DNA from: Streptomyces sp. AJS327
Lineage (GTDB): Bacteria; Actinomycetota; Actinomycetes; Streptomycetales; Streptomycetaceae
NCBI RefSeq assembly: GCF_013450295.1
Contig: NZ_SKBR01000001.1
Coordinates: forward strand, 252,001-316,000
DNA length: 64,000 nucleotides
Direction: 5' to 3'
Part shown: piece after piece, positions 1 through 64,000 of the stretch
Position numbering within the stretch: the stretch's first letter is position 1
Layout of the letters: every line of letters begins with the position of its first letter
Notes under the pieces: generated by a model
What the model was told of the DNA's origin: nothing
Databases searched by the model: none
Seen by the model: the letters and a program-made list of their open reading frames with translations, nothing else
Position numbers and translations under genes: made by a program

Positions 1-193
1 GCTGCCGCGCCGCCAGCCGGACGGCTCGGTCGCCCAGCTGACCGTCGGCCACTACCTGACTCCGGCCGGGCGGAGCGTCGAGGGCACCGGGCTCATCCCG
101 GACCTGCCGCTGGACGGTGTGGCCGGCGGCTCCGACAGGGCGGTCACCGAGCGTGCCCGCGCGGTATTGGGTGGCCTCGGTACCCCCTCGTAG
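1..193 (+). CDS. S41-family C-terminal processing protease, C-terminal fragment
   Basis: Only the last ~63 codons are in the window, in the frame of position 2, ending at TAG 191-193. The residues QLTVGHYLTPAGRSVEGTGL followed by IPD match the end of the S41 (CtpA/tail-specific protease) peptidase domain, where a strand leads to the 'TPxGRxxxGxGIxPD' motif. The catalytic Ser/Lys region lies upstream, outside the window. smpB starts 18 nt downstream, so the two are probably co-transcribed. The family call rests on this one motif plus its position before smpB-ssrA. Confidence 0.72.
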   Translation, partial: LPRRQPDGSVAQLTVGHYLTPAGRSVEGTGLIPDLPLDGVAGGSDRAVTERARAVLGGLGTPS

Positions 194-211
194 TGGGAGA
201 ATGACGGGGCT

Positions 212-751
212 ATGGCTAAGACGGACGGCAAGAAGAAGAGCGGCGCCAAGGGCGGCAAAGCGGTCAAGGGCAAGGAGCCCGAGCGCAAGCTGATCGCCCA
301 AAACAAGAAGGCGTGGCACGACTACCACATCCTGGACACCTACGAGTGCGGTCTGGTGCTGACCGGCACCGAGGTGAAGTCGCTGCGCCAGGGCCGGGCC
401 TCGCTGGTGGACGGCTTCGCCCAGCTCGACGGTGGGGAGGTCTGGCTGCACAACGTGCACATCCCGGAGTACGCCCAGGGCACCTGGACGAACCACGCGG
501 CCCGCCGCAAGCGGAAGCTGCTGCTGCACCGGGAGGAGATCGACAAGCTGATCGGGAAGACGCAGGAGACCGGCCACACGCTGGTGCCCCTGCGGCTGTA
601 CTTCCTGCGTGGCCGGGCGAAGATCGAACTCGCCCTGGCCAAGGGCAAGAAGGAGTACGACAAGCGGCAGACGCTGCGGGAGAAGCAGGACCGCAGGGAG
701 GCCGACCGGGCGATGTCGGCGGCCCGGCGGCGGCAGCGCGGCACCGTCTGA
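212..751 (+). CDS. smpB: SsrA-binding protein SmpB
   Basis: 179 aa. SmpB binds the tRNA-like domain of tmRNA and brings it to stalled ribosomes for trans-translation. The conserved core begins at about residue 28 ([13 protein letters not shown]) and continues through [19 protein letters not shown], with the typical basic C-terminus ([12 protein letters not shown]...). A Lys/Gly-rich extension of about 25 residues precedes the core. The ATG at 212 is the only start that keeps the whole core. The gene follows the protease by 18 nt and precedes ssrA by about 120 nt, the expected partner arrangement. Confidence 0.97.
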
Positions 752-871
752 CCGGACGGCCGTGGGGGCCGGGAATACCTCGGCGCCGTAAAGGGTTGGC
801 CTAGATGTGGTCGCTTCGCGTACGATGACCGCACAGCGCCCGCGAGGGTGTGCAGATTGTTAATTCAACAT

Positions 872-1241
872 GGGGATGATCGGTTTCGACAGCGAATGTC
901 GAAGCAGGGGAAGCGAGCCGAGGAACGCGGTAATGATCTCGTTAACCATGTGCCGCAAAAAATAATCGCCAATCAGAAGCGCGATTCCTTCGCCCTCGCT
1001 GCCTAAGCAGCGAGCGTGAAGTGTCAGCCCGGGTTAGTTCCCGACCCGGTTCCTGGCATCAGCTAGGGGACTCACCGCGTAGGTTCGGTCACGGAGCCTA
1101 CCGGGACATTTCACAGTGACTGAGCCCGTCGGAGACTTGTCCGTGTGATCTCCGGGGCTGAGAAAATCGCAGCGGACTGCGCTCGGAGAAGCCCTCCTTC
1201 CGCTTCGTTGGACGCGGGTTCGATTCCCGCCATCTCCACCA
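872..1241 (+). ncRNA. ssrA: tmRNA (ssrA)
   Basis: About 370 nt. The 5' end GGGGATGATCGG pairs with 3' CATCTCC followed by ACCA to form the tRNA-like acceptor stem, and the T-arm GGTTCGATTCC lies at 1218-1228. The tag reading frame runs 968-1006 (resume codon GCC, stop TAA) and encodes ANQKRDSFALAA, with the expected ALAA proteolysis signal. Pseudoknot-like GC-rich stems follow the tag. Ends are inferred from the acceptor pairing. The partner gene smpB lies just upstream. Confidence 0.95.
968..1006 (+). other. tmRNA tag-peptide reading frame
   Basis: GCC AAT CAG AAG CGC GAT TCC TTC GCC CTC GCT GCC TAA gives a 12-residue tag, ANQKRDSFALAA, added to stalled nascent chains. The C-terminal ALAA is the degradation signal read by Clp proteases. 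It is translated only after the ribosome switches to tmRNA, so it has no start codon or ribosome-binding site. Confidence 0.88.
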
Positions 1242-1252
1242 TCTCCCATGGG

Positions 1253-1295
1253 CGACAGCCCCTGTTCCGCGACAGCGTCGGAACAGGGGCTGTCG
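1253..1295 (+). terminator. ssrA terminator hairpin
   Basis: A perfect 17-bp stem (arm CGACAGCCCCTGTTCCG, 1253-1269, pairing with 1279-1295) with a 9-nt loop starts 12 nt after the tmRNA 3' end. There is no U-tract, which is common for actinobacterial hairpin terminators. Confidence 0.9.
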
Positions 1296-2117
1296 TAGTG
1301 TGTGGCCCCCGAAACGAGCGCCGGGAGTATTCCCCGACGGGGGGCTCCGCCTCGGAGGTGTTCCGCGCCGGGGAATCCGCGCACCCGCGCCCCGCCGTAC
1401 CCGCAGCGCCAGGTCCGCCGGGGAGGCCCGCCCCGTATCCGCGCCCCGCGTTCCCGTGCGCCTCGGTTCCCGCCGCCTCCGTCCCGTGCGTGTTCCTCCC
1501 CGCGCGTGCCCCCGTCCCCATCGTCGGTCGTCGGCCGTCGCCTGTCGTCCCGGTGGCCGCCTCTCCTGTCCCGCCTCTCCCGTCTCGTCTCTCCGCTCCG
1601 CGCCTCGCGCTGTCTCCGGGGTGCGCCCTCCCTCCGGGGGACGGCGCGATCCCGTCGGCCGCCCGGGTTCGGTCGTCCGCCGGGGGCCGACGCTGGCGGA
1701 GGGTCGCCCGCCGGGCCGCCGGACGGTCGGGGGCCGGGAGTCCGGACCGCCGGGGGCCGGGGGTGACCGGCCGGGTGGGGTGGCCGTCGGGTGGTGTCCC
1801 GGGGGAGCAGGGCCGGGGGTGGGACCGGGGCCCGGAGGGGGTGGTGGGGCGGCGGTCGGGGGATACCGTGGCGCCGTGCGGCGTGCCGGTGGCGGGGCTC
1901 CGATTTCCGGACGGCGTTGTTTATGCGGAGTGTTCCGGGATTGCGCTCCGGGGGTTCCCGGCAAACCCGGGAGTAACCGGAGGAGCGACCCGAAGACGCC
2001 CCGCGGCCGGAATACGGTATTCCGCGCCCGCGTCACTCCGGGGACACCAACACGTGGCCCAAACAGCTCAGTTCGCCACTCAAACCCCTGTTCTCCGTCG
2101 TATCGTCTCCGTACACT
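1296..2117. other. Long intergenic stretch, no supported gene
   Basis: About 820 nt of very GC-rich sequence. Open frames exist on both strands, but their translations are Arg/Pro/Gly/Ala-rich low complexity with no domain, and none has a convincing ribosome-binding site. I treat them as chance frames. Base composition becomes less extreme after about 1890, approaching the promoter region of the biosynthetic operon. Confidence 0.6.
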
Positions 2118-2161
2118 TGTGGCACAGGCCACATCCGATCTGGTCGGCCACGGAGGCCGAC
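2118..2161 (+). promoter_or_regulatory. Two inverted repeats upstream of the biosynthetic operon
   Basis: TGTGGC-ACAG-GCCACA (2118-2133) is a perfect 6-bp-arm inverted repeat. GTCGGCC-ACGGA-GGCCGAC (2143-2161) is a perfect 7-bp-arm repeat. They sit 65-110 bp before the GTG start of the polyprenyl synthase. Size and position suit a regulator-binding site, but no cognate regulator is identified and the role is inferred. Confidence 0.4.
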
Positions 2162-2225
2162 GGCTGGCAGCTGACGACTTTCTGTTGTCCCAGGGTGCTC
2201 GCGGAATCAGAAGATGGGGGAAGGC

Positions 2226-3236
2226 GTGACCAACGGGGAATCCGCAAAGCTGACGGCATTAGATCCTGATGTGACGGCCGGGCTGAATACCGATTTAGCG
2301 GCCGTTGAACAGATCATCCGGGATGCCGTCAAATGCGATGTGCCGCTGCTGCACGAGGCGTCCCGGCATCTGATGGACGCGGGCGGCAAACGCCACCGTC
2401 CACTGCTCACCCTGCTCGCCGCGCGCTTCGGCAACGCGTCCGACCCGGACGTCCTGCGCGCCGCCGCGGCCGTGGAGCTGGTGCACATCGCCGCCCTCTG
2501 CCATGACGACGTGCTCGACAAGGCCGCGCTGCGCCGTGGTGTGCCCAGTGTCAACGCGCGCTGGGGGGAGCCGGTCGCGATCCTGACCGGGGACTTCCTG
2601 TTCTCCCAGGCCTTCCTGCTGCTCGCCGTGGTGCCCTCGCAGGCGGCCCGGCTGGAGGTGAACACCTTCGCGGAGCTGGTCACCGGCCAGTTCCGGGAGA
2701 TGGCGGGTCCGGCGCCGGAGGAGGACCCCCTCGACTACTACGTCACCATGGCGACGGAGAAGACCGCCTCGCTGATGCGCTCCTGTGTCCGGCTCGGCGC
2801 GCTGACCTCCGGCGCGGACGAGACCGCGGTGCGGGCGCTGGAGCGGTTCGGCGAGGCGCTCGGGGTCGCCTTCCAGATCACCGACGACCTGCTGGACCTC
2901 TCGGAGAGCGCGCAGAAGTCCGGTAAGCGGCCGGGCGCGGACCTCAACAAGAACGCCCCGGCGCTCCCGCTGCTCTACGCGGTGCGCGACACCGGTCCGG
3001 CCAGTGACCGGCTGCGGGAGTTGCTGGAGTCCGTCCCCGAGGGGAACGGGCTCGACGACGACGCCCGGGAGGAGGCGCTGGGGCTGCTGCGCTCGCATCC
3101 GGCGCTGGACCGTACCCGGGAGCAGTTGGAGACGTACGTCCAGCGGGCGAAGGACGCCCTCGCACCCCTGCCGGAGGGCCCCGCGCGCGACGGCCTGGCG
3201 GCGATGTGCGTGGCCGTGGCCCACCGCGCGGGATGA
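2226..3236 (+). CDS. Polyprenyl diphosphate synthase (trans-isoprenyl)
   Basis: 336 aa from GTG 2226, which has GGGGGAAGG just upstream; an in-frame ATG at 2214 has a poorer site. It condenses IPP units onto an allylic diphosphate. First aspartate-rich motif: ELVHIAALCHDDVLD. Second: FQITDDLLD. The GGKRHRP substrate-binding motif is near residue 60. Residues 4 and 5 before the first motif are small (Ala), which in this family allows products longer than farnesyl. It opens the + strand operon, 105 nt before the UbiA gene, and probably makes the prenyl donor for it. A housekeeping menaquinone side-chain role is the alternative. Confidence 0.88.
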   Translation: MTNGESAKLTALDPDVTAGLNTDLAAVEQIIRDAVKCDVPLLHEASRHLMDAGGKRHRPLLTLLAARFGNASDPDVLRAAAAVELVHIAALCHDDVLDKAALRRGVPSVNARWGEPVAILTGDFLFSQAFLLLAVVPSQAARLEVNTFAELVTGQFREMAGPAPEEDPLDYYVTMATEKTASLMRSCVRLGALTSGADETAVRALERFGEALGVAFQITDDLLDLSESAQKSGKRPGADLNKNAPALPLLYAVRDTGPASDRLRELLESVPEGNGLDDDAREEALGLLRSHPALDRTREQLETYVQRAKDALAPLPEGPARDGLAAMCVAVAHRAG

Positions 3237-3249
3237 GCCGGGGGATTCG

Positions 3250-3345
3250 ATGAGGCAGCGCGACACAGTTCCCGCGATACCCGGGACCGCGAGGGTCCCC
3301 CGGGCCGTCGCGGTCGTCACGAGCGGTGGGGTTGCGGTCGATTGA
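3250..3345 (+). CDS. Possible 31-residue leader peptide before the prenyltransferase
   Basis: An ATG at 3250, preceded by GGGGGATTCG, opens a 31-codon frame (MRQRDTVPAIPGTARVPRAV...) whose TGA (3343-3345) overlaps the TTG start of the UbiA gene (3342-3344). The arrangement fits translational coupling that would compensate for the weak TTG start. No domain is recognisable and the frame is short enough to be chance. Confidence 0.3.
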   Translation: MRQRDTVPAIPGTARVPRAVAVVTSGGVAVD

Positions 3346-4472
3346 GCAGAGCAACCGCACTCCTGCGTGCCACGAGTGTCCGGTTCGCGGCCCTGTACTT
3401 CCTGCCCTTCTACACCGCGCTCGCCGCCGCCGGGCAGGCCCGCTGGCAGTGGGTGCTGGTGGGGGCGGGGTACTGGTTCGCGCACGGGCTGGGCACCGAG
3501 GCCCTTAACCGGCTGGCCGACCGCACCGAGGACGAGGTCAACCGACCCGAGCGCACCGCGATATGTCTTCGGGTCGGCTTCGGCAACCTGCGCCGCGCGG
3601 GGATAGCGGCGTGGATCGCCGTCGCGCTGCTGGACGCCCTGCTGCTGGTGCTGTGGCCCGATCCGGTGCTCGCCCTGTTCCTGCTGCTGGCCGGGGTCAG
3701 CGGCGTCAACTACTCCTACGGGCTGCGGCTGTCCCGGAACCGCTATCTGGCGCCGCTGCTGCTGACCTTCCACTTCGGCGGCACCTTCGTGATCGGCTGG
3801 GTGCTGGCCCAGCGGCACTGGGACGCCGAGGTGTGGCGGGAGTTCACCGGCTACCCGCTGCCGTTCTTCGTCGTCGGCATGGTGACCCTGCTGGCGCTGG
3901 GCGGCGCGAAGGACCTCACCGACCTCGCGGGGGACGCCCGGATCGGTTACCACAGTGCCTGGATAGACCTGGTGCGCCGGTTCGGTCCCTGGCTGGCCGC
4001 CGTGATGGTCGGCTCGACGTACCTGCTCGTCACGGTCTTCGTGCTCGCCGGGCGCTTCCCGCCGCGCTTCTGGCTCTGGCTGCTGCTGATACCCGTGGGC
4101 GCCGCGCTCGCCCGCTGTCTGTGGCGCGCCTCCTCGGCCGAGGAGCGCCTCGCCACCCGCGAGTTCTTCTACCAGTACTGGATGCTGTCGCTCGCGGTCG
4201 CCTCGCTGCTGTACGCGCCCGGCTGGTCGACCGCGCTCGCGGTCGGCTGCGTCGTCGCCTTCTGGGGGGCGGCCACCCAGCGGATGCACTGGTCCGCCGG
4301 GGTGCGGCGGGAGACCGTGCGGGCCGTCGTCACGCTGGTCCGCCCGGATCGCCGGGAGCACACCGGGAGTTCGGGCCGCCGGGGGGACGGTCTGGAGGCT
4401 GGGGCGCGGACCGCCGGAGCGGTGGCCGCCACCGGGCGGGAAGGGTTGGATATGGAAGGGAGAGCCCGATGA
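3342..4472 (+). CDS. UbiA-family membrane prenyltransferase (aurachin-type, AuaA-like)
   Basis: 376 aa, TTG start. An integral-membrane aromatic prenyltransferase that moves a polyprenyl chain from its diphosphate onto an aromatic or quinolone acceptor. The first Mg-binding motif, NRLADRTEDEVNRP (NxxxDxxxD), is at about residues 55-68. The second, KDLTDLAGD, is at about 190-198. About 7-9 hydrophobic helices span residues 10-325. The C-terminal ~50 residues are charged and dispensable-looking. The stop overlaps the ACP start (ATGA, 4469-4472). In aurachin clusters the same enzyme type prenylates 2-methyl-4-hydroxyquinoline; the acceptor here is inferred from the neighbouring genes. Confidence 0.87.
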   Translation: MSRATALLRATSVRFAALYFLPFYTALAAAGQARWQWVLVGAGYWFAHGLGTEALNRLADRTEDEVNRPERTAICLRVGFGNLRRAGIAAWIAVALLDALLLVLWPDPVLALFLLLAGVSGVNYSYGLRLSRNRYLAPLLLTFHFGGTFVIGWVLAQRHWDAEVWREFTGYPLPFFVVGMVTLLALGGAKDLTDLAGDARIGYHSAWIDLVRRFGPWLAAVMVGSTYLLVTVFVLAGRFPPRFWLWLLLIPVGAALARCLWRASSAEERLATREFFYQYWMLSLAVASLLYAPGWSTALAVGCVVAFWGAATQRMHWSAGVRRETVRAVVTLVRPDRREHTGSSGRRGDGLEAGARTAGAVAATGREGLDMEGRAR

Positions 4473-4711
4473 CGGAGGGCGAGATCCGCGCGGTCGTACG
4501 GGAGAGCGCGCTGAGGATATTCGAGCTGGAGCCCGGGGAGCTCGCCGACGACACCGCGTTCGAGGCCGTGGGTGGGGACTCCATCCAGCGCCTGGAGCTG
4601 GTCTCGGTGCTCCAGGAGCAGCTGGGCGTGGTCTTCACCGTGGAGGAGGAGGTCGAGATCGTCTCGGTGCGGGCCGCCGTGGAGTACAGCCAGCGGGCGC
4701 TGGAGAAGTGA
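4469..4711 (+). CDS. Acyl carrier protein
   Basis: 80 aa from ATG 4469, with GGAAGGGAGAG as ribosome-binding site. The motif GGDSIQRLEL carries the phosphopantetheine-accepting Ser (about residue 38, DSI rather than the usual DSL). Both ends overlap neighbours by 4 nt (ATGA with the UbiA gene, GTGA with the ketosynthase), so translation is coupled. It is a stand-alone type II carrier expected to hold the starter-derived poly-beta-keto intermediate, equivalent to AuaB in aurachin biosynthesis. Confidence 0.93.
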   Translation: MTEGEIRAVVRESALRIFELEPGELADDTAFEAVGGDSIQRLELVSVLQEQLGVVFTVEEEVEIVSVRAAVEYSQRALEK

Positions 4712-5955
4712 CGGTGCGCCGCCGCGTGGTCGTCACGGGCCTCGGTGTGGTCTCGGCCCTCGGCACCGGAACCGCGGAGTTCTGGCCCGCGGTGCGGGAG
4801 GGCCGGGTGGGCACCGGAGAGGTCTCGCTGTTCGACACCGCGGACTGCCTCACGCACCGGGGCGGTGAGATCGCGGGCTGGATCCCGGGCGAGGAGCCCG
4901 GCACCGGCCCGCTGACCCGCAGCGAGTCCTTCGCGCTGAGCGCCGTCCGGATGGCGCTGCGCGACGGCGGCCTGCTCGACGCGGACGACCGGCGGCTGCC
5001 CGGCGGTTACCCGGCCGAGCGGATCGGCGCCGCCTTCGGCATCGTGGTCGGCAACCGGCCGGGGCTGGAGGGGCCGCTGGCCCGGCTGCACGCGGGCGAG
5101 GTCCCGGCGCTGCCGCCGGTCACCGCGCACGACCCGTTCCGGGTGAGCGGGCTGCCCGCCGAGCGCTTCGGGCTGCACGGTCCCCATCTGCTGTTGCCCA
5201 CCGCCTGCGCGGCGGGCAACGGCTCCGTCGCGCACGCGGCCGAGGCGGTGGCGGAGGGCCGCGCCGACGCCATGGTGGCGGGCGGCGCGGACGAGCTGTC
5301 CGAGTCGATGTTCCTGATGTTCAACAGCTTCCGGGCGCTGGCCCCGCAGGCGGTGCGGCCCTTCGACGCGCACCGGATCGGGATGATGCTCGGGGAGGGA
5401 TCCGGGGTGCTGCTGCTGGAGTCCGAGGAGGGAGCGCGGCGCCGGGGCGCCGTGCCCTACGCCGTGGTCGCCGGGCACGGCGCGTACTCCGACGCCCACC
5501 ACATGACCGCGCCGCACCCGGCGGGGCTGGGTGCGGTCCGTTCGCTGCGCGCCGCGCTGGACGCCGCCGGGCTCGGCCCGGACGACGTGGACCTCGTCAG
5601 CGCGCACGGCACCGGCACCCCCGCGAACGACGCGGCCGAGGCGCGGGCGCTGACCGAGGTGTTCGGCGGGCGCGCCGCGCCGCTGCCGGTCACGGCCCTC
5701 AAGTCGCTGCTCGGGCACGCGCAGGGGGCGGCGGGGGCCATCGCCTCGGTCGCCTGCGCGCTGGCCGTCCGGGACGGGGTGGTCTGGCCGACCGCGAACG
5801 TGGACACCCCGGACCCGGCCTGTCTGGCCGAGCCGCTCGACCTCGTCCGGAAGACCGCCCGGGACACTCCGGTGCGGGCCGCCGTCAACAACGCCTTCGG
5901 CTTCGGGGGGAACAACTGCTGTCTCGTGTTCACCGCACCGGAGGCGAGCCGATGA
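4708..5955 (+). CDS. Beta-ketoacyl synthase, active KS-alpha (FabF/AuaC-like)
   Basis: 415 aa, GTG start overlapping the ACP stop. Decarboxylative Claisen condensation of malonyl-ACP with an acyl starter. The full Cys-His-His triad is visible: Cys in LPTACAAGN (about residue 167), His in SAHGTGT (about 300) and His in KSLLGHAQG (about 337). It is paired with a catalytically dead KS-like partner next door, the KS-alpha/KS-beta layout of type II polyketide synthases. No ketoreductase, aromatase or cyclase is nearby, so a short unreduced product such as a two-extension quinolone core is more likely than a long aromatic polyketide. Confidence 0.93.
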   Translation: MTVRRRVVVTGLGVVSALGTGTAEFWPAVREGRVGTGEVSLFDTADCLTHRGGEIAGWIPGEEPGTGPLTRSESFALSAVRMALRDGGLLDADDRRLPGGYPAERIGAAFGIVVGNRPGLEGPLARLHAGEVPALPPVTAHDPFRVSGLPAERFGLHGPHLLLPTACAAGNGSVAHAAEAVAEGRADAMVAGGADELSESMFLMFNSFRALAPQAVRPFDAHRIGMMLGEGSGVLLLESEEGARRRGAVPYAVVAGHGAYSDAHHMTAPHPAGLGAVRSLRAALDAAGLGPDDVDLVSAHGTGTPANDAAEARALTEVFGGRAAPLPVTALKSLLGHAQGAAGAIASVACALAVRDGVVWPTANVDTPDPACLAEPLDLVRKTARDTPVRAAVNNAFGFGGNNCCLVFTAPEASR

Positions 5956-7232
5956 GCGGGGTGGTGGTCAGCGGTGTCGGTGCCGTCACCGCCGTGGGGG
6001 TCGGCGCGGACGCGCTCTGGTCGCTGGTCGTCTCCGCCGGGGGCGGCAGCGCCCCGCTGAGCGAGCGGGTGCCCCAACCCCCGCCGGGCCTCGCGGAGTT
6101 GGAGCCGGTGCTGCTGGCCGGGCTCCCGGCCTACGCGCCGGAGGAGACGCTCGGGAAGCGCGGGCTGCGCACCCTCAGCCGGGAGAGCACCGCCTTCACC
6201 GTCGCGTCCGTCGCGGCCCGCCGGGACGCCGGACTGCCGGACGGTCAGGCCGGTCAGGCCGGTCAGGGGGGCCGGGAGAGCGACCCGTCGACGGGTGTGG
6301 CCGCGGGCACCACCTCGGCCGGACTGGAGGACTACGTCGGCCTGTTCGCGGGGCGGCTGGAGCGCGGGGTGGCCCGCGTCAACCCGGCGCAGGGTCCGCA
6401 GACCGGGCTGAACGCCCCCGCCTCGGTCGTGTCGATCCGCACCGGTGCCGCCGGGCCGAACCTCACCCTGGCCACCGGGCGGGCCGCCGCGCTGGACGCG
6501 CTGGCCGAGTCGGCGCGGGTGGTGCGCTCCGGAGTCGCCGACGTGATGATCGCCGGGGGAGCGCAGCTGCTCACCGACCCGGAGGTCCGGGCCCGCCGTT
6601 CCCAGGACCCCGCCTTCGGCACGGTCCGCGCGGCCCGTCCCTTCGACCGCGACCGCTCCGGGGCGCTGCCGGGGGAGGCCGCGGTCTCGCTGGTCCTGGA
6701 GGACGCGGCGGCGGCGCGGCGGCGCGGCGCCCCCGCGCTGGCCGAACTGCTCGGCGCGGGCTCCGCGTTCGGTGGGGCGGAGCCGGGCCGCCGGGCGATG
6801 GTCGCCGCGCTGTCGGAGGCCGGGGCGGAGCCCGGGGAGGTGGACGCCGTGGTGCTGTCCGCGCCGGGCTGTCCCGTGCTGGACGCGGCGGAGGCGGCGT
6901 CGGTCGCGGCGCTGGGCACCGGGGGGCCGCCGGTCTGCGCGGTGCAGGGCGCGCTGGGGGACTGCGCGGGCGCGACGGGCGCGGTGCAGTCCGCGGTCGC
7001 GGTGTTCGCCCTGCGGTACGGGCTGTTGCCCGGCACCGCGGGTCTGCGCGTCCTCGATCCCGCGCTGGCGCCGCTGACGGTGGTGCGGGAGCCCGAACAC
7101 CGGGCGGTGCGGCGGGTGATGGTGCTCGCGCTCGACCCGCGCGGCTACGCGGCCGCCGTCCTGTTCGGCGCGGCTCCCGCGGCGGACCCGTCTCCGGCGT
7201 CCGGCCCGCCCGGCCCGTCCCACGCGAACTGA
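5952..7232 (+). CDS. KS-beta / chain-length-factor-like partner (AuaD-like)
   Basis: 426 aa, overlapping the ketosynthase stop (ATGA). The fold signature of a ketosynthase is present (VVVSGVGAVTAVG at the N-terminus, VMIAGGAQLL, GDCAGATGA). The active-site region reads LTLATGRAAALDAL with no Cys, and neither HGTGT nor the GH motif is present, so it cannot condense. Such subunits dimerise with the active KS and set chain length. A stretch at about residues 95-110 (GQAGQAGQGG) is a low-complexity surface loop. About 73 nt separate it from the ligase gene. Confidence 0.9.
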   Translation: MSGVVVSGVGAVTAVGVGADALWSLVVSAGGGSAPLSERVPQPPPGLAELEPVLLAGLPAYAPEETLGKRGLRTLSRESTAFTVASVAARRDAGLPDGQAGQAGQGGRESDPSTGVAAGTTSAGLEDYVGLFAGRLERGVARVNPAQGPQTGLNAPASVVSIRTGAAGPNLTLATGRAAALDALAESARVVRSGVADVMIAGGAQLLTDPEVRARRSQDPAFGTVRAARPFDRDRSGALPGEAAVSLVLEDAAAARRRGAPALAELLGAGSAFGGAEPGRRAMVAALSEAGAEPGEVDAVVLSAPGCPVLDAAEAASVAALGTGGPPVCAVQGALGDCAGATGAVQSAVAVFALRYGLLPGTAGLRVLDPALAPLTVVREPEHRAVRRVMVLALDPRGYAAAVLFGAAPAADPSPASGPPGPSHAN

Positions 7233-7305
7233 CCGCCCCGCGTGGCCCGTCCCGTCATCCGTCCGTCCCGTCCCGTACGTCCCCGCTCACCGGAGGTGAA
7301 CCAGC

Positions 7306-8943
7306 GTGACTCCAGCCCCCGTCGCCCCCGTGGGTGACGGCAACAGCGTCCACCGCTTCCTCGACGTCCACCTGGAGGAGGGGCGGGGCGAGGCGGTGTG
7401 TGTACGGACCGAGCACGAGACGTGGACCTACCGCGAGCTGCACCGCCGCTCCTGCCAGGCGGCGAACGCCTTCGCCGCCGCCGGGGCGGGGTACGAGACG
7501 CGCGTCGCCCTGGTCGCTCCGGACACCCCGGACTATCTCGCCTGTGTGCTGGGCCTGTTGCGGATCGGCGCGGTCCCGGTGCCGCTCGCCACCCAGCTGA
7601 CCTCGGACGACCTCGCCCGGGTCTTCGCGGACTGCCGTCCGCTGCTGGCGGTGGCCGGACCCGAGCAGCTGGCCACCGTACGGGCGGCGCCCGGCGCGGC
7701 CGGGCTGGCGAAGGCGAGCTGGCCGCGCCGGGTGTGGGTGCTGGGCGAACCGCCGGAGGGGGCGGAGGAGCCCGCGCTGGACGCGGTGCTGTCCGGCGAG
7801 TCCGAGGACCGGCCGATCAGCCCGACCAGTCTGGACGACACGGCCGTCATCCAGTACACCTCGGGCAGTACCGGGGCGCCGCGCGGCGTGGTCCACCTGC
7901 ACCGGGGGCTGCTGGCGCTGCTGGAGGGGCTGCCGACCCGGCTCGGGCTGACCGCCTCCGACCGCTGCCTGTCCGGGGCGAAGCTGTCCTTCGGCTACGG
8001 CTTCGGCAACTCCTTCCTCTTCCCGCTCGCGGCCGGGGCGAGCACCCTGCTGATGCCCGAGACGGCGGACGCCGCCCGGCTGTTGCGGCTGGTGGCCCGG
8101 GGCCGCCCCACGGTGCTGTGCGCGGTGCCCGCGCTGTACTCCGCGATGCTCGCGGTGGCCGACCGGGGCGCGGACGTCGACCTGTCGAGCGTCCGGCTCT
8201 GCGTCTCGGCGGGGGAGCCGCTGCCCGCCAGCCTCGCGGACCGCTGGCGCGAGCGGTTCGGACTGGAGATCCTCAACGGCCTCGGCTCCACGGAGTGCCT
8301 GCACATCTTCATCGCGACGGAGCCGGGGACCACCCCGCCCGGCAGCTCCGGCACCCTGGTCCCGGGCTTCGAGGCGGAGTTGCGGGACGAGGAGGGGCGG
8401 CGGCTCGGCCCGGGCGAGATCGGCCACCTCTGGGTGCGGTCCGAGGCGAACGCGGCCCGCTACTGGAACAACCACCCCGCGTCCGTCGCCACCATGGTGG
8501 GCGGCTGGACGCGGACCGGTGACCAGCTCAGCCGGGACGAGGACGGGGTGTTCTGGTTCGTCGCCCGCTCCGACGACGTCCTCAAGGCGGGCGGGTACAA
8601 GGTGGCGCCCACCGAGATCGAGGACTGCCTGCTGCGGCACCCGGCCGTCCGGGAGTGCGCGGTGATCGGGGTGCCCGGCGCACACGCCACCACCGAGATC
8701 GTGGCCTACGTCCGACCGGAGAGCACCCGGGACGGCGACGGCGCCCCGGAAGCGGCCGACCCGCCGGACGCGGCGGCGCTCCGCCGCGAGTTGCGCCGTC
8801 ACGTCCGGGACGGGCTGGCCGCCTACAAGCGGCCGCGCGTCCTGCGGGTGGTGGACGACCTGCCGCGCACCGCGACCGGCAAGATCGCCCGGCACACCCT
8901 GCGGGCCGAGGCCGTCGCCGGGGCCGCCGCCCCCACCGACTGA
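7306..8943 (+). CDS. Aryl-CoA ligase, benzoate/anthranilate-CoA ligase type (AuaEII-like)
   Basis: 545 aa, GTG start with GGAGGTGA 8 nt upstream. An ANL-superfamily enzyme: ATP-dependent adenylation of an aryl acid, then thioesterification. Phosphate-binding motif YTSGSTGAPRGVVH is near residue 183. The hinge and C-domain are in TGDQLSRDEDGVFWFVARSDDVLKAGGYKV, and the catalytic Lys is in PRTATGKIARH at the C-terminus. Overall layout is that of the benzoate-CoA ligase family. Beside KS/CLF/ACP and UbiA it most likely activates anthranilate as polyketide starter; the substrate is inferred, not read from the sequence. It is the last gene of the + operon. Confidence 0.87.
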   Translation: MTPAPVAPVGDGNSVHRFLDVHLEEGRGEAVCVRTEHETWTYRELHRRSCQAANAFAAAGAGYETRVALVAPDTPDYLACVLGLLRIGAVPVPLATQLTSDDLARVFADCRPLLAVAGPEQLATVRAAPGAAGLAKASWPRRVWVLGEPPEGAEEPALDAVLSGESEDRPISPTSLDDTAVIQYTSGSTGAPRGVVHLHRGLLALLEGLPTRLGLTASDRCLSGAKLSFGYGFGNSFLFPLAAGASTLLMPETADAARLLRLVARGRPTVLCAVPALYSAMLAVADRGADVDLSSVRLCVSAGEPLPASLADRWRERFGLEILNGLGSTECLHIFIATEPGTTPPGSSGTLVPGFEAELRDEEGRRLGPGEIGHLWVRSEANAARYWNNHPASVATMVGGWTRTGDQLSRDEDGVFWFVARSDDVLKAGGYKVAPTEIEDCLLRHPAVRECAVIGVPGAHATTEIVAYVRPESTRDGDGAPEAADPPDAAALRRELRRHVRDGLAAYKRPRVLRVVDDLPRTATGKIARHTLRAEAVAGAAAPTD

Positions 8944-9016
8944 CCACCCGCCGGAGGCAGGGCGCCCGGCCGGGCCCGAACTCCCGGCCGGGGACGCCCG
9001 GCGCCCGGGACGTCCG

Positions 9017-9056
9017 CGCCCCGGTCCGGGCGCGCGGACGCGGCCGGACCGGGGCG
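9017..9056. terminator. Terminator between convergent operons
   Basis: A perfect 13-bp stem (CGCCCCGGTCCGG at 9017-9029 with its complement at 9044-9056) and a 14-nt loop lie between the ligase stop and the SDR stop. It can serve both strands. Confidence 0.75.
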
Positions 9057-9101
9057 GGGGCGGTGGTGTTCCGGGCCGTCAGGGCCCGGGCGCCCGGTGC
9101 G

Positions 9102-10001
9102 TCAGGGCACCAGGTAGTCGCGCAGGCCCTCCTCGAAGGGGGTCAGCCGCAGGTCGAACTCCTTGAGCAGCGGCTCGGTGTCGGCGACGAAGTCCTCCAC
9201 CATGAAGTCCAGCGCGTTCGGGGTGATCAGCGGCCCGGGGAGCTTGGCCAGCAGCCGGGCGCCGGGCCGGGAGACCCGGTCCGGCACGGTGACGACGCGG
9301 CGGCCGCGGCCCACGAGGTCGAGCGCGGTGCGCAGCATGTGCGCCATGGACATCCGGTCGGGGCCGCCGATCTCGAAGGTGCCCTGCGGCCCGTCGCTGT
9401 CCATCGCCTGGCTGACGACGGTGCCGATGTCGTCCGCGAACACCGGCTGGTGGAGCTGGTCGCCGCCCTGGGGCAGCGGCAGCACCGGCAGGGCGCGGGC
9501 GGCCCGGATGATCCGGTTGATGCCGTTGTCGCGGGGGCCGTAGACGAAGGCGGGACGCACCACCAGGTGCTCCATCCCGGACTCGGTGACGGCCTGTTCG
9601 CCACGGCGGATGGCGCGGTAGTACGGCTTGCTGGGGTTCTCGGTGACGCCGACACCGGAGATGAACACGTACCGGCGCACCCCGGCGTCCCGGGCGGCGC
9701 GGACCAGCCGTTCGGTGCCGAGCCCGTCGTACTCCAGGAAGGTGTGCCGCAACTGCGGTCGTTCGAAGGGGTAGTTGGGGAAGTTGGCGCTCTGCACGAC
9801 CACGTCGGCGCCCTCGACGGCGGGCCCGAGCGTGGTCGGGTCGAGCATGTCGCCCCAGCGGTAGCCGGCGTGGTGCGCCGCGAGCCGCTGGTTGTGGGTG
9901 ACGACGGTGACGTCCCAGCCGGTGGCCCGCAGGGCCTCCACGATGGCGCCGCCGATGAATCCTCGGCCGCCGACGACGGCGGCTGTTCCTCGCTTGGCCA
10001 T
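9102..10001 (-). CDS. Atypical SDR / NAD(P)-dependent epimerase-like reductase (AuaH-like role)
   Basis: 299 aa. N-terminal Rossmann motif VVGGRGFIGGAIVEAL (GxxGxxG). The family Tyr is in PYYRAIRRGEQAV, where the usual Lys position is occupied by Arg/Glu, as in NDUFA9-type atypical SDRs. The substrate-domain segment VVRPAFVYGPRDNG is typical of the extended group. It lies downstream of the FAD monooxygenase on the same strand. In aurachin biosynthesis a flavin monooxygenase (AuaG) and an NADH-dependent reductase (AuaH) act in sequence to move the prenyl group and re-aromatise the ring. The equivalence is inferred from gene company. Confidence 0.75.
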   Translation of the reverse strand: MAKRGTAAVVGGRGFIGGAIVEALRATGWDVTVVTHNQRLAAHHAGYRWGDMLDPTTLGPAVEGADVVVQSANFPNYPFERPQLRHTFLEYDGLGTERLVRAARDAGVRRYVFISGVGVTENPSKPYYRAIRRGEQAVTESGMEHLVVRPAFVYGPRDNGINRIIRAARALPVLPLPQGGDQLHQPVFADDIGTVVSQAMDSDGPQGTFEIGGPDRMSMAHMLRTALDLVGRGRRVVTVPDRVSRPGARLLAKLPGPLITPNALDFMVEDFVADTEPLLKEFDLRLTPFEEGLRDYLVP

Positions 10002-10197
10002 ACCTCACCCGATAGGTCGTTCATGGATGGTCGGACGGTGGGACCGGCGGTGCGGTCCCCGCGCGGTCCCGGGGCCGTGGGCGGAGCGCCAACGCGCGGC
10101 CGGTGGCCGGTCGTTGGGGTCCGTTCGGGCCGCTGGCGGCCCGTGCCCCGGGGAGACGGGACGGGCGTGCGCCGGGCGTCCGGCGCACACCCCGCCG

Positions 10198-11388
10198 TCA
10201 GAGGAGCAGCATCCGCATCCGGGTGCTGAGCGCCGGGACGGACGGTGAGGCGAGTTCCCGGTAGAAGCGCTCCACCAGGCTCATGTCCTTCACCAGCCGG
10301 CGCACCGCGAGGTCACGGGCGGTCTGGATGCCGGGCGCCCGGTTGCTGAGCAGCCGGGCCCACTGGTTGGAGGTGCGCTGCGCGTACGCGACGCGGGCGC
10401 GGCGGCGCTGCTGGAAGGCGGAGAGCCGGGCGGCGCAGGTGTCCCCGGTGCGCAGCGCCTCCTCCACCACCTCGCGGAGGATCGGCACGTCCTCCAGGGT
10501 GAGCGAGCCGCCGAGGCCGAAGTGCGGCAGCATGCCGTGGGCGGCGTCGCCCATCAGCAGCGCGCCGTCCGTCGACCAGCGGGGGACCGTGATGTTCCAC
10601 GGGCGGACCACCGCCGTCCGCCGCACCTGCTCGAAGGCGGCGGCAGGTTCCGGGTCGAGGGAGGCGTAGTGCCGCAGCGTCCGCTCGGGGTCGGTGGCCT
10701 CGGACTCGTGCGCCACGGTGTAGAGCCAGCTGTGCTCCTCACCGAGGCTGACGCAGCCGCCGGAGCCGGTGGACGACAGCGCCTGCCGGGACTCCCGGCT
10801 GGGCAGCGGGCCGCCGACGCCGGTGACGATGACCTGCCCGGAGGGCTGCCAGCGCGAGGAGGCCAGGCCGAGTTCCTCGCGCAGCCGCGAGTTGGCGCCG
10901 TCCGCGCCGATCAGCAGCGGCGTGCGCAACTCCACCGGGCCGTCGGCGCGTTCGGCGCGCAGCGTCCAGGAGGCGCGCTCGCGCACCAGGCTCCAGTCCT
11001 CGACGGAGTCCAGGATGCGGACCCCGGCGCGGAGCGCCGTGTCGCGGAGGATCTCCTCCAGCCGGGACGGAAGGATTCCGAGGAAGGTGCCGCAGCCGAG
11101 TTCGTCCAGCCGGACGCTCAGCCAGGTGTCCTTCTTTCCGGAGACGAACCAGGTGAGGGATTCCAGTTCGGAACCCGCTTTGGCGGCCTCGGGCAGCGCG
11201 CCTAACCAGCGCAGGGTGCGGGTGCCAGGGGGCCAGAGCAGGAATCCGAACACATCGGAAGCCGGTTTGCGGCGTGCTTCGACAATGGCCGTGTCGAATC
11301 CGGAATCAGCCAGCGCAATGCCGGTGGCCAGACCGGCGAGCCCGCCACCGACAATGGTGACATCGGGCTTTTCTTTCGCGCTCACCAT
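10198..11388 (-). CDS. FAD-dependent aromatic monooxygenase, group A (AuaG-like)
   Basis: 396 aa. FAD-binding GxGxxG in VTIVGGGLAGLATGIAL, the second FAD motif GADGANSRLREELG at about residue 160, and the GD motif GDAAHGMLPHFGLGGSLTLED at about 278, all in the spacing of the p-hydroxybenzoate hydroxylase family. It uses NAD(P)H and O2 to hydroxylate or epoxidise a ring. It sits between the methyltransferase and the SDR on the same strand, with gaps of 182 and 196 nt, so each may also have its own signal. Start at ATG 11388; the ribosome-binding site is weak. Confidence 0.85.
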   Translation of the reverse strand: MVSAKEKPDVTIVGGGLAGLATGIALADSGFDTAIVEARRKPASDVFGFLLWPPGTRTLRWLGALPEAAKAGSELESLTWFVSGKKDTWLSVRLDELGCGTFLGILPSRLEEILRDTALRAGVRILDSVEDWSLVRERASWTLRAERADGPVELRTPLLIGADGANSRLREELGLASSRWQPSGQVIVTGVGGPLPSRESRQALSSTGSGGCVSLGEEHSWLYTVAHESEATDPERTLRHYASLDPEPAAAFEQVRRTAVVRPWNITVPRWSTDGALLMGDAAHGMLPHFGLGGSLTLEDVPILREVVEEALRTGDTCAARLSAFQQRRRARVAYAQRTSNQWARLLSNRAPGIQTARDLAVRRLVKDMSLVERFYRELASPSVPALSTRMRMLLL

Positions 11389-11415
11389 GTCGGGCTACGG
11401 TCGGACATGAGAATC

Positions 11416-11428
11416 CTCAGCGCCTGAG
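11416..11428. promoter_or_regulatory. Short inverted repeat upstream of the monooxygenase
   Basis: CTCAG-CGC-CTGAG lies 28 bp before the monooxygenase start, in the 182-nt gap after the methyltransferase. It could be a small operator or part of a leader hairpin. Five-base arms are weak evidence. Confidence 0.2.
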
Positions 11429-11570
11429 AGTGACAACGAACGGCCCCCACACTTGCACTTCCGTGAGGGCCACGCAAGGCCGTTGCGGCCAACTCCCCGG
11501 TTTCCCATGCCGATTGCTCGGAAAACCGGGGTGGAAACCGGGGGTGGGGCCCACCGGGCGGACCGGGGAC

Positions 11571-12581
11571 TCAGCACGCGCGCATCCCCAGCAGGCTCTG
11601 GCCGGCCATCAGCTGGTCCGTCCGCACCTGGCCGAACCCGGCCTCGCGCAGCTCCGGTTCGAGGTCCTCGGCCCGGGGCAGCGCGTAACAGCCCTGGGTG
11701 CAGGCGAGGACGAGGTCGAGCCCGAGCGCGCTGACGCTGGTGCCGTGGAACATCGAGACCAGCACCAGGGTGCCGCCCTCGCGCAGCGCCGCACGCAGGG
11801 TGCGGAACAGCTCGGGCCGTTCCTCCGGCGCGAAGTAGTAGATGTTGTTCATCAACAGCACGACGTCGTACGGGCCGTTCAGCTCGGCCTCGCGCATGTC
11901 GCCCTGGCGGACCTCGAACCGGTCGGTCAGGCCCCAGCGCTTGAGGTTGCCCTGGGCCAACTCGACCGAGGCGGGCTGGACGTCGAGTCCGGTGCCGCTG
12001 GTGCCGGGCTTGCGGGAGGCGGCCCGCAGGTAGACGCCGCTGCCGCAGCCGAGGTCGAGGACCCGGGTGCCGGGCACCTCCTGGACGGTGTCGGTGACGT
12101 ACCCCGCGACGACGCTCTCCGCGATCCGCGAGGACTCCGCGATGGTGCCCGCGTGTTCGCCGAGGTAGTCGCCCAACTCGCCGCCGCGCAGCCGCTCGGG
12201 AAGGTGGCGGTAGACCGAGCCGTGGTACTCGACCTGCTCGTCGATCAGGGCGCGCAGCACGCTGCCGTTCCGGCCGACCAGGGCCTTGGCGCGCTTGCCC
12301 CGGAGCCGGTAGCTGCCTCCGCTCTCGCTCAGTTCGCCCACGGAAACACCGAGTTCCAGCATGAGCCGGAACTGCTGGTGCCGGGTGATTCCCAGTCGTT
12401 CGGCCAGCCCGTCGGCGGAATTCGGAGTGCGCAATTCCGTTAACAGTCCCAAATGTGCTGCCGCGTGCAGAAAATGCGTCCTGGCGAAAGCCTGGGAGTC
12501 CCGCAGCAGAAGCGCGTGCGCGGTGGGATCGGGTTGTCCGAATGCGGCGTTGAGAGTCCTACGCCACTTGCTGGTGGGCAC
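11571..12581 (-). CDS. SAM-dependent methyltransferase, winged-helix O-methyltransferase type
   Basis: 336 aa, GTG start with AAGGAG 8 nt upstream. SAM motif I, VLDLGCGSGVYL, is at about residue 175. An N-terminal ~110-residue helical/winged-helix region (THFLHAAAHLGLLTEL... ITRHQQFRLMLELG) resembles the dimerisation domain of small-molecule O-methyltransferases. The post-motif segment YDVVLLMNNIYYF carries the motif II/III acidic residue. It heads the - strand tailoring group and diverges from the Tat flavoprotein gene. Target inferred: a hydroxyl (or N-hydroxyl) of the quinolone product. I know of no equivalent in the myxobacterial aurachin gene set. Confidence 0.82.
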   Translation of the reverse strand: MPTSKWRRTLNAAFGQPDPTAHALLLRDSQAFARTHFLHAAAHLGLLTELRTPNSADGLAERLGITRHQQFRLMLELGVSVGELSESGGSYRLRGKRAKALVGRNGSVLRALIDEQVEYHGSVYRHLPERLRGGELGDYLGEHAGTIAESSRIAESVVAGYVTDTVQEVPGTRVLDLGCGSGVYLRAASRKPGTSGTGLDVQPASVELAQGNLKRWGLTDRFEVRQGDMREAELNGPYDVVLLMNNIYYFAPEERPELFRTLRAALREGGTLVLVSMFHGTSVSALGLDLVLACTQGCYALPRAEDLEPELREAGFGQVRTDQLMAGQSLLGMRAC

Positions 12582-12647
12582 CGCCGGTTCTCCTTAGGTC
12601 GGAAAGGGTGAGAAAGAATCGGAGTAGCCTTAGCGTAGATCTCCCGC

Positions 12648-12675
12648 TTGACGCGTACCAGACGCCCGGTACGGT
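12648..12675 (+). promoter_or_regulatory. Promoter with embedded palindromic operator (divergent region)
   Basis: TTGACG (12648-12653) and TACGGT (12670-12675), 16 bp apart, resemble -35 and -10 elements for the flavoprotein gene. Between and overlapping them is CGTACC-N8-GGTACG (12654-12673), a perfect 6-bp-arm inverted repeat. A protein bound here would block this promoter and might affect the divergent methyltransferase operon. Confidence 0.5.
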
Positions 12676-12749
12676 CACTTTCGCGCGAGACGGCGCCATG
12701 ATCTTTCGTGAGCGGGTTTACGGAGCGGATACGGAGCGAGGAGGCCCCG

Positions 12750-14528
12750 GTGTCAGAGAACCCCTTGGAGCACGCGTCGAGACGGCGGTTCGTCGGTGGA
12801 GCGGTCGGCGCCGGTGCGGTGGCCGCCTTCGGGCTGGGGGCCTCCACCGCGGGCAGCGCGCGGGCGGCCGAGGCCAAGGGCCGGGAGGTGGCCGTCTTCG
12901 GCGCCGGCGTGGCCGGGCTCACCGCCGCGCAGGAGCTGGCCGAACGCGGCTTCCGGGTCACCGTCTACGAACGCAAGGAGCTGGGCGGCAAGTCCCGCTC
13001 CATCCCGTTCAAGGGCAGTGGCACCGGCGGCCGGAAGGACCTACCGGGCGAGCACGGCTGGCGCTTCGTCCCCGGCTTCTACCGCCACCTGCCCGAGACG
13101 ATGGAGCGCGTCCCGGGCGCCTCCGGCGGCAGCGTCCACGACCATCTGCGGCCGGTCGAGGGCGTGCTGTACTCCCGTACCGGCGGCCGGGAGGACCTCC
13201 AGCTGGAGTCCGCCGCGAAGGACCTCCCCACCCCGGAGGAGTTCCAGCGCCTGATCGTGGCGATGCTCCAGCAGGTCACCGCGCTGCCGATGCGGGAACT
13301 GCTGTTCTTCGCCCGGCAGATGGCGATCTTCGCGACCAGTGGGCAGGCCCGGCGGCACGGCCAGTGGGAGAAGACCACCTGGCAGGACTTCATGCGGACC
13401 GAGCGGATGAGCGAGGAGTACCGCAAGATGTTCGTCGAGGGGCTGACCACCGCGCTGGTCGCCTCCCGTCCCGACATGGCCTCAGCCCGCGCCACCGGCA
13501 TCCTCACCGAGCTGTACTTCTACTCCCTCGCGGGCAAGGGCAGCACCGAGCACATGGGCCGGGTGCTGGACGGCCCGACCAGCGAGGTGTGGATCGGCCC
13601 CTGGGTCGAGTACCTCCGCGAGCGCGGCGTCACCTTCCGGGTGGGCTGGGAGGTCGAGGGCCTGTCCCTCACCGACGGCCGGATATCCGGCGCCCGGGTC
13701 CGCGACGCCAGCGGCGGGCGGCGGAACGTCACCGCCGACTGGTACGTCTGCGCCATCCCCGCCGAGCGGGCCCGGAAGCTGTGGAGCGCCGAGGTGCGCT
13801 CCGCGGACCCCGCGCTGGCCAGGATGGACGAGCTGCGCACCGAGTGGATGAACGGCATCCAATTCTACCTGGACAAACCCACGCCCGTGGTGAACGGCTT
13901 CGTCGACTACGTCGACTCGCCCTGGGCGCTGGTCTCCTACAGCCAGGCGCAGAACTGGGACCGGGACCTCGCCGCCGACTACGGCGACGGCAGCGCCCGC
14001 GAGTGCGTGTCGGTGAACATCGCGCACTGGGACAACCCCGGCATCGTGTACAAGAAGCCGGCCCGCGAGTGCACCCCCGAGGAGATCGCCGAGGAGACCC
14101 TCGCCCAGATGCGCGCGGCGCTGGAGGACACCGGCCGCACGGTGCTGCCGGAGTCCGCCGTGCGGTCCTGGCACCTCGACCCGGCCATCACCCACCCCGG
14201 CGACGGCTCCACGGCCCGCAACGACGAACCGCTGATCGTCTCGGTGGTGGGCTCCTGGGACGCCCGTCCGGAACCGGCGAGCGCCATCGGGAACCTCTTC
14301 CTCGCCGCCGACTACGTTCGCGACAACCTCAGCTGCGCCACCATGGAGGGCGCCAACGAGACCGCGAAGCGGGCCGTCAACGCCCTGCTGGAGGCGGCCG
14401 GTTCGGACGCCGACGGCTGCGTGACGCACGACCTGTACGCGCCGCCGGAGTTCCGGCTGCTGCGCAAGGCGGACGACGCGCGCTACAAGCTCGGGCTCGA
14501 CCACGTGCTGGACACGCCCTGGCCGTAG
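12750..14528 (+). CDS. Tat-signal FAD-dependent amine-oxidase/desaturase-like oxidoreductase
   Basis: 592 aa from GTG 12750, placed by the GAGGAGG ribosome-binding site; an in-frame GTG at 12708 lacks one. Residues ~11-45 form a twin-arginine signal (SRRRFVGG then a hydrophobic Ala/Gly run), so the protein is probably exported folded with FAD bound. The FAD motif VFGAGVAGLTAAQELAERGF follows directly, with the dinucleotide-binding glutamate in VYERKELGGKSRS. The C-terminus ends with an FAD-binding stretch (LFLAADYVRDNLSCATMEGANE) like phytoene-desaturase and hydroxysqualene-dehydroxylase relatives. It is a single gene divergent from the methyltransferase. The substrate is unknown; oxidation of a prenyl chain or of a membrane-released intermediate is possible. 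Confidence 0.82.
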   Translation: MSENPLEHASRRRFVGGAVGAGAVAAFGLGASTAGSARAAEAKGREVAVFGAGVAGLTAAQELAERGFRVTVYERKELGGKSRSIPFKGSGTGGRKDLPGEHGWRFVPGFYRHLPETMERVPGASGGSVHDHLRPVEGVLYSRTGGREDLQLESAAKDLPTPEEFQRLIVAMLQQVTALPMRELLFFARQMAIFATSGQARRHGQWEKTTWQDFMRTERMSEEYRKMFVEGLTTALVASRPDMASARATGILTELYFYSLAGKGSTEHMGRVLDGPTSEVWIGPWVEYLRERGVTFRVGWEVEGLSLTDGRISGARVRDASGGRRNVTADWYVCAIPAERARKLWSAEVRSADPALARMDELRTEWMNGIQFYLDKPTPVVNGFVDYVDSPWALVSYSQAQNWDRDLAADYGDGSARECVSVNIAHWDNPGIVYKKPARECTPEEIAEETLAQMRAALEDTGRTVLPESAVRSWHLDPAITHPGDGSTARNDEPLIVSVVGSWDARPEPASAIGNLFLAADYVRDNLSCATMEGANETAKRAVNALLEAAGSDADGCVTHDLYAPPEFRLLRKADDARYKLGLDHVLDTPWP

Positions 14529-14584
14529 ACCGCCCCCGCTGACGACCGGCGCTGACGGTCGGCGCGAGCGGCGGACGGCGAGCG

Positions 14585-14633
14585 GAGCGCGAGGGGGCCG
14601 TCACCCACCACGGGTGACGGCCCCCTCGCGCTC
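14585..14633. terminator. Strong bidirectional terminator
   Basis: A perfect 22-bp stem (14585-14606 with 14612-14633; arm begins GAGCGCGAGGGGG) and a 5-nt loop lie between the convergent flavoprotein and P450 genes, 57 nt and 7 nt from their stops. Confidence 0.92.
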
Positions 14634-14639
14634 CCGGCC

Positions 14640-16172
14640 TCAGCGGCGGCGCAGCACCATCCGCAGGCCGCCCAACGGACGCAGTGTGACGGTCGGTTGC
14701 AGCTTCGGCACCCCACCGGGGACCAGGTCCAGCCGGAACCGCTGGGCGATCATCGCCAGCGCCACCGCCGTCTCGATCAGCGCGAAGGTGTTGCCCACAC
14801 AGCCGCGCCGCCCGCTGCCGAACGGGATGAAGGCGTGCCGGTGCCGTTCGGCCCCGCCGCCGGGCAGGAACCGCTCGGGCGAGAAGCCCTCCGGGTTGTC
14901 CCACGCCTCGGGGTGCCGGTGCACCAGGTACGGCGGCACCGCGACGGTGCTGCCCGCCGGGATGGGCACCCCGTCCACCTCGTCGTCCTCCACCGCGTTC
15001 CGCTCCAGCGTCCAGAACGGCGGGTAGAGCCGCATCGCCTCGCTCAGCACCGCCTTGGTCCACGGCAGCCGGTCCAGGTCCGCCACCGACGGCGGGGCGC
15101 CGCCGAGTTCGGCGTCCACCTCGGCCTCCAGCCGCTCCCGCGCCGAGGGGTGCGCGGCCAGGAGGTACAGCGCCCAGGTCAGCGTGGTGGCGCTGGTCTC
15201 GTGCCCGGCCATCAGGAACGTGACGACCTCGTCCCGGAGTTGGCGGTCACTGATCTGACCGCCGTCCTCGTAGCGGGCGTTGAGCAGCGCGTCCATCAGG
15301 TCGCGCTCGTCCTCCCGCGCGGGGGCCGCCCGCCGCTCCGCGGTCAGCCGCTCCACCACCTCGTCGATCGCCCGGACCGTGGCCCGCCACCTGCGGTAGC
15401 CGGGGGTGGTGCGCAGCCCCAGCATCGGCGCGGGCAGCAGCAGCGGGTTGCGCATCGCGGTCACCGCGAAGTCCTGCATCCCGGTCACCGAGGACGAGAT
15501 CCGCGCCCCCGGACGGGTCAGGTCGGCGCCGAACAGCGCCTCGCCCACGATGTTCAGCGTCAGCAGGCTCATCGCCTCCGACGCGTCGACCAGCCGCCCG
15601 TCCGGCAGCCGCTCCCACTCCGCCAGCGTCTTCTCGGTGTTGCGCACCATCACCGGTTGCAGGGCGCTGACCCTGCGGTAGCCGAACAGCGGCTGGATCA
15701 GGCGGCGTTGCCGCTCCCACAGCGCGCCCTCACTGGTGACCAGCCCGTCGCCGAGGAAGATCCGCAGCGGCTTGTAGGTGGCCGCCTTCCGGTAGTTGTC
15801 CTGCCGGGAGACGAACACGTGCTCCGCGTGGGCCGGATGGCTCAGCAGGAACAACGGGTGGCCGGGGATCGGGATCCGCACCCGGTCCCCGTACTCGCGG
15901 TACAGGCCGATGGCGGCGGCCAGCGGATCGCGGCCGATCGCGGCCAGCAGCCCGGGCGCCGCCCGCCGCGGCGGCCCCGGCACCCCGCCCGGCAGCGCGC
16001 GCCGCGCCGCGTCGGCTGCTGAGCGCCGTGCCGAACCTCCGGACGTGTCCGGCGAGTTGGCCGCCTCCCGCGGCTCGCCGGACCGCGTCGCGTCCTGTGA
16101 CTCCGGTGACACCTGTTCCCCCTTCGCGTCGCTCCACCGCTCCCCGCGCCCCTCCGGGCCCCTGGCCCTCAC
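14640..16172 (-). CDS. Cytochrome P450 (first of a tandem pair)
   Basis: 510 aa from the GTG that overlaps the preceding P450's TGA (GTGA, 16169-16172). A GTG at 16112 has a better ribosome-binding site (GGGGGAACAG) and would give 490 aa, removing only a disordered N-terminus. P450 landmarks: I-helix MAGHETSATT, K-helix EAMRLYPP, heme-binding FGSGRRGCVGNTFALIE with the axial Cys. The 'FGxGRRxCxGNxFALIE' form is that of the eukaryote-like bacterial P450s also found acting on terpenes. Likely tailors the prenyl chain or N-hydroxylates the quinolone. Separate ferredoxin and reductase must come from elsewhere. Confidence 0.9.
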   Translation of the reverse strand: MRARGPEGRGERWSDAKGEQVSPESQDATRSGEPREAANSPDTSGGSARRSAADAARRALPGGVPGPPRRAAPGLLAAIGRDPLAAAIGLYREYGDRVRIPIPGHPLFLLSHPAHAEHVFVSRQDNYRKAATYKPLRIFLGDGLVTSEGALWERQRRLIQPLFGYRRVSALQPVMVRNTEKTLAEWERLPDGRLVDASEAMSLLTLNIVGEALFGADLTRPGARISSSVTGMQDFAVTAMRNPLLLPAPMLGLRTTPGYRRWRATVRAIDEVVERLTAERRAAPAREDERDLMDALLNARYEDGGQISDRQLRDEVVTFLMAGHETSATTLTWALYLLAAHPSARERLEAEVDAELGGAPPSVADLDRLPWTKAVLSEAMRLYPPFWTLERNAVEDDEVDGVPIPAGSTVAVPPYLVHRHPEAWDNPEGFSPERFLPGGGAERHRHAFIPFGSGRRGCVGNTFALIETAVALAMIAQRFRLDLVPGGVPKLQPTVTLRPLGGLRMVLRRR

Positions 16173-17629
16173 GCCCTGCGGCGCAGCGCCATCGCCATCT
16201 CCTGCGGCGGCCGCAGGGTGACCGTCACCTTCGGCACCGGGTCGAAACCGGGCAGCAGGTCCAGCCGGTAGCGCTGGGTGATCATCGCCAGCGCCACCAC
16301 CACCTCAATCAGCGCGAAGGCGTTGCCGATACAGCCCCGCCGTCCGCCGCCGAACGGGATGAAGGCGTACTTGTGCCGCTCCCCGGACCGCTCGGGCAGG
16401 AACCGTTCGGGCGCGAACGCCTCCGGGCTGCTCCACACCCCCGGATGCCGGTGCACCAGGTACGGCGGGACGATGACGGTGCTGCCAGCGGAGACCGGCA
16501 CCCCGGCCACCTCGTCCTCGGCGATCGCGTCCCGCTCCACCGTCCACACCGGCGGGTAGAGCCGCATCGACTCGCTCAGCACCGCCCGCGTCCACACCAG
16601 CTTGTCCAGGTCCTCCTGGGTGGGGGCGCGGCCCGCCAGCACCGAGTCGACCTCCTCCTCCAGCCGTTCGCGCGCCGCGGGGGAGGTGGACAGCAGATAC
16701 AGGGTCCAGGCCAGGCAGTTGGCGCTGGTCTCGTGTCCCGCCATGAAGAACGTGACGATCTCGTCCCGCAGTTGGACGTCCCCGATCCCGGTGCCGTCCT
16801 CGTGCCGGGCGTTGAGCAGCGCGTCCAGCAGGTCCCGTCCGTCGCTCTCCGCCCGGCCGCTCCGGCGGTCCGCGATGACCCGGGTGACCACCTCGTCGAT
16901 GGTGGCCTTCGCCTGGTCCCACTGCCGGAAACCCGGGCTGGTGCGCCGGGCCGCCTTCGCCGAGACCCAGGTCAGCGGGTTCTTGATGACCTTCGTGACC
17001 GCGTCCTGGAGGGTCTCCACCGCGTGGTAGATCCGGTCCCGGTCGGCGGTCAGGTCCGCGCCGAACAGCGTGGCGCCCACGATGTCCAGCGTCATCCCGC
17101 TCATCTCCTCCGTGGCGTCCACCACGGAGCCCTCCGGCCGCTCGTCCCACTCGCGCAGCATCCGCTCGATGGCGTCCACCATCAGCGGCTGGAGCGTCGA
17201 GACCCGCCGGTGCGAGAAGAGCGGCTGGATCAACCGCCGCTGCCGTTCCCACAGTTCACCGTCGCTGGTGATCAGGCCCAGCCCGATCCACTCGCGCAGC
17301 GGACGGTAGGTGAACGCCTTCCCGTACCGCTGCTGCCGGGCCACCAGGATGTGCTCGGCGTGCTCCGGACGGCAGAACAGATGGATGTTCCGCCCCGGCG
17401 CGAACGGGATACGCACCGCGTCCCCGTACCGGCTGACCGTCTGGTACATCGACCGCAGCGGGTCGGAGACGGCCAGCCGCAGCAGACCCGGTATCTGGTG
17501 TGGTGCTGGTCCCGGCGCGTTACGCGGCACGGTTGCTCCCCTCGTCCGCGGGCGGCCGCCACACGGCCCCGGCCGCCCGCTGCTTGACCGTACGGTGGTG
17601 TCGAAGGCGCCCGGGGCGACCGCGGTCAC
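16169..17629 (-). CDS. Cytochrome P450 (second of a tandem pair)
   Basis: 486 aa from the GTG overlapping the ABC permease stop (GTGA, 17626-17629). A GTG at 17530 with GGGGAG upstream is the alternative (453 aa). Landmarks: I-helix MAGHETSANC, K-helix ESMRLYPP, heme motif FGGGRRGCIGNAFALIE. It is clearly paralogous to the downstream P450 along its whole length, including the LWERQRRLIQPLF segment, so the pair arose by duplication. It is co-transcribed with the exporter genes through 4-nt overlaps. Substrate inferred to be the prenylated product of the cluster. Confidence 0.9.
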   Translation of the reverse strand: MTAVAPGAFDTTVRSSSGRPGPCGGRPRTRGATVPRNAPGPAPHQIPGLLRLAVSDPLRSMYQTVSRYGDAVRIPFAPGRNIHLFCRPEHAEHILVARQQRYGKAFTYRPLREWIGLGLITSDGELWERQRRLIQPLFSHRRVSTLQPLMVDAIERMLREWDERPEGSVVDATEEMSGMTLDIVGATLFGADLTADRDRIYHAVETLQDAVTKVIKNPLTWVSAKAARRTSPGFRQWDQAKATIDEVVTRVIADRRSGRAESDGRDLLDALLNARHEDGTGIGDVQLRDEIVTFFMAGHETSANCLAWTLYLLSTSPAARERLEEEVDSVLAGRAPTQEDLDKLVWTRAVLSESMRLYPPVWTVERDAIAEDEVAGVPVSAGSTVIVPPYLVHRHPGVWSSPEAFAPERFLPERSGERHKYAFIPFGGGRRGCIGNAFALIEVVVALAMITQRYRLDLLPGFDPVPKVTVTLRPPQEMAMALRRRA

Positions 17630-20151
17630 TCATAGCCGATGGCCCGCACCACGTTGAGCTTCCCGGCGCGCCGCGCCGGTGGGACGGAACCCGCCATCGC
17701 GATGACGATCGCCCCGACGGCCAGCGCCAGCGCGGCCGGTGCCACCTCGAACGGGATCTCCATCGCGACGGACGTGGCCATCACCCGCGTCGACAGCGCG
17801 TGCAGCACACTGCCGACCAGCACCCCGGCGACCCCGCCGACCAGGCTCACCGCCGCCGCCTCGGCGAGGATCACCCGGCGCACGTAGCGGCCGCTGCCGC
17901 CCAGCGCCCGCAGGATGCCCAGCTCCCGGCGCCGCTCCACGACCGCCAGCATCAGCGTGTTCAGCAGCGCCAGCGCCGCGACCCCGGCGATCACCCACTG
18001 GAGCGCCAGCGCCAGCGACTGGATCTGCCGCACCGCGGTCTCCATCGCGTCCACCGCCTCGTCCCCGGTGAGCACGTTGACCGGGTACGGCCGGGCCTCG
18101 GCCGCCGCCTCCAGCCGCTCCTGGACCGCGCCCGCGTCCGCCCCCGGCTCCAGCAGCACCTCGTAGAAGGAGGCGCCGGACTGCCCGTACCACTCGGCCA
18201 GCCGGTCCATGGACAGCGCGACCAGCCCGGCGTCCATGCTGACGTAGTCGACCACGTCCGCGATCCTGATCCGCTGCTCGCCCTTCGGGGTGGGCAGCGT
18301 CAGCCGGTCACCCCTCTCCAGCCCGTTGTCCTTCGCGAACGCCCGCGAGACCACCGCGCCGGAACCGTCCCGCAGCGCCTTCCTGGCCGGGCCGTCCGCC
18401 AGCCGGTAGGCGGTGGAGTTGCTCGGCCCGCCGACGCCCTGGAGCAGCGCCCGCTCGTCGTCCAGGTTCAGGTAGGTGAACTGGCCCGCGACCACCCGCT
18501 CGACGCCCTTGACCTCGGCGAGCCTCTCGCCGTCCGACGCGGGCATCAGCGGCCGCACCGGCAGCACGTCGGCGGAGGCGCGCTGCACCACGAAGTCCGA
18601 GTCCGCCAGCGTCGACACGTTCTCCGAGGCGGCGTCCACGGTGTTCTGCGAGGCACCGGTGGTGGCCGCGCCGATCGCCACCGCCAGGCACACCGTCATG
18701 CCGGTCGCCCAGGCGCGGCGCGGCGCCCGCGCGACGGCGGTGGCCGCGATCCGGCCCGGGCCGCCCAGTCGCGCGGCCACCCAGGCCGTCAGCCGCGTCA
18801 CCTCCGGAATCAGCGCGTACGACAGCAGGATCACGCCCACCAGGAACAGCGCCCCGCTGCCGAACGACCGCTCGTCGTCGAAGGCGAGGGCCGTCCCCAG
18901 CGCCATCACCAGCGCGATCACGCCGAGCAGCAGCGTCAGCGTCCGCCCCGGATGCCGCTCGCCCTCCCCGGTGTCGGCCGCCGGATCGGCGGTGCGCATC
19001 GCCTCCACCGGCGACACCCGCGACACCCGCCGCGCCGCCAGCCAGGAGGCCGCCAGTCCCGCGCCCACACAGGCGAGGACGGCGGCGGGCACCGCGCTCG
19101 GCGGGACCGCGGTGGTGATCCGCGCGTCCACCGCGTCGGTGATCACCGGGGGCAGCGAGTCGACGCTCGCGCCCGCGATCAGATAGCCGAGGCCGCTGCC
19201 GAGCGCCGCCCCGGCCAGCGCCAGCACCAGCGACTCCAACAGGAAGTCCCGCATGATCGGCCGCCGCCGGGAGCCCAGCGCGCGCAGCGAGGCCATCTCC
19301 GCGCGGCGTTCCGCCGCCGACATGTTCATCGAGTTGAAGATCAGGAAGCCCGCCACGACCAGCGCCATGAAGGCCACCAGCAGCGTGACGTTCCGCACCA
19401 GCGCCGTCGCCTTGTCGGCCTGCTCGGTACGGAACGAGGTGTCCGAGACGAACGCCCGCGGCCCCAGCTCCTTCGCCAGCCGGTCCCGAACCGCCCCGGC
19501 GTCGGCGCCCTTCTCGGTGACGACCAGCACCGACTCCACCCGGTCACCCAGCCCGGCCAGCCGCTGCGCCACCGGCAGCGGCGCCACCAGGTACTGGCCG
19601 TCGTTGACCTGCCCGGCGGCCGAGCCCTTCAGCACCCCGGCGAGCGGCATCCGCTGCGTCTGCCCGGCCATCGACTGGATCCCGAGCGGCTTGTCCCCGG
19701 GCACGTCCAGGTTCGGCCCGGCGAACAGCGCCGAGTCCCCGCCGTTCCCGGAGGGTTCGGCGGTCATCTCGCTCAGGTCGCTGCGCAGCGCGGACGCCCG
19801 GGAGTCGGCGCCGAACAGCAGCACCCGCTCCCCGTCGACCCGCACTGGCGCGCGCACCAGCGGAACGGCGGTCTCCACCCCGTCGACCTCGTCCGCGCGC
19901 TTCGCCTGCGCGGCGCTCAGCCCGCCGTCGGTACGGCCGGTGACCTCCAGTTCGGCCTCGCCCGCCACCTGGCCGGTCAGCCGTCCCACCGAGCCGCTGA
20001 CCGAACCGTAGATACCGAGGACGGAGACGATCAGCGCGGCGGAGACCGTCAGCACCCCGAGCGAGAGCGCGGTACGTGCCGGATGCTGGCGCAGATAGCG
20101 GAAGTTGAGGAGCCGCAGCCGGGACAGGATCACGCGGGCGCCCCGGATCAC
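17626..20151 (-). CDS. ABC transporter permease, MacB/FtsX family (two FtsX domains)
   Basis: 841 aa, GTG start overlapping the ATPase stop (GTGA). Layout: an N-terminal membrane helix (~30-50), a large extracytoplasmic domain (~55-260), three helices around 265-375, a short loop, two helices (~425-500), a second extracytoplasmic domain and three C-terminal helices (~715-830). This is the 4+4 FtsX arrangement, with the family 'RRxELGILRALGxS' stretch (RRRELGILRALGGSG) near residue 750. Works with the ATPase just upstream. Placed before two P450s in one operon, it is a candidate product exporter or self-resistance pump. Confidence 0.9.
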   Translation of the reverse strand: MIRGARVILSRLRLLNFRYLRQHPARTALSLGVLTVSAALIVSVLGIYGSVSGSVGRLTGQVAGEAELEVTGRTDGGLSAAQAKRADEVDGVETAVPLVRAPVRVDGERVLLFGADSRASALRSDLSEMTAEPSGNGGDSALFAGPNLDVPGDKPLGIQSMAGQTQRMPLAGVLKGSAAGQVNDGQYLVAPLPVAQRLAGLGDRVESVLVVTEKGADAGAVRDRLAKELGPRAFVSDTSFRTEQADKATALVRNVTLLVAFMALVVAGFLIFNSMNMSAAERRAEMASLRALGSRRRPIMRDFLLESLVLALAGAALGSGLGYLIAGASVDSLPPVITDAVDARITTAVPPSAVPAAVLACVGAGLAASWLAARRVSRVSPVEAMRTADPAADTGEGERHPGRTLTLLLGVIALVMALGTALAFDDERSFGSGALFLVGVILLSYALIPEVTRLTAWVAARLGGPGRIAATAVARAPRRAWATGMTVCLAVAIGAATTGASQNTVDAASENVSTLADSDFVVQRASADVLPVRPLMPASDGERLAEVKGVERVVAGQFTYLNLDDERALLQGVGGPSNSTAYRLADGPARKALRDGSGAVVSRAFAKDNGLERGDRLTLPTPKGEQRIRIADVVDYVSMDAGLVALSMDRLAEWYGQSGASFYEVLLEPGADAGAVQERLEAAAEARPYPVNVLTGDEAVDAMETAVRQIQSLALALQWVIAGVAALALLNTLMLAVVERRRELGILRALGGSGRYVRRVILAEAAAVSLVGGVAGVLVGSVLHALSTRVMATSVAMEIPFEVAPAALALAVGAIVIAMAGSVPPARRAGKLNVVRAIGYE

Positions 20152-20876
20152 CGGGCCCTCCCGTCCCCGATGAACTTCGCCACCACGTCCTCCGGCACAC
20201 CGTCGGAGACGATGTCGCCGTCGGTCAGCAGCACCGAACGGTCGCTGCGCAGCGCCGCGTCCATGCTGTGCGTGACCATCACCACCGAGCGGCGCGCGTC
20301 ATCGTGCGCCAACCCGGCGAGGAGGTCGAGGAGTTCGTCCCCGGTACGGGTGTCGAGGTTCCCGGTCGGCTCGTCCGCCAGCAGGATGGTGGGGTCCATG
20401 ATGAGCGAACGGGCGATCGCGACGCGCTGCATCTGGCCGCCGGACATCTCGCCCGGCCGGTGGTCGGCCCGTTTGCCGATCCCCACCTTCTCCAGCAGCG
20501 CCACCGCCTCCTCCCGGACGTCGCCCAGCTTCTCGCCGTCCAGCAGCCGGGGCACCGCCACGTTCTCCCAGGCGGTCAGCGCCGGAAGGAGGTTGAAGAA
20601 CTGGAAGATGAATCCGACCCGTTTGCGGCGCAGGTCCGAGAGCTGGTCGTCGTTGAGCGTGCCGAGTTCGGTGCCGTCCAGTAACACCCGCCCGGAGGAG
20701 GGCGCGTCCAGCGCCCCCATCAGGTGCAGCAGGGTGCTCTTGCCGGAACCGCTGGGGCCCAGCACCGACACGCACTGCCCCTCCTCGATGCTCAACGACA
20801 CCCCGTCCAGCGCGCGTACGGGCTGATGGCCGCGGTAGTAGTCGTGTACCACGCTGTCGAGCTGGAGTCTGGCCAT
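20148..20876 (-). CDS. ABC transporter ATP-binding protein, MacB/LolD type
   Basis: 242 aa, ATG with GGGGAG upstream. Walker A GPSGSGKST, Q-loop in FIFQFFNLLP, signature MSGGQMQRVAIARSL, Walker B ILLADEPTGNLD, H-loop VMVTHSMDAA. The LNDDQLSDLRRKRVGFIFQ stretch is typical of the MacB/LolD/FtsE group, which partners FtsX-like permeases. First gene of the - strand operon ATPase-permease-P450-P450, all joined by 4-nt overlaps. Confidence 0.95.
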   Translation of the reverse strand: MARLQLDSVVHDYYRGHQPVRALDGVSLSIEEGQCVSVLGPSGSGKSTLLHLMGALDAPSSGRVLLDGTELGTLNDDQLSDLRRKRVGFIFQFFNLLPALTAWENVAVPRLLDGEKLGDVREEAVALLEKVGIGKRADHRPGEMSGGQMQRVAIARSLIMDPTILLADEPTGNLDTRTGDELLDLLAGLAHDDARRSVVMVTHSMDAALRSDRSVLLTDGDIVSDGVPEDVVAKFIGDGRAR

Positions 20877-21280
20877 GTACCGGTGCTCCCCTCAATGAGC
20901 CTCATGGAGGCCGACCACCACGCGATGGGACGGGTGGCCTCCCTGCCCTGTGCGGTGACTGGCGTGCGGCACCCGGAGGGGGAGACCGGCCGAACGCCGG
21001 ATCAGCCCTCCGGGCAGGGGTCAGTCTCGCTGAGACGTGTGGAGTAATCCAGTTCACATGTGGCGACCAGCGACGGGTTCCCGGGGTCCCCCGTGCGCGA
21101 TACCATCCGCCACCCAACTCCCGCCCGCCCCACCCCACATGACGCCGTCGCAGGCCAAGCCCCCTGTCCGGGGCGGGAGCCGGACTCCGTCCCCGCACGC
21201 CCGCCGACGGACCCGGGGCCGGGCCGGGGGCGAGGGCCGGGGTCGGCCAGGGGTCGCGCACGGGGCCGCGCACGGGTGGT
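20877..21280. other. Intergenic region upstream of the exporter/P450 operon
   Basis: 404 nt holding the presumed promoter of the - strand exporter/P450 operon and the 3' end of the MFS unit. The part at 21030-21065 is AT-richer and is the likeliest promoter position, but no clear -10/-35 pair was identified. The rest is GC-rich low complexity. Confidence 0.4.
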
Positions 21281-22756
21281 TCAGCCCACCCGGGGGAGGC
21301 GGCGGGCGGCCGGGACGAACGTGGTCAGCAGCGCCGCCACCGCGGCCGCCGGGGGCAGCGCGTAGGGCAGGGCGGGAGCCCAGTGCTCCGTGGCCCAGCC
21401 GCCGAGCGCCGACCCCAGCGCCACCCCGCAGAGCAGCGCGGTCACCGCGAGCGTCATCCCCTCGTTGAGCCGCGCGGCCGGGGTGCGCTCCTGGAGGAGG
21501 GTCATCCCGGTCACCATGGTCGGCGCCGTGGCCATCCCCGCGACCAGCAGCGCCACCCCCAGCACCAGGAGACTGCCCAGCCCCCAGGCGGTGAGCAGCG
21601 GCAGCGTCAGCAGGGCCGCCATCGCCGCGACACAGCGCGGCAGCCGCCGTTCGGCGGTCAGCCGGGGCCGCAGCGCGCCGAACGCCAGCCCGGCCAGGCC
21701 CGATCCGGCGGCCTGGCAGGCCAGCACCACGCCACCCGCGGCCTGTTGGCCCCGGGAGTCGGCGAAGCCGACGGTCACCACCTCCAGCGAGCCGAACACC
21801 GCGCCCGTGCACAGGAAGGTGACCAGCAGCGGCGGAACGCCCGGCAGCCGGATCGGGGCCCGGCCCGTCGAACGGCCCGACTCCCCGCGTCCGGCCGGCG
21901 GTTCGGTGGAGCGCTGCGCGGTGAACAGCGCCATTCCGACGACGAGCAGCGCCACCCCCGCGAGGGTCCCCGCCTCCGGGAAGAGCGCGGTGCACAGCAG
22001 CGCGGCCAGGACCGGTCCGAGCATGAAACACATCTCGTCCAGGGCCTGTTCGAGCGAGTTGGCGGTGTGGCGCGCGCCGCCGCCCGGCCCGTCGCCGGGG
22101 TGCAGGTGGGCCCAGCGTGCCCGGGACATCCCCCCGGTGTTGGGGGTGGTGGCGGTCGCCGCGTAGGAGGCGAACAGTGTCCAGTGCGGGGCGTCGTAGT
22201 GCACACAGGCGACGAGCGCCAGCGAACCGCAGGCCGCGAGGAGCGTCGCGGGCAGCGCGATCCGCGCCTGGCCGTACCGGTCGACCATCCGGGCGGTCAG
22301 CGGGGCCACCACCGCCGTCGCGGCCAGACCCGTCGCGGTCACCGCCCCGGCCAGCGCGTAGGAGCCCCGGGACCCGGCGATCATGATCACGGCGCTGATG
22401 CCGAACATCCCCATCGGCAGCCGCGCGAGCACGCTGCCCAGCGTGAACGCGACCGTGCCCGGCCGCCGGAACAGCCGCCCGTACGGCGCGGCCCACCGCG
22501 TGACCGTCCCGCGCCGCCCGGAGGCGGCCGTCGGCGCCCCGGACTGTCCGGGCCGCCGGGGAGGCCCGGGACCATCCTCGGCGGCGCCCGAACGTCCGGT
22601 GTTGGTAGGGGAGTTGGTGGCGGGAGCCGGACGGGGGCTGCCGGGGCGGCCCCCGTCGGCCGGGACGGGCTCCGCCGGCGGCGTACGGCCGTCGGCGGGC
22701 AGGGGGACGACCGCGCGGTCCGGGCGCGGGGAGGAGCGGGGGGAATCGTGCGGCAT
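21281..22756 (-). CDS. MFS transporter
   Basis: 491 aa from ATG 22756; an in-frame start at 22813 would add 19 residues reaching toward the LysR promoter. About 85 disordered Pro/Arg/Gly-rich residues precede the membrane part. The remainder is ~12 hydrophobic segments with the MFS loop LTARMVDRYGQARI (D-R-x-G pattern) between helices 2 and 3. Divergent from a LysR regulator 82 nt away, which probably controls it. Substrate unknown; drug-efflux-like. Confidence 0.82.
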   Translation of the reverse strand: MPHDSPRSSPRPDRAVVPLPADGRTPPAEPVPADGGRPGSPRPAPATNSPTNTGRSGAAEDGPGPPRRPGQSGAPTAASGRRGTVTRWAAPYGRLFRRPGTVAFTLGSVLARLPMGMFGISAVIMIAGSRGSYALAGAVTATGLAATAVVAPLTARMVDRYGQARIALPATLLAACGSLALVACVHYDAPHWTLFASYAATATTPNTGGMSRARWAHLHPGDGPGGGARHTANSLEQALDEMCFMLGPVLAALLCTALFPEAGTLAGVALLVVGMALFTAQRSTEPPAGRGESGRSTGRAPIRLPGVPPLLVTFLCTGAVFGSLEVVTVGFADSRGQQAAGGVVLACQAAGSGLAGLAFGALRPRLTAERRLPRCVAAMAALLTLPLLTAWGLGSLLVLGVALLVAGMATAPTMVTGMTLLQERTPAARLNEGMTLAVTALLCGVALGSALGGWATEHWAPALPYALPPAAAVAALLTTFVPAARRLPRVG

Positions 22757-22838
22757 GGCGCCAGCCTTGTCGCGCGGCCTCCGGAGGTCCAACACCGGTT
22801 CCCGCCAACTCACGCACTCCGGTTGTTAGTCTGCCGCG
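22757..22838. promoter_or_regulatory. Shared MFS/LysR divergent promoter region
   Basis: 82 nt between divergent starts. It holds an imperfect inverted repeat, AACACCGG (22791-22798) with CCGGTTGTT about 20 bp on, of the sort LysR proteins bind. Function inferred from layout. Confidence 0.4.
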
Positions 22839-23897
22839 ATGCCCCCCGACCCCGCGGACCCCGCCAGCAGCCCGGTACCGGTCAGCTCCCCCGGGCACAC
22901 CGGTCCCTTCGGCCCCGCCGACATCGACCCCCGGCAGCTGCGCGCCTTCGTCGCCGTGGCGGAGGAACTGCACTTCACCCGGGCCGCCCACCGGCTGCAC
23001 GTCGCCCAGCAGGCCCTCAGTCGCGACGTGCGGCGACTGGAACACCGTGTCGGCGCCGCCCTGTTCGCCCGCACCACCCGGCGCACCGAACTCACCGTCG
23101 AGGGCGCCCGGTTGCTGCCGTACGCACGCCGTGTCCTGACCGCCCACGACGAGCTGCGCGCCGCCTGCTCCCGCGAGCAACGCCCGCTGGTGGTGGACGC
23201 CTCGGCCCCGGTCAGCACCGGCCAGCGCGTCCTGGACGCGGCCCGCGACGCCGCACCCGACCTGGAGTTCGTCGCCCGCTACCACAGCGGCCTGACCGGC
23301 GCCGCCACCGCCCTGCTCAGCGGCGAACTGGACGCCTCCTTCGGGCGGGTGGCCGGACTGCCACCCGCCACGCTGGCCTCCCTCGACCACACGCTGGTCC
23401 GGTACGAGCGCGTGGCGGTCCTGCTGCCCGAGGAGCACCCGCTCGCCCGGCTCCCCCGGATACCGGCGGCCCGGCTTGCCGGAGAGACCCTCTACGTCGG
23501 CGCGGGCAACCCGGACACCGTCGAGTGGACGGAGTACGCCCGCGCCCTCTTCGCGGACGGCACGGGACCCGCCGCCGGGGCGCGGCCCGCCGACCCCTTC
23601 CCGAGGATCGAGGGCGAGGCGGAGTTCGCCCGGCTCGTGCGGAAACGCGGCTGGCTGGTGCTGGCCAGCGAGGTGTTCACCGAGGTTCCCGGCACGGTGC
23701 TGCGCCCGGTGACCACGCCGCGGCCGCTCTCCCCCGTCTCCCTGGTCTGGCGCGCCGGGCTCCGGCACCCCGGACTCGACGTACTCCGCGCCACCGCCCG
23801 GGAGTTGGGCACGGCGGACGGCTGGCGCCACCGCCCCGCCGACAGCTGGCTCCCCACCCCCGACGCCCAACTCCACACCACCCACCAGAAGTCGTGA
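22839..23897 (+). CDS. LysR-family transcriptional regulator
   Basis: 352 aa. A Pro-rich start (~30 residues) precedes the LysR winged helix-turn-helix: LRAFVAVAEELHFTRAAHRLHVAQQALSRDVRRLEHRVGAALF, about residues 33-75. The substrate-binding domain fills the rest, with the usual LLPEEHPLA stretch near 200. Divergent from the MFS gene and likely its regulator. It might also act on the biosynthetic cluster, which has no regulator of its own, but nothing in the sequence shows that. Confidence 0.9.
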   Translation: MPPDPADPASSPVPVSSPGHTGPFGPADIDPRQLRAFVAVAEELHFTRAAHRLHVAQQALSRDVRRLEHRVGAALFARTTRRTELTVEGARLLPYARRVLTAHDELRAACSREQRPLVVDASAPVSTGQRVLDAARDAAPDLEFVARYHSGLTGAATALLSGELDASFGRVAGLPPATLASLDHTLVRYERVAVLLPEEHPLARLPRIPAARLAGETLYVGAGNPDTVEWTEYARALFADGTGPAAGARPADPFPRIEGEAEFARLVRKRGWLVLASEVFTEVPGTVLRPVTTPRPLSPVSLVWRAGLRHPGLDVLRATARELGTADGWRHRPADSWLPTPDAQLHTTHQKS

Positions 23898-23984
23898 CCG
23901 GCTCCTAGCGGGCCAGCTCCTCAGGAGGGGACGGCGCCAGGTGCGTCAGGGGTCGGTACTCCGTGAACCCTTTCCATCTTGATC

Positions 23985-24378
23985 GGGTAGCGAGTTCGAG
24001 CGCGACGACGGCACGGACGACGGCTGTGATCCGGGTGGTGCCGCAACGGAGTTTCCGCGGGAGCCCCGGCACTTGAGGGTGGCCATGGCACGTTCGCCGA
24101 GGCTGCGGACATCGGCGTGATCGCGGTTGCGACGGCGACGCCATCCACGCGGCCCCTCGCCCGGAACGGGACGCGGACAGCGGGGCCCGCGCCCTGATAC
24201 GCCCTATCCGTAGGGCTGGTCGGCAGCGATGCGGTCGATCGGCAGCACGGTGCCGTCGAGGATCACGTATGCCTTCTTCCGCACGGCCGTCATGGCATGC
24301 TCCAGCGTGGGCGCGAGCGCGGCCGGGAGGTCGACGGCCTCGCGTAACAGGTGCGGACTGCCAGGCGGACCGCGCGGG
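23985..24378 (-). pseudogene. IS5-like transposase relic (frameshifted, internally deleted)
   Basis: On the - strand, DLPAALAPTLEHAM and then KKAYVILDGTVLPIDRIAAD (24232-24340) match the middle of IS5/DDE_4-type transposases around the first catalytic Asp. After a deletion near 24200, HADVRSLGERAMATLK and, in another frame, LPRKLRCGTTRITAVVRAV (about 23990-24120) match the C-terminal end of the same family. At least one frameshift and the loss of the middle make it non-functional. No clear terminal inverted repeats seen. Confidence 0.75.
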
Positions 24379-24447
24379 GAGGGGCCGGCGCGTGCGGGGC
24401 CAAGGAAGAGGTGGCAGCTGACGTGGCCGCGTCCGTAGAGTGACGGG

Positions 24448-24810
24448 ATGGGACTCTTCAAGCGCAACAAGGCGACGTCCGGCCTGCTGCTCGTGTCCGA
24501 CAGGGGCATCAAGCGAGTAGAGACCGCCTCGTTCGGGATGGATCTCGTGCAGGAGGTCGCTCGTCTTCTCGGTTCGGAGCACATACGCTCCACCAAGCTC
24601 GGTGAGGAGCTCACCCTCTGGTACGCCGAGGACGGCCCGGGTCGGGCGCGCTCCGGCCCGCCCAACCCCGTGGTCAGCCGGCTCGTGGCCGATCACGGCG
24701 CGGTGCCCGTAACCGGTCCCGCCGTCGTCACCGGTCCGCTGCTGTACGGCAGCCCGTACCCGCTGAGCGCCGAGGAGATCACGCGGGTCTCGGGGCGCCT
24801 GCACGGATAG
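24448..24810 (+). CDS. Small protein of unknown function (120 aa)
   Basis: Starts at ATG 24448 after a weak ribosome-binding site. The sequence begins MGLFKRNKATSGLLLVSDRG, with a two-strand-like start, then charged helices and a Pro-rich tail. No family recognised. GC usage at third positions looks somewhat lower than in the neighbouring core genes, consistent with transfer. It converges on the 593-aa gene (8 nt between stops) and lies between the two transposase relics, so it is probably cargo of a former mobile element. Confidence 0.6.
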   Translation: MGLFKRNKATSGLLLVSDRGIKRVETASFGMDLVQEVARLLGSEHIRSTKLGEELTLWYAEDGPGRARSGPPNPVVSRLVADHGAVPVTGPAVVTGPLLYGSPYPLSAEEITRVSGRLHG

Positions 24811-24817
24811 CCGCGGC

Positions 24818-26599
24818 TCAGCCGGCCATGGCCGCGATGATGCGGGGCAGGAGTACGGCGTTGGCGCTGCCGAGGGACACCCTCACCGGCTGGTGCCTGC
24901 CCCGCTCATGGATCCACACCAGGCCGTCCGCGACCTCGACGTCCGTGAGCGAACCCCAATCGGCCTCCATGACCCCGCGCAGCGTGAGCCCGCCGCGGTG
25001 CACGAGCACCTCGCCAACGGTGAACGACCCGCCGCGCCGGATCAGGTCGAGACGCTCCGCGAGCAGCCGGGGTTCGAGCACGCGCTGCGCGAACTCGACC
25101 AAGGCCAGCCACGCTTCGGGGGCTTGTGCCCTCTTACCGCCCTTGCTCCATGTCAGATCTCCCAGGCTCTTCGGTGAGTTCCCGTATCCGCCCACGCCGA
25201 ACGTGTACGTGTTGGTGTACGTGGAGGGGAACAGGAAGCCCAGGTGTTTGGTCCGCGAGACGGGATACCGGACCCACTCGATCTCCTCCCAGGCCAGCGA
25301 GTCACGGCCATACGTGATCCGCTGCTGGTCGGCGACCACGTGTGTCGTCCAGCCGACCAGACTGTCCACGAAGGGGCGCTCGGGGGCCTCTTGGCGCGAG
25401 GCCGCGGATCGCGGAGGCGCCGTGCGCGGGGATGCCGTGCGCTGGCCGTTCGCCCCGGCATAGGCCCGCAGCCACGCCGGTACCCCGGCCCGCGGGTAGG
25501 CGGCGAGGTCGTTGCGGTAGTGCGTGGGGGCGAGCAGCTGCCCGTCAGGGAGCCGCTCGTCACCGTAGTCGTACTGGGTCGAGACCTGGGCCTGGCCGCC
25601 GGGCCCCTTGGTGACGGCGACCAGCAGACGCAGCCACGGTCCGGCCGGCATGGCGGCCGCGAGATGGCGCTGGCGGCGTACGAGAAGGGCTATCCGCTCC
25701 GGCACCCGTGCCTCCACGGGCCGTTCGTGCTGCCAGAAGCACAGATCGGCCGTCTCGGCGGAGACCGCGCAGGAGAACGCTGCCACCATGCGCTCCCACC
25801 GCTGTGGTCCGCACAGCACCAGCTGGCGGGCGATCTCGTCGGTCAGCGCGGTCACGCGGGCCGCCGTCACGTCCTCGGGCGGGGTACCGACGACGGTGAA
25901 GTCAGCGATCGCGCCCGGCTGCCCGGACCGGGCATCGAGGCGCTCGAACTCCGCCTTGAGGTCGTTCATGAACGCCTCCTCGGCGGGCGGACGCCGTACG
26001 AAGGCCTCCTCCGCGGTGAACAGGGCGTCGGCCTGTTCGGGCGGGATCGCGGAGGTGACCTCCTTGATCCGCCCCGTGTCGCCGACCATGAACACCGAAC
26101 GGCCGACGGGCATGTCGAGAAACGCCATGGGATCGCTGTCGTCGACGTCGACGGGCGCGTATACGCTCCAGCCCGCGGCGAACCGATCCGCCACCAGGCC
26201 CTGGGTCGGGTAGTCCAGGCCGCCGGTGGCGATGTGCTCCTGGACCAGGGCGATGGCGCGCCGCTCGTCGATGCGTCCGACCGCACCCGGCTGCGGGGCC
26301 CTGCCCAGCGGATGGCTCGGGTCCGCCCCGTCTGGGCCCGGGTAGTGGTGAGTGAGCTCGAACCACAGGCGCAACTCGTCGGCGGTCACAGCGTCGGTCC
26401 CGGGGCTCACAGCGTCCCACATATCTCCGGGATAGCGGGCGTAGAGGGCGACGGACTCCCCCTCGGAGACGGTCACGTAGTCGCAGGCGTGGAAATCCCC
26501 GTACGCGGCGACCATGGCGAGCGATGGCGCGGCGGGGCGCTCCTCGCGCGCGATTTCCCCGCCGTCCATGCCTATCGCGGCCAGTACATGGCGGGGCAT
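24818..26599 (-). CDS. Multi-domain protein of unknown function, possible immunity-type domains
   Basis: 593 aa from ATG 26599 (GAGGGA 9 nt upstream); a GTG at 26608 is too close to that site. No enzyme motif is seen. The region ~115-205 (RRAIALVQEHI... GWSVYAPVDVD... VFMVGDTGRIKEVTS) is reminiscent of YrhB/Imm35-type immunity domains. About 265-370 is reminiscent of YezG/DUF600. The last ~190 residues (TTHVVADQQRITYGRDSLAWEEIEWV...) look like tandem PH-like strands. All three resemblances are weak. No signal peptide or membrane segment, so cytoplasmic. Cargo between two transposase relics; no adjacent toxin is evident. Confidence 0.6.
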   Translation of the reverse strand: MPRHVLAAIGMDGGEIAREERPAAPSLAMVAAYGDFHACDYVTVSEGESVALYARYPGDMWDAVSPGTDAVTADELRLWFELTHHYPGPDGADPSHPLGRAPQPGAVGRIDERRAIALVQEHIATGGLDYPTQGLVADRFAAGWSVYAPVDVDDSDPMAFLDMPVGRSVFMVGDTGRIKEVTSAIPPEQADALFTAEEAFVRRPPAEEAFMNDLKAEFERLDARSGQPGAIADFTVVGTPPEDVTAARVTALTDEIARQLVLCGPQRWERMVAAFSCAVSAETADLCFWQHERPVEARVPERIALLVRRQRHLAAAMPAGPWLRLLVAVTKGPGGQAQVSTQYDYGDERLPDGQLLAPTHYRNDLAAYPRAGVPAWLRAYAGANGQRTASPRTAPPRSAASRQEAPERPFVDSLVGWTTHVVADQQRITYGRDSLAWEEIEWVRYPVSRTKHLGFLFPSTYTNTYTFGVGGYGNSPKSLGDLTWSKGGKRAQAPEAWLALVEFAQRVLEPRLLAERLDLIRRGGSFTVGEVLVHRGGLTLRGVMEADWGSLTDVEVADGLVWIHERGRHQPVRVSLGSANAVLLPRIIAAMAG

Positions 26600-26693
26600 C
26601 AGCACCACTCCCTCGCGGACATGGAGGCACGACCGTAGCCCAAGACGACCATCGGGGCGAAGCAGGGGTCCCGTTTCGGGGCCGCCGCCTCAG

Positions 26694-26862
26694 GCGGTGG
26701 GAGCGCTGCCACAACACCACCCACGCCAAGATCCGGTGCCTCGGCGAACAGGCCATTGCCATCCCCAAGGGGTGGCGCCTCCCGCGAAAGCTCCACTGTG
26801 GAACCAACCGCATCACCGATGTGGTGATGGCTGCTTTCGCCCTTCACCACGCATCGGCGTGA
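26694..26862 (+). pseudogene. IS5-like transposase C-terminal relic
   Basis: The + strand frame reads RWERCHNTTHAKIRCLGEQAIAI and then GWRLPRKLHCGTNRITDVV and AAFALHHASA, ending at TGA 26862. This is the C-terminal segment of the same IS5-like family as the relic at 23985-24378, in opposite orientation and too divergent to be a recent copy. Everything upstream of about residue 1 of this segment is missing, so it is a fragment. Confidence 0.72.
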
Positions 26863-27104
26863 GGTTGGAGAACGCTCCGTGTGCGGAACGGCGCGCCACC
26901 ACGTCGCCTCGTACGCGTCGGTGAACGGCTCGGCCAGCGCCGGATCGTGGTGCACCTCCACGCGCGGCCGCTCCGCTGGGGATGGGCCGTTAGCACGACG
27001 CCCGACAGCCGACAGCCCGGTGGCCCGCCTCCGCTTCGCCGGGCGCCCGACCGCCCGGCCACGGCGTCCGAAGTGAGCCCGGCGCGGCGGGAGTCGGGGC
27101 GCGG
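26863..27104. other. Intergenic remainder of the island
   Basis: On the - strand about 26868-26985 translates to VEVHHDPALAEPFTDAYEATWWRAVPHTE, which looks like the C-terminal tail of a longer coding sequence rather than random sequence. I cannot name the family. No start codon or upstream continuation is evident, so it is listed as a likely fragment. Confidence 0.3.
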
Positions 27105-28640
27105 TCAGCGGCTGGGGGCGGTGCAGGTGGAGGGGGAGGGCTTGCCGTCGGGCCAGGCCACCCGGACGAGGGTGATCTTGCTCTGGCCCTGTTCCCACTC
27201 CGGGTTGAGCCGTACGACGTGCACCGCCTTGTTGTGCGCGCTGCCGGTGTTGTCGAGGCAGATCCAGCCGCTGACCCCGGGGACCTTGTCCACGTTCTTC
27301 AGCCGCCGCCAGCCGTCCCACACCTCGTCCAGCCGGGGTGTCCGGCGTCCGTTGTCCGACTGGAGACGGATGGAGGTGATGGCGGTGCGGGCCGCGTCGT
27401 AGGTGGTCATGAGGCGGGAGTCGGTCAGGCTGGCGCCCTTCAGTTTGCTGGCCGCCACGCGCAGCGCCGCGAGTTCCTTGCGGGCGCTCCGTGCCTCGGG
27501 GGCGTCGGAGGTCTTCCAGGCGTCGGGGTGGGCCACCGAGGCGTACTCGACGGTGACGCGTTTCAGCGCCTTGCGCCACTCGTCGGTCCTGTCCTTCGGC
27601 ACGTACGAGTCGACGGTCGAGGCTCCCGAACCCGTGATGATCCGGAAGGTGTTGCCGGTGTTCTCACACGGCTGGTCGCCCAGTTTCTCGACCAGTAGCC
27701 GGAGTTGGGGTGGGCGTCCGGCGAAGAACACGGTGTCGCTGCCGGATTGGCAGATGTTCTGCACGATGTTCTGGAAGTCCCCGGCCAGCGTCCGGTCGTC
27801 GTCGCCGCGCCGGGTCGAGGTGTACTGCTCGGACTCCAGCGCCCCCGCGGAGCGTTTGGCCTCGAACGCCTCGCGCAGGGTGCGGACGTAGCTGTCGCCC
27901 GGGCGGACGTCCTCGACCAGGAAGGCGTCCCGCATGTCGCGGTCGCGGGTGAGCACCGCGGCCTGGTCCCGGTTGGACGGGACGACCCGGCTGAACCCCG
28001 GTGTGGTCAGCGAGTCGGCGCTGATCGGGCCGCCGACCACCGGGATGCCCAGCTTCCCCGTCATGTGGCGGATGGCCTCCCCGGTGTTGCGTTCGCTCAG
28101 GTCGAAGCCGACCACCGCGCGCAGCCGGTGCTTCCCGTCCTCGGCCATCTCCTTCAACTGCCGTGCCACGGGCCGCCAGTGGGCGCTGCCCACCCCCGGG
28201 TTGGCGAGGACGAGCCGAATGGCGGGCCGCGCGGACCGGTTGGCGGCGCGCTGCGCCAGGTAGGCGCCCTGTACCTCGTGCTGTATCTGCCTTTCGGTCG
28301 CGGCCCGGCGACGCGGGGCGTTCTCGCCGGAGGTCATCGGGATCATCATGGCGACGGTCACGTAGGGCGCGTCGTCGCCGGTCACCCGGTCGTTCTCGCG
28401 CTTGATCCGGGCGCTGACGTCGGTGAGTTCACCGAAGGTGTAGCCGCCGTCGGTGACGCCCGTGCACTCGCCGTCGCGTTCCTCGACGCCCGGCGCGCAG
28501 GCGACGTCGGTGAGTCGGTCGTGGGCGACCAACGTCCCGGCGCCCAGGGCCAGTAGCAGGACGAGGTAGAGCGCGCCCTTGGTGAGTGGCCCCGCGCCGC
28601 GCGGGGGCAGGGTCCAGGTGTTCCGTGTGTTCCGCGCCAT
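27105..28640 (-). CDS. Membrane-anchored periplasmic-binding-protein-like receptor
   Basis: 511 aa from ATG 28640 (GGAGAGG upstream; a GTG at 28655 is the alternative). A single membrane helix, LTKGALYLVLLLALGAGTLVA (first 20 residues: LTKGALYLVLLLALGAGTLV), lies at about residues 20-40 with no lipobox Cys. The rest is extracytoplasmic and resembles the type I periplasmic-binding fold of branched-chain amino-acid receptors: VTVAMMIPMTSGENAP, then IRLVLANPGVG, VVGFDLSERNTGEAIRHM and IPVVGGPISADSLTTPGFSRVVPSN. Transport permeases are absent. The neighbour upstream on the same strand is a P-loop NTPase, suggesting ligand sensing rather than uptake. Four Cys could make disulfides. Confidence 0.7.
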   Translation of the reverse strand: MARNTRNTWTLPPRGAGPLTKGALYLVLLLALGAGTLVAHDRLTDVACAPGVEERDGECTGVTDGGYTFGELTDVSARIKRENDRVTGDDAPYVTVAMMIPMTSGENAPRRRAATERQIQHEVQGAYLAQRAANRSARPAIRLVLANPGVGSAHWRPVARQLKEMAEDGKHRLRAVVGFDLSERNTGEAIRHMTGKLGIPVVGGPISADSLTTPGFSRVVPSNRDQAAVLTRDRDMRDAFLVEDVRPGDSYVRTLREAFEAKRSAGALESEQYTSTRRGDDDRTLAGDFQNIVQNICQSGSDTVFFAGRPPQLRLLVEKLGDQPCENTGNTFRIITGSGASTVDSYVPKDRTDEWRKALKRVTVEYASVAHPDAWKTSDAPEARSARKELAALRVAASKLKGASLTDSRLMTTYDAARTAITSIRLQSDNGRRTPRLDEVWDGWRRLKNVDKVPGVSGWICLDNTGSAHNKAVHVVRLNPEWEQGQSKITLVRVAWPDGKPSPSTCTAPSR

Positions 28641-28736
28641 GCCGTTCCTCTCCACGTCCTCTCCACGCCAGCGGACCTCGGGCCGCGACGCGTTCCTGCC
28701 CCGTGGTGCCGGGGCGTCGCGCGTCCGGTGGGGCCG

Positions 28737-28960
28737 TGCCCGGAGAACGGGTGGGCCGTGCCCGGGTCCGGACGGTCACGTGCCCGTGTCCGGTCGTACG
28801 GTGTGCGGTTCGTGCCCGTGGTGCGGCGGCCGGTGCCCGTACGGCGTTGCGCTGGTGCCCGTACGTGCCGGTGCCGTTGCGCTTTTCTGCCCGTATGGAT
28901 GCCCGAACGGTGCGGTGTGGCTGCCCGTTTGGGGCGGTGTCCGTGCCCGTGTGTGCCCGT
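28737..28960. repeat. Helically phased TGCCCG repeat array
   Basis: TGCCCG occurs at 28737, 28759, 28781, 28813, 28834, 28856, 28888, 28900, 28922, 28944 and 28954. Gaps are 22, 22, 32, 21, 22, 32, 12, 22, 22 and 10 bp, each close to a multiple of the ~10.5-11 bp helical repeat and mostly not multiples of 3. Eight copies read TGCCCGT. The array lies in the 497-nt gap upstream of the receptor gene (read as ACGGGCA on its strand) and downstream of the NTPase stop. It looks like a cooperative protein-binding array or a curved/looped promoter element. Confidence 0.65.
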
Positions 28961-29137
28961 CCGTGTCGTCCGGAGCGGTGCTCCTCGGCGCGGGCGTGCG
29001 AGCGGTTGGTACGAGTGGTGCGGTCCGGTGCGTGCTGGTGCGGTGGTGCCGTGCCGTGCGGTGCTGGCCGGAGCCGTGGGCGCCGGGGTGGGCCGTGGCC
29101 GGGTGCCGGGGCGGAGGGTGGTGCGGACGCAGCCGGG

Positions 29138-31390
29138 CTAGAGCCGCGGCAGGTGCGGTGGTTTGACGCCGTGTACGAGGGACCGCGTCCAGGCGTGCGC
29201 GGCGCGGGTGTAGGTCTGGCTGCCCGCCGGGACACCAGCCAGGTACATCAGCTTCTGCCCGAAGGTCTCGATCTCGTCCACGTCGGGGACGGTGTCCGGT
29301 GCGGAGAACGACCAGAGCAGGTCGACGAGAGCGGCGATCACCCGGTGCGGTCCCCGGTCGCTCTCGTGCACGCACGCCGAGCAACGTCCGCTCTCGCCGG
29401 GGGCGTTGGCTTCGGCGTCCGTCAGCATCCCGCTCGGCGGCCGTGGTGCGGCGCACACGATCTGGAGGTCGGAGAGCCACTTCTCCGCCCGGCGCTCCTC
29501 CTCCGGCGTGCGCTGCTCCTCCGGCGCGCGCTGCTCCTCCGGTACGCGCCGCGCGAACTTCGTGTGCAGGGCGCAGACCACGGCGTGCCGGTCGCCCAAC
29601 GCCAGGGTGTGGTGCAGGCACTGGACGGAGTGCTCGCGCGTGCCGAAAGGGCCGGGGTCCCGCTGGTCGGAGCAGTAGACGGCGCGGGCGCGACGGTGGG
29701 CCCGCGCCCAGAGGTCGGGGTCGTCGGCGGCGAGCAGCTGGGAGAAGGCCGTGCGGACGGTGTAGTCCCGCACCAGTGGTGTGTCGCTTCCGAGCCCCGG
29801 CCAGGGCTTCTCCTGCTGCCAGTGGTCCTCGCGCGGCAGCAGCGTCAGTGCCTTCCGCTCCCAGGACTCGCTGTGCGAACCGCCAGCCGGTCCGTCCTCC
29901 GGTCCGTCGCCCGGTCCGTCGTCGGGTCCGTCGTCGGGCTCGCCGTCCGGTCGGTCGTCCGGCCGTGCGTTCCGCCCGTCGTCCGGCCGTGTGTCCGGCA
30001 GCCCGTCGTGGAACTCCCGCCAGAGGGCCTTCGCCGCCGATCCGTCCAGGGCCACCGAGAGCAACGGCAGCCACTCCCGGGCCTCCTGGTTCCGCACCAG
30101 GTGGTGGGCGAGCGCCCGGACCGCGGCCAGCTCCTGCTGTTCCCGCGTGGTCCCCTCCCGCGGCGGTTCGCGGAGCACGGTCACCATCGCGTGGATGCTG
30201 CCCGCCCGTCCCCCGCAGCGCCGCTGGATGATCCCGGTCGCGTGGGTCGACGGCGGACGGTTCGTGGGGAACATCTGCCGGACCTGGTGCCGGGACAGCT
30301 GGGGCGCCGCCAGCGGCAGCAACCACCGTCCGGGCGAGGTGTCGTGGGCGGGCTGTCCGGCCCACTGCTTCCCGGCCTCCGCGACCTGCTCGGCGCTGGT
30401 CAGTCCGGACGGGTCGCCCAGCGCGGTGAGGAGGATGACCGGCCTGGTGAGGGTGCCGGTGTCGAAGGGCGCCGCGTAGGCGCGCAGCAGCGCGGCGGTG
30501 AGCCGGTCCCCGGTCTCGGTGTGCGTGTTGTCGAGCATCAGCAGTGGCCGGGGGAGCTTGTTCCAGCGGCGTAGCTGCCCGTAGTGCGCGCTGATGTCGG
30601 CGAGTAATGCCCGGAAGAGCAGTTCATCCGCGAAGTCCGGGTCGCCCTCCGGGGCTTCGAGGGTGAACAGGAAGCGCGCGAGCTTTTCGAGCGGACCGCC
30701 CTGGAAGTACGGGGTGAGCTGCTCTCCCCACCACTCCACGGTCCGCCCGCCGGTGCGGCCTCTCTGGTGCAGCTCGGGTACGACCTGCACGGCGGTCGAG
30801 GCCACGCTCCCCAGGTACGGCACCATCGGGAAGACGTCCTGGAGCACGCCGGGCAGCAGCTCAAGCCAGCGGCGCAGCGGCCCACGCAGCATCCCGTCCC
30901 TGACGTTCTGGTCCTCTAAGAGGGACGCCAACTGAGTTTCGGCGGCGTTGAGTTGAGGGTTACTGGTGTCGCTCACCGCGTGCCATCTGGCCATGACCAG
31001 CAGGCCGATCTGGGAGCGTGGGAACGGTACGCCGCGCCGTCCGGGCACGCTGGCGGCCACGTCACGGGCGAGCCGGTGGACCGCCCCGGGCACCGGTAAC
31101 GCGCTCGACGGGCCGTCCCGCCGAAGGGTCACGGACGGCGCCCCGACATCGAGCAGCGCGGCCGGAATCCGGTCGCGGTAGCTGGCCTGGAGCGCGGCGA
31201 GCGGCGCGCTCTTGCCCGCGCCCACCCCGCCGGTGAGCTGGATGACGGGTGGACCGTTCGGGAAGGGGCTGTCGAGCAGCGCGTTCCCGTGGCGTTCCAG
31301 GCCGATGAGCGCCGGTACGAATTCGTCCAGGAGGCTGTGGTACCCGCAGAGATGGACCATCCCGTTTCCCCGTCCCCGTCGGTCCGTCAT
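29138..31390 (-). CDS. P-loop NTPase, STAND/AAA-like
   Basis: 750 aa from ATG 31390; longer upstream frame is Pro/Arg-rich low complexity and is rejected. Walker A is in IQLTGGVGAGKSAPLAAL at about residue 48-65. Walker B-like is PRPLLMLDNTH, and a following ILLTALGDPSG is sensor-like. No transmembrane helices. Two low-complexity acidic inserts (DDGPDDGPGDGPEDGP and PEEQRAPEEQRTPEEE) sit in the second half. A cysteine pair, CSACVH, near the C-terminus may bind metal. The effector domain, if any, is not recognised. It is followed on the same strand, 497 nt on, by the membrane receptor. Confidence 0.65.
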   Translation of the reverse strand: MTDRRGRGNGMVHLCGYHSLLDEFVPALIGLERHGNALLDSPFPNGPPVIQLTGGVGAGKSAPLAALQASYRDRIPAALLDVGAPSVTLRRDGPSSALPVPGAVHRLARDVAASVPGRRGVPFPRSQIGLLVMARWHAVSDTSNPQLNAAETQLASLLEDQNVRDGMLRGPLRRWLELLPGVLQDVFPMVPYLGSVASTAVQVVPELHQRGRTGGRTVEWWGEQLTPYFQGGPLEKLARFLFTLEAPEGDPDFADELLFRALLADISAHYGQLRRWNKLPRPLLMLDNTHTETGDRLTAALLRAYAAPFDTGTLTRPVILLTALGDPSGLTSAEQVAEAGKQWAGQPAHDTSPGRWLLPLAAPQLSRHQVRQMFPTNRPPSTHATGIIQRRCGGRAGSIHAMVTVLREPPREGTTREQQELAAVRALAHHLVRNQEAREWLPLLSVALDGSAAKALWREFHDGLPDTRPDDGRNARPDDRPDGEPDDGPDDGPGDGPEDGPAGGSHSESWERKALTLLPREDHWQQEKPWPGLGSDTPLVRDYTVRTAFSQLLAADDPDLWARAHRRARAVYCSDQRDPGPFGTREHSVQCLHHTLALGDRHAVVCALHTKFARRVPEEQRAPEEQRTPEEERRAEKWLSDLQIVCAAPRPPSGMLTDAEANAPGESGRCSACVHESDRGPHRVIAALVDLLWSFSAPDTVPDVDEIETFGQKLMYLAGVPAGSQTYTRAAHAWTRSLVHGVKPPHLPRL

Positions 31391-31898
31391 GTCGCAGGGG
31401 TAGCGCCCGCATCGTAGGGGCGCGCGCCAGTGGGGCGCTACGGAGCGGGGCGGTCGGCCGTGAACTGTCACCGTGCCGGGACCGTTCGGCGGTCGAACTG
31501 TTGCGATTCGGCGGTCAGTTGGGGTTGCGGCGGCCGTCGGCCGCCGGGGCGCGGACCCGTGTACGGGAGCGGGGCGTGGCGACCGGGAGCCCGGCGGGGA
31601 GTTGGGAGCCGTGGGGTGGCCGTGGGACTGGGAGCCGTGGGACTGGGGGCCGTTGGGCCGGGAGTCATGGGGCTGGGGGCGGTGGGGTGCGCGGGCCCCA
31701 CCGGTCGACCGCCCCGGTGGGGCCGACTCCGCCCACGTGCGGGGGATCGTCGGGTCCGGTGCCACCGGCTCCGCCCGCTCGCGGGGGGCCGCCGGGCGGG
31801 GTCGCACACCCGCCCGCTCGCCCGGGGCCGTGAGCCCCGGGGGTGTCCGGCCGCGCGGAGGCCCTCAGGCCGTTCCGTACTCCCTCCGCGCGGCGGTC
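31391..31898. other. Intergenic region with tandem 15-bp repeats
   Basis: 508 nt between the NTPase start and the aldehyde dehydrogenase stop. 31619-31678 holds four imperfect 15-bp units (GCCGTGGGACTGGGA and variants). The frames crossing it encode only His/Pro/Ser-rich low complexity. No gene is supported. It must contain the NTPase promoter. Confidence 0.5.
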
Positions 31899-33290
31899 TC
31901 AGGGGGCGCCGTCAATCGGCACCACATTGATCAGTTTCTTGTTGACGAACTCGTGGATGCCGTACTCGGACAGTTCGCGGCCGTACCCGGAGTGCTTGGT
32001 ACCGCCGAACGGGAGGTCCGCCTTGGTCCACGTCGGATGGTTGACGAACACCATGCCGGTGTGGATCCGCCGGGCCACCTCCTCCCCGTGCGCGGGGTCG
32101 GAGGTGAACACCGAACCGCCCAGCCCGAAGCTGGAGTCGTTCGCCAGCCGCACGGCCTCGTCCTCGTCCCGCACCCGGAAGAACATCGCGATCGGCCCGA
32201 AGATCTCCTGGTCGTAGACCGGGTTCCGCTCGTCGATGTCGGTCAGCAGCGCCGGTTCCACGAAGGCGCCGCGCTCCGGCACCCGCGCCCCCGTACTGAT
32301 CAGCGTGGCGCCGCCGTTGACCGCCTCCCGTACCTGCTCCCGTACCGTGTCCGCCGCCTGCTGCGAGGACAGCGGCGGGAGTGTGGTCTCCTCGTCGAAC
32401 GGGTCGCCCGCGCGCAACGCGCCCAGCGCGTCCCGGAGTTTGACCAGGAACTCGTCGGCCAGCTCCTCCACCACGATGATCCGCTTCGCGGCGACGCAAC
32501 TCTGCCCGCAGTTGTTCATCCGTCCCCAGCGGGCCCACTCCACGGTCCGGTCCACGTCCGCGTCGGCCAGCACGATCAGCGCGTCGCTCCCGCCCAGCTC
32601 CAGGGTGTTCTTCTTCAGCTGCTTGCCCGCCTCCCCGGCCACCGCCGCTCCGGCCGCCTCCCCGCCGGTCAGCGCCACCCCCTGCACCCGGTCGTCCGCG
32701 ATCAGCGCGTTGACCTGCTCCTTGCTGGCGTACAGGTTGGTGTACACGCCCTCCGGCGCGCCCGCCTCCAGGAACAGCCGCTCCACCGCGCCCGCCGACT
32801 GCGGAACGATCGAGGCGTGCTTGACCAGCACCACGTTGCCCGCCATCAGGTTGGGCGCCGCGAACCTCGCCAGCTGGTAGTAGGGGAAGTTCCACGGCTG
32901 AATTCCGAGCAGCACCCCCATCGGCTCGCTGACGACCCGGGCCTCGCCCTCGTCGGGGCTCGCCACACTCAGCGTCTCCGGCGCCAGAAAGTCCTCCGCG
33001 TTGTTCGCGTAGTACTCCAGGATCTCCGCGCTGAGCCGTACCTCGTCCAGCGCCTCCCGGTACAGCTTGCCCATTTCCAGGGTGAGCAGCCGCGCGTAGT
33101 CGTCCTTGTACTCCCGCAGCATTCCCGCCGCGCGCAGGACGACCTTCGCGCGCTGCGGAAAGGACGACTCGGCCCAGAACCGGGAGGCGGAGTCGGCACG
33201 CGCCACCCGCTCCTCCAGTTCGGCCTCGGAGAGGCCCCGGAAACTCGCGAGTGTCTCGTTGGTGTACGGGTTGATGGTCGCGTAACCCAT
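31899..33290 (-). CDS. Aldehyde dehydrogenase, succinate-semialdehyde dehydrogenase type
   Basis: 463 aa. NAD(P)-dependent oxidation of an aldehyde, probably succinate semialdehyde, to the acid. The catalytic Glu is in TLELGGSDALIV and the catalytic Cys in NNCGQSCVAAKR. The cofactor-site motif is GIQPWNFPYYQ, and the C-terminal EIFGPIA and PFGGTKHSGYGRE are intact. Length matches GabD/Sad-type enzymes of ~460 aa. ATG 33290 begins MGYATINPYTNE, the usual family start. It diverges from the SDR gene across a 541-nt region rich in palindromes. No GABA transaminase is nearby. Confidence 0.9.
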   Translation of the reverse strand: MGYATINPYTNETLASFRGLSEAELEERVARADSASRFWAESSFPQRAKVVLRAAGMLREYKDDYARLLTLEMGKLYREALDEVRLSAEILEYYANNAEDFLAPETLSVASPDEGEARVVSEPMGVLLGIQPWNFPYYQLARFAAPNLMAGNVVLVKHASIVPQSAGAVERLFLEAGAPEGVYTNLYASKEQVNALIADDRVQGVALTGGEAAGAAVAGEAGKQLKKNTLELGGSDALIVLADADVDRTVEWARWGRMNNCGQSCVAAKRIIVVEELADEFLVKLRDALGALRAGDPFDEETTLPPLSSQQAADTVREQVREAVNGGATLISTGARVPERGAFVEPALLTDIDERNPVYDQEIFGPIAMFFRVRDEDEAVRLANDSSFGLGGSVFTSDPAHGEEVARRIHTGMVFVNHPTWTKADLPFGGTKHSGYGRELSEYGIHEFVNKKLINVVPIDGAP

Positions 33291-33570
33291 GTCGTCCTCC
33301 GCCCGGCGGTTCTCGGTTCAGCGTTCCGGGGGCGCGATATGCGCGGCACATCGACCCCGTGGGGGAGCGGGTTTCCCTGTCCCGGTGACCCACACCCGCC
33401 AGCGGCCGATCCGTTCCCCCAGCCTGGACTCCCCGGGCTCTGATCACCACCGGGGACGGGAGCTGGCTCCCCGCCGGGCGTTCAGCGGGTGCCCGCCGGG
33501 GCCCGGCGGGCGAATGCCGGGAAATGACGGAGAGACCAGCCGGCGGCGACGGCGAGGGTAATCGCCCGCT

Positions 33571-33640
33571 CCCGGGGTACCCCGGGTCAGCGCCGGACGG
33601 AAACCTTGTCCAGTCCTGGACGGAAACCCTTGTCCACTCC
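33571..33640. promoter_or_regulatory. Palindrome and direct-repeat operator candidates
   Basis: CCCGGGGTACCCCGGG (33571-33586) is a perfect 16-bp palindrome. It is followed by two near-identical 23-bp direct copies, 33595-33617 and 33618-33640, each GGACGGAAACC(C)TTGTCCA plus a short tail, about 23 bp (two helical turns) apart. They lie ~190-260 bp before the SDR start, in the divergent region with the aldehyde dehydrogenase. The remaining sequence of this 541-nt gap shows no gene. Confidence 0.5.
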
Positions 33641-33831
33641 GTGAGGAATCCACCGCCCCATACCGTACGGAACGGTCTGAGCCGCGTGCGTGACGGCACC
33701 GGAAGGCGGCGGCGAGCCGACGGAAGAGGAAAGCCGGAAGTAAACCGGGGGAAACCGGCTGAAAGGGGCGGAAGGGCGCGGCGGGAAACGATCGGAGCGC
33801 GGACGCGAAAGGAACGGGAAAGGAGCCGAGA

Positions 33832-34620
33832 ATGAGCACGGAACGGCGGCGGGTGGCCCTGGTGACCGGGGCCGCGAAGGGCATCGGCCACGGAATAGCG
33901 CTACGGCTGGCAACGGACGGATTCGATATCGGCATCGTCGATCTCGCCTCCCAGCGGAACGAGGCGGAGAATCTCGCGGACCGGGTGCGCACGCTCGGCC
34001 AGGGAGCCACGGTCATCAGCGCGGACGTCTCGGACCAGCGGCAGGTGTTCGAGGCCGTGGAGGAGACGGCGGGGCAGCTGCACGGTCTCGACGCGATGGT
34101 CAACAACGCGGGGATCGCGCAGGTCAAACCGCTCTCCGAGGTGACGCCCGAGGAGTTCGACCAGATCCTGAGCGTCAACGTCGCCAGCGTGCTGTTCGGC
34201 ATCCAGGCGGCGGCGCGGAAGTTCCGGGAACTCGGCGTGCGCGGCCGGATCGTCAACGCCTGTTCCATCGCGGGCCAGTCCGGCTTCCCGATGCTCGGGG
34301 CCTACTCGGCGACGAAGTTCGCGGTGAAGGGGCTGACGCAGGCGGCGGCCCAGGAACTCGCGGCGGACGGCATCACCGTCAACTCCTACTGCCCCGGCAT
34401 CGTCGGCACCTCGATGTGGGACACCATCGACGAACTGATGAGCAGATACAACGGACTTGAGCGCGGAGCCACCATGCGGAAGTACGCGGAGGGCATCGCG
34501 CTCGGCCGCGTCGAGACGCCGGAGGACGTGGCCGGGCTGGTGTCCTTCCTGGTCGGAAGGGACGCGGGCTACCTGACGGGACAGTCCGTGCTGATCGACG
34601 GCGGCATGATCTACCGCTGA
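33832..34620 (+). CDS. SDR-family acetoin/diacetyl reductase-like dehydrogenase
   Basis: 262 aa, ATG with GGAAAGGAG upstream. Classical SDR: cofactor motif [17 protein letters not shown], catalytic Ser in [10 protein letters not shown] and YSATK active site (Tyr/Lys). The C-terminal stretch [18 protein letters not shown] resembles acetoin (diacetyl) reductases and 2,3-butanediol dehydrogenases, which reduce diacetyl/acetoin with NADH. The substrate is a family-level inference. Monocistronic, ended by the hairpin at 34693. Confidence 0.87.
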
Positions 34621-34692
34621 CCCGCTCCGGTCCACACCCTCCGCCCCGAGTCGCCTCGCCCGGCCCGCCCCCTCCGCCCGGAGCGGCGACGC

Positions 34693-34721
34693 CCAACCAC
34701 CGTGCGACACACGGTGGTTGG
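34693..34721. terminator. Terminator between convergent SDR and murG
   Basis: A perfect 12-bp stem, CCAACCACCGTG (34693-34704) with CACGGTGGTTGG (34710-34721), and a 5-nt loop, 72 nt after the SDR stop. Confidence 0.88.
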
Positions 34722-34823
34722 ATGCCAGCCAGCCTCCGCGCGGCCGGGTGGGGACGCGCCCCCACAGCCGTGTGGAGACGCGCCCTCACGGCTCGGTGGA
34801 GGGGAACCAGCCCCTCCCGTACG

Positions 34824-36002
34824 TCAGTTGGTCGCGGCGGACAGCACCACGTCGACCAGCCGCTCGGCGGCGTCCGGACGACCGTGCGCCCGGGCCGCCT
34901 CCGCCATCGCCACGCGCCGCGCCGGATCGTCGAGCAGCGGCCCCAGCGCGTTCCACAGCTGGTTCGCGTCCACGTCCCCGGTGAGCGCGACGGCCGCGCC
35001 CGCCTCCTCCAAGTGCCGTGCGTTGTGCGCCTGTTCGTTGCCCGCGGCGGAGGCGAGCGGCACGAACACGGCGGGCTTGCCGAGCGCGGTCAGCTCCGCG
35101 AGGGTACCGGCGCCGCTGCGGGAGACCACGACGTCGGCGAGCGCCAGGACGTCGGGGAGTTCCGCGCCGACGAACCCGGTGAGGTGGTACCGCCCGGCGA
35201 GTCGCGGCGGGAGCGCCGCCGCACCCGCGCGCAGTTCCTCGACGTTCGCGGGGCCGCACTGGTGGATGACGTTCGCGCGCTCGGTGAGCCACGGCAACGC
35301 GTCCCGGATCATGTCGTTGATCTGCCGCGCGCCCTGTGCGCCACCGGTGACGTAGACGGTGGGGAGCCGCCGGTCGAAACCGTTCAGCCCGAGCGCGCCG
35401 AACGCCTTCTCCGGGTGGCCGCTCAGGACCTCCGGCCGCACCGGGTTGCCGGTGACGACCGCCGCCGACCGTACGGCCTCCGGCAGGAGCGGCAGCGTCG
35501 ACTCCGAGGAGACCGCGATGCGCGCCGCTGACCCGGCCAACTTCCGGTTGGCCAGCCCGAGTCGGACGGTCTGCTCGTGCAGCACCAGCGGACTCCTGCA
35601 CAGCCGGGCGGCCAGTCCGGCCGGGACGGCGACGTAACCACCGGTCGCCAGAACGGCGTTGGGGCGGAAGCGCCGGATCGCCTTCCGGGCCTGGAGGACA
35701 CCGAGCGGCACCCGGGCCATGTCCCTGACGTTCGCGGGGGAGACCATCTTCAGCGGGTTCGCGGACCGGCGGATCTTGCCCGTCGCGACGGTCGTGAAGG
35801 GGATGCCCTCGGCCGGGGCGACGCGGGCCTCCAGCCCCTCCGGCGTGCCGATCCACAGGACGTCCAACGCCCGTCCTTCGGCGGCCAGTCGGGCCTGCAA
35901 CGCACGGATCGCGGTGAGCGCGGGATAGGTGTGCCCGCCGGTACCTCCTCCCGAGACGACGAGTCGGAAGGTGCCCGGGGGTGGGGAAGCGGGTTGAGTC
36001 AC
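34824..36002 (-). CDS. murG: MurG-type UDP-GlcNAc:lipid I N-acetylglucosaminyltransferase homologue
   Basis: 392 aa from GTG 36002; the longer upstream frame is Arg/Pro low complexity. GT28 fold: N-terminal glycine motif SGGGTGGHTYPA, membrane-side loop ATGGYVAVPAGL, donor-domain motif GGAQGARQIND, and VSRSGAGTLAELTALGKPAVFVPL with the Glu that holds the UDP ribose. MurG turns lipid I into lipid II on the inner face of the membrane. There are no cell-division or mur genes around, so this is likely a second MurG-like gene outside the dcw cluster. It could act on a different lipid-linked sugar. Confidence 0.83.
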   Translation of the reverse strand: MTQPASPPPGTFRLVVSGGGTGGHTYPALTAIRALQARLAAEGRALDVLWIGTPEGLEARVAPAEGIPFTTVATGKIRRSANPLKMVSPANVRDMARVPLGVLQARKAIRRFRPNAVLATGGYVAVPAGLAARLCRSPLVLHEQTVRLGLANRKLAGSAARIAVSSESTLPLLPEAVRSAAVVTGNPVRPEVLSGHPEKAFGALGLNGFDRRLPTVYVTGGAQGARQINDMIRDALPWLTERANVIHQCGPANVEELRAGAAALPPRLAGRYHLTGFVGAELPDVLALADVVVSRSGAGTLAELTALGKPAVFVPLASAAGNEQAHNARHLEEAGAAVALTGDVDANQLWNALGPLLDDPARRVAMAEAARAHGRPDAAERLVDVVLSAATN

Positions 36003-36227
36003 CCGGGGCACCCTAGTAGGCGACCGCCGCCCCGTCCCAGCCGGACTCCGGCGGCCGCGCCCGTGGCACCCGCCCCTCCCCGCAGCCCCGGGCCCCCGCC
36101 AGCGGTACCGCGCCCGACCGCGTCTGCCCTTCGGCGGCCGCCCGTCCGCGTCCTGGGCACCGGGGACGGGCCCCGCCGGTACGGTCGAGGCCGCGGCCGG
36201 GACACCGGTGCGCCCCACACCGGACGA

Positions 36228-36282
36228 GAGCCGGACCAGAGCCGGACCGGGGACAGACCGGAGGCAGACCGGAAGGGAAACG
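36228..36282 (+). repeat. Five 11-bp imperfect tandem repeats before the HemD-like gene
   Basis: Units GAGCCGGACCA, GAGCCGGACCG, GGGACAGACCG, GAGGCAGACCG and GAAGGGAAACG run head to tail and end 4 nt before the GTG at 36286. The last unit contains the ribosome-binding site. Eleven-bp spacing equals one helical turn. It may be a binding array for a regulator or a product of slipped replication. Confidence 0.55.
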
Positions 36283-36285
36283 GAC

Positions 36286-37356
36286 GTGACGATGCCAGCT
36301 GACGAGGCCGGAGATACCCCGAACGCCCCCGGCACCGGGGACGAGGCCCACGGACGGGACCACGGAACCGGCACCGGAACCGGACCCCGCACCGGAACCG
36401 GGTCGGGGCCCGATCACGGCACCGGGCCCGAAACCGGGCCCGGGTCCGGGACGGCACCCGGGCCCGGCTCGGCCGGGGAACGTGGCGCCGGCCGGGGACG
36501 GGTGAGCGGGCGCTCCGGTCCGGGCGGGGCCGGGACGGGACCGCTGGCCGGGTACACGGTCGGGGTGACCGCGGCGCGCCGTGCCGACGACCTGGTGGCG
36601 CTGCTGGAGCGGCGCGGCGCCGAGGTGGTCCGGGCCCCCGCACTGCGTACCGTCCCACTCGACGACGACACCGAACTGCTCGCCCGCACACGGGAGTTGC
36701 TGGACACTCCGCCGGACGTGGTGGTGGCGACCACCGCCGTGGGCTTCCGCGGCTGGATGACCGTGGCGGAGCGCTGGGGCGTGGGGTCCGCCCTGCTGGA
36801 GCGGCTGGACGAGGCGGAGTTGCTGGCGCGCGGCCCCAAGGTGCGGGGCGCGGTCCGCGCGGCCGGACTGCGTGAGCGGTGGTCCCCGGCGTCGGAGTCG
36901 CTGGCCGAGGTCGTCGACCGGCTGCTGGAGGAGGGGGTGTCCGGCCGCCGGATCGCCCTCCAACTGCACGGCGAACCGGTGCCGGACGTCGAGGAGGCGC
37001 TGCGCGCCGCCGGGGCCGAGGTGCTACCGGTGCCGGTGTACCGCTGGCTGCCCCCACACGACCCGGGCCCCGTCGACGAGTTGACCGACGCGGTGCTCGC
37101 CCGCTCTGTGGACGCCCTCACGTTCACCAGTGCCCCGGCGGTGGTCTCACTGCTGGACCGTGCCGAACACCGGGGCCTGCTACCGGAGTTGCTGACCGCG
37201 TTGCGGGACGGGACGCTGCCCGTCTGCGTCGGCCCGGTGACCGCGGCGCCACTGGAGCGGCGGGGCGTGCCCAGCCTCCAGCCCGAACGCTACCGACTGG
37301 CCCCGATGGTGGACCTGCTCTGCGCCGAACTGACCGGCCGAGCACGCCGGTTGTGA
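36286..37356 (+). CDS. Uroporphyrinogen-III synthase (HemD) family protein
   Basis: 356 aa from GTG 36286. The first ~85 residues are Gly/Thr/Pro repeats (GTGTGTGPRTGTGSG...) encoded by short DNA repeats. The HemD domain starts at about 88 (LAGYTVGVTAARRADDLVALLERRGAEVVRAPAL). It continues with VVVATTAVGFRGW, ALQLHGEP and DALTFTSAPAVVSLL, the three signature stretches of the two-lobed fold. HemD closes hydroxymethylbilane to uroporphyrinogen III. No other heme genes are adjacent, so this may be a paralogue with another role. Divergent from murG. Confidence 0.8.
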   Translation: MTMPADEAGDTPNAPGTGDEAHGRDHGTGTGTGPRTGTGSGPDHGTGPETGPGSGTAPGPGSAGERGAGRGRVSGRSGPGGAGTGPLAGYTVGVTAARRADDLVALLERRGAEVVRAPALRTVPLDDDTELLARTRELLDTPPDVVVATTAVGFRGWMTVAERWGVGSALLERLDEAELLARGPKVRGAVRAAGLRERWSPASESLAEVVDRLLEEGVSGRRIALQLHGEPVPDVEEALRAAGAEVLPVPVYRWLPPHDPGPVDELTDAVLARSVDALTFTSAPAVVSLLDRAEHRGLLPELLTALRDGTLPVCVGPVTAAPLERRGVPSLQPERYRLAPMVDLLCAELTGRARRL

Positions 37357-38109
37357 GCCCGAACGCAGCGGTTTCCGAACGCGGCGGTTCCCGGACGCAC
37401 CCGGCTCGCGCCATATCCAGCTCGCCCTGACGCGCGCGGCTGTCCAATCCACGCGGTTCCCCGACCCGCGCGGCTCCCGAACTCCCGTAGCTCCCGAACT
37501 CCTGTGGCTCCCCAACTCCCGTGGCTCCCGAACTCCCCACGCCGCCACCGCCGTTGTGGACCCGTCCAGCACCCTCCTGGGTCCCGCCCCCCGTCTCGGC
37601 CCACGGCCGCGCGGGGCGCCGTGGCTCGCCGCGCGGCCTCGCGTTCGTGGGGCGGCCGCGGGTGTGTCGCTCGCGGTATCCGGCTGGTTTCGGCCGGGCG
37701 GGGCCGGGCAGGCGGCCGGTCGGCACGGTACGGGGCGGCAGCGGCGTTCCGGTTGGCGATACGCGGAGCGGGACCGGGCGACGCCGCGCCGCACCGTGCG
37801 CGGCCGGTGCGGCGTGACCGGGGAGGCCGCCTCGCGGACCGTCGCCGGCGTACCTCGCGCGGTGAGCGCCGCCCGTGTGTGCTCACGTTGTGCGCGTGCT
37901 GTGCGTGCGCCGTGCGCGCCGGTCGCGTACGGTAGACGGCTGCCCAGGCCGTATCCGGCGGTTTCGACGCCGGACGGCGCGGTCGGTCCGGCACCGTCGG
38001 GGGCGGGTCCGCCCCGGCTGCCGTTCGGCGCATCGGTACGTGCCACGGGTGACCGGGCCCGGCTGAAACCGTCCGGCCGTGGCTCAGCGACGAGAAGGGG
38101 ATCGCCGCG
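37357..38109. other. Intergenic region with 18-bp tandem repeats
   Basis: 753 nt without a supported gene. From 37472 to about 37543 lie four 18-bp units (GGCTCCCGAACTCCCGTA and variants); weaker relatives extend back to about 37372. The rest, to 38100, is GC-rich with only Arg/Pro/Ala-rich chance frames. The helicase promoter should be near the 3' end. Confidence 0.55.
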
Positions 38110-40518
38110 TTGGGAGCGCAGCACGACAGTGTCCGGGACCGGGAGATTCACGAGGAACAGAAGCACCTCGACCGGGTGTACCGGAGACTGGGGGAGAAGA
38201 TCCACGAGGCGGAGTTCCTCATGGACGACGCCTCCAAGCGGGCGCAGGTCGGGACACCGGGAGCGCTCGCGGAGCGGGACGCGCAGGTGTTCCGCGCGGG
38301 GGTGCACCTCAACCGGCTGAACAGCGAGTTCGAGGACTTCCTCTTCGGGCGGATCGACCTGCTGCTCGGACGCGACGGCGTACGCGGCCCGGACGGCGCC
38401 TACACGTCCGTCGACCCCGCCGACGAGGCGGTGGCGCCCGACGGCACCGCCGAGATCGCGGAGACCCTGCACATCGGCCGTCTCGGGGTGCTGGACGCCG
38501 AGTACTCCCCGCTCGTCATCGACTGGCGCGCCCCGGCCGCCGCGCCGTTCTACCGCGCGACCCCGCTGAACCCCGGCCGCGTCGTCCGGCGGAGGGTGAT
38601 CCGCAGCAAGGGGCGGCGGGTGCTGAGCGTCGAGGACGACCTGTTGCGCCCCGAACTCACGCCCCGGCTGCGCGGCGACGAGCTGCCCGTCGTCGGGGAC
38701 GGTGCCCTGATGGCGGCGCTGGGGCGGTCGCGCGGCCACACCATGCGGGACATCGTCGCCTCCATCCAGGCCGAGCAGGACCTCGTGATCCGGGCCCCGG
38801 CCGGGTCGGTGACCGAGGTCGAGGGCGGCCCGGGCACCGGCAAGACCGCGGTGGCGCTGCACCGCGCCGCCTACCTGCTCTACCAGGACCGGCGGCGCTA
38901 CGCGGGCGGCATCCTGATCGTCAGCCCGACGCCGCTGCTCGTCTCCTACACCGAGGGCGTGCTGCCCTCGCTGGGGGAGGAGGGCCAGGTCGTGATCCGC
39001 GCCCTGGGGTCGCTCGCCGCCGACGCGGTCGGAGCCGAGGCCACCGCCTACGACGAGCAGCCGGTGGCCCGGATCAAGGGCTCGGCGCGCATGGTGACGG
39101 TGCTGCGCCGGGCGGCGCGCGGAGCGCTGGACCGTGGTGGCCTTCCCGACCGGCTGCGGGTGGTCGCCTTCGGCTCCCGGGTGGAGCTGGACGCGGACGA
39201 ACTGCGCGCGGTGCGCCGCCAGGTACTCGGCGGCACCGCCCCCGTCAACCTGATGCGGCCGCGCGCGCGGAAGCTGCTGCTGGACGCGCTCTGGGAGAAG
39301 TCCGGGGCCCGGCGCCGCCACACCGACCCCGAGCTGATCGCGGAGGCCCGCTCGGGCTTCGACGAGGACGTGTCCACCGAGGACTCCTTCCTGGAGTTCC
39401 TGGACGCCTGGTGGCCCGAGTTGAACCCGCGCACCGTCCTGGCCGCGATGGCCGACGAGCGGCTGCTCTCCCGCTGGGCGCGGCGGGTGCTGAAGCCGGA
39501 CGAGGTGCGCCGCCTGGCCCGCTCCCTCCGCCGCTTCGCCGGAACGGACAGCACGGGGACGGCCAGTTCTGGCGGGGACAGTGCCGGTACGGACAGCTCC
39601 GGGACGGACAGCGCTAGTACGTCGGGGCCCGACGGCTCCCGGGCGGGCGCGGCCGGGCCGGAGGGTCCGCTCTCGGTGCACGACGTGGCGCTGCTGGACG
39701 AGTTGAACGTGCAGCTCGGCCCCCCGGCCCGCCCCCGGCGCCGGGAGGTGGACCCGCTCGACCAGCTCACCGGGCTGGAGGAGCTGACCACCTTCGCGGA
39801 CCGCGACCGTCCCCGCGCGGAGCGTGCCGAACGCCTGGAGGAGGAGCGGTCCGACTACGCGCACGTCATCGTGGACGAGGCGCAGGACCTGACCCCGATG
39901 CAGTGGCGCATGGTCGGGCGCCGTGGCCGTCAGGCCACCTGGACGATCGTCGGGGACCCGGCGCAGAGTTCCTGGTCGGACCCGGAGGAGTCGGCTCGGG
40001 CGCGGGACGAGGCACTGGGTAAGCGGCCCCGGCGGCGCTTCGAGCTGAACGTCAACTACCGCAACCCCGCCGAGGTGGCGGCGCTCGCCGACCGGGTGCT
40101 GGCCCTCGCGATGCCGGGGTCCGTGCCGCCACGCGCCGTACGCGGCACCGGACTTGAGCCCCGCTTCCGGGAACTGGGCGTCGACCCCGGCGCGGACGTG
40201 CGGGAGGCGGCGGCGGAGCTGCTGGCGGAGGTGGACGGCACCGTCGGCGTCGTGGTGGCGATGGGCCGCCGGGCGGAGGCCCGTACGTGGATCGCGGGGC
40301 TGGGGGACCGGGTCGTGGCGCTCGGCAGTCTGGAGGCCAAGGGCCTGGAGTACGACGCGACGCTGGTGGTCTCCCCGGCCGAGATCGCGGACGAGTCCCC
40401 GGCCGGTCTGCGGGTGCTGTACGTCGCGCTGACCCGCGCCACCCTCCGTCTGACGGTGCTCTCCGGCCCCGGAGACGTCCCCGACGAGCAGGGCGTCCCC
40501 GACCTGCTCCGCGAGTGA
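38110..40518 (+). CDS. HelD/HelR-type UvrD-like helicase (RNA polymerase recycling)
   Basis: 802 aa, TTG start with AAGGGG ~9 nt upstream (GTG 38131 is the alternative). An N-terminal coiled-coil (EIHEEQKHLDRVYRRLGEKIHEAE) is followed by the HelD signature LDAEYSPLVIDWRAPAAAPFYRAT. Next are Walker A EVEGGPGTGKTAVALHRAAYLL, an unstructured Ser/Thr/Gly insert at about residues 477-515, Walker B VIVDEAQDLTPMQW, and superfamily-1 motifs IVGDPAQSSW, LNVNYRNPAEV and YVALTRA. HelD proteins pull RNA polymerase off DNA; the Streptomyces HelR relatives protect polymerase from rifamycins. Assignment to the HelR subgroup is by family resemblance only. Confidence 0.88.
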   Translation: MGAQHDSVRDREIHEEQKHLDRVYRRLGEKIHEAEFLMDDASKRAQVGTPGALAERDAQVFRAGVHLNRLNSEFEDFLFGRIDLLLGRDGVRGPDGAYTSVDPADEAVAPDGTAEIAETLHIGRLGVLDAEYSPLVIDWRAPAAAPFYRATPLNPGRVVRRRVIRSKGRRVLSVEDDLLRPELTPRLRGDELPVVGDGALMAALGRSRGHTMRDIVASIQAEQDLVIRAPAGSVTEVEGGPGTGKTAVALHRAAYLLYQDRRRYAGGILIVSPTPLLVSYTEGVLPSLGEEGQVVIRALGSLAADAVGAEATAYDEQPVARIKGSARMVTVLRRAARGALDRGGLPDRLRVVAFGSRVELDADELRAVRRQVLGGTAPVNLMRPRARKLLLDALWEKSGARRRHTDPELIAEARSGFDEDVSTEDSFLEFLDAWWPELNPRTVLAAMADERLLSRWARRVLKPDEVRRLARSLRRFAGTDSTGTASSGGDSAGTDSSGTDSASTSGPDGSRAGAAGPEGPLSVHDVALLDELNVQLGPPARPRRREVDPLDQLTGLEELTTFADRDRPRAERAERLEEERSDYAHVIVDEAQDLTPMQWRMVGRRGRQATWTIVGDPAQSSWSDPEESARARDEALGKRPRRRFELNVNYRNPAEVAALADRVLALAMPGSVPPRAVRGTGLEPRFRELGVDPGADVREAAAELLAEVDGTVGVVVAMGRRAEARTWIAGLGDRVVALGSLEAKGLEYDATLVVSPAEIADESPAGLRVLYVALTRATLRLTVLSGPGDVPDEQGVPDLLRE

Positions 40519-40876
40519 CCGCACCCCGCTGGGCCCACCCTCGGCGGCCCGGTGGAGCCCTGTTGCGGGACCCGGTTCGCGCGGTCCGGTGCGGGACGGC
40601 ACGCACCCGCGGCACCCCTCGCGAGGCCCCGAGGGGAGGCCGGGAAGGGGGCGCTCGGACACCCCGGAAGGGGGCGCCCGGAGGGCCCCGGAAGAGCCGT
40701 CGGAGGGGGTGCCGGAAACCGCTCATCGCGTGGAATCGCCTTCCGGGGGGCGTTTGTTACTGTGGAGACGGCACCGGCCCGATCCATGCCCCCGGGCCCA
40801 ACCATTGTCGCTACGAGCGACCACTTGCCGCGAGGCGAGCTGGCGGGTCGGTGTCCTGACCTCCCGGTTCAGCCGG
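40519..40876. other. Intergenic region, possible small RNA
   Basis: After the helicase stop, sequence to about 40730 is GC-rich with no gene. Around 40730-40800 the composition becomes less GC-rich (GTTTGTTACTGT), then potential stems lead to a perfect terminator at 40877. A short untranslated transcript of ~100-170 nt could begin near 40750. I do not recognise an RNA family. Confidence 0.3.
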
Positions 40877-40914
40877 GCGACGGGACCCTCCGCCACGGCG
40901 GGGGGTCCCGTCGC
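40877..40914. terminator. Orphan terminator hairpin
   Basis: A perfect 12-bp stem, GCGACGGGACCC (40877-40888) with 40903-40914; the loop can extend pairing (CCGCC/GGCGG). It is 360 nt from the helicase stop, far for a helicase terminator, and 450 nt before the malic enzyme. Confidence 0.75.
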
Positions 40915-41362
40915 GTTCGCCGCCGCGCTCTCGCCTTTCCGGGGCTCCTCCGGACTCCGCGGCTCCCCGGGCTCCTCCGGTTCCCCGGGCCCGCGCTCTC
41001 CCACCACCGTGTGGTCCGTCCCTCGCGCCGTGGCGCGCTCCCGTCCTCCGGTCGCCCATCCTCCAACCCACGCCCCCCGCCGCCCGACCGGGGTCGCGCC
41101 CGCGCGCTGTGGCTGACGGCGACCGGGGCCACCGAGGGGTGCCGGGAGCCATCGAAGGGCCGCTCGGGACCGGTGGGGGCACGGGGAGGGGGAGGGCTCT
41201 CGTATGGTGAAAGGGTCTTTCCGTGATGAGTGGACCCGTTACCGCGTACCGGATGGTAGGTGGCACGATCAGTCAATGTGCCCTGCCTGGGGCCGTGCCA
41301 ACGACGACGCCCGGGAAGGACGCGTTCATCACGCGACAAGGGAAAGCAGAGGGAAGTCGGCA
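40915..41362. other. Malic enzyme upstream region
   Basis: 448 nt. The first ~280 nt are Pro/Arg-coding-like GC-rich sequence without a gene. At 41208-41220 GAAAG-GGT-CTTTC is a small inverted repeat, and the following ~140 nt are less GC-rich, making this the probable promoter/leader of the malic enzyme gene. Confidence 0.35.
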
Positions 41363-42817
41363 ATGAGCTCGGCGCCAAGCGTCTCGTATTCGATGACGGT
41401 CCGCCTGGAGGTCCCCGCCGGCGGGACCGCGGTCAGTCAGATCACCACGGTCGTCGAGTCGTCGGGCGGTTCGGTGACCGGCCTCGACGTCACCGCGTCC
41501 GGGCACGAACGGCTGCGCATCGACGTGACCATCGCGGCGAGTTCGACCGCGCACGCCGACGACATCGTGAGCCGGCTGCGCGAGATCGAGGGGGTGACCC
41601 TCGGCAAGGTCTCCGACCGTACGTTCCTGATGCACCTCGGCGGCAAGATCGAGATGTCCGCCAAACACCCCATTCGCAACCGCGACGATCTCTCCATGAT
41701 CTACACCCCGGGGGTGGCCCGGGTCTGCACCCAGATCGCCGAGCACCCGGAGGACGCGCGGCGGCTGACGATCAAGCGGAACAGCGTCGCGGTGGTGACC
41801 GACGGCTCCGCGGTGCTGGGCCTGGGGAACATCGGCCCGCAGGCCGCGCTGCCGGTGATGGAGGGCAAGGCCGCGCTGTTCAAGCGGTTCGCGGGCATCG
41901 ACGCCTGGCCCATCTGCCTGGACACCCAGGACTCCGACGCGATCGTGGAGATCGTCAAGGGCATCGCGCCGGGCTTCTCCGGCATCAACCTGGAGGACAT
42001 CTCGGCGCCGCGCTGCTTCGAGATCGAGGCCCGGCTGCGGAAGGCCGTCGACATCCCCGTCTTCCACGACGACCAGCACGGAACCGCGATCGTCGTGCTG
42101 TCCGCGCTCTACAACGCGCTGCGCGTGGTGGAGAAGTCGATAGAGGACGTGCGGGTGGTGATGTCCGGCGCGGGCGCCGCCGGTACCGCCATCCTCAAGC
42201 TCCTGCTGGAGGCGGGGGTGCGGCACGCGGTCGTCGCGGACATCCACGGCGTCGTGCACGGCGGCCGGGCCGACCTGAACGACGGGAGCGAGGACCCCAC
42301 GCTCCGCTGGATCGCGGACAACACCAACCCCGAGGGCGTCACCGGCACCCTGAAGGAGGCGGTGGTGGGCGCCGACGTGTTCATCGGCGTCTCGGCCCCC
42401 GACGTGCTCGACGGGACGGACGTGGCGCGCATGGCGGACGGCGCCATCGTGTTCGCGCTCGCCAATCCGGACCCGGAGGTCGACCCGGCGGTGGCGCGGG
42501 AGACGGCCGCCGTGGTAGCCACCGGACGCTCCGACTTCCCGAACCAGATCAACAACGTGCTGGTCTTCCCCGGCGTCTTCCGGGGCCTGCTGGACGCCCA
42601 GTCCCGCTCGGTCGACGACCGGATGATGCTCGCCGCCGCCCGTGCCCTCGCCGACGTGGTGTCGCGGGACGAGCTGAACCCCAACTACGTGGTGCCCAGC
42701 GTCTTCAACGAGAAGGTGTCCGGCGCGGTGGCCGACGCGGTGCGGAACGCCGCCAGGGCGGCGGAGGGTGAGGAGGAGCCCGCGGTGGCGGTCGCCCCCC
42801 GGCCCGGCGAAGGCTGA
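41363..42817 (+). CDS. NAD-dependent malic enzyme with N-terminal ACT domain
   Basis: 484 aa from ATG 41363, with GAGGGAA upstream. Oxidative decarboxylation of malate to pyruvate. Residues ~8-85 form an ACT-like regulatory domain (YSMTVRLEVPAGGTAVSQITTVVE). The malic enzyme core follows: IYTPGVARVC, the catalytic Lys in IKRNSVAVVTDGSAVLGLGN, metal ligands in GINLEDISAPRCFEIE and PVFHDDQHGTAIV, and NAD-binding VVMSGAGAAGTAIL. The ACT domain suggests allosteric control by a small ligand. Not obviously in an operon; hupA follows 354 nt on. Confidence 0.93.
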   Translation: MSSAPSVSYSMTVRLEVPAGGTAVSQITTVVESSGGSVTGLDVTASGHERLRIDVTIAASSTAHADDIVSRLREIEGVTLGKVSDRTFLMHLGGKIEMSAKHPIRNRDDLSMIYTPGVARVCTQIAEHPEDARRLTIKRNSVAVVTDGSAVLGLGNIGPQAALPVMEGKAALFKRFAGIDAWPICLDTQDSDAIVEIVKGIAPGFSGINLEDISAPRCFEIEARLRKAVDIPVFHDDQHGTAIVVLSALYNALRVVEKSIEDVRVVMSGAGAAGTAILKLLLEAGVRHAVVADIHGVVHGGRADLNDGSEDPTLRWIADNTNPEGVTGTLKEAVVGADVFIGVSAPDVLDGTDVARMADGAIVFALANPDPEVDPAVARETAAVVATGRSDFPNQINNVLVFPGVFRGLLDAQSRSVDDRMMLAAARALADVVSRDELNPNYVVPSVFNEKVSGAVADAVRNAARAAEGEEEPAVAVAPRPGEG

Positions 42818-43171
42818 ATTCCGGGCCGCGCGGGCGTTCCGGGCCCGTCCCGGCGGCCCCGGCGCACGGCGCGTCGTGGGCCGGGCGGGTGGCGGCCGCC
42901 CGTAGGGTTGCCGCGGTACGGAGCGGAGGCGGCCCACGGAAGTCCGCGCCCCCCGGAAGTCAGCACCGGCGAGCCACCCGAGCTTTTCGTGTGACTCCGC
43001 CGCTGTCAGCTGGGCGCCGGATTGGCTTTACCGCCGCAGGTGAGGGCAGGATGCCTCTCTGGGCGCGGGGGTTTCGGATCGCGGACCCGGGTCCGGGGAC
43101 TCTCCGGGGGCCCTGGCAGCATCGGCTTCGATCTCACGCCTCATTGGCAAGAAGAACACGGGAGTACGAAT
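42818..43171. other. hupA upstream region
   Basis: 354 nt. No gene; translations are low complexity. A weak hairpin (CGGGCGG/CCGCCCG, about 42883-42903) may end the malic enzyme transcript. The hupA promoter presumably lies within the last ~150 nt, but I see no clear consensus boxes. Confidence 0.35.
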
Positions 43172-43453
43172 ATGAACCGCAGTGAGCTGGTGGCCGCGCT
43201 CTCCGAGCGCGCCGAGGTGACCCGCAAGGACGCTGACGCCGTGCTGGCGGCCTTCGCCGAGACGGTGGGCGAGGTCGTCGCCAAGGGCGACGAGAAGGTC
43301 ACCATCCCCGGCTTCCTCACCTTCGAGCGCACCCACCGTGCCGCTCGGACCGCGCGGAACCCGCAGACCGGCGACCCGATCGAGATCCCGGCCGGGTACA
43401 GCGTCAAGGTCTCGGCGGGCTCGAAGCTGAAGGAATCCGCGAAGGGCAAGTAA
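43172..43453 (+). CDS. hupA: HU-family nucleoid protein
   Basis: 93 aa from ATG 43172 (GGGAG upstream). Full-length HU: MNRSELVAALSERAEVTRKDADAVLAAF at the N-terminus, then VTIPGFLTFERTHRAARTARNPQTGDPIEIPA, the DNA-binding arm, and VKVSAGSKLKE. No Lys/Ala-rich C-terminal tail, so this is the short HupA type rather than the tailed HupS type. Compacts and bends DNA as a dimer. Monocistronic with a strong terminator; murA is convergent. Confidence 0.96.
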   Translation: MNRSELVAALSERAEVTRKDADAVLAAFAETVGEVVAKGDEKVTIPGFLTFERTHRAARTARNPQTGDPIEIPAGYSVKVSAGSKLKESAKGK

Positions 43454-43495
43454 GCGGCCCGGAGCGGTCGCCAGCCGCTCTGCACAGCACCACCG

Positions 43496-43534
43496 CGAGG
43501 GGCGGTCACCCGGGATCCGGGCGACCGCCCCTCG
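43496..43534. terminator. hupA terminator
   Basis: A perfect 12-bp stem CGAGGGGCGGTC (43496-43507) with GACCGCCCCTCG (43523-43534). The 15-nt loop contains a further CCCGGATCCGGG-like fold. It starts 43 nt after the hupA stop. Confidence 0.9.
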
Positions 43535-43672
43535 TACGTGCGGAATCCCGGACGTACGGGGCGCGCGGGGGCCCGGGATCGCCGGGGACGGAAGCGCGCC
43601 GCCGCCCGTCCGGGGGGAGGGGCGGCGGCGCGCGGCGCCGAAGGGCGCGGGATCAGCTGCTCGGGGCGGGGG

Positions 43673-45001
43673 TCAGGGGCGCTCGACCTTGGCGCCCAGC
43701 TCGCCCAGCTTCTCCATGAAGTTCTCGTAGCCCCGGTTGATGAGGTCGATGCCGTGGACCCGGGAGGTGCCCTGCGCGGCGAGCGCCGCGATCAGGTACG
43801 AGAACCCTCCGCGCAGGTCCGGGATGACGAGATCGGAGCCCTGGAGCTTGGTCGGTCCGGAGACGACCGCGGAGTGCAGGAAGTTGCGCTGGCCGAAGCG
43901 GCAGGGGGTGCCACCGAGGCACTCGCGGTAGAGCTGGATGTGCGCGCCCATCTGGTTCAGCGCCGAGGTGAAGCCGAGCCGCGACTCGTACACCGTCTCG
44001 TGCACGATGGAGAGCCCGGACGCCTGGGTCAGCGCGACGACCAGCGGCTGCTGCCAGTCGGTCTGGAAGCCGGGGTGCACGTCCGTCTCCAGGGCGATGG
44101 ACTTCAGCGGGCCGCCGGGGTGCCAGAACTTGATGCCCTCGTCGTCGATCTCGAAGGCGCCGCCGACCTTCCGGAAGGTGTTGAGGAAGGTCATCATCGA
44201 CTGCTGCTGCGCGCCCCGTACGTAGACGCTGCCCTCGGTGGCGAGGGCGGCGCTCGCCCAGGAGGCCGCCTCCAGCCGGTCGGGGAGGGCCCGGTGGTTG
44301 TAGCCGCCGAGCTTGTCGACACCGGTGATGCGGATGGTGCGGTCGGTGTCCACCGAGATGATCGCGCCCATCTTCTGGAGCACGCAGATCAGGTCCTCGA
44401 TCTCCGGCTCGACGGCCGCGTTCGAGAGTTCCGTCACTCCCTCGGCGAGGACCGCGGTCAGCAGGACCTGCTCGGTCGAACCCACCGAGGGGTAGGGCAG
44501 TTTGATCTTGGTGCCGCGCAGTCGCTGCGGGGCCTCCAGGTACTGGCCGTCGGCGCGCTTCTCGATGGTGGCGCCGAACTGCCGCAGCACGTCGAAGTGG
44601 AAGTCGACGGGGCGGCCGCCGATGTCACAGCCGCCGAGGCCGGGGATGAACGCGTGCCCGAGACGGTGCAGCAGCGGACCGCAGAACAGGATGGGGATCC
44701 GCGAGGAGCCCGCGTGCGCGTCGATGTCCGCGACGTGCGCGCTCTCCACCCGCGAGGGGTCCAGCACCAGTTCGCCCGCTTCCTCCCCGGCGCGCACCGT
44801 CGCGCCGTGTAGCTGGAGGAGCCCGCGCACGACCCGTACGTCCCGGATGTCGGGGACGTTCCGCAGTCGGCTCGGCTCGCTGCCCAGCAGCGCGGCGACC
44901 ATGGCCTTCGGCACGAGGTTCTTCGCACCGCGGACCCGGATTTCGCCCTCGACGGGGGCGCCGCCGTGGACGAGCAGGACGTCGGGGGGGCTGTCGCTCA
45001 T
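43673..45001 (-). CDS. murA: UDP-N-acetylglucosamine 1-carboxyvinyltransferase MurA
   Basis: 442 aa from ATG 45001 (GGAGCACC upstream). First committed step of peptidoglycan synthesis: transfers enolpyruvyl from PEP to UDP-GlcNAc. Two-lobed EPSP-synthase fold, with VRGAKNLVPKAMVAALL near the N-terminus, the catalytic loop GLGGCDIGGRPVDFH holding the Cys that fosfomycin modifies, LPYPSVGSTEQVLL, and TDWQQPLVVALTQA. Cys rather than Asp at the loop predicts fosfomycin sensitivity of this copy. Linked to hupA as in other Streptomyces. Confidence 0.95.
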   Translation of the reverse strand: MSDSPPDVLLVHGGAPVEGEIRVRGAKNLVPKAMVAALLGSEPSRLRNVPDIRDVRVVRGLLQLHGATVRAGEEAGELVLDPSRVESAHVADIDAHAGSSRIPILFCGPLLHRLGHAFIPGLGGCDIGGRPVDFHFDVLRQFGATIEKRADGQYLEAPQRLRGTKIKLPYPSVGSTEQVLLTAVLAEGVTELSNAAVEPEIEDLICVLQKMGAIISVDTDRTIRITGVDKLGGYNHRALPDRLEAASWASAALATEGSVYVRGAQQQSMMTFLNTFRKVGGAFEIDDEGIKFWHPGGPLKSIALETDVHPGFQTDWQQPLVVALTQASGLSIVHETVYESRLGFTSALNQMGAHIQLYRECLGGTPCRFGQRNFLHSAVVSGPTKLQGSDLVIPDLRGGFSYLIAALAAQGTSRVHGIDLINRGYENFMEKLGELGAKVERP

Positions 45002-45505
45002 GGTGCTCCGCGTTCGGCGAGACGGGGGTGGACAAAACGCAATCGTAAGGGGGTCCGGCTCCGCTTTCGTACGCGCGGTCCGGACCGCTGGCCCCGGGGA
45101 CGGGAGCGGTGACATTCCGTCCGTCCCATGTTACGCGACGCGTTGGGACGCTCCGTGTCCGTTTCCCAACGGCCGTATGAGCGCTCTCTGTTCGTACCTG
45201 ATCGCTTTTTGTGTCGGGTCGGTTCGCTCTCCGGATTCCCCTGGTCGCGCTCCGGCATTCGGCCGCGCTCCGGTGTCCGGTCGCCCTCAGGTGGCCGCCG
45301 TGGCGTGACCCGGGGTGTTCGGAGGTGTCCCGAGGTGTCCTGAGGTGGGGCCCGGTTCCGTGACCGGCCCGGTGGCACGTCCCGGCGTCCGCTCCCGGCG
45401 TCGTCCCGGTCGGCGCACGGCCGGGGCTGACCGGATCGCTACGGCGGGTCCCGGGGATTGACCGGTTGCCTCCCGCTGACGGGCCGGGTGCGGGATCATT
45501 GCCGC
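45002..45505. other. murA/yqgE divergent intergenic region
   Basis: 504 nt. 45002-45230 is comparatively AT-richer and probably carries the murA promoter. At 45314-45343 three 10-bp repeats (GGTGTTCGGA, GGTGTCCCGA, GGTGTCCTGA) lie about 160-190 bp before the YqgE start. No gene is supported. Confidence 0.4.
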
Positions 45506-46345
45506 ATGACAGAGGAGTCCTCGCTCACCGGACGGCTGCTCGTCGCCACCCCGGTGCTTGCCGACCCGAACTTCGACCGCGCGGTGGTGCTCCTGCTCGA
45601 TCACGACGAGAAGGGCACCCTCGGCGTCATCCTGAACCGTCCCACCCCCGTGGACGTGGGGGACATCCTGGCTCCGTGGGCCGCGCTGGCCGGTGCGCCG
45701 GGCGTCGTCTTCCAGGGTGGCCCGGTCTCGCTGGACGCCGCGCTCGGCGTCGCCGTGGTGCCCTCGGGTGGGGCCGCCGAACCGCTCGCCGGTACCGAAC
45801 CGCTGGCCGGGGAGACCGAGCCCGTCCGCCGGGGGAGAACCGACGGCCCGGGCGGCGCCCCGGTCACCGGGGCGGAGTGGCCCGGGGGCCGGGGTGGCGC
45901 GGAGCGGCCCGGGGAGGCCGCCGGAGCGGGGACCGCCGACGCGGAGGTCGCGCCCGGGGCCGAGGAGCCGCCGGACGCCCCCGGCACCCCGGAGCCCTCC
46001 GGCGCTCCGGCACCACCGGGCGCCCCGGACGGGCGGGAGCCCGCGCTGGACGGCCCGCTGGGCTGGCGCCGGGTCTACGGGGCGATCGGCCTGGTCGATC
46101 TGGAGGCCCCGCCCGAGTTGCTCGCGGCCGAGCTGGGCTCCCTGCGGATCTTCGCCGGGTACGCGGGCTGGGGCCCCGGTCAGCTGGAGAAGGAGCTGTC
46201 GGAGGGCGCGTGGTACGTCGTCGACTCCGAGCCGGGCGACGTCTCCTCCCCGGCCCCCGAGGGGCTGTGGCGCGCGGTGCTGCGGCGACAGCGCGGCGAG
46301 CTGGCGATGGTGGCCACCTATCCGGACGACCCCTCCCTCAACTGA
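45506..46345 (+). CDS. YqgE/AlgH family protein with a large insertion
   Basis: 279 aa from ATG 45506. Family start SSLTGRLLVATPVLADPNFDRAVVLLLDHDEKGTLGVILNRPT and family end LRIFAGYAGWGPGQLEKELSEGAWYVVD are intact. Between VVPSGG (~residue 88) and GPLGWRRVYGAIGLVDL (~186) lies about 95 residues of Gly/Pro/Ala/Glu low complexity, where ordinary members (~190 aa) have a short loop. Biochemical role of YqgE is unsettled. The next gene, DUF3039, is 211 nt downstream on the same strand. Confidence 0.88.
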   Translation: MTEESSLTGRLLVATPVLADPNFDRAVVLLLDHDEKGTLGVILNRPTPVDVGDILAPWAALAGAPGVVFQGGPVSLDAALGVAVVPSGGAAEPLAGTEPLAGETEPVRRGRTDGPGGAPVTGAEWPGGRGGAERPGEAAGAGTADAEVAPGAEEPPDAPGTPEPSGAPAPPGAPDGREPALDGPLGWRRVYGAIGLVDLEAPPELLAAELGSLRIFAGYAGWGPGQLEKELSEGAWYVVDSEPGDVSSPAPEGLWRAVLRRQRGELAMVATYPDDPSLN

Positions 46346-46556
46346 CCCCCACGACCGGGCCGCCTCCGGTGCCGGGGCCCGCTCCGGCCGCCGCGGTCAC
46401 CCGCTGTGGTGGGCCGTCGTGGTCCGGCTGTCCGCGCTCGGTGCCGCGCGCTGGCCGCCCGGTTCTCGGGGGGCCGGTGGCGGTGGGGCCGGGGCGGGGT
46501 TCCGGCGCGGTCGGTGGCGCACGGGCACGCGGCGCGGATGGGTACCCTTGGATTCC

Positions 46557-46853
46557 ATGAGCACTCATGAGCCCGAGCGCGGAACCGGCACCGGCACCCT
46601 GGTCGAGCCCGCACCGCAGACGTCCCACGGTGACGGCGACCACGAGCGGTTCGCGCACTACGTCCAGAAGGACAAGATCATGGCCAGCGCGATGGACGGC
46701 ACCCCCGTCGTCGCGCTCTGCGGCAAGGTCTGGGTGCCGGGGCGGGATCCGAAGAAGTACCCGGTCTGCCCGATGTGCAAGGAGATCTACGAGTCGATGA
46801 GTTCCGGCGGCGACAAGGGCAAGGACGGAAAGGGCGGCGGTGCCAAGAAGTAG
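46557..46853 (+). CDS. DUF3039 protein, small zinc-ribbon-like
   Basis: 98 aa from ATG 46557. The core ASAMDGTPVVALCGKVWVPGRDPKKYPVCPMCKEIYE has Cys at LC and CPMC, suggesting a small metal site. The N-terminus is acidic/Thr-rich and the C-terminus is a Lys/Gly tail (GGDKGKDGKGGGAKK). Widely conserved in actinobacteria next to yqgE and murA; function unknown. Confidence 0.88.
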   Translation: MSTHEPERGTGTGTLVEPAPQTSHGDGDHERFAHYVQKDKIMASAMDGTPVVALCGKVWVPGRDPKKYPVCPMCKEIYESMSSGGDKGKDGKGGGAKK

Positions 46854-47051
46854 CCGCTGACCGGCGCCGATCCGGCGTCCAGGCCGTCCGGCCCCGCGCA
46901 AGGCTCTTCGGTGCGCCCCGTACGCCCCTCGCAGGAGGGGGGTGCGGGGCGCACCGCTGTGTCGGGGCCCGTCTCGCGTCCCGGCGCCGACCGGGTTCGG
47001 GGGCCGGGCGGCGTGCCTGGTCACCGGGGTGGTCCCGGGATCCGGTCACGG
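46854..47051. other. Intergenic, no gene
   Basis: About 200 nt between DUF3039 and the DasR-like sites. GGTGCGCCCC (46909-46918) and GGGGCGCACC (46946-46955) form a perfect 10-bp inverted repeat 27 nt apart, a plausible DUF3039 terminator. Confidence 0.45.
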
Positions 47052-47088
47052 ATTGGTAGAGACCTGTAGCGGATTGGTTGAGACCTAT
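47052..47088 (+). promoter_or_regulatory. Two DasR-like operator (dre-like) sites
   Basis: ATTGGTAGAGACCTGT (47052-47067) and ATTGGTTGAGACCTAT (47073-47088) each match 11 of 16 bases of the DasR consensus ACTGGTCTAGACCACT as I recall it, including the TGGT and GACC cores. They are 21 bp apart, on the same face of the helix, and about 100-137 bp before an amino-sugar-type ABC operon. DasR is the GlcNAc-responsive GntR repressor of Streptomyces. Binding is inferred. Confidence 0.55.
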
Positions 47089-47188
47089 TGCCGGGGGCGT
47101 GTGCTCCCTCGTAGCCTCCTGCGGAAGTTGTGCAGCGCGAAACATCAATTGCGTACTCTGCAACGCCGGATAGCTTGGGGGTCCGACC

Positions 47189-48493
47189 GTGAGGGTGTCC
47201 CTGTCCCTGCGAAGTGCCGCGCTGGCGGCCGTGGTTGGGGTGGCGGCCGTCGCGGCCACCAGCTGCGCGCCGTCGACCTCGGACGGAACGTCCGAGAAGG
47301 ACGAGAAGACCGGCACCCTGCGGGTCTGGCTCTTCAAGGAGGTGGGCAACAAGCCCAAGGAGCGCGTGGTGGACGACGTCCTCAAGCGCTTCGAGAAGCG
47401 GCACGACGACGTGCGGGTGACCGTGGAGTACATCCCCGTCGAGAGCCGCGCGGAGAAGATCAAGGGCGCGTTCAACGACCCGGAGTCGGCGCCCGACCTG
47501 ATCGAGTACGGCAACACGGACACCGCCGGGTATGTCGCGGACGGCGGACTCGCGGACGTCACCAGGGAGATCGAGGGCTGGAAGGCCGCCCCCGACATGG
47601 ACGAGACGGCGAAGGCGTCCGCCAGCGTCAAGGACAAGGTGTACGGGGCGCCGCTGTTCGTCGGGGTGCGCGCGCTCTACTACCGCACCGACGTCTTCGA
47701 GGAACTGGACCTCGAACCGCCGTCCACGCTCAACGAGGTGGCCACGGCCGCCAAACGGATCCGCGCCGAGCGGCCGGACCTCTACGGCATCGCGGTGGGC
47801 GGCGCCTACACCTACGGCGCGATGCCGTTCCTCTGGGCACACGGCGGGAAGATCGCCGAGGAGAAGGACGGGGAGTTCGTCTCCCGGGTGAACTCCGCCG
47901 CCGCGAGGAACGGGGTCGCCGCCTACGCCGACCTGTTCGGGGACGACAACTGTCCCGCGGGCAAGTGCGCGCAGATGACCGGCAACGACACCGTCGAGGC
48001 GTTCGCCGGGGGCAAGGCGGGCATGGTCATCGGTGGTGACTTCAACCGGCAGGCCATGGAGGACGGGAAGTCGAAGGGCGAGTACGGGGTGGTTCCGCTG
48101 CCCGGGAAGCGCTCCGGCGACATCGCCCCCGCCTTCGCGGGAGGCAACAACATCGGGGTGCTGAAGAGCACTTCGCACCGCACGCTCGCGGTCAGCCTGA
48201 TGAAGGAGCTGGCGGGCAAGAAGACGCAGCGCGAGCTGTTCTCGGCGATGGGCTTCCTGCCGACCTTCACCGACACCCGTGAACAGGCCGCCAAGGACGA
48301 GCCGTTCGTCGCGCCGTTCGTCAAGACCCTGGACGCGGGCACGGAGTTCGTACCGGCCAGTCCGGACTGGGGGGAGATCGACGCCGGGCAGATCCTGCCG
48401 ACCATGTTCCAGCAGATCGTCAGTGGCAAGAAGAGCGTCGCGGACGCCGCCGACGGTGCCGCCAGCGCGATGGACGAGGCATTCGGGAAGTGA
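47189..48493 (+). CDS. ABC transporter sugar-binding lipoprotein
   Basis: 434 aa, GTG start. Lipoprotein signal: a hydrophobic N-terminus ending VAATSC with the lipid-bearing Cys at about residue 26. The mature part is a type 1 sugar-binding protein (GTLRVWLFKE, DLIEYGNTDTAGYVADGGLADVT, YGAPLFVGVRALYYRTDVF, GKAGMVIGGDFN). With the two downstream permeases and a hexosaminidase, the ligand is probably an amino-sugar oligosaccharide such as chitobiose. First gene of a four-gene unit; its stop overlaps the next start (GTGA). Confidence 0.92.
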   Translation: MRVSLSLRSAALAAVVGVAAVAATSCAPSTSDGTSEKDEKTGTLRVWLFKEVGNKPKERVVDDVLKRFEKRHDDVRVTVEYIPVESRAEKIKGAFNDPESAPDLIEYGNTDTAGYVADGGLADVTREIEGWKAAPDMDETAKASASVKDKVYGAPLFVGVRALYYRTDVFEELDLEPPSTLNEVATAAKRIRAERPDLYGIAVGGAYTYGAMPFLWAHGGKIAEEKDGEFVSRVNSAAARNGVAAYADLFGDDNCPAGKCAQMTGNDTVEAFAGGKAGMVIGGDFNRQAMEDGKSKGEYGVVPLPGKRSGDIAPAFAGGNNIGVLKSTSHRTLAVSLMKELAGKKTQRELFSAMGFLPTFTDTREQAAKDEPFVAPFVKTLDAGTEFVPASPDWGEIDAGQILPTMFQQIVSGKKSVADAADGAASAMDEAFGK

Positions 48494-49518
48494 GCGCCGT
48501 GACGGGACCGGCCCCGGCGTCCGGCCGGGGTCGGCCCGCCCCGCGACACGGGCGCGGGCGCGGGCCCAAGGGGCGTAGCGCCGGGGGGACTTGGGCCGGT
48601 GGTGGCCCTGGTGGGCGGGGTCCCGGCGGGCGCGGCCCCATGGGTGGGGGCCGCTGGACGCCCTGGATCTACCTCGCCCCCGCGCTGGTGGTCCTCGGCG
48701 GTCTTCTCGCCTACCCCATCTACCAGTTGGGGCTGATCTCCCTGCTGGAGTACACCCAGGCGCAGGTGAGCGGCGGGGAGGCCACCGAGTTCAAGGGGCT
48801 GGGCAACTACGCCGAGTTGTTCTCGGACGGCGAGTTCTGGGACGTGCTGCTGGCCACCCTGGTGTTCACGGCGGCCTGTGTGACCGGGACGCTGAGCGTC
48901 GGCTGCGCGCTGGCGGTCCTGCTCACCCGGGTGCGGGCGGTGCCCCGGCTGATGCTGATGATGGCCGCGCTGGGCGCCTGGGCCACCCCGGCGATCACCG
49001 GCTCCACGGTCTGGGTGTTCCTGTTCGACCCGGACTTCGGGCCGGTCAACCAGCTGCTCGGGCTGGGCGACCACTCCTGGACGTACGAGCGGATGAGCGC
49101 GTTCGCACTGGTGCTGATGGAGGTCGTCTGGTGCTCCTTCCCGTTCGTGATGGTCACGGTGTACGCGGGAATCCGGGCCATTCCGGAGGAGGTGCTGGAG
49201 GCCGCCTCGCTGGACGGGGCCTCCGCCTGGCGCACCTGGCGGAGCGTCATGGCGCCGATGCTGCGCCCCATCCTGGTCATCGTGACGATCCAGTCCATCA
49301 TCTGGGACTTCAAGATATTCACCCAGATCTACGTGATGACCGATGGCGGCGGAATCGCCGGGCAGAACCTGGTGCTGAACGTCTACGCGTACCAGAAGGC
49401 GTTCGCCTCCTCGCAGTACAGCCTGGGCGCCGCGATCGGAGTCGTCATGCTGCTGATTCTGCTGGCGGTCACGCTGGTGTATCTGCGGCTCCTGCGCCGC
49501 GAGGGGGAGGAGCTGTGA
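48490..49518 (+). CDS. Sugar ABC transporter permease (MalF-type)
   Basis: 342 aa, GTG overlapping the lipoprotein stop. A Gly/Arg/Pro-rich N-terminal ~55 residues precede six membrane helices starting at WIYLAPALVVLGGLLAYPIY. The EAA loop, EEVLEAASLDGASAWRTWRSVMAPML, is the ATPase docking site. No ATPase gene is in the unit; in Streptomyces such systems share the MsiK ATPase encoded elsewhere. Confidence 0.92.
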   Translation: MSAVTGPAPASGRGRPAPRHGRGRGPKGRSAGGTWAGGGPGGRGPGGRGPMGGGRWTPWIYLAPALVVLGGLLAYPIYQLGLISLLEYTQAQVSGGEATEFKGLGNYAELFSDGEFWDVLLATLVFTAACVTGTLSVGCALAVLLTRVRAVPRLMLMMAALGAWATPAITGSTVWVFLFDPDFGPVNQLLGLGDHSWTYERMSAFALVLMEVVWCSFPFVMVTVYAGIRAIPEEVLEAASLDGASAWRTWRSVMAPMLRPILVIVTIQSIIWDFKIFTQIYVMTDGGGIAGQNLVLNVYAYQKAFASSQYSLGAAIGVVMLLILLAVTLVYLRLLRREGEEL

Positions 49519-49525
49519 GCCGACC

Positions 49526-50542
49526 GTGAGAGGCCGGAAGACGACTGTGCGTTCTCAGAATCACCAGGGTCACCCGAATCACCGGATGCCGCGGGACCGC
49601 GATGACCGGGACCAGCAGGACCGGCGGGCCCAGCGGGGCCGTCGGGATTCCGCCGCCCGGAAGGTGGTACCCGAAACCACCCGTGGGCGGGGCGGATCCC
49701 GCGCGGGGCGCCGGTGGTTCCGTAAACCGGGGCGGCTGGCGGCCGAGACCGCCACCGTCGTCATCGCGGTGGTGGTGGCCTTCCCGCTCTACTGGATGGT
49801 GCTCTCCGCCTTCAAACCGGCCGGGGAGGTCCGGTCGGACGAGCCGCGACCGTGGACGCTCGACCCCACGCTGGACTCCTTCCGCCGGGTCTTCGAACAG
49901 CAGGACCTGGGGCGGTACTTCCTCAACAGCCTGCTGGTGGCGGGCGCCGTGGTGGTCGCCTCCGGGCTGATCGCCTTTCTCGCCGCGACCGCCGTGACCC
50001 GGTTCAGGTTCCGGATGCGCACCTCTCTGCTCATCATGTTCCTCGCCGCGCAGATGGTGCCCGTCGAGGCGCTGACGATTCCGATGTTCTTCCTGATGCG
50101 GGATATCGGAACGCTCAACTCACTGGTGTCGCTGATCCTTCCGCACCTGGCGTTCTCGCTGCCGTTCGCCGTCTGGATGCTGCGGGGATTCGTGAAAGCG
50201 GTTCCGGAGGCGCTGGAGGAACAGGCGTTCATCGACGGCGCGAGCCGCACCCGCTTTCTGTGGCAGATCCTCTTTCCTCTCGTCCTGCCGGGGCTGGTGG
50301 CCACCAGCGTCTTCTCCTTCATCGTGACGTGGAACGACTTCCTGTTCGCCAAGTCGTTCATCATCAGCGCGACGGAGAACTCGACGCTGCCGATGGCGCT
50401 GCTGGTCTTCCTGGACGCGGAGACCCCCGACTGGGGCGGGGTGATGGCGGCGTCAACCGTGATGACGGTGCCGGTGCTGATCTTCTTCGTCCTGGTGCAG
50501 CGGCGGCTGGTGTCCGGACTCGGGGGCGCGGTGAAGGACTGA
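49526..50542 (+). CDS. Sugar ABC transporter permease (MalG-type)
   Basis: 338 aa from GTG 49526 (GTG 49547 also possible). A highly charged cytoplasmic N-terminus of ~65 residues (DRDDRDQQDRRAQ) is longer than usual. Six helices follow, starting ATVVIAVVVAFPLYWMVLSAFKP. The EAA loop is EALEEQAFIDGASRTRFLWQILFPLVLPG. Follows the first permease by 7 nt; the pair forms the membrane channel. Confidence 0.92.
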   Translation: MRGRKTTVRSQNHQGHPNHRMPRDRDDRDQQDRRAQRGRRDSAARKVVPETTRGRGGSRAGRRWFRKPGRLAAETATVVIAVVVAFPLYWMVLSAFKPAGEVRSDEPRPWTLDPTLDSFRRVFEQQDLGRYFLNSLLVAGAVVVASGLIAFLAATAVTRFRFRMRTSLLIMFLAAQMVPVEALTIPMFFLMRDIGTLNSLVSLILPHLAFSLPFAVWMLRGFVKAVPEALEEQAFIDGASRTRFLWQILFPLVLPGLVATSVFSFIVTWNDFLFAKSFIISATENSTLPMALLVFLDAETPDWGGVMAASTVMTVPVLIFFVLVQRRLVSGLGGAVKD

Positions 50543-50879
50543 CCCGCGCCCCTCCCCCGTACCGGCCAGCCGTGCCCGTCCCCGTACCAGCCGCGCACGT
50601 CAACCATCCGTCGGGCAGGGGCCGTTGGCCCGGCCACCACCCCGCCCCGTACCGGCCCCGACCACCCCCTGACCGTCCACCATCCCCGTTCACCACCGAC
50701 CCCCTTCCACCACCGACCCCGTCCATCCCGACCCGGTCCGCCACCGGCGAGGACCGCCGGTACCGGCTGGCGAGCGCGTCACCGGGCCGGGGCGTGACCG
50801 CGCCAACCGACAGTTACGAACGGACAATTGCGAACCGACAGCGGGCGGGCGACCGCCCCGGCGGCGAGGAGGAACCAAG
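50543..50879. other. Spacer between permease and hexosaminidase
   Basis: 337 nt, rich in CCACC and CCCCGTACC runs, with no gene on either strand. The last ~60 nt are less GC-biased. The hexosaminidase may therefore have its own promoter; no DasR-like site was noticed here. Confidence 0.4.
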
Positions 50880-52568
50880 GTGACACCGGACGTGATCCCC
50901 GTGGTGCGCGAGGTACGCGAGGCGGCGGGCCCGCCCGTACGCCTCGGTCCCGGCACGGCGCTCGACGCCGGACCCGGGGCCGGGGACGTGGCGCGGCTCC
51001 TCCGCGCCGACCTGGGCGCGGCGACCGGACTGCCGCTGCTGCCGTCCCCGGCCGGAGCCGCCGCGCGACCCGCGGCGGACGAGGGTGAGGCGGGCGACGG
51101 GGACGTGGCGCTGCGGCTCGACCCGTCGCTGGAGGCCGAACTCGGCCCGGAGAGCTACCGCCTGACGGTCGGCCCCGAGGCGCCGAACGGGGGCGTCGAC
51201 ATCGCGGGGGCCACGCCCGCCGGCCTGTTCTGGGGCACGCAGACGCTCCGGCAGCTGCTCGGGCCCGCCGCCTACCGGCGGGCGCGGATCGGCACCGAGG
51301 GGCCCCGCCCGCTGGTGCCCGGGCGGTTCACGGACGCGCCCCGCTTCGGCTGGCGCGGTCTGATGCTGGACGTGGCCCGGCACTTCACCCCGAAGGAGGG
51401 CGTGCTGCGGGTCATCGACCTGATGGCCGCGCACAAGCTGAACGTCCTCCAGTTCCATCTGACGGACGACCAGGGCTGGCGGATCGAGATCAACCGGTAC
51501 CCCCGGCTGACCGAGGTAGGCGCCTGGCGCCCGCGTTCCCGCGCCGGTCACCGGGCCTCACCGCACTGGGACGAGCGCCCGCACGGCGGCTACTACACCC
51601 AGGACGACCTGCGCGAGATCGTCGCCTACGCCACCGACCGGCACATCACCGTCATCCCCGAGATCAACATTCCCGGCCACTCGCAGGCCGCGATCGCCGC
51701 CTACCCGGAACTGGGCAACGCGGACGCGGTGGACACCGAGGCGATCGAGGTGTGGACGGACTGGGGGATCAGCGAGCACGCGCTCGCCCCCTCCGACACC
51801 GTGCTGCGCTTCTACGAGCACGTCCTGGAGGAGGTCCTGGAGATCTTCCCGTCCCGCTACGTCCACATGGGCGGCGACGAGTGCCGCCGGGACGAGTGGC
51901 GCGCCTCCCCGGCGGCGGCGGAGCGGATGCGCGCCGAGGGCCTCGCCGACGAGGACCAGCTCCAGTCCTGGATCATGCGGCACTTCGACCGCTGGCTCAC
52001 CGCGCGCGGACGGCACCTCGTCGGCTGGGACGAGATCCTCCAGGGCGGCCTCGCGGAGGGCGCCACCGTCTCCAGCTGGCGTGGCTACGCGGGCGGGATC
52101 GCCGCCGCCGAGGCGGGACACGACGTGGTGATGTGCCCCGAGCAGCAGGTGTACCTGGACCACCGGCAGGACGGCGGCGCCGACGAGCCGGTGCCGATCG
52201 GCTTCGTCCGGACCCTGCGGGACGTCTACCTCTTCGAGCCGGTGCCGCCCCGCCTCGCGGGCACCCCGCACGAGCGGCGGGTGCTCGGCACCCAGGCCAA
52301 CATGTGGACCGAGTGCACCGAGACGCCGCAGCGGATCGACTACCAGCTCTTCCCCCGGCTCGCGGCCTTCGCCGAGGTCGCCTGGTCCGAGCTGCCCGCC
52401 CCCGGGGACCGGGACCCGGCCCACTTCGAGCAGCGCATGGCCAGCGCGCACTACGCCCGGCTGGACGCCCTCGGGGTCAACTACCGCCCGCCCGCCGGGC
52501 CGCACCCGTGGCAGCGCCGCCCCGGACTGCTCGGCCGCCCCCTCGACGGGCCACCCCCCGCCGTGTGA
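50880..52568 (+). CDS. Beta-N-acetylhexosaminidase, glycoside hydrolase family 20
   Basis: 562 aa, GTG with GAGGAGG upstream. GH20 N-terminal domain to about residue 150, then the TIM barrel beginning FGWRGLMLDVARHFTPKEGVLRVIDLMAAHKLNVLQFHLTDDQGWRIEI. The catalytic Asp-Glu pair is in VHMGGDECRRDEW, and the substrate-assisted mechanism residues NMWTE and a barrel Trp follow. No signal peptide, so probably cytoplasmic, cleaving imported chitobiose or similar to GlcNAc. Fits the preceding ABC importer. Confidence 0.92.
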   Translation: MTPDVIPVVREVREAAGPPVRLGPGTALDAGPGAGDVARLLRADLGAATGLPLLPSPAGAAARPAADEGEAGDGDVALRLDPSLEAELGPESYRLTVGPEAPNGGVDIAGATPAGLFWGTQTLRQLLGPAAYRRARIGTEGPRPLVPGRFTDAPRFGWRGLMLDVARHFTPKEGVLRVIDLMAAHKLNVLQFHLTDDQGWRIEINRYPRLTEVGAWRPRSRAGHRASPHWDERPHGGYYTQDDLREIVAYATDRHITVIPEINIPGHSQAAIAAYPELGNADAVDTEAIEVWTDWGISEHALAPSDTVLRFYEHVLEEVLEIFPSRYVHMGGDECRRDEWRASPAAAERMRAEGLADEDQLQSWIMRHFDRWLTARGRHLVGWDEILQGGLAEGATVSSWRGYAGGIAAAEAGHDVVMCPEQQVYLDHRQDGGADEPVPIGFVRTLRDVYLFEPVPPRLAGTPHERRVLGTQANMWTECTETPQRIDYQLFPRLAAFAEVAWSELPAPGDRDPAHFEQRMASAHYARLDALGVNYRPPAGPHPWQRRPGLLGRPLDGPPPAV

Positions 52569-52617
52569 CGCGCCCCCCCCGCGCCGACCCGGTCGTGCGG
52601 GGCCGGACGCGGACGCC

Positions 52618-52649
52618 CGGGCCCGGCCGGACACCTCTGGCCGGGCCCG
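52618..52649. terminator. Terminator after the hexosaminidase
   Basis: A perfect 11-bp stem, CGGGCCCGGCC (52618-52628) with GGCCGGGCCCG (52639-52649), and a 10-nt loop, 50 nt after the stop. Confidence 0.8.
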
Positions 52650-53177
52650 CGGTGTGCCGTGGGCGCCGTTCCGCGCCTCGCGCTGCCCCGGCCGTCCGCT
52701 GCCACCCGCGCACCACCGCGCCCCCGGCACGCGCCGCACGCCCCCGGCGAACCCCGGCCCGCACCCCGGACACCCGGGTGGACGGCCCCCGTTGACGCCC
52801 CACGCACCATCGGGCCGCCTCCGCTCCCGCCCCGCTCCCGCCGCCCGCCGCCGCCCCCGTACCGCCCATGTCGCCCCGGCGCCGGGCGCGTTGGGGAACC
52901 GGAGCCGCCCCGGGTTCCCCGGGAGGGGGATTCCGGACTCACCGGAGGGAGGTGCTGATTTCCGGTGAACCACGGCGCGGGTGGTGATACCCGCCGTGGA
53001 AGGGGCGAGCGGGCGAGAAGGTGACGGGTGGGGCGCACCGGACGGCCGCGCGCGGAACGGCCCTTAACGGACCCTCGTACCGGTGGCCAGCCCGGGTATG
53101 CCAGAGTTGCCACGTCCGGGCTGTGAGCACGTACCGTACGGCAGTGCAGCCGGGGAGCCGGGGAAGGGGCAGCTGGA
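52650..53177. other. Intergenic, no gene
   Basis: About 530 nt of GC-rich sequence; frames on both strands encode Arg/Pro/Gly-rich low complexity. 53100-53175 is less GC-rich and probably contains the promoter of the xanthine-dehydrogenase-like operon. Confidence 0.45.
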
Positions 53178-54092
53178 TTGAGCACGCACGCACAGCATGC
53201 ACTGCATGAACCTCACGCTGTGCCGACCGTCATGCTGCCCACCACCATCGACGAGGCGGTGGCGGCGCTCTCCGCCGTCCCGGCCGCCGTGCCCGTCGCG
53301 GGCGGCACCGACCTGATGACCGAGGTGAACGCGGGCCAGCTACGCCCCGCCGCGCTCGTCGGGTTGGGCAGGATCAGCCAGATCCGCGGCTGGGAGTACC
53401 AGGACGGACACGCCCTCCTCGGCGCCGGACTCACCCTCGCCCGCACCGGCAGCGCCGACTTCGCGGCGCTCATCCCCGCGCTCGCGCTGAGCGCCCGCGC
53501 CGCCGGGCCGCCCCAGGTGCGGAACGCGGGCACCCTCGGCGGCAACGTCGTCAGCGCCTCCCCGACCGGTGACACCCTTCCCGTGCTCGCCGCGCTGGAG
53601 GCCGCGCTGGTCATCGTCGGGCCGGAGGGCGCCGAGCGCGAGGTCCCGGTGAGCCACCTGCTCGCCGGGATGGAGATGCTGCGCCCCGCCGAACTCGTCG
53701 CCTACGTCCGGGTTCCGCTGCTGCACGCCCCGCAGACCTTCCTCAAGGCGACCGGGCGCACCGGCCCCGGCCGCGCCCTCGCCTCGGTCGCGGTGGTCCT
53801 CGACCCGGCGCGGCGCGGGGTGCGGTGCGCGGTGGGCGCGGTCGCGCCGATGCCGCTGCGCCCGCTGGAGGCGGAGCAGTGGATCGCCTCGCTGATCGAC
53901 TGGGACGGGCGGCGCTCGCTGGCCCCGGAGGCGCTGGCGGCCTTCGGTGACTACGTCGCGATGGCCTGCATCCCGGACCCGGCCCCGGCGGAGGGCGGCG
54001 GGGAGACTCCCCAACTCCCGCCCGCCGCGCTGCATGTGCGTCGTACGGTGGCCACCCTGGCCCGCCGCGGACTCGGAAGGGCGCTCGCATGA
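53178..54092 (+). CDS. Xanthine dehydrogenase family FAD-binding subunit
   Basis: 304 aa, TTG start (GGAAGGGG upstream). The CoxM/XdhB-type FAD domain: AVPVAGGTDLMTEVNAGQLRP binds the FAD pyrophosphate, and QVRNAGTLGGNVVSASPTGDTLPVLAAL is the second FAD motif. It carries electrons from the Fe-S subunit to the final acceptor. The stop overlaps the Fe-S subunit start (ATGA, 54089-54092). Substrate unknown. Confidence 0.92.
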   Translation: MSTHAQHALHEPHAVPTVMLPTTIDEAVAALSAVPAAVPVAGGTDLMTEVNAGQLRPAALVGLGRISQIRGWEYQDGHALLGAGLTLARTGSADFAALIPALALSARAAGPPQVRNAGTLGGNVVSASPTGDTLPVLAALEAALVIVGPEGAEREVPVSHLLAGMEMLRPAELVAYVRVPLLHAPQTFLKATGRTGPGRALASVAVVLDPARRGVRCAVGAVAPMPLRPLEAEQWIASLIDWDGRRSLAPEALAAFGDYVAMACIPDPAPAEGGGETPQLPPAALHVRRTVATLARRGLGRALA

Positions 54093-55702
54093 GCAACGAG
54101 AGCGGACGCGGACCCCAGGACGCGTACCCGCCGCACGGTCCGTACGACCCCCAGCACCCGCCCGAGACGTACGAGGCGCCCGACGCCTACGGCGCCCCCG
54201 AGGCCTACCCCGCCGTGCCCGGCCAGCCCGGGCCCCCCGGCGGACCGGGCCAGCCGGTTCACCCGGGTCAGCCCGGCCAGCCGCCGTACCCCGCCCCCGG
54301 GGACGGCTACGCCCCACCCCACCCGCCGTACGAGACATACGAGCCGTACGAGAGCTACGAAGCCCCCGAGCCGTACGAGAGCTACGAGCCCCACGAGCAG
54401 CCGCACCCCGGGACGGCGCCCCCCACGGGGGCAGCGCCCGCCGCGGGCTGGGCCCGGGAGAGCTGGGGGCCCGGCGAGTACGACCCGGAGGCCACCGCCT
54501 TCGTCCAACTGCCGCCGGAGGGGCCGATTCCGGGCCGTGCGCCCGCCAGCCCGCTGGCCGCGCCCGGCACCGGCCAGGGCAACTACACCCCGCCGCCGAT
54601 CGACCCGTCGGCCGGGGCCCCGCTGGTGCCCTCGGCCACCACGGACCCCTCGGCGACCGGCCAGTGGACGATGCCGTTCGCGCCCGCGGAGGCCGGGCCC
54701 GGCCCCGCCGCCGAGCAGGCCCCGCCGGTCAGCGGCGGCGTCTCACCGGCGGCCGCGATGGGGCAGGGTGCCGCCGCCGCGCTCGCCGGTTCGCACGAGG
54801 CCCGGCAGCGCGCGGAGCACGGCGCTCAGGGCGAGCAGCCCGCGAACCGGCGGCCCGGCGTCCCCGGCCCGGCCGCGACCGGTGTCCCCGAACCGCTCGG
54901 CCCGGACCCCGTCGGCGTCCCGCACGCGGGCCCTCCCGGTCTCTCCGGTCTGCCCGGTCTCTCCGGAGCGGAGCCGCCCGCGACGGACACCGGACCGGCC
55001 GCCGCGCCCACCGGGTCCGGCGAGGGTGCCGGGACCTCTGAGAGCGCCGGGCCCGCCGAGCCGGGTGAGGCAGCCGACCCCACCGACCCGGCCGAGGTGC
55101 CGGAGGGCGCCGGGAGCCCGGCCGGGGAGACCGACGGCGAACACCCGCACACCTCCTACGTGCTCCGGGTGAACGGCGTGGACCGCCCGGTGACCCGCGC
55201 CTGGATCGGGGAGTCCCTGCTCTACGTCCTGCGGGAGCGGCTGGGTCTCGCCGGGGCCAAGGACGGCTGCGCGCAGGGCGAGTGCGGCGCCTGCTCCGTG
55301 CAGGTCGACGGGCGGCTGGTGGCGGCCTGCCTGGTCCCGGCGGCGACGGCCGCGGGCAGCGAGGTGCGCACCGTCGAGGGGCTGGCCGCCGACGGCGACC
55401 CGTCCGACGTCCAGCGGGCCCTCGCCGAGTGCGGCGCGGTGCAGTGCGGCTTCTGCGTGCCCGGACTGGCGATGACGGTGCACGACCTGCTGGAGGGCAA
55501 CCACGCCCCGACCGAGCTGGAGACCCGGCAGGCGATCAGCGGCAACCTCTGCCGCTGCTCCGGCTACCGGGGCGTGCTGGAGGCCGTCCGCACGGTCGCC
55601 GCCGAACGCGCCGCGCGTGCGGCCGAGTTGGCGGAGCGCGGCCCGGAGGACACCCCGGCGTCCGGCCCCGCGCACCTCCCGCACCAGGGAGGCCGCGCAT
55701 GA
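54089..55702 (+). CDS. Xanthine dehydrogenase family [2Fe-2S] subunit with long disordered N-terminus
   Basis: 537 aa. The two-cluster domain occupies only the last ~190 residues: plant-type ferredoxin Cys in GCAQGECGACSV and a later AAC, and the second cluster in QCGFCVPG and LCRCSGY. Residues 1-350 are Pro/Gly/Ala/Tyr-rich and unstructured, with tyrosine-rich repeats (YEPYESYEAPEPYESYEPHE) around 88-107. Typical members are ~160-200 aa. The ATG at 54089 is fixed by the overlap with the preceding gene, so the extension is likely real. Confidence 0.9.
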   Translation: MSNESGRGPQDAYPPHGPYDPQHPPETYEAPDAYGAPEAYPAVPGQPGPPGGPGQPVHPGQPGQPPYPAPGDGYAPPHPPYETYEPYESYEAPEPYESYEPHEQPHPGTAPPTGAAPAAGWARESWGPGEYDPEATAFVQLPPEGPIPGRAPASPLAAPGTGQGNYTPPPIDPSAGAPLVPSATTDPSATGQWTMPFAPAEAGPGPAAEQAPPVSGGVSPAAAMGQGAAAALAGSHEARQRAEHGAQGEQPANRRPGVPGPAATGVPEPLGPDPVGVPHAGPPGLSGLPGLSGAEPPATDTGPAAAPTGSGEGAGTSESAGPAEPGEAADPTDPAEVPEGAGSPAGETDGEHPHTSYVLRVNGVDRPVTRAWIGESLLYVLRERLGLAGAKDGCAQGECGACSVQVDGRLVAACLVPAATAAGSEVRTVEGLAADGDPSDVQRALAECGAVQCGFCVPGLAMTVHDLLEGNHAPTELETRQAISGNLCRCSGYRGVLEAVRTVAAERAARAAELAERGPEDTPASGPAHLPHQGGRA

Positions 55703-55757
55703 CCCGGACGCGTTCCCCGCACGTCCCGTACCGCACGCGTCACGGAAGGGCGGCGGC

Positions 55758-58106
55758 ATGACCGACACCGCGGCCGAGGGCTTCGGAGCCCCCACGTCCA
55801 CCTCGGTTCCCCCACCCGGCGGGCCCGCCGGGCCGTCCGACCGCGCGCGCGAGGCCGATGCGCGGGGCCTCGGCGTCTCCGTCACCCCGGAGGACGCCCC
55901 CGCCAAGGCGGAGGGCGTCTTCCCGTACGCGGCGGACCTCTGGGCCGAGGGCCTGCTCTGGGCGGCGATCCTGCGCTCCCCGCACCCGCACGCGCGGATC
56001 ACCGCGATCGACACCTCGCAGGCCGCCGCGATGCCGGGAGTGCGCGCCGTCGTCACCCACGAGGACGTCCCGGGGGACTCCTCGCACGGCCGCCGCGTCG
56101 CCGACCAGCCGGTCTTCGCCCGGGACGTGGTGCGGTACTTCGGTGAGCCGGTGGCCGCCGTCGCCGCCGAACACCCGGACACCGCGCGGCTCGCCGCCGC
56201 CGCCATCGTCGTCGAGTACGAGCCGCTGACCGCCGTCACCGACCCCGAGCTGTCCTTCGAGGCCGAGCCGCTGCACCCGGACGGCAACCTGGTGCGGCAC
56301 ATCCCGCTGCGCTACGGCGATCCGGAGGCGGTCGGCGAGGTCGTCGTCGAGGGCCTGTACCGGGTGGGCCGCCAGGACCCGGCGCCGATCGGCGCGGAGG
56401 CGGCGCTCGCCGTGCCCCGGCCGGACGGCGGCGTCGAGCTGTACACCGCCTCGACCGATCCGCACACCGACCGGGACCTGGCCGCGGCCTGCTTCGGGCT
56501 GCCGCCCGAGCAGGTCAAGGTGGTGGTGACCGGTGTCCCCGGCGCCGTGGGCGACCGCGAGGACGCGGGCCTCCAGGTGCCGTTGGGGCTACTGGCGATG
56601 CGCACCGGCTGCCCGGTCAAGATCGCCGTCTCCCGTGAGGAGTCCTTCCTCGGCCACGCGCACCGGCACCCCGCGCTGCTGCGCTACCGCCACCACGCCG
56701 ACGGCCAGGGGAAGCTGGTCAAGGTGGAGGCGCAGATCCTGCTGGACGGCGGGGCGTACGCGGACACCTCGGCCGACGCGCTGGCCGCGGCCGTCTCCTT
56801 CGCCGCCGGTCCCTACGTGCTGCCGCACGCGGTCGTCGACGGCTGGGTGGTGCGCACCAACAACCCGCCCGCCGGGCACCTGCGGGGCGAGGGCGCCCTC
56901 CAGGTGTGCGCCGCGTACGAGGGCCAGATGGACAAGCTGGCCGCCAAACTCGGCCTGGACCCAGTCGAGTTGCGCACCCGGAACGTCATGGCCACCGGCG
57001 ATCTGCTGCCCACCGGGCAGACGGTGACCTGCCCCGCGCCGGTCGGCGAACTGCTGCGCGCCGTACGGGAGGCGCCGCTGCCCCCGCTGCCGAAGGACGG
57101 ACCGGCCGAGAGCTGGCTGCTGCCGGGCGGGCCGGGTGGCGCGGGCGAGCCGGGCGCCGTGCGCCGCGGCGTCGGGTACGCGCTGGGCATGGTGCACATG
57201 CTGGGCGCCGAGGGCGCGGACGAGGTGTCCACCGCCACGGTCAAGGTCACCGGACCGGTGGCGACGGTGCTCTGCGCTGCCGTCGAGGCCGGACAGGGGT
57301 TCACCACCCTCGCCCGGCAGATCGTCCAGGAGACGCTGGGCGTCGAGGAGGTGCACGTCGCCTCGGTCGACACCGACCAGCCGCCGGCCGGTCCCGGGGC
57401 GCGCGGGCGGCACACCTGGGTCTCCGGTGGCGCGGTGGAGCGCGCCGCCCGGATGGTCCGCACCCAGCTTCTCCAGCCGCTGGCCGCGAAGTTCGGGATG
57501 TCCGCCGAGCTGCTGTCCATCTCCGACGGCAAGATCACCTCGTACGACGGGGTGCTGTCCACCAGCGTCGCCGAGGCCCTGGAGGGCAAGGAGCTGTGGG
57601 CCACCGCGCAGTGCCGCCCGCACCCCACGGAGCCGCTGGACGAGACCGGCCAGGGGGACGCCTTCGTGGGCCTGGCCTTCGCCGCGGTCCGCGCCGTCGT
57701 CGACGTCGACATCGAACTCGGCAGCGTCCGGGTGGTGGAGATGGCCGTGGCGCAGGACGTGGGCCGCGCGCTGAACCCGCGCCAGCTCCGCGCGCGGATC
57801 GAGGCCGGGGTGGTACAGGGCGTCGGCGCCGCGCTCACCGAGCACCTGCGGGTCGCCAAGGGCGTGGTGCGCCACCCCGACCTGACGGCGTACGCCCTCC
57901 CGACGGCGCTGGACGCGCCGGACGTGCGGATCGTCAAGCTGGTCGAGGAGCGGGACGTGGTCGCGCCGTTCGGCGCGAAGTCGGTCTCCGCCGTGCCGGT
58001 GGTTGTCGCGCCCGCCGCCGTCGCCTCGGCGGTGCGGTCCGCCACCGGCCGCCCCGTCAACCGGCTGCCGATCCGCCCGCAGGCCGCCGTGGGGAACGTG
58101 ACGTAA
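55758..58106 (+). CDS. Xanthine dehydrogenase family molybdopterin-binding subunit, atypical active site
   Basis: 782 aa from ATG 55758 (GGAAGGGCGG upstream), 55 nt after the Fe-S gene. Both domains of the large subunit are recognisable: KAEGVFPYAADL and PHPHARITAIDTSQA, then GHAHRHPALLRYRH, RGEGALQVCAAYEGQMDKLA, VEAGQGFTTLARQI and DVGRALNPRQL. However the usual GGGFGGKE cofactor loop reads PGAVGDRED, and the C-terminal GVGE that supplies the catalytic Glu reads SVSAV. The enzyme may be altered or inactive toward ordinary hydroxylation substrates. Last gene of the three-subunit operon. Confidence 0.88.
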   Translation: MTDTAAEGFGAPTSTSVPPPGGPAGPSDRAREADARGLGVSVTPEDAPAKAEGVFPYAADLWAEGLLWAAILRSPHPHARITAIDTSQAAAMPGVRAVVTHEDVPGDSSHGRRVADQPVFARDVVRYFGEPVAAVAAEHPDTARLAAAAIVVEYEPLTAVTDPELSFEAEPLHPDGNLVRHIPLRYGDPEAVGEVVVEGLYRVGRQDPAPIGAEAALAVPRPDGGVELYTASTDPHTDRDLAAACFGLPPEQVKVVVTGVPGAVGDREDAGLQVPLGLLAMRTGCPVKIAVSREESFLGHAHRHPALLRYRHHADGQGKLVKVEAQILLDGGAYADTSADALAAAVSFAAGPYVLPHAVVDGWVVRTNNPPAGHLRGEGALQVCAAYEGQMDKLAAKLGLDPVELRTRNVMATGDLLPTGQTVTCPAPVGELLRAVREAPLPPLPKDGPAESWLLPGGPGGAGEPGAVRRGVGYALGMVHMLGAEGADEVSTATVKVTGPVATVLCAAVEAGQGFTTLARQIVQETLGVEEVHVASVDTDQPPAGPGARGRHTWVSGGAVERAARMVRTQLLQPLAAKFGMSAELLSISDGKITSYDGVLSTSVAEALEGKELWATAQCRPHPTEPLDETGQGDAFVGLAFAAVRAVVDVDIELGSVRVVEMAVAQDVGRALNPRQLRARIEAGVVQGVGAALTEHLRVAKGVVRHPDLTAYALPTALDAPDVRIVKLVEERDVVAPFGAKSVSAVPVVVAPAAVASAVRSATGRPVNRLPIRPQAAVGNVT

Positions 58107-58287
58107 CGGCGCTGTAGCGGTATGGGGCATCGGCCTTGCGCGGGGTCCTCGGGGTAGGGAAGCGTGGGCGCGGGCGGGAGAAGCGCGGCCAGTCGCGCGG
58201 TGACGACCGCACCCAGGAACGATGACGGAGCACCGCCGGGACGGCACCCCGCCGCCCCCTCGCGGGACCGTGGGAAGAGGTGTCCCC

Positions 58288-59130
58288 ATGACGCAGCCGC
58301 CCGGCCAGCCGCCGCAGGGAGGGTTCGGCCCTCCGCAGCAGCCGCCGCCACCGCCCCCCGGCGGACCGTACGGTGCCCCGCCCCCCGGCGGACAGCCGGG
58401 CTTCGGCACCCCGGACGGTGGCCAGCCGCCCTACGGCGCCCCGCCGCCCGGGCAGCCGCCCTACGGAGGTCCGCCCGGAGGCCCGCCGTACGGCGGGTTC
58501 CCGCCGCCGTCGAACGGCCCCTCGGGCGGCAAGATCGCCGCGATAGTCGGCGGGGTGGTGGCCGTGGCCCTCCTCGTCGGCGGCGGCATCTTCCTGCTCA
58601 ACGACGACGATGACGACGGCGGTGACGAGCCGAAGGCCGACGCCACCGTCGAGGAGTCCAAGGAACCGGACGGCCCCGACGAGCCGAAGACTCCGAGTCC
58701 GCCGCCCACCCCCACCGATATCCCGACCGAGGTGCCCGGCGGCGACAACCGGCCCACCCCCAGCCCTCCCGGCGCCGACTTCGACGACGACAAGGAGCGC
58801 CCGACCGGCGAGGGCCTGAAGGGCATCTGGCAGACCACCGAGGGCGGCAAGGTCCGGACGATGGGCATCGGCAACAAGCTCAGCACCGGCCAGCGCAGCA
58901 TCTCCTACCTGGACTCCTCGGACCGGGGCACCTGCACCGGCACCGGCGACGACCGGGGGAGCAAGCAGGTCAAGCTGAGGCTCCAGTGCAGCAAGACCGG
59001 CAGCGCCGGTGGCAGCAAGGACGTGGTCAGCGGCACCGTGACGGAGACCGCCAGGGACAGCGTCAACGTGAGGTGGGACGACGGTGCGGCGTCGGTCGAA
59101 CTCGACTGGGCCCGGGCGATGAGCAACTGA
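58288..59130 (+). CDS. Proline-rich membrane-anchored secreted protein
   Basis: 280 aa from ATG 58288, with GGAAGAGG upstream. An N-terminal ~75 residues are Pro/Gly/Gln repeats (cytoplasmic, PPYGAPPPGQPPYGG). One membrane helix, KIAAIVGGVVAVALLVGGGIF, is preceded by SGG; then an acidic run (NDDDDDGGDEP), a Pro/Thr linker and a ~90-residue C-terminal domain (GIWQTTEGGKVRTMGIGN... CTGTGDD... LRLQCSK) with two Cys that could pair. Function unknown; common architecture in Streptomyces. Confidence 0.82.
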   Translation: MTQPPGQPPQGGFGPPQQPPPPPPGGPYGAPPPGGQPGFGTPDGGQPPYGAPPPGQPPYGGPPGGPPYGGFPPPSNGPSGGKIAAIVGGVVAVALLVGGGIFLLNDDDDDGGDEPKADATVEESKEPDGPDEPKTPSPPPTPTDIPTEVPGGDNRPTPSPPGADFDDDKERPTGEGLKGIWQTTEGGKVRTMGIGNKLSTGQRSISYLDSSDRGTCTGTGDDRGSKQVKLRLQCSKTGSAGGSKDVVSGTVTETARDSVNVRWDDGAASVELDWARAMSN

Positions 59131-59147
59131 CCACCCGCGCCACCCGG

Positions 59148-59220
59148 CCCCGTCGCCCCGTTCTCCGACCCCGGCACCCCGGCACCCCGGTGCCCCCGGG
59201 CCGGGGACGGGGCGACGGGG
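59148..59220. terminator. Terminator after the proline-rich protein
   Basis: A perfect 14-bp stem, CCCCGTCGCCCCGT (59148-59161) with ACGGGGCGACGGGG (59207-59220), enclosing 45 nt that contain GGCACCCC repeats and further pairing. It starts 18 nt after the stop. The remaining ~210 nt to the MFS start hold no gene. Confidence 0.75.
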
Positions 59221-59431
59221 CTCTCCGGACGGCGGCACCCGCGAGCCCCCGCACCCGTGAACCCGGGCACGCGCGTGTCCCCGCCCCCGCGCACCCGGGC
59301 CCGGTGGCACACGCCCTCGGGGCGGCCGGTGGGCGAACGGGCCCGGGCCCGGGCCTAGTTCTCGGGGCTGAGCCGCGGACCGGTCCAAAAGACAGGGGCG
59401 TAACCGGAACGTGGCCCTTACCGTTGGGCGC

Positions 59432-61177
59432 ATGACGCCATTCGACGAGGCACGGGACCCGGGTCAGGACGGCGAACGCCGCTCCGTGGGAGGCATGCCC
59501 CCCGACGCCGACGGCGCCGCCCACCCCCGCACACCCGCGGCCCCCGTTCCGGAGCTGGCCACCCCGGACGCCGTCCCCCCGCCGACCCGGGGAGACACCC
59601 CCGGCGGCGCACCGGCCGAACCGGGAACCCCCGCACTCGGCGGTGCTCCCCACCCCGGTTCCGGCCCCGGCCCCGGCTCCAGCGGCGGGTCCGGGGGCCG
59701 GACGAACCCCCAGCCGCCCGGGACCGCGCGGGCCGCGCGGACCCTCCAGGACCCGGGGAAACCGGAGGGTCCGGCGGACGGGGTGCTGAGCCGCCGCTAC
59801 CGGGCGCTGACCCTCGGCATCGTCTCCGTCGTGCTGCTGATCGCCTTCGAGGCCATGGCGGTCGGCACCGCGATGCCCGCCGCCGCCTCCGAGCTGAACG
59901 GCGTCTCGCTCTACGCGTACGCCTTCTCCGCCTACTTCACCACGGCGCTGGTCGGCATGGTCGCCTCCGGGCAGTGGTGTGACCGGGCCGGACCGCTGGC
60001 CCCGCTCGCCACCGGCATCGGCTCCTTCGGGGTCGGCCTGCTGCTCTCCGGCACCGCCACCAGCATGTGGACCTTCATCCTCGGCCGGGCCGTGCAGGGC
60101 GTCGGCGGCGGACTGGTCATCGTCGCGCTCTACGTCAGCGTCAGCCGCGCCTACCCGGAACGGCTCCGGGCCACCGTCATGGCGGCCTTCGCCGCCTCCT
60201 GGGTGGTGCCGTCCATCGTGGGCCCGCTGATCTCCGGCACCGTCACCGAACACGTCGGCTGGCGCTGGGTGTTCCTCGGTATCCCGCTGCTGGTGGCGCT
60301 GCCGCTCGCGATGATGCTGCCGCCGCTGCGCCGCGTCGCCTCCGGCCCACCGGACGGTGCCGCGCCCGGCCCCTTCGACCTGCGCCGCATCCGGCTCGCG
60401 CTGGCCGTCGCCGCCGGGGCCGCGCTGTTGCAGTACGCGGGACAGGGGCCGCGGGTGAGCGCGCTGCCGCTCGCCGTGCTCGGCGCCGCGCTGCTCGTCC
60501 CGGCGGTGCTGCGGCTGCTGCCGCGCGGCACCTACCGGGCGGCGCGCGGGATGCCCGCCGTGGTGCTGCTGCGCGGGATGGCCGCCGGTTCCTTCATCGT
60601 CGCGGAGAGCTTCGTCCCGCTGATGCTCGTCACCCAGCGGGGGATGTCGGTGACCACGGCGGGACTGGCGCTGGCGGCGGGCGGGATCACCTGGGCCATC
60701 GGGTCCTTCACCCAGTCCCGGAGCGCGATGGAACCGCACCGCGAACGGCTGGTACGGATCGGCATGACGCTGGTGACCGGCGGCGTCGCGGTCGCGCCGA
60801 GCGTGCTGCTGGACTGGGTGCCGGTCTGGACGCTGCTGCTGGCCATGGCCACCGCCTGCTTCGGAATGGGCCTGGTGATCTCCTCGCTGAGCGTGCTGCT
60901 GCTGCGGCTGTCCGCCCCCGAGGAGACGGGGCGGAACTCGGCCGCGCTCCAGACCTCCGACAGCCTCTCCAACGTGCTGCTCCTGGCCGCCACCGGCGCC
61001 GCCTTCGGCGCGCTCGGCGGCGGTGCCGCGGGCGGGGTGGGGCACGACGCCGCCGACGCGGCCCGCTCGGCGGGGGGTGCGCGGCCCGGCGCGTTCCTCG
61101 CGGTGTACCTGATCTCCGCGAGCGTCGCGGCGGCGGGCGTGGTCGTGGCGGGCCGCCTCCGATCCGGCCGCCCCTGA
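59432..61177 (+). CDS. MFS transporter, DHA2/14-helix-like
   Basis: 581 aa from ATG 59432 (GTG 59411 also in frame). About 120 disordered Pro/Gly/Ala residues precede the first helix, ALTLGIVSVVLLIAFEAMAV. Signature loops: SGQWCDRAGPL (helix 2-3), FILGRAVQGVGGGLVIV (motif C-like), GPLISGTVTEHVGWRWVF (drug:H+ antiporter motif). Multidrug-efflux-like; substrate unknown. The last 27 bases belong to a 29-bp sequence repeated at 61841, beyond the toxin-antitoxin pair. Confidence 0.88.
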   Translation: MTPFDEARDPGQDGERRSVGGMPPDADGAAHPRTPAAPVPELATPDAVPPPTRGDTPGGAPAEPGTPALGGAPHPGSGPGPGSSGGSGGRTNPQPPGTARAARTLQDPGKPEGPADGVLSRRYRALTLGIVSVVLLIAFEAMAVGTAMPAAASELNGVSLYAYAFSAYFTTALVGMVASGQWCDRAGPLAPLATGIGSFGVGLLLSGTATSMWTFILGRAVQGVGGGLVIVALYVSVSRAYPERLRATVMAAFAASWVVPSIVGPLISGTVTEHVGWRWVFLGIPLLVALPLAMMLPPLRRVASGPPDGAAPGPFDLRRIRLALAVAAGAALLQYAGQGPRVSALPLAVLGAALLVPAVLRLLPRGTYRAARGMPAVVLLRGMAAGSFIVAESFVPLMLVTQRGMSVTTAGLALAAGGITWAIGSFTQSRSAMEPHRERLVRIGMTLVTGGVAVAPSVLLDWVPVWTLLLAMATACFGMGLVISSLSVLLLRLSAPEETGRNSAALQTSDSLSNVLLLAATGAAFGALGGGAAGGVGHDAADAARSAGGARPGAFLAVYLISASVAAAGVVVAGRLRSGRP

Positions 61178-61178
61178 T
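61150..61178. repeat. 29-bp direct repeat, left copy
   Basis: Covers the last codons and stop of the MFS gene. It differs at one base from the copy at 61841-61869 (28/29 identical; begins GGGCCGCCTCCG). Together the copies bracket the toxin-antitoxin module. Confidence 0.8.
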
Positions 61179-61181
61179 TCC

Positions 61182-61210
61182 GGTACCAGAGTGGTACCAG
61201 TCGAGGTACC
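61182..61210 (+). promoter_or_regulatory. Triple GGTACC operator of the toxin-antitoxin pair
   Basis: GGTACC at 61182-61187, 61193-61198 and 61205-61210, spaced 11 and 12 bp. Each is a palindrome, and they end 9 bp before the antitoxin start. Ribbon-helix-helix antitoxins bind such short repeats one helical turn apart, so this is the likely autorepression site. Confidence 0.65.
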
Positions 61211-61219
61211 GTGGGAGGC

Positions 61220-61423
61220 ATGGCTATGAATCTGCGACTCCCGGAGGACGTACGGACCGCGCTCCAGCAGCGGGCGGAGGAGGAGGGGCGGAGCATGCAC
61301 GCGATAGTGGTGCAGGCGGTGGAGCGCTACCTGGTGGAGGAGACGGACCGGGCGACCGTCCGTACGTTGGGGGCCAAGTACGCGGCGGAGCACGCGGAGC
61401 TGCTGCGGAGGCTGGGGGAGTAG
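61220..61423 (+). CDS. Ribbon-helix-helix antitoxin
   Basis: 67 aa from ATG 61220, with GGGAGG just upstream. MNLRLPEDVRTALQQRAEEEGRSMHAIVVQAVERYL is a complete ribbon-helix-helix (Arc/MetJ type): a beta strand then two helices. The C-terminal ~25 residues (VRTLGAKYAAEHAELLRRLGE) form a helix likely to wrap the toxin. The toxin gene starts 4 nt after the stop, so the two are translated together. Confidence 0.88.
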   Translation: MAMNLRLPEDVRTALQQRAEEEGRSMHAIVVQAVERYLVEETDRATVRTLGAKYAAEHAELLRRLGE

Positions 61424-61427
61424 CCGG

Positions 61428-61820
61428 ATGAAGTTCCTGACGGTCCAGGAGGGCCTGGACCTCGCCGAGCTCGCCTGTCAGGGCCGGGAAGTGGCGGTGC
61501 GCGACCTCGGACTGCTGGAATCCGCGATGCACCGCCCGCGTGCACAGATGTTCGGCGTGCCGGCGTATCCGGACGTGTTCGAGAAGGCGGCGGCCCTGCT
61601 CCAGTCGATCGCGGCCAACCATCCCCTGGTGGACGGCAACAAGCGGATGGCCTGGATGTGCACCGTCGTGTTCCTCGATATCAACGGCGTGGAGATGGTG
61701 GGCGTCCGCCAGGACGCCGCCTACGACCTGGTCGTCTCCGTCGCCGGTGGGCGGGTGGACGAGGTGAAGGTGATCGCGGAGGGGTTGCGGGCACTGCGGG
61801 AACCGATCGGGAGGGCCTGA
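61428..61820 (+). CDS. doc: Doc/Fic-family toxin (death-on-curing type)
   Basis: 130 aa. The Fic/Doc catalytic motif is HPLVDGNKRMAW at about residues 64-75 (family HPFxxGNKR); the Lys-for-Gly form is typical of Doc, which phosphorylates EF-Tu and stops translation. Length matches Doc (~126 aa). Upstream MHRPRAQMFG (about 34-43) matches the family flap region. Paired with a ribbon-helix-helix antitoxin instead of the Phd antitoxin of phage P1. Confidence 0.9.
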   Translation: MKFLTVQEGLDLAELACQGREVAVRDLGLLESAMHRPRAQMFGVPAYPDVFEKAAALLQSIAANHPLVDGNKRMAWMCTVVFLDINGVEMVGVRQDAAYDLVVSVAGGRVDEVKVIAEGLRALREPIGRA

Positions 61821-61840
61821 TCCCGGCCTGATCCGGGCCC

Positions 61841-61869
61841 GGGCCGCCTCCGGTCCGGCCGCCCCTGAT
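61841..61869. repeat. 29-bp direct repeat, right copy
   Basis: 28 of 29 bases match 61150-61178. It begins 20 nt after the toxin stop. It would be a duplicate of the MFS 3' end left on the far side of the module, as after a site-specific or recombination-mediated insertion. An 11-bp CCTGATyCsGG motif also recurs at 61173, 61816, 61827 and 61864. Confidence 0.8.
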
Positions 61870-62015
61870 CCGGGTCCGGTCCGCCGGGGGCTCCGGCCGT
61901 CGCCCCCGTGCGTCCGGGCGGTCTCGGGTGGCTGGCCGAAAGCGGGGTGGGGCTGACCGAAAAGGGCGGCTGCGGGCATGTGTGCGGTTCCCCAAAAAGC
62001 GCTTATGGTGCCCTC

Positions 62016-62921
62016 ATGTTCGACTCGCGGCACATCCGTACCTTCCACGAGGTCGTCCGGGTCGGCTCGTACTCGGCCGCGGCGCGTGCCCTCGGGTACA
62101 CCCAGCCCGCGATCACCCAGCAGATGCGGGCGCTGGAGCGGTCCGTGGGCACCCCGCTGTTCATCCGGGTGGGGCGCCGGATGCGGCTGACCGAGGCCGG
62201 GGAGGCGCTGGCCCGGCACGCGGGCGTGATCCTGGGCGCCATCTCCACCGCCGAGGAGCACATGTCCGCCATCACCCGGCTCCGCTCCGGGCGGGTGCGG
62301 GTGTGTGCCTTTCCCAGCGCGGGCGCGACCCTGGTGCCGGAGGCCCTGGCGCGGCTGGCGGCGGAGCACCCGGGGGTGCGGGTGGAGCTCCAGGAGGAGG
62401 AGCCGCCGGAGTCGCTGGGCCGGCTGGAACGGGGGGAGTGCGACATCACGCTCGCCTTCACCTATCCGGGGCTGCGGGAGCAGGTGCCGGACGGGCTGGT
62501 GGAGGTCCCGCTGCTGGAGGACCAGTTGATGGTGCTGTTGCCGACCGGGCATCCGCTGGCCGGGCGGCGGGCGGTGCGGCTGGCCGAGCTGGCCGAGGAA
62601 CGCTGGATCGCGGGCTGTCTGCGCTGCCGCGCGAACTTCCTGCACGAGTGCGCCGAGTTGGGCTTCGCCCCGGACATCGCCTTCACCACGGACGACAACC
62701 TGGTGGTGCAGAGCCTGGTCGCCGAGGGGCTGGGCATAGCGATGATGCCCGGGCTGGTGCTGTCCTTCCTGGCCCACCGGAAGATCGCGGGGCGTCCGCT
62801 GGATCCGGCCTCGCGGCGGCAGGTCTCCGCCTACGTGCTGGCCGAGCACCTGGAGATCCCCGCCACCGCGCTGGTGCTGGACGAGCTGAAGACCGTCGCC
62901 GCGCACCGTCAGGGCTGCTGA
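62016..62921 (+). CDS. LysR-family transcriptional regulator
   Basis: 301 aa from ATG 62016. The N-terminal winged helix HIRTFHEVVRVGSYSAAARALGYTQPAITQQMRALERSVGTPLF is canonical, then a ligand domain from about residue 90 (GRVRVCAFPSAGATLVPEAL, LLPTGHPLAG, DDNLVVQSLVAEGLGIAMMPG). Directly upstream of the cysteine dioxygenase and YeiH genes on the same strand (231 nt), so probably their regulator responding to a sulfur metabolite; that link is inferred. Confidence 0.92.
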   Translation: MFDSRHIRTFHEVVRVGSYSAAARALGYTQPAITQQMRALERSVGTPLFIRVGRRMRLTEAGEALARHAGVILGAISTAEEHMSAITRLRSGRVRVCAFPSAGATLVPEALARLAAEHPGVRVELQEEEPPESLGRLERGECDITLAFTYPGLREQVPDGLVEVPLLEDQLMVLLPTGHPLAGRRAVRLAELAEERWIAGCLRCRANFLHECAELGFAPDIAFTTDDNLVVQSLVAEGLGIAMMPGLVLSFLAHRKIAGRPLDPASRRQVSAYVLAEHLEIPATALVLDELKTVAAHRQGC

Positions 62922-63152
62922 CCTCGGAAGCCCGGTCGACCGGGCGAGCCTCGCCGACCGGCCCCCTCCCCGCACGCGCCCGCGCACCCCCTGCCTCGCG
63001 CCCGCCCGTCCCGCGCTCTCCGTCCGCGCGCGCTCCGGGCGTCCGGGGGGATCGGCGGGGGCGTGCTGGAGTGCGCGTCCATAAGCGGAACTTGGGGGAT
63101 ACGGAAGAAATCCGCGTTGGACGTGATAGGTCGACGCCCGCAGCCTGGACGT

Positions 63153-63764
63153 ATGGCCGCGACGACTGAGCAGACCACCGGCGCCTCCCGGACCGGAGCC
63201 GCCCCCGGAGCCGCCCCCGAGGCTCAGCGCACCCAGCGGATGGACGCGCTCGTGGCGGACGTGCGCGAGGTGGTGGACCGGGGGCTGCCCCCGGACGTCA
63301 CCGCCTACCTGGTCGGTGAGCGCCTGGCGCCGTACCTCGGCGATCCCGGCCTGCTGACCGAGGAGCAGCGCGCCGGAGACCCGGACCGCTACCGGCAGCA
63401 CCTGCTGCACGCCGAGCGGGACGGCAGCTTCTCCCTCGTCGGGCTCGTCTGGCTGCCGGGCCAGCACACCTCGATCCACGACCACGTGTCCTGGTGCGTC
63501 ACCGGCGTCCACCAGGGCGAGGAGCACGAGCGGCGCTACCGGCTGCTGCCCGCCGAGGAGGCGGGGGGCGCCGCCCGGCTGATAGCCACCGAGGACGTGC
63601 GCAACCCCACCGGCGCGGTGTGCGGCTTCGCCCCGCCCGGCGACATCCACCGGGTGTGGAACGCCTGTACCGAGAAGGCGATCTCCCTGCACATCTACGG
63701 CGCCGACATCTCCCGCCTCGGGAGCAGCGTCCGGCGCGTCTACGACCTGCCCGCCGATCGCTGA
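63153..63764 (+). CDS. Cysteine dioxygenase-family cupin
   Basis: 203 aa from ATG 63153. Iron cupin: the first metal motif HTSIHDHVSWCV supplies two His, and the second His lies in GDIHRVWNA. The Tyr in LHIYGADISRL is at the place expected for bacterial CDOs. It oxidises cysteine (or another thiol acid) to the sulfinate with O2. The stop and the next ATG overlap (TGATG, 63762-63766), coupling it to a YeiH-type exporter. An upstream direct repeat, TGGACGT (63119 and 63146), is of unknown meaning. Confidence 0.88.
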   Translation: MAATTEQTTGASRTGAAPGAAPEAQRTQRMDALVADVREVVDRGLPPDVTAYLVGERLAPYLGDPGLLTEEQRAGDPDRYRQHLLHAERDGSFSLVGLVWLPGQHTSIHDHVSWCVTGVHQGEEHERRYRLLPAEEAGGAARLIATEDVRNPTGAVCGFAPPGDIHRVWNACTEKAISLHIYGADISRLGSSVRRVYDLPADR

Positions 63765-64000
63765 TGGCGCTCCTGGACGGTCAGCCGGGCGGCGCCACCG
63801 CCTCCGTGCCGCCGCCCGGTCGCCCCGGTGACAAGGCGGCGCCCGGAGCGGGGGACGCGGACGGCGGGACGCGGGGAGCGCGGGGAGCGCGCCCCTCCGG
63901 TCCGCTGCCCGGGCTGGGCCTGGCGCTGCTCGGCGTCGGGCTGGCCTGGGGGACGCACCTGCTGGTCCCCGGCGTTCCGATGCTGACGGCGGCGGTGCTG
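63764..64000 (+). CDS. YeiH/UPF0324 putative sulfate exporter, N-terminal fragment
   Basis: ATG 63764 overlaps the dioxygenase stop. About 79 codons are visible: ~46 disordered residues, then LPGLGLALLGVGLAWGTHLL and VPGVPMLTAAVL, matching the first helices of YeiH-family membrane proteins. Runs off the window. With cysteine dioxygenase it suggests disposal of sulfite/sulfate from cysteine breakdown. Confidence 0.72.
   Translation, partial: MALLDGQPGGATASVPPPGRPGDKAAPGAGDADGGTRGARGARPSGPLPGLGLALLGVGLAWGTHLLVPGVPMLTAAVL

What the first reader, a model, noticed from the sequence alone, without database searches (positions are those of the whole stretch)
28737..28960. Eleven TGCCCG boxes on the DNA helical repeat
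Spacings of 22, 22, 32, 21, 22, 32, 12, 22, 22 and 10 bp put all eleven boxes on nearly one helix face. Most are not multiples of three, so a coding repeat cannot explain it. It lies upstream of the receptor gene, as expected for a cooperative binding array.
Basis: seen in the sequence. Interest (0 to 1): 0.7.

Follow-up and report, generated by a model that had tools for sequence, protein, structure and literature searches.

The report
Phased repeat array splitting an operon
Eleven identical six-letter DNA words really do recur at about every one, two or three turns of the double helix between two bacterial genes that overlap in related bacteria, which looks like a docking strip for a DNA-binding protein but could still be a decayed repeat with no job.

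Summary
Eleven exact TGCCCG boxes lie at 28737-28959 with the stated spacings. Phasing is strong at 10.85 bp (R 0.957; 0 of 5000 random placements as good), but R is only 0.25 at 10.5 bp: neighbours share a face, the whole array only on underwound DNA. The array fills part of a 482-bp spacer between an ATPase-like and a receptor-like gene on the same strand. In 13 of 13 relatives found at E<=1e-90 (294 other same-genus genomes searched) the upstream frame ends at or over the receptor start, so the spacer is peculiar to this genome among these. The box words are intact while the spacers are near random with a weak 22-bp echo; simulated uniform decay to that identity does not reproduce this. I favour a retained direct-repeat binding array (0.5) over a decayed 11/22-bp tandem repeat (0.37). 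The binder is unknown: BldC sites are excluded by sequence; SARP-like geometry partly fits, the known heptamer does not. In 1.256 Mb of this genome no second locus combines this count and phase outside a coding repeat.

The parts
28737..28959 (+). array of eleven TGCCCG boxes (extended G TGCCCG T R: G before the box in 8 of 11, T after it in 8 of 11, then A/G in 9 of 11)
28656..29137 (.). 482-bp spacer between the two genes; 5% A, 19% T, 45% G, 31% C on the + strand
28737..28742 (+). box 1
28759..28764 (+). box 2
28781..28786 (+). box 3
28813..28818 (+). box 4
28834..28839 (+). box 5
28856..28861 (+). box 6
28888..28893 (+). box 7
28900..28905 (+). box 8
28922..28927 (+). box 9
28944..28949 (+). 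box 10
28954..28959 (+). box 11
27105..28655 (-). receptor-like gene (N-terminal membrane segment by eye; periplasmic-binding family match in 1 of 5 family members, none in this protein). GTG 28655 or ATG 28640 as start
29138..31807 (-). upstream P-loop ATPase-like gene (Walker A GGVGAGKS by eye; no Pfam, NCBIfam or PADLOC match); homologue in 11 of 13 relatives
28646..28667 (.). perfect 11-bp tandem duplication (TCCTCTCCACG x2) at the receptor start

Best explanation
A long direct-repeat binding array. A sequence-specific protein recognises GTGCCCGTR and binds head to tail, one protomer per box, mostly every two helical turns (22 bp), sometimes one (10-12) or three (32). It loads cooperatively and controls the receptor gene, whose start lies 82-97 bp from the nearest box (box 1), or blocks read-through from the ATPase gene. 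The array probably grew by 11/22-bp duplications inside an operon whose genes overlap in relatives, and the boxes were then kept while the spacers drifted. Shown: boxes, phase, intact words against near-random spacers, spacer absent in the relatives looked at. Inferred: protein binding, cooperativity, direction of the regulatory effect.
For: Phase R 0.957 at 10.85 bp, 0 of 5000 random placements. Box-flank columns -10..-1 are at background (p 0.28) while +6..+9 (T, then A/G) are not (p 0.0004), so the kept element is a short word. Uniform neutral decay: 0 of 13158 simulated 11-unit arrays with adjacent identity <=0.60 (observed 0.595) keep any hexamer in >=10 units. Among 81 arrays with four TGCCCG at about 22 bp in 80 loci of other genomes, the 13 with all-pairs spacer identity below 0.60 have at most 6 boxes; this one has 11 at 0.35. 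Only 3 one-mismatch boxes lie in the array, one of them in phase. No coding explanation: 8 of 10 spacings break the frame.
Against: No conservation: the spacer is absent in 13 of 13 relatives and no box cluster lies in the stretches around the three paralogues. Box pair distances elsewhere in 1.256 Mb show no helical preference. In the own genome the control (pattern read backwards) has 48 matches against 19 for TGCCCG triples, and that has 2 against 3, so such triples as a class are not special; only this cluster is. Residual 22-bp echo outside boxes (0.442, p 0.0024), a 25-nt family of four copies at 72-76% and weak 10-11.5 bp power of A/T with boxes masked (p 0.028) point to tandem ancestry. 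R falls to 0.25 at 10.5 bp. Simulations with less decay (adjacent identity 0.71-0.79) do give >=10 of 11 intact words in about 1-11% of runs, and the word was picked afterwards. No sigma-70-like promoter or terminator-like site was found, though almost none would be expected in such G+C-rich DNA. No binder is known.
Confidence: 0.5

Rival explanations
1. A decayed tandem repeat. An 11/22-bp unit was multiplied by replication slippage in a low-complexity spacer; the helical phase is only the unit length, the intact TGCCCG words are the luckiest part of the unit, and there is no function.
For: Lag-22 identity outside boxes 0.442 vs 0.33 expected, p 0.0024; 25-nt repeat family of 4 copies; TRF sees 22 bp x 3.3 at 28795-28865 and, relaxed, 44 bp x 4.1 at 28805-28980; a perfect 11-bp duplication lies in the same spacer; A/T power at 10-11.5 bp with boxes masked, p 0.028; 22-bp and 11-bp arrays with TGCCCG occur in many phyla, with spacer identity from 0.29 to 1.0; the spacer is lineage-specific among the relatives seen.
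Against: Uniform decay to the observed identity keeps such a word in 0 of 13158 runs; gapped spacer-to-spacer identity is no better than shuffled spacers (0.811 vs 0.828, p 0.68, a weak test that saturates); periods 10, 11 and 22 are not clearly favoured over 13, 14, 16, 17, 19, 20, 23 in the 1.256 Mb sample (57, 71, 58 against 52-69).
Confidence: 0.37
2. An intrinsic DNA-shape element: G+C steps phased near 10.85 bp bend or writhe underwound DNA without a dedicated binder, acting as a topological buffer between two transcription units.
For: Single period near 11 bp, as in E. coli sequences (PMC516772, start of abstract in the search listing); R highest at 10.85; with boxes masked A/T keeps weak 10-11.5 bp power, p 0.028, best period 10.9.
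Against: With boxes masked G, T and C do not reach significance (p 0.064, 0.065, 0.37); a perfect six-letter word is not needed for a bend.
Confidence: 0.07
3. An RNA-level element of the ATPase-receptor transcript (C-rich, ACGGGCA about every 22 nt): Rho entry site, attenuator or RNA-protein array.
For: The transcript strand is C-rich and U-poor (from base counts).
Against: Spacer RNA folds like its shuffles (z 0.86; z 0.65 and -0.72 for the two pieces before the receptor start); no Rfam match at E<=1; helical phase has no role in single-stranded RNA.
Confidence: 0.06

Closest known systems
SARP / SARP-LAL operators (PimR and relatives; PMC5930380, passages read)
   Same: Direct repeats of a 7-letter word at 11 bp (10 bp in a secondary operator), same-face cooperative binding by monomers
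   Different: PimR operators hold 2-3 heptamers (CGGCAAG) at 10-11 bp; here 11 words, TGCCCG(T), mainly at 22 bp
BldC direct-repeat operators (PMC5859096, passages read)
   Same: Head-to-tail multimers on a variable number of direct repeats
   Different: BldC recognises AATTnnnn(C), AT-rich; the spacer has 5% A on the + strand and no AATT on either strand
WhiJ9 operator (PMC10294661, passages read)
   Same: Three direct repeats in an intergenic region of Streptomyces venezuelae
   Different: Consensus CGnnCTCAAC, three copies
   Same: TGCCCG at 22 bp or 11 bp spacing
   Different: 36 of 81 arrays have all-pairs spacer identity of 0.80 or more; the 13 below 0.60 have at most 6 boxes

Membership tests
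SARP-type operator | heptamer repeats 10-11 bp apart, same face | tested here: inconclusive
   Only 2 of 10 spacings are 10-12 bp, the rest are 21-22 or 32; operator definition from passages of PMC5930380
SARP-type operator | known SARP heptamer (CGGCAAG for PimR) | tested here: not met
   Box is TGCCCG(T) / (A)CGGGCA against CGGCAAG; heptamers of other SARPs not compared
SARP-type operator | bound by a SARP protein | not testable with these tools
   needs a binding assay
BldC-type operator | AATTnnnn(C) repeats | tested here: not met
   No AATT on either strand of the spacer; motif from PMC5859096 passages
Simple tandem repeat (minisatellite) | copies alike along the whole unit | tested here: inconclusive
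   Non-box lag-22 identity 0.442, p 0.0024; gapped spacer identity not above shuffles, saturating test; TRF at default settings only 28795-28865
Coding repeat | spacings multiples of three, open frame with coding bias | tested here: not met
   8 of 10 spacings not multiples of 3; my composition-based caller places no gene in 28656-29137
Conserved promoter element of the receptor family | present upstream of orthologues | tested here: not met
   13 of 13 relatives at E<=1e-90 have no spacer; weaker relatives not inspected

The most novel reading that the evidence does not exclude
An eleven-site operator for an unknown regulator that reads GTGCCCGTR, evolved from scratch by duplication inside a previously overlapping two-gene operon, with protomers set at a 10.85-bp pitch matched to underwound DNA, so that cooperative filling would respond to supercoiling as well as to the regulator, turning one coupled operon into two separately controlled genes.
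Probability: 0.15. Interest if true: 0.65.

Novelty: new variant of a known kind. Interest (0 to 1): 0.36.

Why it matters
If real, it is an unusually long direct-repeat operator with a clear before-and-after: the relatives seen keep the two genes overlapping, this genome has parted them with a phased array. That makes it a direct test case for how binding arrays arise from tandem repeats and whether the in vivo DNA pitch shapes their spacing. If it is only a decayed repeat, it warns that helical phase plus an intact word can arise from unit length alone.

Tried and rejected
Array as part of a TGCCCG regulon: pair distances of TGCCCG and CGGGCA over 1.256 Mb (array masked) show no peak at 10-12, 21-23 or 32-33 bp. 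In the own genome 19 triples were found, 9 of them this array, while the backward control pattern has 48 matches; (exact 22+22) 3 matches, 2 of them in this array, against 2 for the control. In the 36 loci I held from that search and, many step lengths occur; 6 have steps only of 10-12 or 21-23 bp (L134, L143, L154, L156, L160, L161), three of them with coding-type steps of 12 or 21. Six of the 36 I had picked myself from the list, so this is a look, not a test.

Possible second target: three CGGGCA upstream of a gene that I read as a contractile-tail sheath gene (name recalled, from no call; C1:2341235, L175). In the relatives whose match is on the + strand, so that the printed side is upstream, CGGGCA numbers 0-2, not three phased ones; rejected. 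Matches on the - strand were not turned in that script and are not counted.

No plasmid match at E<=1e-5. The peptide-word search for the receptor in named genomes gave no relative. Mobile-element end: no transposase family among the 14 proteins scanned with Pfam of the 41 gene calls in the window. Hairpin before the receptor start: not more stable than shuffles. The gapped-identity simulation saturates (shuffled spacers 0.83) and was not used as a test; there the duplication model gave 11 of 11 in 8 runs, all at the lowest decay.

Full report
What is there. The window has 118 TGCCCG on both strands (98 expected, sd 10.8). Eleven of them, all on the + strand, stand at 28737-28959 with spacings 22, 22, 32, 21, 22, 32, 12, 22, 22, 10. 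The best period over 5-40 bp is 10.85 bp with R = 0.957; 0 of 5000 random placements of eleven non-overlapping boxes in the same length do as well. At 11.0 bp R is 0.82 and at 10.5 bp it is 0.25. So neighbours lie on one side of the helix, but over the 217 bp the array drifts by about two thirds of a turn on relaxed B-DNA (10.5 bp per turn, general knowledge) and stays on one side only if the DNA is underwound.

How unusual it is. First-order Markov sequences trained on the 482-bp spacer never exceed 7 TGCCCG in 20000 trials, but some hexamer reaches 11 or more in 8 of 3000: the spacer is repetitive, and the word was chosen afterwards. In 1.256 Mb of the same genome (60 stretches of 20 kb, one trimmed, plus the window) there are 84 clusters of 8 or more identical hexamers within 225 bp (several words per locus); no word has more copies than this one's 11, though words at four other loci (L082, L075, L125 and this one's rivals at 9-bp or 12-bp steps) also reach 10-11; only two loci have R>=0.9 near the helical repeat: this one and a coding repeat of about 21 bp in L082. 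Over the whole genome 19 triples of TGCCCG with 10-34 bp steps exist and 9 are inside this array; the same pattern read backwards has 48 matches, so triples as such are not rare. The sample has no clear taste for 10-, 11- or 22-bp repeats: periods 10, 11, 13, 14, 16, 17, 19, 20, 22, 23 have 57, 71, 57, 67, 62, 52, 58, 69, 58, 58 arrays of at least 2.5 copies.

Where it sits. The spacer 28656-29137 separates two genes on the - strand: a 516-aa receptor-like protein (27105-28655) and an 889-aa protein with a P-loop seen by eye (29138-31807). Neither has a Pfam match, nor NCBIfam or PADLOC. For the receptor, a single weak PDB match (E 0.21) is to a Leu/Ile/Val-binding protein homologue, a five-member profile finds nothing in the PDB at 0.01, and 1 of 5 family members, not this one, matches Peripla_BP_6 (E 5.9e-6); 'receptor' is thus plausible, not proven. 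Among 295 same-genus genomes, 14 including the own one have a relative at E<=1e-90; the weaker relatives were not inspected for a spacer. I fetched the 13 others. A homologue of the ATPase-like protein stands upstream in 11 of 13 (in L055 and L056 another long frame does). In 12 of 13 a receptor-frame start codon overlaps the stop codon of the upstream frame (ATGA or GTGA) and in the thirteenth, L066, it begins on the last base of that stop (TGATG); in L060 the upstream frame is open for 321 codons only, with a longer one in another frame. The simplest ancestral state is therefore a coupled gene pair without a spacer, and the spacer with its array is peculiar to this lineage. The spacer's DNA finds only partial matches of about 25-110 bp in other genomes, none covering half of the array (capped list), and nothing in plasmids. 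The 9-kb stretches around three receptor paralogues in the same genome have no cluster of the box.

Binding array or decayed repeat. Aligned on the boxes, the ten columns before the box are at background (p 0.28), the four after it are not (p 0.0004: T in 8 of 11, then A/G in 9 of 11), so the kept element is G-TGCCCG-T-R. Outside boxes the identity at lag 22 is 0.442 against 0.33 expected (p 0.0024; lags 10, 11, 21, 32, 33, 44 are not significant), A/T keeps weak power at 10-11.5 bp (p 0.028; G, T and C alone do not reach 0.05), a 25-nt family of four copies at 72-76% can be seen, and a perfect 11-bp duplication lies at the receptor start. So the array has some tandem ancestry. Yet neutral, uniform decay of an 11-unit 22-bp repeat does not keep one word intact in this way: 0 of 13158 runs with adjacent identity <=0.60 (observed 0.595) keep any hexamer in 10 or more units. 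With milder decay (adjacent identity 0.71-0.79) about 1-11% do, so if the true unit identity is underestimated because of the 10-bp insertions the argument weakens. A gapped comparison meant to settle this saturated and is not used.

Mechanism. I think it most likely (0.5) that a protein binds these words head to tail, chiefly every second turn, and controls the receptor gene, whose start is 82-97 bp from the nearest box. Boxes, phase and box-only retention are shown; binding, cooperativity and effect are inferred. The geometry recalls Streptomyces direct-repeat regulators: SARP monomers on heptamers 11 bp apart, same face, cooperative (PMC5930380, passages); BldC filaments on variable numbers of repeats (PMC5859096, passages); WhiJ9 on three direct repeats (PMC10294661, passages). 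It is not a BldC site (no AATT on either strand) and not the PimR heptamer, so I file it under none of them. The full-text searches with TGCCCG, Streptomyces and direct repeats (10 papers) and with at least four of Streptomyces, tandem repeats, intergenic, 11 bp and direct repeats (15 of 33 papers listed) showed no title or abstract start that describes such an array; that is all I can say about print. The main rival (0.37) is a decayed 11/22-bp tandem repeat without function; DNA-shape and RNA-level readings are minor, the latter because the spacer folds like its shuffles and matches no Rfam family at E<=1.

Verdict.

Noticed in passing
L107:8399-8490 (own genome C1:808399-808490): An 11-bp repeat of about eight GGGCAC-like units lies some 40-130 bp upstream of an open frame that I read as an FAD-dependent oxidoreductase (name by eye).
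   Followed up: partly
L112:976-1109 (own genome C4): GGCCAG repeated mostly every 10-11 bp just upstream of a short frame that I read as an ArsR-type regulator (name by eye).
   Followed up: no
L160:4854-4930: In another same-genus genome four GAACGGGCA words at 21-22 bp with diverged spacers lie between a sugar-binding-protein-like gene and a ROK-like regulator gene (names by eye): the same architecture on a small scale.
   Followed up: partly
L224, L256, L265, L288: Variovorax, Achromobacter, a Hydrogenophaga MAG and an Ignavibacteria MAG share what looks by eye like a related 22-23 bp TGCCCG array; L256 and L288 look like one contig filed in two MAGs.
   Followed up: no
window 28646-28667: Perfect 11-bp tandem duplication that doubles the purine-rich stretch at the receptor start.
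   Followed up: partly
L082:7489-7890 (own genome C1): Coding repeat of a seven-residue unit (TEGPGGD) whose 21/22-bp steps give as high a helical R as the array, a useful control.
   Followed up: yes
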